Source: Candidatus Aegiribacteria sp. (GTDB lineage: Bacteria > Fermentibacterota > Fermentibacteria > Fermentibacterales > JCC-6). Taken from it: a stretch of 35,892 bases of DNA. Positions within the stretch are counted from its first letter, which is position 1, and each line of letters opens with the position of its first letter. Positions 1 to 35,892 of the stretch are shown in pieces. Location: NCBI GenBank assembly GCA_030610085.1, contig JAUWSL010000004.1, positions 1 to 35,892 of the forward strand. Direction: 5' to 3'. Position numbers and translations under genes: made by a program. Below the pieces are notes generated by a model. That model saw only the letters and a list, made by a program, of their open reading frames with translations, was not told the origin of the DNA and searched no databases.

Positions 1-2
1 GG

Positions 3-497
3 CACGAAGAGAGGCTGTTCGCACTTCTTGTACTGGTCGATTCCTTCAATAGAACTGAAGAGGAAACGAAAGAGAGAATCTACAATGTGTACATGGACAG
101 TACGCGGTGGATAAACAACTGGGACCTTGTTGACCTTTCCGCCCCTCATATTCCCGGAGGATGGCTATACGGCAGGGATAGAAAACCGCTGCACAGGTTC
201 GCAGAATCTGACGATCTGTGGAAGAGGCGGATAGCAATAGTATCCACCCAGCACTTCATCAGAAAGAACGATTTCGGTGATACGCTGGCAATATCCGGAA
301 AACTTGTTTCTGATGATCATGATCTGATCCATAAAGCCGTTGGATGGATGCTGCGGGAAGTCGGCAAGAGGAACCTTGAAACCGAGGAAGGATTTCTGAA
401 GGAGCATTACATGGCAATGCCAAGGACAATGCTCAGATACGCTATAGAGAAATTCCCCGAGGAGAAACGGCAGAAATACCTGAAGGGTGAAATCTAA
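3..497 (+). CDS. DNA alkylation repair enzyme, AlkD-like (5' truncated by window edge)
   Basis: Frame is open to the window start (HEERLFALLVLVDSFNRTEEETKERIYNVYMDSTRWINNWDLVDLSAPHIPGGWL...). The NNWDLVD and KAVGWMLREVGKR segments are typical of AlkD HEAT-repeat glycosylases. Confidence 0.85.
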   Translation, partial: HEERLFALLVLVDSFNRTEEETKERIYNVYMDSTRWINNWDLVDLSAPHIPGGWLYGRDRKPLHRFAESDDLWKRRIAIVSTQHFIRKNDFGDTLAISGKLVSDDHDLIHKAVGWMLREVGKRNLETEEGFLKEHYMAMPRTMLRYAIEKFPEEKRQKYLKGEI

Positions 498-794
498 AAA
501 CTCGGAGAATTACATCCGTCTGCGCACTCGCCCCGATCATATCTCACTGAGAATCCCTTCTATAGCACACATAAGAGTATTGAGAATAATCAATTTATAT
601 CATTAATATTGCTGTACTGGATTATAAACAATACAATATTTTTTATCTACATTTTAGTAAAGCTTATCGGCTTAGATGGCACCTTGTCTTAACTTACCGG
701 ATGTGTGAATTTTCACATATGAGGGTTTTCATCAGCAGTTCTTCATTAAAATAGGATACCTGAAGAAGCAGATTATCCCAGAAGGATAATTTCA

Positions 795-1595
795 ATGAAT
801 ATAGAATTGAGATTTGCAACTTCCTTCACAATCAACGATTCGATCGATGATAAATATTTATCCCATGGACAACTGAATACTCCTTACGGTACTCTTTGCA
901 TGATATGCAATGGTTTCGGTGATTCACGCGGTGGCGTTCTAGCAAGCAGTATCGCCTTTGAGATCATTCGAAGAATTGTTACATCGATCCCCGGTCGTTC
1001 CGCTGAAAAACTATTGAACAGCGCTATCAGAGAGGCGAACAAAGCTATATACAAAAATGCTTCGAGCAACATGAATATCCACAAAACAGGTTGTGAGCTT
1101 ATTGCACTGCTTATCGATACTGATGAGATGCAAAATGCGTTGATCTGTCGGGTGGGTTCCAGCAGACTGTACAGGATCTGGGATGACAATATCACTCAGA
1201 TCACAAAGGGCCACTACAGATTCACTGAGAAGGCTGAGCAGAGGTTAGCGGACGGGGAGGGCTCCCGGAGTCATTCAGAGAACAGAGTGCAGGTTTGCTC
1301 CATTGGTATCAGAGAAGAGATCGAACCGGAAATCCGGAAAATATTCGTACAGGAGAATGACAGATATATCATCTGCACCAGAGGTGTTACGGATCATATA
1401 AGTGATACGGAGATCGCTCAGCTTTACGAAGCGAATGCCCAGAAGTACGCCGATAACATTCTTCAGTGTGCCGGGAACCACGGAAGCAGAAACAATCCTG
1501 TAGTTCAGATAATCGATATAAACAGCAGTTCTGAATCAGGCAGAGAGAAAAACAAGGAACTTACTACATCAAATCAACGGAACAGAAGCGAATAA
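795..1595 (+). CDS. PP2C-like protein, predicted catalytically inactive (pseudophosphatase)
   Basis: PP2C-order motifs can be read but the Asp residues are replaced: ICNGFGDSRGGVLAS (canonical xxDGMGGxxxGExAS), VGSSRLYRI (canonical GDSRxY), ICTRGVTD (canonical SDGLTD), RNNPVVQII (canonical DNxTxxxx). Confidence 0.65.
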   Translation: MNIELRFATSFTINDSIDDKYLSHGQLNTPYGTLCMICNGFGDSRGGVLASSIAFEIIRRIVTSIPGRSAEKLLNSAIREANKAIYKNASSNMNIHKTGCELIALLIDTDEMQNALICRVGSSRLYRIWDDNITQITKGHYRFTEKAEQRLADGEGSRSHSENRVQVCSIGIREEIEPEIRKIFVQENDRYIICTRGVTDHISDTEIAQLYEANAQKYADNILQCAGNHGSRNNPVVQIIDINSSSESGREKNKELTTSNQRNRSE

Positions 1596-1789
1596 TGATC
1601 AGAGAGGAAAGCGGAGATCGTTCGGATGTGATACTACTGCAGATCCTTAAGATCAAGTCCATCAGATCCCTGATAATAATACTCTTCCTGTTGATCCTTG
1701 GCGTATTGCTGCTTCCTGAGAAAGATCCGCATCAGCAATCCGCGAATATCCAATCCAGCAGTGACCTTGATATCGTTGAGCGTAACTAA
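1595..1789 (+). CDS. Small single-pass membrane protein (64 aa)
   Basis: ATG at 1595 overlaps the TAA of the upstream PP2C-like gene by 1 nt; hydrophobic segment SLIIILFLLILGVLLL. Confidence 0.55.
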   Translation: MIREESGDRSDVILLQILKIKSIRSLIIILFLLILGVLLLPEKDPHQQSANIQSSSDLDIVERN

Positions 1790-1801
1790 TGAATACAGGG
1801 A

Positions 1802-3634
1802 TTAATATGTAAGCTGGAATATTCTCAGGGTATTTCCGTTCTTTGATCTGAATCGACCGCTGTATCTGAACATGGACCCTGGACATTCCTTCCCGGAAGT
1901 TATTGATTTGAACTGCATTGTCGCAATCTTCGCAGGAGTTTTAAGACTCGCTGCAATTTCAAGGGCTTCATCGATTTCTCTGCAGTAGTAATCCCTTCGT
2001 CCACTCAATGAAGAATTGAGCATGGTCACCAGACCGGCATGCAGAACGAGGGAATACGGTGGAAACGGAGGAATACAGTCGTTAAAACTACATATGAGTT
2101 CCTTTGTATCATTAACTGAATTCATTATCAGATAAGTATTTCCTGTGAGTGTACCGGCACTGAGAATTCTCAGGGATTTTTCCTTACATATACGCGATAC
2201 TTCTTCCATTATGCTGTTCATACTGGAAGCCCTTTCCTCTTCTACGTTATCAGCGCCATACAGGCTTATAACAGCAATCGGTCTTACAACCGGTTCGTAG
2301 ATACCGAGACTGCAGTACGGGTACTCATCGTCCGGGGAACTCCCGCTTCGATCAATTCCGATCTTCACGAGATCCAGAATAGGTATTTCAACCGGTTCAT
2401 ATCCAAGCTTCCTTAGATTTGATACGATGTATCCTGTTCCTCCAGGCTGATTTGTAGAGCGTTTATCCCATATTACAACTGGTATCAGTTCTCCATCGAT
2501 AGCTTCAGTAATTTCAAGTGCATACTCAAGCATGTTATCCGAGGAGAACTGGTACGCACTATCAGCATTGCCTGCAAACCGAGAGGCTGAAGATACCTCA
2601 ATTCTGTCAGCCTGCTGAACGATTCTGTCAAACCTGTCAATCCATTTTTCTTTTTCAGATTTGAGTATTTTCTCTCTGAAATGTTCCAATGGTGATGGCA
2701 GGATAATGTGTATTCGTTTACCCGTTTCCTGAAGACACTCATGAAACAGTATATCAGCACCATCAGCTGCGGATGCAATTCCGATATCGAATTTCATCCC
2801 GATGAGTATCTTCTTCAAACGGGCTTTTATTCTGCTTGAGATATGCTCAGGGAAACGAGGGCTGATTCTTCCTGCCCGGTCAATTCTGTGTCCTGCGAAA
2901 AGGGCTATCCTGGGTTTTCGTATACAGGCGAGTATTCCATCTGCTGTCTCATCATCTTTTTTCAGCAGGTCAAGCAACATCTTAGCATTGGTTCTTGTAG
3001 TCTTGATCTGTCCTATGCCGCTGCCTAAATGGCTCCTTGCTGCTTTGTACCATCTTGCAGCTGATTGGTAATCTCCCTTTATCAGGTAGGCTTCACCCAA
3101 TGAAGCGGGAACCCAGAATTCGCTTGTGGTTCCATGCTTATTGTACTCCTCCCAGCATTGAGTGATAACCTCATCAGCCAGTTCAATGCTCAATTCTCTT
3201 TTACCGAGGGCAAGTGCAAGAGCTGCTTCGTTTACTTTGCACCAGAAGTCTCCACCGAGTTCCCGGCTTTTCGTGTAACTATTAAAGGATGAAACAAGAG
3301 CAGATTCAGCATTCGGAGGATCCGATTCGGTCAGTTCAAACCATCTCCTTTTGTATAAACTTCCCAGCAGTGCAAGTAACTCAGGATCCGGAGCTGTCGT
3401 TTCTTCACTCAGGCTTTTAAGCATTTCTATAGCTTTTTCTACCATTCCCAGCTTTGACATGCAGAGTGCATGCTGCTTGACTATTTCAGGATCCGGTTCT
3501 TCTGCGGTCCTTAAATACTCATCACCAAGATCGTAGGCTTTAAGATATTCTCCACGTGAAATGAGCTTTTTCAGAGATGGGCTTCCTGCTAAATCCGGAC
3601 CTGTTACTTCATCGATAATGGCGTGATCATCCAT
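1802..3634 (-). CDS. TPR_S (TRAFs-binding-type TPR) - SLOG-like Rossmann - degenerate class III cyclase-like domain protein
   Basis: N-terminus LLALLGSLYKRRW...FWVPASLGEAYLIKGDYQSAARWYKAAR resembles TPR_S. Middle IALFAGHRIDRAGRISPRFP...GIASAADGADILFHECLQETGKRIHIILPSPLEHFREKIL resembles a SLOG-like nucleotide-binding fold. The last ~160 aa (AVISLYG...AGTLTGNTYLIM...YSLVLHAGLVT...DYYCREIDEALEIAASLKTPAKIATMQFKSI) follow the order of cyclase homology motifs. Confidence 0.7.
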   Translation of the reverse strand: MDDHAIIDEVTGPDLAGSPSLKKLISRGEYLKAYDLGDEYLRTAEEPDPEIVKQHALCMSKLGMVEKAIEMLKSLSEETTAPDPELLALLGSLYKRRWFELTESDPPNAESALVSSFNSYTKSRELGGDFWCKVNEAALALALGKRELSIELADEVITQCWEEYNKHGTTSEFWVPASLGEAYLIKGDYQSAARWYKAARSHLGSGIGQIKTTRTNAKMLLDLLKKDDETADGILACIRKPRIALFAGHRIDRAGRISPRFPEHISSRIKARLKKILIGMKFDIGIASAADGADILFHECLQETGKRIHIILPSPLEHFREKILKSEKEKWIDRFDRIVQQADRIEVSSASRFAGNADSAYQFSSDNMLEYALEITEAIDGELIPVVIWDKRSTNQPGGTGYIVSNLRKLGYEPVEIPILDLVKIGIDRSGSSPDDEYPYCSLGIYEPVVRPIAVISLYGADNVEEERASSMNSIMEEVSRICKEKSLRILSAGTLTGNTYLIMNSVNDTKELICSFNDCIPPFPPYSLVLHAGLVTMLNSSLSGRRDYYCREIDEALEIAASLKTPAKIATMQFKSITSGKECPGSMFRYSGRFRSKNGNTLRIFQLTY

Positions 3635-3655
3635 TATTATCTTCCCCTGTCAGTA

Positions 3656-4345
3656 TCATGGCCTGTATACGACCAGGTTGTCATGAAGCGCGATACCCCA
3701 GTTACTGGATCTGTCTCCAAGCTGTATTCTTACGGTTTCAACGGTGTCGGGAATCATTACTTGTGAAGAACCTACAAGACTGTCGTCAATGAAAAATGAT
3801 ACCATCCGGTCTGAACCTATCTCGATACGATAGTTATGCCAGCTGCTCAGCAAATTATTCTGGTGGTGTTGCTCAATGCCGTAGATGACACCTTCATTAT
3901 TGCCGGTATTGAATTTCAGAACACATTGACGATGGGGCATTGCCCAGTCAAGCTCACCAGAGTAAAATATTTCTATACGCGCTATACTGAAATTGTTCCG
4001 AGTTATTTCATTCCTGAAGCCGGGAGTTGTAATACACAAAGCAGCCGTAACCCAGGTTCCCCTTTCACTGCATTCAAGGTACATATCACACTCAACGCCG
4101 AGCCCTTCACCTATTTCAAAAACCGTGCGGGAGAAGACTCCGCTGCCGTACATGGAATCACCGTTATTGATAAAGCAGGGTGGAGGTACACCCAGAGAAT
4201 CCAGAATTCCGGACTGCGGGTCACCGTAGAGTATCCAGCAGGATTCCAGTTCGATGGATGAAAAGTCCTCCGAGAATAGTACTTCACCAGAATAACCTGC
4301 AGCATATAGAGCTGTCAGCGTGTACAGCAAACCTGCAAGCTTCAT
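3656..4345 (-). CDS. Secreted LamG/concanavalin A-like lectin-fold protein (paralogue 1)
   Basis: Signal-peptide-like N-terminus MKLAGLLYTLTALYAAGYSG; FSEDFSSIELESCWILYG start and W..YRIEIGSDRMVSFFIDDSL typical of ConA-like jelly rolls; extensive identity with the adjacent 4382..5065 product. Confidence 0.65.
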   Translation of the reverse strand: MKLAGLLYTLTALYAAGYSGEVLFSEDFSSIELESCWILYGDPQSGILDSLGVPPPCFINNGDSMYGSGVFSRTVFEIGEGLGVECDMYLECSERGTWVTAALCITTPGFRNEITRNNFSIARIEIFYSGELDWAMPHRQCVLKFNTGNNEGVIYGIEQHHQNNLLSSWHNYRIEIGSDRMVSFFIDDSLVGSSQVMIPDTVETVRIQLGDRSSNWGIALHDNLVVYRP

Positions 4346-4381
4346 GATGAAGCCATCCAGTTCAGCATGCTTCCATTACTT

Positions 4382-5065
4382 TCATGGTCTGTATACGAGC
4401 AGGTTATCATGGAGAGCTATACCCCAGTCAGAGGAACGGTTACCCAGCTGTATTCTCACATGTTCTGATGTATCTGGTATAGATACGGTAGAGGAGCAGT
4501 AGAGGGAATCATCGATGAAGTAATTCACTATTCGGTGTTCATTGATCTCCATTCTGAATCTGTGCCATCCATCCAGCAATTCGTTCTGGTGAGGAAGCTG
4601 AATACTGAATTTATTTTCATGATCGTGAAAACAGTTAAAGTACAGAACCCCCTGTAGATGGGGGCAAGACCAGGCCATTTCTCCGTCGTAGGAAAAAGAG
4701 AGTGCTGCAACGGTATAACCGCTTTGCGAACGGTCGTTTATGTAATCCGGAGTAATGAAGTACAGCGAAGCTGTGACCCACGTACCCCTTGGTTCACAGG
4801 AAAGGTACATGTCACACTCAATACCAAGGCCTTCAGCAATTTCAAAGACTTCCCTTGTAATAATGCCGCTGCCCGCCATTGCATCACCGTTATTGTTGAA
4901 ACAGGGAGGGGGTATGCCAAGGGAATCCAGTATCCTGGGCCGGGGGTCTCCGTAGAATATCCAGTTAGATTCAAGCTCCCCGGACGAAAAGTCATCAGCG
5001 AGCAGTGTATCCGCTGCCCCAGGGCATTGAAAAGATAGAAGCAGAATCAGTGTAAATGATTTCAT
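4382..5065 (-). CDS. Secreted LamG/concanavalin A-like lectin-fold protein (paralogue 2)
   Basis: The ORF track begins at 5170, but the internal ATG at 5065 gives a clean signal peptide (MKSFTLILLLSFQCPGAADT) and removes the overlap with the upstream gene. Shares GDPxxxILDSLGxPPPCFxNNGDxMxGSG and IQLGxRSSxWGIALHDNLxVYRP with the neighbour. Confidence 0.65.
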   Translation of the reverse strand: MKSFTLILLLSFQCPGAADTLLADDFSSGELESNWIFYGDPRPRILDSLGIPPPCFNNNGDAMAGSGIITREVFEIAEGLGIECDMYLSCEPRGTWVTASLYFITPDYINDRSQSGYTVAALSFSYDGEMAWSCPHLQGVLYFNCFHDHENKFSIQLPHQNELLDGWHRFRMEINEHRIVNYFIDDSLYCSSTVSIPDTSEHVRIQLGNRSSDWGIALHDNLLVYRP

Positions 5066-5103
5066 CGGCAGGCTTATGTTTCTGTAAAGGCCAGCTGTCA
5101 CAC

Positions 5104-7389
5104 TTACCATCTTCGCCTGAATACCCTGATGTTGTCGATATGATGAGGAAGCGACCCGGAGCTTCCCCACAGGTAGATCCGCACAGAATCCTGTCCGGTT
5201 GCGATTTCAATGGTATCTTCACAGAAAAGGCTGTCGTTAAGCCAGAATCTTATCGATTCGGTACAGGTTTCAATGCTGAAGAGTTGCGGTATTTCACGCT
5301 GAAGCCACAGGGATTCCGGTTCTGTCGTTGTTGATAATGCACTGTCGTATGCGAATATCGATACGATTTCACAAAACTGATCGTTAATTCCCGGAGTATA
5401 GAACCATCTCATCTCCAAATCCGACACGATCCCGGGATCGAGATGGAATGTGCTGGCAGTGCTTCTGGTCATGCCAATGGCAAGCCAATTGCATCCCCTG
5501 GCATCAGACATATCCGGTATTGATACTTCGGCTGAGAAAGTTATTCCCGGGATGAGTGGATATTCAGCCATACTTACAAGGGGCACATTATTCGCGTCGC
5601 AGCAATAATTACCCGTTATGGGATCTTGGTGAAGTACCGGGGAGTAATTTCTGTTCCGGCCCATTTCCCATACCGTCTGATCGATATATCCTTTTTCCCA
5701 GTCTTCAGTGAAAAGATCGATCCCTGTTTTCACATGCTCATTCCATGAACCGTCCGAGTCCAGCTGCAGGATCCATGCATCGGGCTGACCGTACCTTGTA
5801 GTTGTTCCTGAAGCGAAGAACAATCCCTGTTCGTTGAAGGAAATGGAATACAAGTATTCGTCTCCGCCGATATCGATGACACTCTGCCACTTCTCATCAC
5901 CGAACTCATTCAGCAGAAGCAGCCAGCCGTCGCTTGAACCGTTTCCCCAGGAGCGTGTTGAACCGGCTATGAGAATGTCTCCACCGGGAAGCAGAACAGC
6001 ATCGGATGCTGCATCGGAAAGGTTACCACCAAAAGCGTTTTCCCACTTCAGAGTGAGGTCCGGTGTAAATCTCATTACCGAAAGGTCACCGTTTCGCGCA
6101 CCGAAAGTATCCCTTGTCATAAGGAGAATGATATCTCCGTCTGGAAGCGCCAGGCCGCAGCTTACAGGTGACCGGTTATCACCGATTATGATCCTGCTGA
6201 GTGTCTCCCCATCGGGTGACATCAGTTCAATTCCGTTAGAAATCGATGCTGAATCTCTATATATGCGCAGTCTATTGTTATTCTCAAGTACGAGGAGTTC
6301 GCGGGAAGTGCTGCCTCCTCTGAGAGTATCACGTCGTAACAGCTCACCGGAAGTACTCATTAATATTTGATGCGTTGCGAGGAAGGGAGTTGAATTGAGG
6401 TGTCTTACAGTGAATGAGAGCAGCAGCAGGCTGTCTCTGGTCAAATCGAAGGAACTGAGCTCCGGCTGAACGGCTCCCTCCCAGGTCAGCCACCATTCAT
6501 TCTTCCATTCTATTCCACCGAGGCTGTCGAATCTTACCGCCCTTACTGGAAATCCTGTGTGGTCGAAATCCGCATATTCACCTGCAGCACAGATCACATC
6601 GCCATCTGAAGCAGGCAGTAGGAGGGGTTTATCCTCACCCGCAAGTGAATCTGACCAGAACCATTCAAGATTGCCTGTACTGTCGAAATGTACGACCCAC
6701 CATTCACTCCAGAAACCCCAGTCCCACGTTCCTGCAGCTGTAAATCCTCCATCTGATGTGGCAAGAATGTCCGTTGCGTAATCCCAGGAATCGGTCCCTC
6801 CGACAACCAGATTTAGAAGACTCTCTGTATTCGACGTTTGAGGGTCGCTGCCGAAGAACCGGATCACGAATAGTATCAGGATCACCGAAAGAGCGGCCAG
6901 CAGCAGTGCCGGCAGGGCTCTTCGTTTTGCAGTGATCTGTCGTGGAATTTCCATTGATTTCTGGCCATTCTCAGAAAGCAGCTTGCTCAGAGATTCCAGG
7001 AGCCGGTTTGATGCATCCTTCCAGTTCTCGGTTGCATCCAGCCACTGGTGGGAATTGGTGAAATACCTTATCCCCTTGGATTGTTCGACATCTTCAATTT
7101 TCATCGGTATCAGAGGAATATGGAGATTTGTCGCTATGTCCAGTTCGTTTCTTATCTGCCGTGAGCTGTTTACATCAGCGCTGAAAAGAAGGAGCATTCC
7201 AGAGGAATTCGATATGGCATCATAAATGGTTTCAGCCCAGTCTGCTCCTGGTGGAATATCCCTTGTTGATATCCAGTATTTAATACCGGAAGAATCGAGA
7301 AGATCTATTACCTTTTCGACTTTCTTTGCATCTCTGCTTGAATGGCTGATGAAGATGTACTTATCCAAATTGACCCCTGTACATTTCAT
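5104..7389 (-). CDS. TIR - transmembrane - beta-propeller - ConA-like lectin receptor-like protein (761 aa)
   Basis: N-terminal TIR: YIFISHSSRDAKKVEKVIDLLDSSGIKYWISTRDIPPGADWAETIYDAISNSSGMLLLFS...SSRQIRNELDIA, with a Glu at the expected NADase position. TM: LPALLLAALSVILILFVIRFFG. Repeated propeller-like blades follow (DGGFTAAGTWDWG, GDILIAGSTRSWG...GWLLLLNEFGDEKWQ). C-terminal ~200 aa is lectin-like (FTEDWEKGYIDQTVWEMG...ETCTESIRFWLNDSL). Confidence 0.8.
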   Translation of the reverse strand: MKCTGVNLDKYIFISHSSRDAKKVEKVIDLLDSSGIKYWISTRDIPPGADWAETIYDAISNSSGMLLLFSADVNSSRQIRNELDIATNLHIPLIPMKIEDVEQSKGIRYFTNSHQWLDATENWKDASNRLLESLSKLLSENGQKSMEIPRQITAKRRALPALLLAALSVILILFVIRFFGSDPQTSNTESLLNLVVGGTDSWDYATDILATSDGGFTAAGTWDWGFWSEWWVVHFDSTGNLEWFWSDSLAGEDKPLLLPASDGDVICAAGEYADFDHTGFPVRAVRFDSLGGIEWKNEWWLTWEGAVQPELSSFDLTRDSLLLLSFTVRHLNSTPFLATHQILMSTSGELLRRDTLRGGSTSRELLVLENNNRLRIYRDSASISNGIELMSPDGETLSRIIIGDNRSPVSCGLALPDGDIILLMTRDTFGARNGDLSVMRFTPDLTLKWENAFGGNLSDAASDAVLLPGGDILIAGSTRSWGNGSSDGWLLLLNEFGDEKWQSVIDIGGDEYLYSISFNEQGLFFASGTTTRYGQPDAWILQLDSDGSWNEHVKTGIDLFTEDWEKGYIDQTVWEMGRNRNYSPVLHQDPITGNYCCDANNVPLVSMAEYPLIPGITFSAEVSIPDMSDARGCNWLAIGMTRSTASTFHLDPGIVSDLEMRWFYTPGINDQFCEIVSIFAYDSALSTTTEPESLWLQREIPQLFSIETCTESIRFWLNDSLFCEDTIEIATGQDSVRIYLWGSSGSLPHHIDNIRVFRRRW

Positions 7390-7477
7390 TCTTAGCGAAA
7401 TCTTATGAATATTCGAACATACTTATTCACTGGACTTAACTCTATTGCAGATCGCAGGAGGTGTCAAACCTCAGGTG

Positions 7478-7969
7478 TCAGTTAATATCGCCCAGATACA
7501 TGGGGCCTGTGTAACCATATGTAACTATCTCAGGTATAATTTCTTTCAAGACCGAAGGGTAGATTCTGACATCTCCCAGATTACCGATATCTACCCATTC
7601 AATGCCCGTCTGCCAGGCATCAGGTACCAGAGCCTGTTTAACATGACGGACTGGAACAGCCCGGAATATCAGCTCCGTCTGGTGAGCATCCGCTTCCCAC
7701 CTGGCGAATTCATGATTTGATCCGATGTAATCCCTCACCAGGATCAGTTCTCCGGGTTCCACGATCCAGCCTGTTTCTTCAAGCACTTCCCTCTGCATAG
7801 CCTGCAGAAGGGTTTCACCGAATTTCTGTCCGCCACCCGGGAGAAGGTAGAAATTTCCCGTTTTGTCGCGGTTCTGAGTTAGAAGTATTTTACCTTCCTT
7901 CACGATCACAGCCTTGCAGGAGTTACGCTTCCTGCCCTCGTTTTTATCTGTTTCAAACGCTTCAGGCAT
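7478..7969 (-). CDS. NUDIX hydrolase
   Basis: Intact Nudix box GGQKFGETLLQAMQREVLEETG. Start is uncertain (ATG at 7969 avoids overlap with the upstream gene; the ORF extends to 8008). Confidence 0.85.
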   Translation of the reverse strand: MPEAFETDKNEGRKRNSCKAVIVKEGKILLTQNRDKTGNFYLLPGGGQKFGETLLQAMQREVLEETGWIVEPGELILVRDYIGSNHEFARWEADAHQTELIFRAVPVRHVKQALVPDAWQTGIEWVDIGNLGDVRIYPSVLKEIIPEIVTYGYTGPMYLGDIN

Positions 7970-7977
7970 ATCAGAGA

Positions 7978-8802
7978 CTAAAATCCAATGGTCAGGTAGA
8001 ACTGCCATAGTGCCTGACCTGCAAAAGCAGCAATCGCTGCACCAAAGGCAAGGAAAGGACCGAAAGGTATCGGAAGCCTTCTGTTCCTTCCGGCGATTAT
8101 CGCAGCGATTCCGGTAAGAGCCCCCGAAAGGAAAGCGATGAAAAGAGCCATTGCCAGGGAAGATGGACCCAGGAAAGCCCCGATCATTCCGGCGAGTTTG
8201 ATGTCTCCCCAGCCCATTCCCCCCTGAAACTCATCGGTTTCATCCTCATGCCCTTCCGGAGCTATAGTATATCCAGGCCTTCGTTTCAATATCAGCTTGC
8301 TTACGATCCTTATAACTAGAAATAGAATTATTGCCCCTGCGGCTGCAAGCAATGAAGACAGAAAACCAACTCCTCCGGGTACAAAGGAGAATGCCAGTCC
8401 GGCTGCAATTCCTCCAAGGCTTACGCTGTCAAGGATAATCCAGTGATCGATGTCCGTAAGAACTACGCAGATAAGAAGTGACATGAATACTGCATTCTTC
8501 AGGAATAGCCAGGTTAAGCCGAATTTCAGGAAAATTCCGGCAAAAAGAAGTCCTGTCAAAAGCTCAACCATAGCGTATCTGACAGAGAAACCGGCGCCGC
8601 AGCTTCTGCACCTTCCTCGAAGGATGAACCAGCTTATAACCGGAATATTATCGTACCACTTGATCTCTTTCCCGCAGGAAGTGCACCTGCTTCCCGGACG
8701 CACGATAGATTCATTTCTGGGGACTCTCCAGGCTACTACGTTCAGAAAGCTCCCTATTGTCATTCCAAGGAGCAGGGTAAATATCAATCGAATTGTTTCC
8801 AT
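7978..8802 (-). CDS. pilD: Prepilin peptidase / N-methyltransferase (A24 family)
   Basis: GSFLNVVAWRVPRNESIVRPGSRCTSCGKEIKWYDNIPVISWFILRGRCRSCG with two CxxC pairs; multiple TM helices; GWGDIKLAGMIGAFLG active-site region. Confidence 0.9.
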   Translation of the reverse strand: METIRLIFTLLLGMTIGSFLNVVAWRVPRNESIVRPGSRCTSCGKEIKWYDNIPVISWFILRGRCRSCGAGFSVRYAMVELLTGLLFAGIFLKFGLTWLFLKNAVFMSLLICVVLTDIDHWIILDSVSLGGIAAGLAFSFVPGGVGFLSSLLAAAGAIILFLVIRIVSKLILKRRPGYTIAPEGHEDETDEFQGGMGWGDIKLAGMIGAFLGPSSLAMALFIAFLSGALTGIAAIIAGRNRRLPIPFGPFLAFGAAIAAFAGQALWQFYLTIGF

Positions 8803-8992
8803 CTAACTTCCTGCATTCCCGTTCGAATATTTTGTTGCATTTGTCATCATTCGTAATGTTTAGTATACTTCCCGCGTATAGGTGCAGGAAGTAGCTGTTT
8901 GTATCACCACTGAAACTTAAGTGGAGTCTATCAGAGTTCTAAGAGTGATAGCTGATATTGGCAGTATTGTTCAATTTAACTGAAGGAGCATT

Positions 8993-10060
8993 ATGAAATA
9001 TGCGCTTGGTCTTGTTGTTCTTGTAGCAACACTTAGCTTTGCCGGATCCGACTTCTCCGGTGGTTGCGCAGAAACTTTCGGTATCAGTGGTTTTACCAAG
9101 GCATGGGTCTACATGTACGGCACCGAGGACTTTGACCCTGGAAACACTTTCAGGGGTTACAATTGGACCGCTTTTACGGCCAGGCTCACTGACAATGTTT
9201 ACGGAGCCGTAGGTACTCAGTTCCAGACCTGGAACGGTGACTACAGTATACAGGTCTGCGACGTGTTCATTAATATGGATATCGTACCTGAGCTTTCCAT
9301 AAAAGCCGGTCAGTTCAAGGTTCCTTTCGGATGGGCTTTCAGCTGCTCAGCTGGCGGACTCTATTTCCTTGACAGAGCTGCCGTGACAGGTACAACTGAT
9401 TTTACCAACTACGGTGGACGCGATGTCGGTGTGAAACTTAACGGTCAGTTCGACATGGTCGGCATAGATATCGGTTACTTCAACGGCACAGGACCCTACG
9501 CCGACGCTGATGACACCGTTAACAAGCAGATCGTCGCTAATGTTACCATCGACGCCGCAGAGTGGATCACATTTGCAGTCGGTGTTGCGATGATAGGTCA
9601 GCCTGATCTTGAGGACTCCGCTGGAGTTGTCATTCAGGACGAGTGGAGCGCTACCGGTATAGACGGTTACGTTCTCGCTGATTACCCGCTTTCGGACAAT
9701 GCAGACCTCAGGTTCGAGGGTGAGTTCCTGCAGTCCGGATGGGCCGGACCGGATGTCGAGGGTATGGACGAGCAGGCCGGAATGGACTACTACGCAATGC
9801 TCGGCGTTAACATAGGGCTTGAGAACAGTTTCCTCACAAGCATCATGCCTGCCGTGCGCTACGAAGCTCTCAGTCCCGCGGTAAGCATCGCCGATGACGC
9901 TGATGACCCCGAGGACAATACCACTGTAATCGATTTCTGTCTTAACTGCTATCTTACACCCATGAACACCATACAGATAGGTGCTCGTAACATGAGTTAC
10001 GAGGCTGAAGGTGTAGATGGTTATACCGACATGTATCTCGGTTGGAGAATGAACTTCTAG
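8993..10060 (+). CDS. Porin-like outer-membrane beta-barrel protein
   Basis: Signal peptide MKYALGLVVLVATLSFAG; amphipathic aromatic strands; AGQFKVPFGWAFS...FLDRAAVT typical of porin families; ends in aromatic residue (GWRMNF). Confidence 0.75.
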   Translation: MKYALGLVVLVATLSFAGSDFSGGCAETFGISGFTKAWVYMYGTEDFDPGNTFRGYNWTAFTARLTDNVYGAVGTQFQTWNGDYSIQVCDVFINMDIVPELSIKAGQFKVPFGWAFSCSAGGLYFLDRAAVTGTTDFTNYGGRDVGVKLNGQFDMVGIDIGYFNGTGPYADADDTVNKQIVANVTIDAAEWITFAVGVAMIGQPDLEDSAGVVIQDEWSATGIDGYVLADYPLSDNADLRFEGEFLQSGWAGPDVEGMDEQAGMDYYAMLGVNIGLENSFLTSIMPAVRYEALSPAVSIADDADDPEDNTTVIDFCLNCYLTPMNTIQIGARNMSYEAEGVDGYTDMYLGWRMNF

Positions 10061-10085
10061 GAACCTTCGTTTAATTACGAACAAA

Positions 10086-10116
10086 AGGGCCCGGCTTCTG
10101 CCGGGCTCTTTTTTTT
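10086..10116 (+). terminator. Rho-independent terminator downstream of porin gene
   Basis: agggcccggc-ttct-gccgggctct followed by a T run. Confidence 0.85.
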
Positions 10117-10180
10117 GAGTTCTTGCACAGCTGTGCTTGGTTTACGATACTACGCTGTACAAAAAGCCCTGGAGGCGGTC

Positions 10181-11155
10181 ATGAGCAGGAAGAGCACAGG
10201 ATACCTGGATACTGAAGTTCACGGGAGATTCGACAGGCGGAAAACCGTGTTTTACCGCAGGGATATTTTTACCGGTTTCGATCATTTCAGACCTGATACT
10301 CTGGATCCTGGTGACCCTGAACTTCTTGAACTGGCCGAGGCAAGGGCATCGTGGACGTTGCATGACAACTATCCCGGTGCGTTCTGTGATACGCTAATGG
10401 GGAACAGGAAACTTGTTCGTAACCATGCTCCGTTCAGGTACTGTTTTGCTGAACCCCGGACGGCGGCTGAAAACATTTCAGCGGTAGCAAAAAGGTTCGG
10501 AGCATCGCTCGTTGGAATGACAGAGCTCGATTCAAGATGGCTCTACAGCCACAAACGCAATGGAAACCCCGTTACACTTCCCGATAGAGCTGTCTGGGCT
10601 GTAGTGATGCTCGTTGAGATGGACAGGGAAGAGATATCCACATCTCCTGATTTCAGAGCAGCCGCGGAAAGCGGAAGAGCATATTCGAGGATGGCAGACA
10701 TTGTGGGAGCTGTTGGTGAGTACATACGGCTTCTGGGTTACTACGCGCGTTCCTGCGGCAATGATACCGCTCTGAGCATCCCGTTGGCGATGGATGCGGG
10801 TCTTGGTGTGTTGGGGCGGAACGGCCTTCTGCTTACGAGGGATTTCGGACCCAGAGTAAGGATCTGCAAAGTAATAACCGACCTTGAACTTGTGCAGACA
10901 CCGAACGAATACCCCGCTTCGGAAGAAGTATGCTCCGGCTGCACATTGTGCGCTGAGGCCTGCGAAGCCGAGGCGCTCAGCCTTTCCGAAAGCCCCACAT
11001 GGGAAATTCTCACCGAATCGAACAATCCCGGTGTTCTCAGATGGCAGTTCAATCCCGAAAAATGTTTTGATTTCTGGCTTGAGATAGGCAGAGACTGCTC
11101 CAACTGCATAGCAGCATGCCCCGCGTCTTCCATACTCAGTAAACTGATGAACTGA
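10181..11155 (+). CDS. Reductive-dehalogenase-like cobamide/4Fe-4S protein (no Tat signal)
   Basis: ATG at 10181 preceded by ggaggcggtc. FGASLVGMTELDSRWLYSHKR, IRLLGYYARSCGNDTALSIPLAMDAGLGVLGRNGLLLTRDFGPRVRICKVITDLEL are characteristic of the RDase/QueG-type fold. Fe-S motifs CSGCTLCAEAC and CSNCIAACP. Confidence 0.75.
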   Translation: MSRKSTGYLDTEVHGRFDRRKTVFYRRDIFTGFDHFRPDTLDPGDPELLELAEARASWTLHDNYPGAFCDTLMGNRKLVRNHAPFRYCFAEPRTAAENISAVAKRFGASLVGMTELDSRWLYSHKRNGNPVTLPDRAVWAVVMLVEMDREEISTSPDFRAAAESGRAYSRMADIVGAVGEYIRLLGYYARSCGNDTALSIPLAMDAGLGVLGRNGLLLTRDFGPRVRICKVITDLELVQTPNEYPASEEVCSGCTLCAEACEAEALSLSESPTWEILTESNNPGVLRWQFNPEKCFDFWLEIGRDCSNCIAACPASSILSKLMN

Positions 11156-11383
11156 TCTGGATAAACCTGAGAATGTAGAAAGCACTCCTTCGATAAATTG
11201 TGTTTGAAGAACAGCTTTACGCAGCGATCAGATATCCCGATGGATCTATTACTGGTTACAGTGTTCTCAGTTGAATCACGGTGTGCCATTGTCGGTATCT
11301 GCAGTACATTCAAAGTTTTGCCTGAAATTGCTATAGAACAACAAAACCGTTAGACTATAATCAGCAGTATTTGGAGGTGAATA

Positions 11384-11611
11384 ATGCTTGGTGCCAGAGA
11401 AATAGTAAAGGAAGCTGAATCATTACCGGTTGAGGAACGGGCATTCATTATTGATCTACTCCTTAGAACTCTGAATTCACCAGAACAGGAAGTTGATCAG
11501 GAATGGATCAAGGTAGCGAAACAAAGATTGAATGAAATTCGATCTGGCCACGTCAATGCAATCCCAGGGGATCAGGTGTTTTCTGAAGTTCGGGAGAGAT
11601 TTGGGCGGTGA
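11384..11611 (+). CDS. Addiction-module antitoxin (RelB-like small protein)
   Basis: EIVKEAESLPVEERAFIIDLLLRTL...VDQEWIKVAKQRLNEIRSGHVNAIPGDQVFSEVRERF matches the short addiction-module component family found upstream of ParE/RelE toxins. Confidence 0.8.
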   Translation: MLGAREIVKEAESLPVEERAFIIDLLLRTLNSPEQEVDQEWIKVAKQRLNEIRSGHVNAIPGDQVFSEVRERFGR

Positions 11612-11902
11612 CATTTTCATTCCATCCCGATGCAAGACTGGAATTCGTAAAATCAATAGACTACTATGAGAAATGTGAACCTGGTCTTGGATACGATTTC
11701 TCAATCCAGATCTACTCGACAATCCAGAGTATTCTCACACCCATATGTCTGGCCAGTACTTGGCAGCGGGGATATCCGCCGGTGTCTGACCAATCATTTT
11801 CCTTATGGAATTATCTACTGCATTGAGGCAGATGAGATCCTTATCCTTGCTGTGATGCATCTTCATCGTAAACCGGGTTATTGGAAAGAAAGGTATAGCT
11901 GA
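11608..11902 (+). pseudogene. RelE/ParE-family toxin, frameshifted
   Basis: Frame from 11608 gives FSFHPDARLEFVKSIDYYEKCEPGLGYDFSIQIYSTIQSIL. The family continuation HPYVWPVLGSGDIRRCLTNHFPYGIIYCIEADEILILAVMHLHRKPGYWKERYS lies in the next frame; break near 11737. Confidence 0.8.
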
Positions 11903-11960
11903 TTCATTAAGCTCTAAAGTAACAATCTTCTTTATAGAATAACAGCAGAAGGGAACTGCA

Positions 11961-12440
11961 ATGGCAGCACAGTACAGCACTCCACACGAGATGCAGATAG
12001 ACACTGAAAGAACATACCTGTTAGCAATTGAGACAGACCGTGGAAAGATTGAGCTGGAACTCTTTCCCGAGTATGCCCCGAAAACCGTCAACAACTTTAT
12101 CTGTCTTGCGAAGGATGGTTATTACGACGGGATTACATTTCACAGGGTTATCTCCAACTTCATGATCCAGGGGGGAGACCCGACCGGAACTGGCAGGGGA
12201 GGTCCCGGCTATAATTTTGAGGACGAGTTTGATGGAAACCCGCTGAAACATGAAACCGGTTCACTCTCCATGGCCAATGCAGGTCCCGGCACCAACGGAA
12301 GCCAGTTCTTCATCACCCATTGTCCTCAGCCTCATCTGAACGGGAAGCACACCGTTTTTGGCAAAGTTATCAAGGGTCAGGATGTAGTGGACGCAATCCG
12401 GCAGGGTGATGTGATGATAAAGGTCTCGGTGGCTGACTGA
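11961..12440 (+). CDS. Peptidyl-prolyl cis-trans isomerase, cyclophilin type
   Basis: [57 protein letters not shown]...[28 protein letters not shown]. Confidence 0.95.
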
Positions 12441-12520
12441 GACATTTGACAGGAGATATTCAGCTTTTGCTGGATTGATCCTGTTTGTTTGGAGCATTGA
12501 ACCATGTAGGGGAGTAAAAG

Positions 12521-13642
12521 ATGCCTGAAGAGAATAACAGCGGTGCTGAGCCTGTAGAAGAACCGATAGAAATACAAGCTGAAAATACTGCCGCGGACGA
12601 TACTGGACCCGATATTCAAGAGGTAAGCTGCAGTAACTGCGGCGCGCCTCTGTCATATATGGAGGGTGAGGCAGTTATTACCTGTGAGTACTGCGGTACG
12701 ACAACGATGCTTGCCGGTTACGACAACATCGTAACAGTTGAATCGCATTATCTTCTCCCCCCCAAAGCCGGGCGCGATGAAGCTATAGGCATTGCTTCGG
12801 GATGGCTTAAGAAGGGTTTCTACAAATCGAAGGATCTTCCCAACAAAGTAACATGGAGAAAGACGGAAGCAAGGGTTCTTCCGTACTGGATAGTCCGATG
12901 CACCGGGAACACCCGCTGGAGTGGCCAGCAGAAAAGGTCAAAAACGGTCGGTGAAGGTAAAAGCAAGAGAACGGAGACCTACTGGGAGCCTGTTCAGGGC
13001 CGATTCACCGAGGATTACACAGGGCCTGTATACGCCAGGGAGGATACTTCGGAATTCTGGGGGATCCGGAATATCGAGCCAGGTAAGCAGTGCATATTCC
13101 CGGACTGGGGAAAGTTCATCTTCAGGCTGGGAGGTTCGAAGAGAACCCCGAACAAGGATCTGCTTGAAGGCAAAATGGATTTTTCCATTGATGAGCTCAA
13201 AAAAGCCAATATGCATGAGCACATCATCAACGGACAGATAGTGCAGGAAAGGGCCGAGAGTTCTGCAAGGAACAGGATAATAGAGCTGCATCAGAATAAG
13301 GCCGAGGGCAAGGCTACAAAAGTCATGGACATAGATACAACTATCGATGTTCTTGGTGTTGACCTCGTCTACGTTCCCGTCTGGGAGCTTGTATACAGCC
13401 TTGCGGGCAAGGATTACAATGTACTTGTGGATGCAAGCCGTCAGGAAGTGCTTTCAGGTGAGGCGCCCGTGGGCAAATGGGCGAAAGCAACCATTTTCGA
13501 TATCATCTTCTTCTTGATAGCAGCTGTTTTCGCTGTTATCGGCGTTACATCCGACGGCATCGCATGGCCCTGGATAACGGCTGGTGTTTTCGGCGGAAGC
13601 GCTATCGCCTACTCCGTCTGGACCGCAACCATGAAGGAATGA
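12521..13642 (+). CDS. Zinc-ribbon protein with C-terminal transmembrane helices, unknown function
   Basis: CSNCGAPLSYMEGEAVITCEYCG zinc ribbon; two hydrophobic helices near the C-terminus (IFDIIFFLIAAVFAVIGV, WITAGVFGGSAIAYSV). Confidence 0.65.
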   Translation: MPEENNSGAEPVEEPIEIQAENTAADDTGPDIQEVSCSNCGAPLSYMEGEAVITCEYCGTTTMLAGYDNIVTVESHYLLPPKAGRDEAIGIASGWLKKGFYKSKDLPNKVTWRKTEARVLPYWIVRCTGNTRWSGQQKRSKTVGEGKSKRTETYWEPVQGRFTEDYTGPVYAREDTSEFWGIRNIEPGKQCIFPDWGKFIFRLGGSKRTPNKDLLEGKMDFSIDELKKANMHEHIINGQIVQERAESSARNRIIELHQNKAEGKATKVMDIDTTIDVLGVDLVYVPVWELVYSLAGKDYNVLVDASRQEVLSGEAPVGKWAKATIFDIIFFLIAAVFAVIGVTSDGIAWPWITAGVFGGSAIAYSVWTATMKE

Positions 13643-13651
13643 CTTTCCGTA

Positions 13652-14749
13652 TTATCTGAAACCGAGCTGGTACAGTCTTGGATAGTCTTCAGGGGCTAAA
13701 TCCCAGGCTACTATTCCATGTTCGTTTATCTCCACATGCACCAGGGCTGTGTCGGGGAACGAGCTCAGTGTTACCTGCCTTATAATTTCGCCCTCCGGTG
13801 AGTATACATCCCAGATAAGCTCCTCCGTTGCGCCTCTCTGTGCCCAGAGGTTGTCAAGTGAATCGATACCAAGGTTTTCTATCTGCGGTGCGTATTCGGG
13901 GAGCTCACCGCGTATCTGCTGGCTGTTATCATCGATCATTACACTGAATGTAGCTATGGGAATACTCATGTACCTCTCGATATCTTCGCACGGTACAAGA
14001 ACCGATTCAGATGATATGGTGTCAACCGGCTGGCCATCGAGGTTGTATATCTCGATCAGATAATCCTCCGAGTTCATTCTGTGTACGTAGACATTTCCGT
14101 TACGTCCAGCTGCAACTGCAAGGTATCCCGGCCTGAAATCGTAATCCTCCATGCCGAAATCGAACAGGTGGCTGAAAGGTGTAGCCTTTGGCTCATCAGA
14201 TGTGCCCTCCCAGATATTAAGTTCGTAACCCATCTTGAAGGTTCCCTCAATCTGGCGCGTTGGACAGGAGTATATGACGAAACAGGAATCACCCGCGGCC
14301 GCCATGGTCAGCGGCATTTCAAAGCTGAGATTAGGTCTGCTGCCAAGGTATTCACCCTCAGCGGAGAAGAAACACACCTCCCTGCCCATCCAGTCGAATG
14401 CAGCTATTCTGCCATCTCCCAGAACTGTCATTGAGCCTGGAAGTGTGAATTCTCCTGGAGCTTCACCAAAACCCCCGAAGGAAGAAACGAATTTCCCGCT
14501 CTCATCGTAGGTTGAAATGAGTGCTGTTGATCTATCGAAGATTATGGCATCCCCTCCAGGCAGGGCTTCCGCTTTTATGATAGAACCCAGCATGTAACAG
14601 CTGTCACCCATAAGGATTCCGATGGAGTCGGTAACAATAAGTGTATCGATATCAGGGCCTGACGGTTCCTCTGAATCGCTTTGGTCCTGATCCCCGCCGC
14701 AGGCAAAGGTCAGAATCGCTGCAGTCACAATACATATGTAGATTTTCAT
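13652..14749 (-). CDS. 6-bladed beta-propeller lipoprotein
   Basis: Lipobox-like LTFACGG; FGGFGEAPGEFTLPGSMTVLGDGRIAAFDWMGREVCFFSAEGEYL typical of NHL/6-bladed propellers. Confidence 0.7.
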   Translation of the reverse strand: MKIYICIVTAAILTFACGGDQDQSDSEEPSGPDIDTLIVTDSIGILMGDSCYMLGSIIKAEALPGGDAIIFDRSTALISTYDESGKFVSSFGGFGEAPGEFTLPGSMTVLGDGRIAAFDWMGREVCFFSAEGEYLGSRPNLSFEMPLTMAAAGDSCFVIYSCPTRQIEGTFKMGYELNIWEGTSDEPKATPFSHLFDFGMEDYDFRPGYLAVAAGRNGNVYVHRMNSEDYLIEIYNLDGQPVDTISSESVLVPCEDIERYMSIPIATFSVMIDDNSQQIRGELPEYAPQIENLGIDSLDNLWAQRGATEELIWDVYSPEGEIIRQVTLSSFPDTALVHVEINEHGIVAWDLAPEDYPRLYQLGFR

Positions 14750-14911
14750 TGAATCCCTTCCGGATTACAGACATAATTAATTATTATGTAAAAGTATATT
14801 TCAGGAAGGTTAAACAAACAATACAATATCCAGTTACCTTCGGGTATGAAACCTGTTCTGAATTCCTCGGTGAAGCATGAAGGTGTATCCTGCGTTTAGG
14901 CTGTTTTGAAT

Positions 14912-15289
14912 CTAATAACGAAGGATATTAAGCTCGAACACTATTCTCAATGAACGATCTATTTCCAGCATTACGGAGTGAGACAACTTCCCGCGGATTC
15001 TCATTAATCTTTGACGATGATCTATAGGGCGTGTTTGCAGACAATCTGCAAGGGATTTTTTTGCAAGGCCGTTGCTCTGTGATGGAGCGATCTCAATATT
15101 TGTTTTTATTCGAGCTTTTTTTGCATTCCAATTGGTAATAGGAACGACTTGAATAACGGGGACTTTTTCATTGTAAACATCATTGGTTACAATTATGCAT
15201 GGTCTTACTTTTCCAGTTTCTGAGCCCTGAACCGGATCAAGATTCACATCAATGATCATTCCTCTTTTCAATACAGTCATTCCGGCCAT
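14912..15289 (-). CDS. MazF/PemK-family toxin
   Basis: LKRGMIIDVNLDPVQGSETGKVRPCIIVTNDVYNEKVPVIQVVPIT...SLADCLQTRPIDHRQRL. Confidence 0.9.
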   Translation of the reverse strand: MAGMTVLKRGMIIDVNLDPVQGSETGKVRPCIIVTNDVYNEKVPVIQVVPITNWNAKKARIKTNIEIAPSQSNGLAKKSLADCLQTRPIDHRQRLMRIRGKLSHSVMLEIDRSLRIVFELNILRY

Positions 15290-15510
15290 CCGGATATAGC
15301 TGATTGAGTTAGCTCGTTCAGATTTTCATCCTCAGAGTAGATTTCAGAATATAATTCCGCCGATTCTCTCAGGGCATCAAGTTCCAGTTTGTTTTGCAGC
15401 TGATCTATGGCTTTGCGAACCATTGAACTTTTATCCTTAAAGCCATACACCTTATAGTTGCTTAAAAATTGTGCTTGAGTCTCATGAACGCTGAATTTTT
15501 GCTGAGGCAT
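15277..15510 (-). CDS. Putative antitoxin partner of MazF
   Basis: Starts at MPQQKFSV; small protein with RHH-like N-terminus and acidic C-terminus; 13-nt overlap with the mazF-like gene. Confidence 0.65.
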   Translation of the reverse strand: MPQQKFSVHETQAQFLSNYKVYGFKDKSSMVRKAIDQLQNKLELDALRESAELYSEIYSEDENLNELTQSAISGWPE

Positions 15511-15818
15511 GAGGTCCCCTTTCTGGTACCTGATTGCATACCGTATTTTACGACCCATTATAGGTGCCATGACAGTAAGAGTCAATACTCCTCAATATAT
15601 TCGTGGTATGGAACACATTCTGACCAACGGATTAAATCCTGAGGGGTTCTAATATTTCTGATAAGCTTAGCATTAAGAATATATATCAGTTGTATGTGAT
15701 TTTATAAGCTATTGATAATAAATTATATACAGCGAGATATGCTGGAAGAATTGCGTTTTCTGATTTCATTTTGTATTTTTAACGGATAAAATATCAGAAT
15801 GAACGGGGGGTTTTCCCG

Positions 15819-18800
15819 GTGAAGTTAACCAGTAATGCCGTTTCCAGACCAGTAGCCGTAACAGTACTTTCTATAGTCGCAGCCCTTTTAGGTACAGTTG
15901 CAGTCTTGAAGATGCCTGTGGATCTTTTGCCATCGGTCGAGTATCCGAGACTGACCATTGAAACAACATATCCATCATCCAGCCCGTACGAGGTTGAGCG
16001 CCTGGTAACCGATCCCCTTGAAAATGCTGTCGCTGGAGTTCGTGGACTGAGGAGTTACAGTTCACGGTCCTACGGCGACAGAAGCAGGATCACAATGGAG
16101 TTCGACTGGGGCGCCAGAATGGACTACACCAGGCTGGAAGTCAGGGAGAAACTTGATGTGGCCGGATGGTCCCTTCCGGATGATGCCGGCAGACCGACCA
16201 TCGTAGATTACGATCCCTCAAGAAGACCCTTCATGGAAATCCTCATGACCATGGAATCCGGCGACTGGACCGAAGTTACAGATTTCGCCAGGAGACTTGT
16301 CACAACCAGGATAGATCAGGCGGAAGGCGTAGCCGGCTGTGAAATCCAGGGAGAAGCTGAACCGGCTGTATTCGTGCGGCTGCGAGAAGGTGTAGTTGAA
16401 GAGCTGAACCTTGATCCAATTTTTATCTCCCGGGCTCTTCAGGGGGCTAACGTGTCCATGTCCGGGGGCCTTGTCCGTGATGGTCAGAGGGAATATTTCC
16501 TTTCACTCGAGGGTGAGTTCTCCACTCTTTCCGATGTTGAGAATACAGTGATCGGTATACGGGGCACAACACCCCTGCTGCTCAGCGATGTGGCTGAGGT
16601 ATCCCTCGGTGAAAAACCGGTTACCGAATGGGCCAGTTTCAACGGAGAACGCTGTATTATCATCCGCGTCAGGAAAATGGCTGAAGCAAATACAGTTGAG
16701 GTTGCACAGGAAGTTACGGAGCTTGTCGAGGAGCTCAATAACGAATACGAAGCCCTTGAACTTGATGTTATCCAGAACGATGCGGAATTCATCGAGGAAT
16801 CAATCGGTGAAGTAATAGAAGCTCTCATACTTGGAGGTCTTCTTGCATTCGGAGTTCTTTTCTTCTTCCTGCGAGACTGGAGGAGTCCTCTGATCCTTGG
16901 TCTTTCACTGCCTCTGAGCATCGCAATAGCGCTATTTTTCCTGTTCATCTCGGGTGTTTCACTGAACATCATGTCGCTCGGAGGGCTTGCGCTTGGAACC
17001 GGATTGCTTGTTGATAACGCGGTAGTTGTTCTCGAAGCTATTTTCAGACGGAGAGAAGAGGGTGAAGATGCATTCAAAAGTGCCAGGTCCGGTACATCGG
17101 AAGTCGGCAAGGCCATTACGGCCAGTACACTGACCACACTTATCGTTTTCTTTCCAGTTGTCTACATGGAGGGTATAACGAGTCAGCTTTTCCGTGATCA
17201 GGCGCTGGCTGTTGGATTTGCTCTTCTTGCAAGCCTTTTAGTAGCGGTTACTGTCATTCCAACCCTTACAGCGAGAATAAAAAATCTTAAGAAAAGCACA
17301 GATGTGACTACCCGGATGAAGGTTCGATACGTCAGACTCATGGAGAGTGTACTGAAACGCCCGGTAGCCGTACTTGCTGGAGTTGTGGTGGTGTTCGCCT
17401 TATCGCTGGTAGCCGGCCTTGGGCTTCCAATGCAGCTGCTTCCCAGTACTCCGGTGAACCAGCTGGAAATTTCATATTCGGCTCCAAGAGGAACATCCAT
17501 GGAACAGATGATCGAACTTTCTCTTGAGGTTACGAATCTGGCTGCTTCCTCCGGGGCTGACTGGGTCTCAGGGAGGAGCGGTGTCCGATCCCAGGAAGGT
17601 GTGGATGCTGTTCTGACCGCTTCCTACCCATCACCCGGCGATGCGACAGGAGCTATGCAGCAATTGAGGGATGCCTGGAATTCCATGTTCAATTTCTCAA
17701 TCACCGTCGAAAAACGTGAGTCCCTTCTTGGTGAGATACTGGGTGGAGGAAGTTCCTTTACGGTCTACCTTGAAGGTGAGAATATATCTGTCGATCTTGC
17801 TGCAGCTGAAGGTCTTGCAACTATACTGTCTCAATTTGACGGAGTTGAGTCGGCGGATGTCCAGTACCTTCCCGGAAAACCGGAGATGGTACTTGACCTT
17901 GACCAGGAACTGCTGAATCTGTACGGATTGACCGCAAACGATGTTGCCGATTTCGTGGAGAGTTTATCAAGAGGTATTACGGCAACCACATATTACCGTC
18001 AGGATGAGAGAGTGGACGTTGTTCTTCTTGCGGGAAGCGGGGAAGGAATTCCAACGGATTCGCTTCTCGCCAGGTCAATTCCCACATCAATGGGGCTTCT
18101 ATCACTCGGCAGGATTGCCGAGCCATACCGCCAGCAGACCCCGGGTTTCATTGAACACAATCAGGGAAACCGTGCCGTGGGTGTGCAGGTTCAGGGCTCT
18201 GGAAGCAACCTCGCAAGGATATCAAGAGAGGTGGCCTCAGCCGCCGATACTCTGCTGAGAGAAGCTCCCGTTCAACTGAGGCAGGGGAATGAGATCGAGG
18301 AGATGAACCGCACTACAGCAAGTATTGTGCTTGCAGTTCTGCTTGCCATTGGTCTGGTTTACGTTCTTCTTGCTACCCAGTTCGAGTCGTTCCGTGAACC
18401 CCTTGTAATAATGTTCACTGTTCCGCTGGGGATTATCGGTGTTGTGATCGGCCTCGGGCTTCTGGGTCAGAGCTGGAATGCCCTCTCAGGTATTGGACTG
18501 GTCGTTCTTTCGGGCATTGTTGTGAACGATGGTATCCTTCTGGTTGAACGGATCGGGCAGCTGCGGAAGCGGGGGCTTGATAAGAACAGTGCGATCATCC
18601 AGGCAGGCAGAGACAGATTCAGACCTGTTCTTATGACCACCGTAACAACCGTTCTCGGACTTACTCCAATGGCTATTGGATTCGGTACCGGAGCCAGCCT
18701 GCGGCAGCCACTGGCAATTGCCGTAATAGGAGGAATAACCGTGGCAACAGCTCTTACACTGGTAGTTGTTCCTGTTCTGTACAGGATACTCTCTGGAAAG

Positions 18801-18824
18801 AGGGATACAGTTGTCCATGGTTGA
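15819..18824 (+). CDS. RND-family efflux transporter permease (1)
   Basis: NAVSRPVAVTVLSIVAALLGTVAVLKMPVDLLPSVEYPRLTIET and TM4 LGTGLLVDNAVVVLEAIFRRREEG; GTG start. Confidence 0.93.
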   Translation: MKLTSNAVSRPVAVTVLSIVAALLGTVAVLKMPVDLLPSVEYPRLTIETTYPSSSPYEVERLVTDPLENAVAGVRGLRSYSSRSYGDRSRITMEFDWGARMDYTRLEVREKLDVAGWSLPDDAGRPTIVDYDPSRRPFMEILMTMESGDWTEVTDFARRLVTTRIDQAEGVAGCEIQGEAEPAVFVRLREGVVEELNLDPIFISRALQGANVSMSGGLVRDGQREYFLSLEGEFSTLSDVENTVIGIRGTTPLLLSDVAEVSLGEKPVTEWASFNGERCIIIRVRKMAEANTVEVAQEVTELVEELNNEYEALELDVIQNDAEFIEESIGEVIEALILGGLLAFGVLFFFLRDWRSPLILGLSLPLSIAIALFFLFISGVSLNIMSLGGLALGTGLLVDNAVVVLEAIFRRREEGEDAFKSARSGTSEVGKAITASTLTTLIVFFPVVYMEGITSQLFRDQALAVGFALLASLLVAVTVIPTLTARIKNLKKSTDVTTRMKVRYVRLMESVLKRPVAVLAGVVVVFALSLVAGLGLPMQLLPSTPVNQLEISYSAPRGTSMEQMIELSLEVTNLAASSGADWVSGRSGVRSQEGVDAVLTASYPSPGDATGAMQQLRDAWNSMFNFSITVEKRESLLGEILGGGSSFTVYLEGENISVDLAAAEGLATILSQFDGVESADVQYLPGKPEMVLDLDQELLNLYGLTANDVADFVESLSRGITATTYYRQDERVDVVLLAGSGEGIPTDSLLARSIPTSMGLLSLGRIAEPYRQQTPGFIEHNQGNRAVGVQVQGSGSNLARISREVASAADTLLREAPVQLRQGNEIEEMNRTTASIVLAVLLAIGLVYVLLATQFESFREPLVIMFTVPLGIIGVVIGLGLLGQSWNALSGIGLVVLSGIVVNDGILLVERIGQLRKRGLDKNSAIIQAGRDRFRPVLMTTVTTVLGLTPMAIGFGTGASLRQPLAIAVIGGITVATALTLVVVPVLYRILSGKRDTVVHG

Positions 18825-21800
18825 TCTGGTTCTCCGCAGACCGCGGGGAACAGCAGTTATTTTTGCAGCCCTCCTGGTTCTGGCTGTAGTCTCTTTCAAC
18901 AGAGTTCCAATTGAAGGTACACCCGATGCTACTCTTCCAACACTGAATGTCTCCGCGTACTGGACCGGGGCCGATCCTGAAGCCATCTGCGAACAGATTA
19001 CTCGCCCCATCGAAGATGTTGCGCGTGAAGTTGAAGGTGTAGTTGAAGTTTCATCTACATCCAGCCCCAGCAGCAGTCATGTAAGCGTATCCTTTGAGGA
19101 GGGTACGGATATGGATGTTGCGGCCATGGAGCTTACCGAAAGAATTTCATTCCTGAAGGATGAGCTTCCTGACGCTGTCAGAACCGGAAGTGTTACACAG
19201 GCGGTTCCGCGTGAACTTACGAGTGAAGGTTTTCTGATCTATGCCATCACCGGAGGTGAACCCTCCATTCTGAAGCAGATAGCCGACGATATTATCGTTC
19301 CCAGGCTTGAGCGAATAGATGGTGTAAGCTCCGTAATAGTTGAGGGCCTCGGTAATCAGGAAATCGTTTTTGACATAGATCGTGATGCCCTGAATGCTCT
19401 GGATCTCACCCTCTCCCCGGTTGCAGGGGCTGTGAGTTCAGGCATAGTGGACAGAAATATCGGTGTGGCGGTTGACACATCCGGACTGGAAGCTGTTATC
19501 CGTCTTTCTACCGTCCCGGGAAATGTTGACGAACTGAAGAATCTTGTAATCTCAAGTCGCGGTGGAAGGTTTGTTACCGTCTCCGATGTTACCAGCAGAA
19601 TACTGGTGGACTACAACACCAACGAGAATTACGTATTCAGATATAACGGCATGGATCAGGTAAGCCTTCAGATAGACCGGAGTGCTTCGAGCAACGCCGT
19701 CCGTGTTGCCGGTCTGGTCAAATCTGAGATCGAGAAACTCGAAACCGAATTGCCCGAGGGTATAGAGCTGAATCTTACGGAGGATGGAACCGAGAGTATT
19801 ACCAACGATCTGAAGGATCTTTCCTGGAGAGCTCTCATTTCGCTTATTTCAATCATTCTTATCCTTCTGCTGCTTAACCACAGCCCACTTTCCACACCAT
19901 TGATATTGAGCTCAATTCTCTTTTCAGCCGCAATGGCTGTTACAGCCGTGTATCTGGCCGGTTTCAGCATAAACGTACTGACACTGAGCGCACTTGCCAT
20001 AGCATTCGGGCTTCTTGTTGACGGCGCTGTAGTTGTTCTTGAGGCCATCGGTTTCCGTCGGAGACAGGGGATGTCCCCGATGGATGCAGCCGGGATCGGC
20101 GCAAAGGAAGTGGCAATGCCCATCCTCGGCGGCATACTCACAACAATGGTGGCTCTGGTACCTCTTCTGGCCAGCGAGGGTATTCTGAAACTCTACTACC
20201 GGCCCTTTGCGTTTACGATCGCTGCCACCCTTACGGCATCCTACTGCATCTGCCTGACGCTTGTGCCTTCCATCGCGGGAAGATGGAAATCGAACAAATG
20301 GTACAGAGAGAGGAAATGGGACAGGCAACTTGCCAGGATGATAGCAGTTCTGCATCACAGGCCCCTGATCGCTGTACTTCTCTCATTGCTGCTTGTAGTT
20401 GGAGGAGTTTACGTATTCATCACCAAAGTCGAAAAAGGACAGGAGTGGGGTTTCAGCTTCGATGTAGATTACATAATGGTATGGATGCAGTTCCCTCCGG
20501 GTACCCCTCAGGACGTTGTTGATGATGCGACCAGAGGATTCGAGGAGATACTGACCAACAGTGATGGCATTAAATCAACTCGAACTTCGGTATACGGAGA
20601 AAGTGCCACTGTTTATTCGGTTCTTACCGAAGAGGCTGTTGAAACCGGATACGGCCTTCAGGTCGAAGCCGAAGTGGTGGCGCTGGCAACGACCCTGGGC
20701 GGCACCAGAAGCGTATTTGTGAGGGGGATGAATCCCGAGCCCTACTGGAGAAGCACCAGAAGCGCAGGTATGATGCAGACGATCGAACTTAGAGGATTCG
20801 ATTACCAGGGACTCAAGGATATTGCCCTGGCCTTGATGACAATGCTTGAGCGTCATCCAAGAGTCGGGGAAGTGAACATCAACTGGGACCCCAGAAGACC
20901 GGAGCGTAACCAGCTTGCTGTGGTTTTCGACAGACAGGAACTTGCTGACCTGGGTATAAACCCCTACCAGATATTCCAGGCTTTCAGGTATAACCTGGCC
21001 GGAGGATACGGAGCTGAGGTTCAGATAGCAGATGAGAGCATGGACATGACTTTCAGGGTGGACGGTATGGAAAATCCCGAGCTTGCCGATGTACTTGAAA
21101 GCCGTATCATGACCAGCGGAGGGACAATGGAGCTTGGCGACATTGTTCAGATCGATACCCTTGATGTTCAGGGTTCCGTTGAGAGGGAGAATGGTGAGTA
21201 CATCCGTACAGTCGCCTACTCGTTCATGGGCGCCGAGAGAATGGCCGCCCGTTTCAGAGTAACTCTTCTGGACAATCTTGAACTTCCATCAGGGTACAGG
21301 ATCTACGAAGAGACGTATATACCATTCTGGCTCCAGGATGATGAAACGAATATGGATCTGATAGTCCTGCTTGCGATTATAGCCGTATTCGCAGTGACTG
21401 CAATTGTTTTCGAATCTTTTAAGGCTCCACTCTACATCCTGGCAGTTATTCCCATGGCCATGGTAGGAGTTGTTGCCGGTTTCTGGGCATTTGATAAGAT
21501 ATTCACGCCGCAGGCATATGTAGGGAGCGTTTTCCTTGTTGGCATTGCGGTTAACAATTCAATATTACTGGTGGACAGTTTTCAGAAGAAGAAGAAAGCC
21601 GGTATGGATATCAGAAAAGCTGCGGATATGGTGGTTGCGGAGAGGCTCAGGCCTATTCTGCAGACCAGCGCTACAACGATCCTTGGACTCCTTCCGCTGG
21701 TCCTGTGGCCGATATCACAGACTAATGATCTGTGGGAGAACCTTTCGTTTACCGTTGTCTGCGGTATGCTTGTTTCCACACCTCTTGTACTGATATCTCT

Positions 21801-21849
21801 GCCAGCTCTTATACAGCTGACTTCCCGGAAAGGGAGGAAGAAAAAGTGA
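18817..21849 (+). CDS. RND-family efflux transporter permease (2)
   Basis: ATG at 18817 overlaps the stop of permease 1 by 8 nt; LVLRRPRGTAVIFAALLVLAVVSFNRVPIEGTPDATLPTLNV and AFGLLVDGAVVVLEAIGFRRRQG. Confidence 0.93.
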   Translation: MVDLVLRRPRGTAVIFAALLVLAVVSFNRVPIEGTPDATLPTLNVSAYWTGADPEAICEQITRPIEDVAREVEGVVEVSSTSSPSSSHVSVSFEEGTDMDVAAMELTERISFLKDELPDAVRTGSVTQAVPRELTSEGFLIYAITGGEPSILKQIADDIIVPRLERIDGVSSVIVEGLGNQEIVFDIDRDALNALDLTLSPVAGAVSSGIVDRNIGVAVDTSGLEAVIRLSTVPGNVDELKNLVISSRGGRFVTVSDVTSRILVDYNTNENYVFRYNGMDQVSLQIDRSASSNAVRVAGLVKSEIEKLETELPEGIELNLTEDGTESITNDLKDLSWRALISLISIILILLLLNHSPLSTPLILSSILFSAAMAVTAVYLAGFSINVLTLSALAIAFGLLVDGAVVVLEAIGFRRRQGMSPMDAAGIGAKEVAMPILGGILTTMVALVPLLASEGILKLYYRPFAFTIAATLTASYCICLTLVPSIAGRWKSNKWYRERKWDRQLARMIAVLHHRPLIAVLLSLLLVVGGVYVFITKVEKGQEWGFSFDVDYIMVWMQFPPGTPQDVVDDATRGFEEILTNSDGIKSTRTSVYGESATVYSVLTEEAVETGYGLQVEAEVVALATTLGGTRSVFVRGMNPEPYWRSTRSAGMMQTIELRGFDYQGLKDIALALMTMLERHPRVGEVNINWDPRRPERNQLAVVFDRQELADLGINPYQIFQAFRYNLAGGYGAEVQIADESMDMTFRVDGMENPELADVLESRIMTSGGTMELGDIVQIDTLDVQGSVERENGEYIRTVAYSFMGAERMAARFRVTLLDNLELPSGYRIYEETYIPFWLQDDETNMDLIVLLAIIAVFAVTAIVFESFKAPLYILAVIPMAMVGVVAGFWAFDKIFTPQAYVGSVFLVGIAVNNSILLVDSFQKKKKAGMDIRKAADMVVAERLRPILQTSATTILGLLPLVLWPISQTNDLWENLSFTVVCGMLVSTPLVLISLPALIQLTSRKGRKKK

Positions 21850-22892
21850 TAAGAAAATCAGTTTTCACCGTATCGATCATTATCCTGTTCCTTGCCGCTT
21901 GCGGTGGTGAGGAGGAAGAGGCTGAAAGGGAGACCCTTGAACCTTCACCCCTGCCGGTTACCGCAGCAGTGGCCGCAGTTGATACACTGTTCGAAGTCGT
22001 GGGATCAACGGGAAGGATATCGTCGGCAAGAACCCAGCCCCTCACCGCACAGATCCAGGGAGAAATCGTTCAGGCCCCTGAATATGTGGGACTTGAAGTA
22101 AGCGATGGAGAAGTCGTATTCAGGATCGCCTCAGGCGAGAGCGCTTCGAGGCTGTCAAGCGCCAGCAGCGCCTACAGGAATGCACAGGCCCTGTACGAAT
22201 TCGAGTGCGAGAATTACAGGGGCGAACTTACTCCCGAAGTTCAGAACATGTTACGTCAGACTACTGGACTCGCCGACGCACAGACAAGCCTTGCTTCAGC
22301 GCAGTCCCAGTATGGCAACGCCGCTATAAAAGCCGGTTTTAATGGAATTGTATCAGATGTATCGGTGAGGGAAGGAATGGTTGTTTACCCCGGCACAGTG
22401 CTTGGAGAGATCGTAGATCCCTGGAGTCTTCAGGCGAATGTGAATCTCGATGAGCGGGAACTTGCAAGGTGCGCAGCCGGCCAGAGGGTTTACGTTACAA
22501 TACCCTCTCTCAGTGATACAACAGTTCTTGGAACCGTAACATCCGTATCCCCTGTCATTGATCCTTCAATGAGGGCTGGAGAGATCATTATCGACCTTCC
22601 CGTCATACCCAATCTCAGAACCGGAGCCACTGCGAGGGTTGAGATAGTCATTGCCGTATATCCGGATAAACTTGTAATACCGCAGGAGGCTGTGCTGATA
22701 AGGGATGACCGTGACATGGTATTCGTCGTTCTGGACGGTCACGCTGACTGGTGCTACGTTACACTGGGTCCCGAAGGCAGAGGCATAGTTGCTGTGGAAG
22801 AGGGGGAAGACGGGGTAGAACTGGGTGAACAGGTTATCACTTCCGGGCATTACTCCCTTGCCCACGAAGCTCCCGTGGCGGTGGTCAACTAG
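21846..22892 (+). CDS. RND efflux periplasmic adaptor (MFP/HlyD-type) lipoprotein
   Basis: GTG start at 21846 overlaps the TGA of permease 2 by 4 nt; lipobox LAACGG; barrel-sandwich halves flanking a short helical hairpin (GFNGIVSDVSVREGMVVYPGTVLGEIVDPWSLQANVNLDE...LVIPQEAVLIRDDRDMVFVV). Confidence 0.85.
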   Translation: MIRKSVFTVSIIILFLAACGGEEEEAERETLEPSPLPVTAAVAAVDTLFEVVGSTGRISSARTQPLTAQIQGEIVQAPEYVGLEVSDGEVVFRIASGESASRLSSASSAYRNAQALYEFECENYRGELTPEVQNMLRQTTGLADAQTSLASAQSQYGNAAIKAGFNGIVSDVSVREGMVVYPGTVLGEIVDPWSLQANVNLDERELARCAAGQRVYVTIPSLSDTTVLGTVTSVSPVIDPSMRAGEIIIDLPVIPNLRTGATARVEIVIAVYPDKLVIPQEAVLIRDDRDMVFVVLDGHADWCYVTLGPEGRGIVAVEEGEDGVELGEQVITSGHYSLAHEAPVAVVN

Positions 22893-22997
22893 CGGTTCCA
22901 TCTGACAGACTCGGATACTCGACATCCTCATTCCATGGTTTTAGTATTAAATTGGAATGTAATATTCCAGTTGAGTTTGAGAGAGGGGTTGAGTAGG

Positions 22998-24329
22998 ATG
23001 AGAAACTTAGTATTGGTTTCACTGATGCTGTTTATACTCCAATCCACAGCATTTTCCGGATGGCTGATAGAGACATTGGATCTTCCCGGGATTAATCCAT
23101 CTCTGGCACTTAACTCCGCCGGATATCCCTGCATCGCCTACCACCGAGAAGGAACAGGTGTGAAGTACGCCGAATGGAACGGGAGCCAGTGGCTTATCGA
23201 TTGCGCTTTCAGTTCTACATATACAAATGTCGCGTGGGTTTCCCTGGCACTGGATACCGCGGATGCTCCCCATATTTCCTTTCCCCGTGGACCGCTCTAT
23301 TATGTGACCAGGGATGATTCGCTGGAATGGCAGATCGAGCAGTTAGAGGATTTAGGGACTGTTTCCCAAAGCTCCATGGCTCTGGATGGAGAGGACTCAC
23401 CACACATCGCCCACGGTATCGATTTCGGTTCCAGCCTTGCTTACGCTTACCGAATCGATTCAACATGGGTCATTGATATTCTTGAAACAGGGAACAATAC
23501 TGGTTGGTACACATCCATCAAGCTGGATGCAGATGACAACCCGCACATCTCCTACGCCCGAAGGGACCCACATCTTCTCATGTACGCTTCCATGGATGAG
23601 ACCGATGATTGGTCGTTTCAGGTGATTGATTCTTTGTCAGAACAGTGTATGAACACTTCACTGGCTCTGAGTGGAGAGGGTATCCCTCATATTTCCTACA
23701 ACGCTGAAAACGAAGTACGTTACACTTACTGGACCGGTTCCGGGTGGCATATAGAGACGGTGGATGCCTGTGACAGCGGATCTTTCGGCTGGGGTACTTC
23801 AATTGGACTCGATTCCGCAGATCAACCGCATATCGCCTACTGCTCGGTCGACGGGAATGATCTCATGTACGCAAGCCGGAGCGGTGCCGGGTGGCAGCAT
23901 GAGCTGGTCGATATCTTACCCAGTTACATTTTATCGAGAGGTGATCCGGATCTGGTTCTGGATGCTTATGACAGGCCCCATATCGCGTACTTCTGCGGAT
24001 ATCCCGATCATGATCTCAGGTACGCCTGGAATGATGGTACCGGTATTGGTGAAGGGCACGAAGAGGTGTGCTATAGTTTTACATGCGGACCCCTGTATCC
24101 GAATCCCACCAGGGGATTAACCTCACTGCAATTCTCCCTTGCCGGGGATTCGCACGTTGATGTCACGCTTTACGATGTCAGCGGCCGCATGGCTGCGAGT
24201 CCCGTTTCAGGGCAGTACACCGCCGGTGCCCATACCGAATCCTTTTCTGTTTTTTCTCCGGGCATATACTTCGCGAGGATTTCCTCAGGGAATCAGATTG
24301 AGACAAGGCGTTTCGTTGTTATCGATTAA
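22998..24329 (+). CDS. Secreted repeat (beta-propeller) protein with C-terminal sorting-type domain
   Basis: ATG at 22998 after gagaggggttgagtagg; signal peptide MRNLVLVSLMLFILQSTAFS; seven degenerate SLALDxxxxPHIAY repeats; C-terminus LYPNPTRGLTSLQFSL...VDVTLYDVSGRM...GIYFARISSG...RRFVV resembles T9SS type-A tails. Confidence 0.75.
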   Translation: MRNLVLVSLMLFILQSTAFSGWLIETLDLPGINPSLALNSAGYPCIAYHREGTGVKYAEWNGSQWLIDCAFSSTYTNVAWVSLALDTADAPHISFPRGPLYYVTRDDSLEWQIEQLEDLGTVSQSSMALDGEDSPHIAHGIDFGSSLAYAYRIDSTWVIDILETGNNTGWYTSIKLDADDNPHISYARRDPHLLMYASMDETDDWSFQVIDSLSEQCMNTSLALSGEGIPHISYNAENEVRYTYWTGSGWHIETVDACDSGSFGWGTSIGLDSADQPHIAYCSVDGNDLMYASRSGAGWQHELVDILPSYILSRGDPDLVLDAYDRPHIAYFCGYPDHDLRYAWNDGTGIGEGHEEVCYSFTCGPLYPNPTRGLTSLQFSLAGDSHVDVTLYDVSGRMAASPVSGQYTAGAHTESFSVFSPGIYFARISSGNQIETRRFVVID

Positions 24330-24351
24330 TACCAGACCTCCGGGTTAAGCC

Positions 24352-26967
24352 TTACTCGGTATCCAGCAGATCTCTTATCCTCTGGCTGAGTACAGCAAGA
24401 CTGAAGGGTTTCTCCAGCAGTTCTTTGTCGCCCATTCCCATATCAACAGGTAGAATATCGTTCTTGGTATAGCCAGTGATATATAGAATACGACCGTTGA
24501 AACCGCCTTCTTCCAACCGGGATGCAAGTTCCACACCGCTGATGCCGGGCAATACAACATCGGCAAGAAGGAAGTGGAATTTTTCACAGATACCCTCAGA
24601 TATCTCCAATACATTTTCCGCTGTTGCGGCAGACATCACTTCATATCCCTCTCGGGAAAGGTACCGCTCGATAACGCTTCTAAGGGCATCATCATCCTCC
24701 ACGAGAAGTATGCTCTCGCCCCTGCAGGCTGCTACGCTCCCGGTAGGCCGCGCCTCGTCGGTTAAATGTTCTCCCTCAACCCTGGGCAGGTATATATTGA
24801 ATGACGTTCCTACTTCGGGTTCGCTGCTTACCTCAATCACCCCGTTGCTCTGCTTGATTATGCCGTACACCATGGCAAGACCTAGACCGCTGCCCTTTTC
24901 ACTAGCCTTGGTGGAATAGAATGGTTCGAAAATACGTGCCTTGGTATCTGCGTTCATTCCACATCCTGTATCGATGATGGAGAGCTGTACCCATTGACCC
25001 GGATGAATATCGGGATTGGTTACCAATGAGTGTTCGTCAATATCAAGATTACTTACCTCGATGGTAAGTTTACCGCCTGATACCATAGCATCCCTTGCGT
25101 TGATCGCAAGATTGACGATAACCTGTTCGATCTGACCTTCATCCGCTAATACACATCCTGCGTCCCGCGCAAAAGATGTAATAAGCTGGATATCCTCGCT
25201 GAGCAGCCTGCTCAACATCCTTTGAAGTCCAGATACGACTATGCTCAGATCCAGAATTCTCGGCTGGAGTATCTGCTGCCTGCTGAATGCCAGAAGCTGC
25301 CGTGTGAGTACGGAGGCGCGGTCAGCTGCTCTGCTTATCTCCTCGGCATCCGGCCGAAGAGGGTTGATCTCCGTAAGATCAGCAAGGATGAACTCGGAAT
25401 GTCCCTTTATCACCGTAAGCAGGTTATTGAAATCGTGTGCGACCCCGCCTGCAAGCCTTCCGACCGCGTCGAGTTTCTGCGACTGCAGAAGCTGAGCCTC
25501 AAGCATCTTTCTGCTGGTAACATCACGCACCAGAGACTGGGTACCCAGTAACACTCCGTCACGTTCAACAACCGCGACGCCAACCTCAAGCCATATTCTG
25601 CCTCCGCCTTTCTTAAGGCCTTCGAACTCGAATCTGTCGGGAACATCTTCACCTGCGAGACGTCGCATATGGTTATCCCGTATACGCTCTCTCCATTCCG
25701 GTGCAACATATTTGAAAGGATCCATGTTCAGAACATCATTCCTGGAGAAACCGAATATCTTCAGGAAACGATCATTGACGTAGATGATATTACCGTTCTG
25801 GTCATCTATCATCACTCCGTCGGAGATATGTCTGACCATCCTGCTGAGGAAATCATCCTTCTCCTTAAGGAGCTTCTCAAGTTCAAGGTTTTTCTCTATA
25901 AGTTCTTCCTTGTGAACGCTGATCTCCACATTGGCTCTCTGAAGTGATTCTGCCTGAGCCTCAATCATTCGTTTCTTATCTGCAAGTTCTATATTTCTGA
26001 GGCGGCGGATCTCCGCTTCCTGCCTGGCCTTCTCGGTCTGGTATTTTGCATCGGTCTGTGCTATGGCCTTGCTTTTCTCCAGCGCTCCAAGCTTCCCCTC
26101 AAGCTCACTCATCCTGCGGTGATATTCAAGAGCCTTCTCGAAATTTCCTTCCTTCTCACAGAACTCGCAGAGGGAACGGCACCCCTGCAGCATGAAGTCC
26201 CACGCTTCGCACTTCCCGGCTATTTCAAGCCCCCTTTTCAGATATTTACGGGCATCATCATAATTACCAAGCTGAACATTACTTTTACCTATATTGATGA
26301 AGTTACCGGCAAGTGCTCTCAATTCTCCCTGCTGCTTACTGAGAACAGCAGCCTTTTTGAAGAAGATGATGGCCTCTTCAAAATTACCGTTCTTGTAGTT
26401 GATGATGCCAGTATTATTAGTAGCGCTCCTTATCGTGTTCTTGTCATCTTCTTCGATCGCCATTGCGAGTGAATCCTTCAGGCACTCCAATGCCTCTTCG
26501 TCTCTGTCGGTACTGAGAAGAACCAGACCAGTTGAGTTGAGGTTGTCGGCAATCTGTTTCCTGCAGCCGAGTTCCTCAAAGATCATCCTGCTTCTGGCGA
26601 GGTATTCAAGGGCATCTTCATGTTCAGCGCTTGAGTGGTACACCAGGCCGATGTTTCCGAGCACATCGGCGATGCCCTCCTTCAAGTCAAGTTCTTCGTA
26701 GATGGAAAGGGCCCTGTGAAGGTTTTCAAGGGCTTCAACATGGGTAAGCTGCCGCAGATTGGCTCGACCGAGAACGTTAAGAGCTTTCGCTTCGTGCAGC
26801 CTTGACTCGGCGGATATTGATAGATCAAGGGCTTCTTCCGCATAGGAACGGGCTTTGGCGGGGGAAGCATTGCAATTCATGACGGACAGCTCGACAAGAA
26901 GCTCGATACGTTCCCGGTCGGTTGCCCGTTCAAGCCTGTTCTCAAGCGCCCTGATCGAATCGGTCAT
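24352..26967 (-). CDS. TPR - PAS - hybrid histidine kinase with C-terminal receiver
   Basis: Multiple TPRs; PAS (ISDGVMIDDQNGNIIYVNDRFLKIFGFSRNDVLNMD); H-box GRLAGGVAHDFNNLLTVIKGHSEFI; ATPase NLAINARDAM and GSGLGLAMVYGIIKQ; REC ILLVEDDDALRSVI...LLADVVLPGISG. Confidence 0.93.
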   Translation of the reverse strand: MTDSIRALENRLERATDRERIELLVELSVMNCNASPAKARSYAEEALDLSISAESRLHEAKALNVLGRANLRQLTHVEALENLHRALSIYEELDLKEGIADVLGNIGLVYHSSAEHEDALEYLARSRMIFEELGCRKQIADNLNSTGLVLLSTDRDEEALECLKDSLAMAIEEDDKNTIRSATNNTGIINYKNGNFEEAIIFFKKAAVLSKQQGELRALAGNFINIGKSNVQLGNYDDARKYLKRGLEIAGKCEAWDFMLQGCRSLCEFCEKEGNFEKALEYHRRMSELEGKLGALEKSKAIAQTDAKYQTEKARQEAEIRRLRNIELADKKRMIEAQAESLQRANVEISVHKEELIEKNLELEKLLKEKDDFLSRMVRHISDGVMIDDQNGNIIYVNDRFLKIFGFSRNDVLNMDPFKYVAPEWRERIRDNHMRRLAGEDVPDRFEFEGLKKGGGRIWLEVGVAVVERDGVLLGTQSLVRDVTSRKMLEAQLLQSQKLDAVGRLAGGVAHDFNNLLTVIKGHSEFILADLTEINPLRPDAEEISRAADRASVLTRQLLAFSRQQILQPRILDLSIVVSGLQRMLSRLLSEDIQLITSFARDAGCVLADEGQIEQVIVNLAINARDAMVSGGKLTIEVSNLDIDEHSLVTNPDIHPGQWVQLSIIDTGCGMNADTKARIFEPFYSTKASEKGSGLGLAMVYGIIKQSNGVIEVSSEPEVGTSFNIYLPRVEGEHLTDEARPTGSVAACRGESILLVEDDDALRSVIERYLSREGYEVMSAATAENVLEISEGICEKFHFLLADVVLPGISGVELASRLEEGGFNGRILYITGYTKNDILPVDMGMGDKELLEKPFSLAVLSQRIRDLLDTE

Positions 26968-27141
26968 AGGACCCGTTTCTCCCTTTGATTAATATCCACT
27001 GAGTGATAATAGAGACTCGATATAAGTTCGTCAAAGTAATGGATGATCCGGGAGCAGGCAACACGGAGATTGACAGAATCCGATCAGCATCGGTATCGTC
27101 ATGCTGGAGTGAAGCGGAGAACGGGCATAAAACCAGACTGG

Positions 27142-27600
27142 ATGAATATTATGAAACCTGTAGACGAAAAGATGATAAGTGAATACCTGGATAAATGGAA
27201 ACCCCTGCTGAGCCTGTGCAACTGGGATATTCGTCCTGTCGTTGTGGAGAAGGATTGGCGTAAATCCGGTGATGTCAAAATCGATGAGAGCAACAGAATG
27301 GCTGCTGTGATGATAAGGTCAGACCTGGACCCTGCTTTTCTGGAACAGGTTGTGGTGCATGAACTCCTTCACATCAAGCTCTGGGGTCTTGATCAGATGA
27401 TCGAGGAGTCCCTTAATGCCCTGTTCGGAAAAGAAGACAGCGAGGGAAAACGCATATTCGGCCAGGGACAGTTCATGAATGAACTTGAGACAACCGTCCA
27501 GGATCTTACCAGAGCACTTCTTGATGCTTCCGGGTTTGAAGGAGACTATCTCTTCAACAGGGTACAGAAGCAGATAGACAGGGAGATCGGGATTAAATGA
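27142..27600 (+). CDS. Putative zinc metallopeptidase-like protein (HExxH)
   Basis: VVVHELLHIKLWGLDQMIEESLNALFG contains HExxH. Start uncertain (ATG at 27142 or 27151). Confidence 0.55.
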   Translation: MNIMKPVDEKMISEYLDKWKPLLSLCNWDIRPVVVEKDWRKSGDVKIDESNRMAAVMIRSDLDPAFLEQVVVHELLHIKLWGLDQMIEESLNALFGKEDSEGKRIFGQGQFMNELETTVQDLTRALLDASGFEGDYLFNRVQKQIDREIGIK

Positions 27601-27623
27601 GGCTGGTTCTGTAGAAGCCGCTC

Positions 27624-28106
27624 TTAACGCGACTCCGAAAGCATTCGTATTGCCTCTCCAGACCTGATAACCGCCGAGTTCGGACAGGATAGAACGTTAC
27701 AGAAGGCGATTGCCTGGTGCGGATCCCTTTTCGGGTACAGGTAGCACATCACAGTCACCGCGTCAGAGTTGCATGGGCAGCTTGCCAGAATATCCAGTTC
27801 AGTTCCGCAATGGGGACACGAAAGATCAAGAGTTTCATCCGGGTCTACATCTCCTTCAACTACTTTGTAAGAAGTGTCTCCGAATACCGCTGAAAGGGAT
27901 ACAAGCCCGCTTCCGCTTTTTCTACCATGGTATTTGACAGTGATCCCCGGGAAACCTGATACTTCATGATCAATGGAGATAAGGTTGTGTCCCGCAGGGC
28001 AGTATACCGCATTGACCACAACATCCGCTTTGAGAGACTTCTTATCATCATGTCTTACTTCGGGGATGTTCAGTCTGCCTTTATCATTGAACATGTTGCC
28101 TGGCAT
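27624..28106 (-). CDS. Cysteine-rich zinc-ribbon-like protein of unknown function
   Basis: CPAGHN, CPHCGTELDILASCPC and CNVLSCP cysteine pairs. Confidence 0.5.
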   Translation of the reverse strand: MPGNMFNDKGRLNIPEVRHDDKKSLKADVVVNAVYCPAGHNLISIDHEVSGFPGITVKYHGRKSGSGLVSLSAVFGDTSYKVVEGDVDPDETLDLSCPHCGTELDILASCPCNSDAVTVMCYLYPKRDPHQAIAFCNVLSCPNSAVIRSGEAIRMLSESR

Positions 28107-28213
28107 GTAGATACTCCTTCATTATCATTAGAATTATGGATTTGGCGATTCTTCATATATGATAGGTATAAAGTTGAGGAAGGAAAAGTACCCATATTTC
28201 TGAAAGGAAGTAT

Positions 28214-30247
28214 ATGTTGGAATACAAATTACAATACAGTGTAATGACGCTTCTTGCGGGTCTTATTCTGATGGTTGGCTGCGGGGGGGATGGATCCCCG
28301 TCGGTACCAGAAGATTCTATGGATCCCGATGTGGTGATCGAACATGTTGAATCAGAAGGTGCAGATGAACTTATTCCCCGCGCCGTTCTGTTCGGCAACC
28401 CTGAAAGAATGCGCCCCAAGCTGTCTCCTGAGGGTGAACAGATCGCTTACATCGCCCCGGTCGACAGCGTTCTCAATCTCTGGATCATGAAAGCCGATGG
28501 ATCCGAAGCCAGACAGATTACCTACGATACAAACCGTGGTGTAACCGAATATTTCTGGGCGGAGAACGGTGAAGATATTCTTTACATGCAGGATAAGGCC
28601 GGCGAAGAGAATACACATGTATACAGGCTGAATGTTGAGACCGAGGAAGTAACCGACCTTACTCCATTTGAGGAGGTCAAGGCTTACGTAAGCGCTACTG
28701 ATCGCGATCAGCCCAATACGGTCATCATCGAAATGAACAGGAACAATCCGATGTTCTTCGATATCTATTCGTGCGATCTGCAGACCGGAGAGCTTACTCT
28801 GCTGCAGGAGAATCCTGGAATGACCGAAGATGGCAGCATGGTGATCGGTTATATGACAGACGAAGATCTGAATATTCGAATGATGGGCACCATCGATCCG
28901 GATGACGGTACAATTATCATTTATCTGAAGGATGCAGATGCAGAAGAGTGGGAGGAATTCGTAACTTACTCCGCCCTGGATGCAGTTTCTCCGATGCGTT
29001 TCAGCAAGGATGGCACGGGGCTTTATTACCAGTCCAACCTTGAGTCCAATACAACCAGGCTTCTCTATCAGGATCTGGATACCGGAGAAGTGACGGAAAT
29101 AGCCCACAACATGCTTGCTGATATAGGGGGTGTTTCCTTTGATCCTTTCACCGGTGAACCCAGATCGGTCAGTTTTCATTATCTGAGGAGAAACGTAAAG
29201 GTTCTTGACCCTTCTATCCAGGAGGATTACGATTTCCTCGCTGAATTTCATCCCGGAGACTTCGGGATCACCTCCAGGGATAACGCTGACAGTACATGGA
29301 TTGTAGCGTATTTCACTCCCCAGAGCCCTGCCATCTATTACCTGTACGATCGTACCACATCTTCCATGACATACCTGTTCAACGCTATCCCGGCCCTTGA
29401 TGATTACCAGCTGGCTGAGATACAGCCTCTTATCATTCCCGCGCGTGACGGACACGAACTTCCAAGTTACCTGACATTACCGCCCGGTGCCGATGAAGAA
29501 GCTCTTCCCGTTGTTCTTTACGTGCACGGCGGCCCCTGGGCCAGGGATTACTACGGTTACGAACCATTCGCCCAGATGCTCGCCAACCGGGGATTTGCCG
29601 TTCTGCAGGTGAATTTCAGAGCTTCATCCGGATTCGGCAAGGAACATCTTAACGCAGGCAACAGGGAGTGGGGAGCCCTGATGCAGGATGACCTTACGGA
29701 TGCCGTGAACTGGGCTGTCGATCAGGGAATAGCGGATCCTGACAGGGTTGTCATAATGGGAGGTTCCTACGGAGGTTATGCGACGCTTGCAGGAGTGACA
29801 TTCACCCCGGACCTCTACTGCGCGGGAGTGGATTTCTTCGGACCTTCAAATCTCATTACCTTCAGAGAAACGGTTCCTCCATACTGGAAGCCTCTGGACG
29901 CCCTGATGGATATCAGGATCGGTGACATGGACGAGGATTCACTTATGCTTGAGGAGCGCTCACCGCTGAATTACGTTGAGAATATCACTGTTCCGATGCT
30001 GATCGTTCAGGGTGCCAACGATCCCAGGATCGTACAGGCCGAATCCGATCGGATGGTTGCAGCTCTGAGAGACAACGGGAACGAAGTTTACTATGTAGTG
30101 TACGAAAACGAGGGACATGGTTTTGCGATCGAGGCCAACAGGCTCGAATTCGCAGGCAGGATCGAGGAATTCCTCTTCAACCATGTACCCGGAGTTGAAT
30201 GCCAGATGTTCGAGGAGATACCTAACTCCACTGCACAGGTCAGATAG
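28214..30247 (+). CDS. S9-family prolyl oligopeptidase / dipeptidyl aminopeptidase, predicted lipoprotein
   Basis: Lipobox LMVGCGG; propeller segment (PRAVLFGNPERMRPKLSPEGEQIAYIAP); catalytic GGSYGGYA, NDPRIV and NEGHGF. Confidence 0.92.
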   Translation: MLEYKLQYSVMTLLAGLILMVGCGGDGSPSVPEDSMDPDVVIEHVESEGADELIPRAVLFGNPERMRPKLSPEGEQIAYIAPVDSVLNLWIMKADGSEARQITYDTNRGVTEYFWAENGEDILYMQDKAGEENTHVYRLNVETEEVTDLTPFEEVKAYVSATDRDQPNTVIIEMNRNNPMFFDIYSCDLQTGELTLLQENPGMTEDGSMVIGYMTDEDLNIRMMGTIDPDDGTIIIYLKDADAEEWEEFVTYSALDAVSPMRFSKDGTGLYYQSNLESNTTRLLYQDLDTGEVTEIAHNMLADIGGVSFDPFTGEPRSVSFHYLRRNVKVLDPSIQEDYDFLAEFHPGDFGITSRDNADSTWIVAYFTPQSPAIYYLYDRTTSSMTYLFNAIPALDDYQLAEIQPLIIPARDGHELPSYLTLPPGADEEALPVVLYVHGGPWARDYYGYEPFAQMLANRGFAVLQVNFRASSGFGKEHLNAGNREWGALMQDDLTDAVNWAVDQGIADPDRVVIMGGSYGGYATLAGVTFTPDLYCAGVDFFGPSNLITFRETVPPYWKPLDALMDIRIGDMDEDSLMLEERSPLNYVENITVPMLIVQGANDPRIVQAESDRMVAALRDNGNEVYYVVYENEGHGFAIEANRLEFAGRIEEFLFNHVPGVECQMFEEIPNSTAQVR

Positions 30248-30250
30248 AAT

Positions 30251-30281
30251 AAAAACAGCCGGGGGCAGGAATGCCCCCGGC
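30251..30281 (-). terminator. Hairpin terminator between convergent genes (T run on minus strand)
   Basis: Perfect 10-bp stem gccgggggca-ggaa-tgcccccggc; on the minus strand it is followed by ...ctgttttt. Confidence 0.8.
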
Positions 30282-30301
30282 TTCCCCTCAAGCATATTGC
30301 C

Positions 30302-31600
30302 TCAGTTGATATATCCGAGATCTCTGAGTCTTCGCAGCTGTATGCTGTTGAGTTCGTTCTTCGTGGGTTCCCACAGACAGGGCCATGCCCAGTAGTCCAG
30401 TAACAGGTTCAGCAGAAGACTGTCAGCATCCAGGATACTCATCTCCGCAGGATCGTTATCCAGATCGAACATTTCTGAATTATCGTCCACAGGGCTCCAG
30501 ATGACCTTCCTGCGTTCCGACACTACAGATGCATGAGCGCTGTCGGAAAAAACACCGCTGGAGTAAACCGGTCTATCGACCGGGATCTCTCCGAACAGGT
30601 CCAGCCCCTCAACTCCATCTGGAACGGCAACACCGGCAAAAGTGAGTATCGTGGGAAGAATATCCATCTGTCCCGCAATACCGGAGTCTGCAGTTCCCTC
30701 ATGTATACCCGGACCTGTCATTATCAGCGGGACATGAAGCGCATGCTGGTAAAGGTTGTTGCCGTGCCCCCAGTCACCGTGCTGAAGGAATTCCTCCCCA
30801 TGGTCAGCCGTAAGAATGATTAAAAGGTTATCGGTTAAATTTCTCTCTCTCAGCCCCGCGAAAAGCCTGCCAAGCTGAGAATCGATCCATTTGATCTCGC
30901 CATCGTAAAGGTTTAACAGGTGAGGAGCCTGCAGAGGGTACCATTCACCCAGAGCGTTCTGCTTCCATTCCGTTATACCTGAAGTTCCTCCTGGTTCGAA
31001 GCAGGTATCGAAGCCTTCGGGGGGGTCGTATGGGAGGTGAGGGTCGAACAGGTGGAAGAAGACGAAGAAGGGTTCATCATAGTTTTCCCCGTCCAGCCAG
31101 GCAAACAGAGAATCCACAGTTGCACGGGCTCTTCCATGCCCTTCGTCATCGATGCGGAAATGCTCAAAATCCTTGGACATCCCGTAGGCTTCACCGAGAT
31201 AGTTAATGTTCACAAAAGCAGCTGTTCTGTATCCATCCTCCAGAAGGATCGTTGCAAGAGTCGGAAGCCGGGGATCGAGTCCGTAGGACGCATCATCGTA
31301 ATGCCTGCATCCGTGGGTTTTCACTGTAAGTCCCGTCAGGATCGAGGCCATGGCCGGCAGGGTCCAGGGCGCCTGAGCCTGCATGTTCAGCCATATTCTT
31401 CCACTGGCGGCAAGGCTGTCCATCGAAGGTGATGTATCCCTGTGATAACCGTAGCAGCTCATATGATCTGCTGCCAGCGTATCAATAACTATAAGCAGAA
31501 TATCGGGACGATTGTCTTTACCGCATCCTGAAGACAGAAGCAGGATTGTAAGACAGACTGCAATTACATTGAAGACTCTACAGTGTTGCATCGATTCCAT
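30302..31600 (-). CDS. Sulfatase-fold (alkaline phosphatase superfamily) lipoprotein
   Basis: PDILLIVIDTLAADHMSCYGYHRDTSPSMDSLAASG; TADHGEEFLQHGDWGHGNNLYQHALHVPLIMTGPG; lipobox LLLSSGCG. Confidence 0.88.
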   Translation of the reverse strand: MESMQHCRVFNVIAVCLTILLLSSGCGKDNRPDILLIVIDTLAADHMSCYGYHRDTSPSMDSLAASGRIWLNMQAQAPWTLPAMASILTGLTVKTHGCRHYDDASYGLDPRLPTLATILLEDGYRTAAFVNINYLGEAYGMSKDFEHFRIDDEGHGRARATVDSLFAWLDGENYDEPFFVFFHLFDPHLPYDPPEGFDTCFEPGGTSGITEWKQNALGEWYPLQAPHLLNLYDGEIKWIDSQLGRLFAGLRERNLTDNLLIILTADHGEEFLQHGDWGHGNNLYQHALHVPLIMTGPGIHEGTADSGIAGQMDILPTILTFAGVAVPDGVEGLDLFGEIPVDRPVYSSGVFSDSAHASVVSERRKVIWSPVDDNSEMFDLDNDPAEMSILDADSLLLNLLLDYWAWPCLWEPTKNELNSIQLRRLRDLGYIN

Positions 31601-31621
31601 TCACTTTCCGATTCAGAAGGA

Positions 31622-33064
31622 TCAGTACGCTCTGGCGAGAACAACTCTTGTACTCGTTTCTCTGCCCGTCATTATGCACTTTCCGGAACCCTCCTGCTGC
31701 TCGAGCGGGATACACCTTACGGTGGCTTTTGTTTCCTTCTGAAGCCTGACTTCATCTTCGGCGACCCCATCCCACCATACATTGTAGAAACCCGGATCAC
31801 TAACTATGGCTTCGCGGAAATCGCCAAGATCTTCAACGGAATAGGTTCTTGAATCCCGCTTACGGATCGCTTCGTCAAGCATCTCATTCTGTATTTTTTC
31901 AAGGATCTCTGGAATGTTCTCAACAAGGGAATCAAGGGAAATAGTGAATTTGTCTTCTCTGCCCGGCCTGTTCCTCGCGCTGGCCGTCACATGCCCTTCT
32001 TTCAGATCACGCGGTCCGATCTCAAGTCTAAGGGGTACTCCACGGACTTCCCAGTAATTGAATTTGAAACCCGGGCTCATGCCTTCGCGGTTATCCACTT
32101 CAACTCGAATACCCATTTTTTTCAGGCCCTCATTGATGCTGTCAACGACCATCAATACCTCAGTTCTGGCTGAGTCATCCCTGGCTATAGGTACAATAAC
32201 GACCTGTACCGGTGCGAGTTTCGGCGGCAGACGCAACCCGTTCTCATCGCCATGAGCCATTATCACAGCGCCGACCAATCTCGTGGATACACCCCAGCTG
32301 GTCTGATGTACGAACTGCTGTTCATTGTTGCTGTCTAGGTACATGGTATCGAACACCCTGGCGAAATTGGTTCCAAGGTAGTGGCTTGTTCCGCTTTGCA
32401 GCGCCCAGCCGTTACCCATCATAGCTTCGATCGTGTAGCTGTCCACCGCGCCGGCGAACTTCTCCTGCTCCGTTTTCCTTCCGGGTATTACGGGAATTGC
32501 GGCCACATTCTCCGCGAAATCCGCATAAACCTTCAGCATCCTGAGGGTTTCCTCTCTGGCCTCCTCCTCATTCGCGTGGGCAGTGTGACCCTCCTGCCAG
32601 AGAAATTCAGTGGTCCTTAGAAAAGCCCTTGGACGCATTTCCCATCGAACTACATTCGCCCACTGATTAAGCAGCATCGGCAGATCTCTGTAGGAGTTTA
32701 TCCACTTTGAGAACATATGGTTGATAATGGTCTCCGAAGTCGGTCTTACAACAAGGGGCTCTTCAAGCTTCTTGCCTCCTCCGTGGGTGACAATGGCAAG
32801 TTCCGGAGCAAATCCTTCAACATGCTTTGCTTCTTTCTTAATGAAGCTCTCCGGTATGAACAGAGGGAAATATGCGTTCTTATGCCCGGTTTCCTTGAAG
32901 CTCGCGTCAAGGCTTGCCTTGATATTCTCCCAGATCGAGTATCCGTAGGGCCGGATTATCATGCACCCTCGCACGGGAGCAGAGTCGGCAAGCTCGGCTT
33001 CACGGATAACATCCTGGTACCATCTTGCAAAATCCTTTTCCGGATTCGTAATATTCTTAGCCAT
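31622..33064 (-). CDS. proS: Proline--tRNA ligase (short, archaeal/eukaryal-like type)
   Basis: NPEKDFARWYQDVIREAELADSAPVRGCMIIRPYGYSIWENIKASLDASFKETGHKNAYFPLFIPESFIKKEAKHVEGFAPELAIVTHGGGKKLEEPLVVRPTSETII. Confidence 0.95.
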   Translation of the reverse strand: MAKNITNPEKDFARWYQDVIREAELADSAPVRGCMIIRPYGYSIWENIKASLDASFKETGHKNAYFPLFIPESFIKKEAKHVEGFAPELAIVTHGGGKKLEEPLVVRPTSETIINHMFSKWINSYRDLPMLLNQWANVVRWEMRPRAFLRTTEFLWQEGHTAHANEEEAREETLRMLKVYADFAENVAAIPVIPGRKTEQEKFAGAVDSYTIEAMMGNGWALQSGTSHYLGTNFARVFDTMYLDSNNEQQFVHQTSWGVSTRLVGAVIMAHGDENGLRLPPKLAPVQVVIVPIARDDSARTEVLMVVDSINEGLKKMGIRVEVDNREGMSPGFKFNYWEVRGVPLRLEIGPRDLKEGHVTASARNRPGREDKFTISLDSLVENIPEILEKIQNEMLDEAIRKRDSRTYSVEDLGDFREAIVSDPGFYNVWWDGVAEDEVRLQKETKATVRCIPLEQQEGSGKCIMTGRETSTRVVLARAY

Positions 33065-33334
33065 TTCTCAGCACTTCCTGTCAGGGTGATTGTTAAGATT
33101 TCCCATGGCGAAAACTAATTCAGATTTGTATATACTCCAAGGGCAAGTTTGACACCGATGGCGCGGGATATTAACTTTTTGGTTCAGGGGGCCAGTTGCT
33201 GAGAGTGCCAAATGGAAGCAATGAAGGCTGCGCCCTGATGTCTTGCTGATGCGTGATCTGTTTAACCAGGTAGACTGAAGCAGCAACAGGCCGTAGTAAG
33301 ACCTTTAACCCTGTTTAGTAGACATTCTTCAGGG

Positions 33335-34312
33335 ATGTGGCCCCCGCTTTATTATCTATTGAAACTGCATTGTACGGAAGGTATTAAATTGTTTTCGCTC
33401 AGGACGATATACTCTTCTGTGAAAGATAGAAATTACCGTCTGATACTCATCTTTTTCACGGTATACACTGCGATCATGCTTATCGTTCCCCTTTCAAGGC
33501 TTGTCCCCAGGATTCCAGTCCCTCTCATGACTTTCCTGCTATGTTACTTTCTGTACAGATGGAAACGCATTCCCGGAGTGGTGAGACCGTGGCTTTTCTA
33601 CCCGCTGCTCGTGCTTTCGTACTGGCAGCTGCAGTATGTCGTTTCTTCCCATTTTCAGGAGTTCCATGGCGCAGCGATCATTGCCTTTGAAAGGAGTCTG
33701 TTCGGGCAATTGCCCGTAGTGTGGCTTCAGGAACATCTGTATCATGGTGTTATTTCGTGGTACGACTATATTTTTGCCGTTTTCCATGCATCTCTGTTTT
33801 TCATTCCGTTAGTATTTCCTCTGATACTTCTTGTCAGAAAAGGAGAGGAAAGGATGAAAAGGGGAACCGTGGCAATAGCCCTGATCTCCCTTTCCGGATA
33901 TGCTACCTACGTTCTTTTTCCTCTTACACCCCCCTGGATGGCTTCTCTTGAAAACATGATCCCGCATGTAGAAAGGATAACCCTCAGAGCCCTCGGGGAA
34001 CTCGCACCTGGTGGGCTGATCTCTTCATTCAGTCCCAGCCCGAGGGGAGCGATGCCATCGCTTCATACGGGAGTACCGATACTGATCTTAATGATAGCCT
34101 TGAAGGAGTTTCGTTGGAAAGCCATGTGGTTTGCAATAGTAGTTGCAGGTATATGCTTTGAAATCGCCTACGGTGCGGAACATTATATCGTTGATATAAT
34201 CGCTGGCCTGGCCTATGCTGTGGTATGCTATCTTGTTGTTTATAGATGGCTGATCCCTGATGACCGTCTAGCAAAGGGCCGTCCTTCTGATTCTAAGAAG
34301 TCATCTATATGA
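33335..34312 (+). CDS. PAP2-superfamily (Aur1-like) membrane protein
   Basis: Multiple TMs; GAMPSLHTGVPILI and EHYIVDIIAGLAYA motifs. Confidence 0.75.
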   Translation: MWPPLYYLLKLHCTEGIKLFSLRTIYSSVKDRNYRLILIFFTVYTAIMLIVPLSRLVPRIPVPLMTFLLCYFLYRWKRIPGVVRPWLFYPLLVLSYWQLQYVVSSHFQEFHGAAIIAFERSLFGQLPVVWLQEHLYHGVISWYDYIFAVFHASLFFIPLVFPLILLVRKGEERMKRGTVAIALISLSGYATYVLFPLTPPWMASLENMIPHVERITLRALGELAPGGLISSFSPSPRGAMPSLHTGVPILILMIALKEFRWKAMWFAIVVAGICFEIAYGAEHYIVDIIAGLAYAVVCYLVVYRWLIPDDRLAKGRPSDSKKSSI

Positions 34313-35118
34313 AGAAGGACATCAATTCTCTGCTTTTGAAGAAAAACAGAGGGGAAAAGATCGTATCACTTACCGCATACGATTACATTACCGCCAGACT
34401 TGAAGAGGAAGCGGGAGTGGATTTCATACTTGTAGGTGATTCCATGGCGATGGTTGTATTCGGAGAGGAGAATACGCTTGGTGCGGACATTGATGTCATG
34501 ATAGCCCACACAAAAGCCGTTACCAGGGGAGCTGTCAATACACTGGTCATAGGTGACATGCCGTTCGGATCATACGAGAGCTCAGATTCTCAGGCTGTAA
34601 AGAACGCCGAAAGATTTCACTCCGAAGGTGGTGCGGATGCTGTTAAGCTGGAGGGTGGCAACAATCGCTCCGTATCCCGCTCAAAGGCGATCATTGACTC
34701 TGGAATACCTGTGATGGGACACGTGGGACTGCTTCCGCAGTCGATCAGTGAGACTGGAGGTTACAGAGTCGTTTACAGCGACAGACGAGATGAACTGTTC
34801 GAGGAGGCTTTTGCTCTGCAGCAGACTGGAGTATTCTCGATAGTACTTGAGTGTATCGAAGAAGAACTTGCAGGTGAACTTACCGAAGCACTCACAGTGC
34901 CTACTATCGGTATTGGTGCGGGCAGGTTCACCGACGGGCAGATACTCGTGGTGAACGATATACTCGGTCTGTCCGGGGACTTCAAACCCAGATTTGTCAA
35001 GAAATTCGTGAAGCTTGATGAAATGATTCTGGAAGCTCTGAAGACATTCTCAAATGAGGTCAGAGACGGAGTGTTCCCCGCCGAGAGAAATGTATACCAT
35101 TCCAGGGAGGAAAAGTGA
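34309..35118 (+). CDS. panB: 3-methyl-2-oxobutanoate hydroxymethyltransferase
   Basis: KIVSLTAYDYITARLEEEAGVDFILVGDSMAMVVFG...DMPFGSYESS...AVKLEGG...PVMGHVGLLPQS...PTIGIGAG. Confidence 0.96.
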   Translation: MKKDINSLLLKKNRGEKIVSLTAYDYITARLEEEAGVDFILVGDSMAMVVFGEENTLGADIDVMIAHTKAVTRGAVNTLVIGDMPFGSYESSDSQAVKNAERFHSEGGADAVKLEGGNNRSVSRSKAIIDSGIPVMGHVGLLPQSISETGGYRVVYSDRRDELFEEAFALQQTGVFSIVLECIEEELAGELTEALTVPTIGIGAGRFTDGQILVVNDILGLSGDFKPRFVKKFVKLDEMILEALKTFSNEVRDGVFPAERNVYHSREEK

Positions 35119-35892
35119 AAATCCTGGTTGTCGGTGCTGGAGGTAGAGAGCACGCTCTTGCGTGGGCGTTTTCGAGATCAGGCGATCATTCACTTGTATG
35201 TGCACCGGGTAATCCCGCCATGGCGGAGCTCGGGAAATCGTTCCCGGTTGCAGCCTCCGATACAGATGGTCTTGTTCAACTTTCATTAAAGGAAAAGGTC
35301 GATCTTGTAGTGGTCGGTCCTGAGTTACCTCTTGTAAACGGGCTCGCTGATGAACTGAGAAGAAAAGGTATTCCCTGTTTCGGCCCCGGAGCGGATGGCG
35401 CAAAGCTTGAAGGCAGTAAATGGTTCGCCAAAGAGATACTGGAGTCAGCAGGAGTATCGACTGCTGTTGGAAAAGTGTTCTCCGATACTGCTTCTGCCAT
35501 GGAGTACATCGGAGAGGATGCATGCAGGTATGTTCTTAAAATAGATGGACTTGCGGGCGGGAAAGGTGTATTCCTCCCGGATAATTCTGTAGAGGCAAAG
35601 GGTATACTGGAAGAACTCTTCAATGGAAAAACAGGAGGATCGGGAGTTCAAGTCGTGGTCGAAGAGAGGTTAAAAGGCAGAGAAGTAAGCATACTGGCGA
35701 TCTGCAGCGGGGAAAAGTGCGTGATTCTTCCTCCAAGCCGCGATCATAAGAGAATCGGAGAGGGTGATACCGGCCCCAATACCGGAGGAATGGGAGCTGT
35801 CTGCCCTCCTCCGGAAACAGTTAATTGTTCCTGGGAGCATGCCAGGACCGGGATTATTCTACCTGTCCTCTCGGAGCTTGCGTCGAGAGGAA
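35115..35892 (+). CDS. purD: Phosphoribosylamine--glycine ligase (3' truncated by window edge)
   Basis: GTG start overlapping panB stop: VKILVVGAGGREHALAWAFSRSG...; ...EDACRYVLKIDGLAGGKGVFLPDN..., ...SRDHKRIGEGDTGPNTGGMGAVCPPP. Confidence 0.95.
   Translation, partial: MKILVVGAGGREHALAWAFSRSGDHSLVCAPGNPAMAELGKSFPVAASDTDGLVQLSLKEKVDLVVVGPELPLVNGLADELRRKGIPCFGPGADGAKLEGSKWFAKEILESAGVSTAVGKVFSDTASAMEYIGEDACRYVLKIDGLAGGKGVFLPDNSVEAKGILEELFNGKTGGSGVQVVVEERLKGREVSILAICSGEKCVILPPSRDHKRIGEGDTGPNTGGMGAVCPPPETVNCSWEHARTGIILPVLSELASRG

Follow-up and report, generated by a model that had tools for sequence, protein, structure and literature searches.

A predicted Stp1-type PP2C pseudophosphatase under purifying selection in Candidatus Aegiribacteria

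Eukaryotes are known to have pseudophosphatases of the PP2C family. TAB1, a metazoan PP2C-like protein, has the PPM fold, lacks phosphatase activity and acts as a binding partner (PMC12002173, PMC5297835), and PHLPP2, also a metazoan PP2C-like pseudophosphatase, has lost activity in a lineage-specific manner and has an altered site that is conserved (PMC12002173). In bacteria, SpoIIE-type PP2Cs of the PPM superfamily are active without the phosphate-binding Arg or the M3 Asp and retain the M1 and M2 Asp (PMC3517971). Inactive enzyme domains have been proposed to act as decoys or inhibitors in other prokaryotic conflict systems (PMC7159879). No description of a bacterial Stp1-type pseudophosphatase was found in full-text literature searches, which hints weakly that none has been described.

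The gene studied here lies near the start of a 35,892-nucleotide stretch of Candidatus Aegiribacteria sp. DNA (contig JAUWSL010000004.1; the whole stretch is called the window). By sequence and predicted fold, the ORF at 795-1595 is a Stp1-type PP2C (hereafter pseudo-PP2C). It matched the Stp1/IreP profile NF033484 (NCBIfam) with an E value of 6e-32 and 111 bits, below the equivalog cut-off of 230, scored above the cut-off of the Pfam PP2C profile, and was matched in a sequence search by PDB chains of tPphA and PstP at E 1e-18 to 1e-14, with sequence similarity over the domain. An AlphaFold model with an input of six sequences reached a pLDDT of 75.5 and a pTM of 0.74, with low confidence at residues 13-19, 156-165 and in the tail after 246; a scan for the DGMGGH pattern gave a few canonical PP2Cs, which were used only to deepen this structure alignment. 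Foldseek placed tPphA and PstP (2j86/1txo) as the best PDB neighbours of the model (E about 1e-19, TMt about 0.8). These results bear out a preliminary description of the locus, according to which the fold motifs were retained.

Table 1. Coordinates of the pseudo-PP2C gene, its altered site residues and the neighbouring genes in the window
Feature	Position	Strand	Basis
Pseudo-PP2C (Stp1-type PPM fold), 266 aa plus stop	795..1595	+	profiles, PDB sequence matches, AlphaFold model
Codon 15: phosphate-binding Arg (R in 26/26 canonical) to Asp	837..839	+	alignment
Codon 20: motif-1 metal-site Asp (D in 26/26 canonical) to Lys	852..854	+	alignment
Codon 39: DGMGG Asp to Asn; Ser in G002, Thr in G001	909..911	+	alignment
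Codons 43-44: canonical Gly-His to derived Asp-Ser, common to all three orthologues	921..926	+	alignment
Codon 101: motif-4 Thr to Glu; Glu/Asp in orthologues	1095..1097	+	alignment
Codon 122: GDSR Asp (M3 metal) to Ser; His/Ser in orthologues	1158..1160	+	alignment
Codon 196: SDG Asp to Arg; Ser/Gly in orthologues	1380..1382	+	alignment
Codon 233: DN Asp to Asn; Asn/Asp in orthologues	1491..1493	+	alignment
64-aa single-TM mini-protein; hydrophobic segment residues 22-40 (1658-1714)	1595..1789	+	TAATG overlap with PP2C stop, codon use
Convergent TPR_S-SLOG protein, 610 aa; conserved neighbour in both orthologous loci	1802..3634	-	TPR-S PF20308 E 1.8e-15
AlkD-type DNA alkylation repair protein, cut by the window edge at its 5' end; upstream neighbour, conserved	3..497	+	PF08713 E 7e-47
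TIR protein of convergent SLOG/TIR gene row (context)	5104..7389	-	PF13676 E 3e-21

Site residues were compared with those of 26 full-length canonical relatives from other phyla, and the main Asp positions with 32 relatives, in an alignment that is less sure in its N-terminal part, above all for the G001 share. All 32 canonical matches kept Asp at the catalytic positions wherever these were aligned. In the pseudo-PP2C, the metal-binding Asp residues of motifs 1, 2, 8 and 11 were replaced (K20, N39, R196 and N233), as was the invariant Thr of motif 4 (E101), which is Thr in 26 of 26 canonical proteins; in human numbering, the PP2C metal ligands are D60, D239 and D282. The invariant Gly residues of motifs 5, 6 and 8 were kept (G121, G171 and G197), and G99 was also retained among the fold glycines. 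Set against the published list of eight invariant PP2C residues (PMC6213207), the protein has lost five and kept the three glycines. The three Asp substitutions named in the preliminary description, at codons 39, 196 and 233, were all found, but the count understated the loss, which also takes in R15 to D, D20 to K, T101 to E, D122 to S and two further changes at positions invariant in the 26 canonical relatives, G43 to D and D139 to G. Loss of the M1 and M2 Asp argues against catalysis, because SpoIIE remains active without the Arg and the M3 Asp while holding on to these ligands. Judged by its residues, the pseudo-PP2C is very probably a dead enzyme.

Within a sample of 42 genomes of the phylum, in which the window genome is G000, the gene was found in three, namely G000, G002 (56% identity) and G001 (about 30%), which are different species of the same genus; these three known members all come from draft genomes that are 67 to 97% complete (G000 67%, G001 97%). 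The PPM fold together with the catalytic losses was found throughout the three orthologues. Neither of the other two has the catalytic Asp set, and the orthologues with canonical Asp residues that the preliminary description had considered a sign of recent decay were looked for and not found. The replacements differ, and the main four Asp positions (39, 122, 196 and 233) read N/S/T, S/H/S, R/S/G and N/N/D in G000/G002/G001. The G001 protein is very divergent (tree branch 3.8) and has kept Asp at the last motif (DN); some residual metal binding is possible in this protein. The trio forms one clade against all canonical matches (99/98), with a long G001 branch, and has in common derived residues seldom or never seen in canonical proteins (D43-S44, T63-S64, E/D101, R164 and others). 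A wider sample gave matches in 139 of 385 genomes, the best outsider scoring 155 bits against at least 357 for the trio, and all the outsiders examined were canonical. A scan of genome contigs for relatives returned one distant canonical PP2C match, and none was found in the viral contigs scanned. No Stp1-type paralogue or other Stp1-type match was found in the 42 phylum genomes; this absence rests on a separate phylum search, because the PP2C_2 profile, which had no match over the phylum, is blind even to the trio. The surroundings of the SLOG genes in other phylum members were also searched for more divergent PP2C genes, and none was found. In the SLOG protein tree, G009 and G011, which do not have the pseudo-PP2C, fall inside the clade of the three carriers. 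The simplest reading is that their common ancestor had the gene and that G009 and G011 have both lost it, which makes it dispensable.

Hanks kinases were detected in 5 of the 42 genomes and, at E<=1e-10, in none of the three carriers, including the 97% complete G001, so a Hanks kinase is unlikely as a partner of the pseudo-PP2C or as the kinase that it serves. SpoIIE-type PP2Cs were found in 39 of the 42 genomes, and none was seen in the window genome, which is 67% complete.

As the preliminary description had stated, the stop codon of the pseudo-PP2C gene (TAA, 1593-1595) overlaps by one base the ATG (1595-1597) of a second ORF, whose product has 64 aa and one strong hydrophobic segment (Kyte-Doolittle 2.81 over 19 residues). 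This mini-ORF looks coding, with a gene-like codon use that beats 99.6% of off-frame windows and lies at the 39th percentile of true-frame windows. A search of the phylum for homologues of the mini-protein gave chance-level matches only, none of them convincing. In G002, about 40 bases separate the PP2C stop from the SLOG stop, which leaves no room for a mini-ORF; in G001, three stops precede a hydrophobic stretch that is found further downstream in the frame of the PP2C gene; it has no usual start codon immediately before it and is at most a broken remnant of a counterpart. Among the canonical relatives, 11 of 32 have a TM-like segment in the same chain, following the PP2C domain. The membrane tethering proposed earlier would apply to the window species only; since the step concerns one genome (G000) and short hydrophobic stretches arise easily, an anchoring role for the mini-protein is put forward tentatively, as a possibility on the weaker side.

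In all three carriers the pseudo-PP2C gene sits between the AlkD gene and the convergent TPR_S-SLOG gene, whose name SLOG follows the preliminary description and a FAGHR-type motif recognised by eye rather than a profile match. Only 12 bases (window 1789-1802) lie between the convergent stops of the mini-protein gene and the SLOG gene, and promoter and terminator scans of 450-1900 found no more than in shuffled sequences; with so short a gap and no terminator-like site, the two transcripts may overlap. By eye, the C-terminal part of the SLOG protein (about 180 aa) looked like a class III cyclase, and this candidate domain was dropped, as it found no support from Pfam or PDB profiles. Further along the same strand, 3656-4345 (-) and 4382-5170 (-) encode mutually related proteins with signal-like N-termini, which by eye look similar to the C-terminal part of the TIR protein, as though separate genes had arisen by duplication of an outer domain; this set is conserved in relatives. 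The slot downstream of the SLOG gene is variable among species (L045 2200-5500, L046 2200-6900, L044 6650-10940), with contents that looked sulfatase-like, oxidoreductase-like plus galactokinase-like, and like an RCC1-like repeat protein, and L046 has a short AlkD 3' fragment at 5769-5831.

The comparison of G000 with G002 bears on whether the gene is decaying. At a dS of about 0.9-1.0, similar for the pseudo-PP2C, SLOG and AlkD comparisons, the NG86 dN/dS, which is approximate at dS near 1, was 0.28 (95% 0.18-0.41) for the pseudo-PP2C, a value that indicates maintenance by selection; it was alike for the SLOG gene, at 0.245 (95% 0.19-0.31), and 0.13 for AlkD. After an equal number of random substitutions, the frame stayed open in 12 of 20,000 trials. 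The former active-site loops, which are the slowest-changing parts in live enzymes, changed at the same rate as the rest of the protein (pN 0.224 versus 0.229). Together with the shared derived residues, these results indicate an old catalytic loss followed by retention rather than recent decay, which was rejected on dN/dS and on those residues; the gene is useful but dispensable. A phosphatase stranded after its lineage lost the Hanks kinase, and now drifting, would fit the lack of detected Hanks kinases in the carriers, the loss of the gene in G009 and G011, the differing Asp replacements and the TM tail that is broken or absent in relatives. Such drift is nevertheless improbable in view of the upper bound on dN/dS, of the intact frame in all three genomes, synonymous distance being saturated for two of them, and of the derived residues common to the trio, and the gene probably encodes a real non-enzymatic regulator. 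Even less credible is a cryptic enzyme whose rebuilt site still hydrolyses something, for example with a metal held by D43 and E/D101. These residues are acidic, derived and common to the trio, and SpoIIE, in which only a single metal is seen, functions although it lacks the Arg and the M3 Asp (PMC3517971), but SpoIIE keeps the M1/M2 Asp ligands that are replaced here, and no extra constraint was seen on the former active-site loops.

The preliminary description had also suggested a possible connection of the gene with the TIR operon. The pseudo-PP2C could be an accessory of the SLOG/TIR island, as a decoy or inhibitor, which would be a special case of the non-enzymatic reading with a named partner: the gene adjoins the SLOG gene in 3 of 3 carriers, among them G001, in which neither NUDIX nor PilD was found next to TIR, and it has the patchy presence that is common among defence accessories. 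Against this, the SLOG and TIR genes lie on the opposite strand and are thus not in the pseudo-PP2C operon, and co-occurrence is inconsistent, since only three of the eight close SLOG carriers (G000, G001, G002, G009, G011, G017, G019 and G040) have the gene; it was lost in G009 and G011, which keep SLOG (G009 also TIR), and is absent in G017, G019 and G040. AlkD is an equally conserved neighbour, so that plain inheritance suffices to explain the adjacency, the defence-profile matches of the pseudo-PP2C protein were only marginal, and the idea presupposes a defensive role of SLOG/TIR that is itself putative. All in all, the proposed link is weak, any functional SLOG/TIR connection is doubtful, and the accessory role is unlikely. 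Slightly less likely again is the fullest version, in which a genus-restricted PPM pseudophosphatase, kept without Hanks kinases, would control or guard the SLOG/TIR proteins through phosphate-independent binding, as a bacterial parallel to TAB1.

We therefore favour, with a probability of roughly 0.65, a bacterial PPM pseudophosphatase with an ancestral loss of its site and a fold kept by purifying selection as a phosphate-independent binding module. The metal site and the phosphate-binding Arg would have been lost in the ancestor of part of the genus, and the fold would then have been maintained by purifying selection for a non-enzymatic job. The protein probably grips a partner without recognising phosphate, a mode proposed in view of the loss of both the Arg and the metal ligands. 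The non-catalytic half of the earlier suggestion of a non-catalytic binding module is supported at the level of sequence, and the binding half is a likely prediction. A PP2C bearing a membrane anchor at its C-terminus, as is seen in about a third of canonical relatives, was probably the ancestor; this anchor seems to persist in the window species as the 64-aa TM peptide, which is translationally coupled, and to have been lost in G002, a step that is the weakest of the scheme. Candidate partners would be the partners or substrates of the phylum's SpoIIE-type phosphatases, or an element of the neighbouring SLOG/TIR island.

The closest described systems are the Stp1/IreP-type PP2Cs (tPphA, PstP, Stp1), with which the pseudo-PP2C has in common the fold, the sequence family and the structural glycines, many relatives also having a C-terminal TM segment. 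In contrast to these enzymes, it is devoid of the metal Asp residues, the phosphate-binding Arg and the motif-4 Thr, and its genome has no detected Hanks kinase. SpoIIE-type PP2Cs belong to the same superfamily and likewise do without the phosphate Arg and the M3 Asp (PMC3517971), but they keep the M1/M2 Asp and activity, and the pseudo-PP2C sequence matches Stp1 far better. A catalytically dead form of a widespread enzyme close to TIR/SLOG-type genes recalls the inactive domains of prokaryotic conflict systems (PMC7159879), although the only passage of that paper to mention PP2C describes it as catalytically active. The likeness to PHLPP2 lies in a lineage-specific loss with a conserved altered site, whereas PHLPP2 is multidomain, keeps zinc at the M2 site and represents an unrelated event. 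TAB1 offers a parallel in kind, a PPM fold without activity that binds a partner, binding being only predicted here; unlike the pseudo-PP2C, which retains no Asp ligand and for which no Hanks kinase was found, TAB1 is eukaryotic, partners the kinase TAK1 and holds one Mn in M2 in its crystal structure (PMC12002173). Beside these eukaryotic proteins, a small clade with clear catalytic loss and ongoing selection, whose host cells have no detected Hanks kinase that it could serve, provides a clean case in which to ask about the role of a PP2C fold that no longer catalyses.
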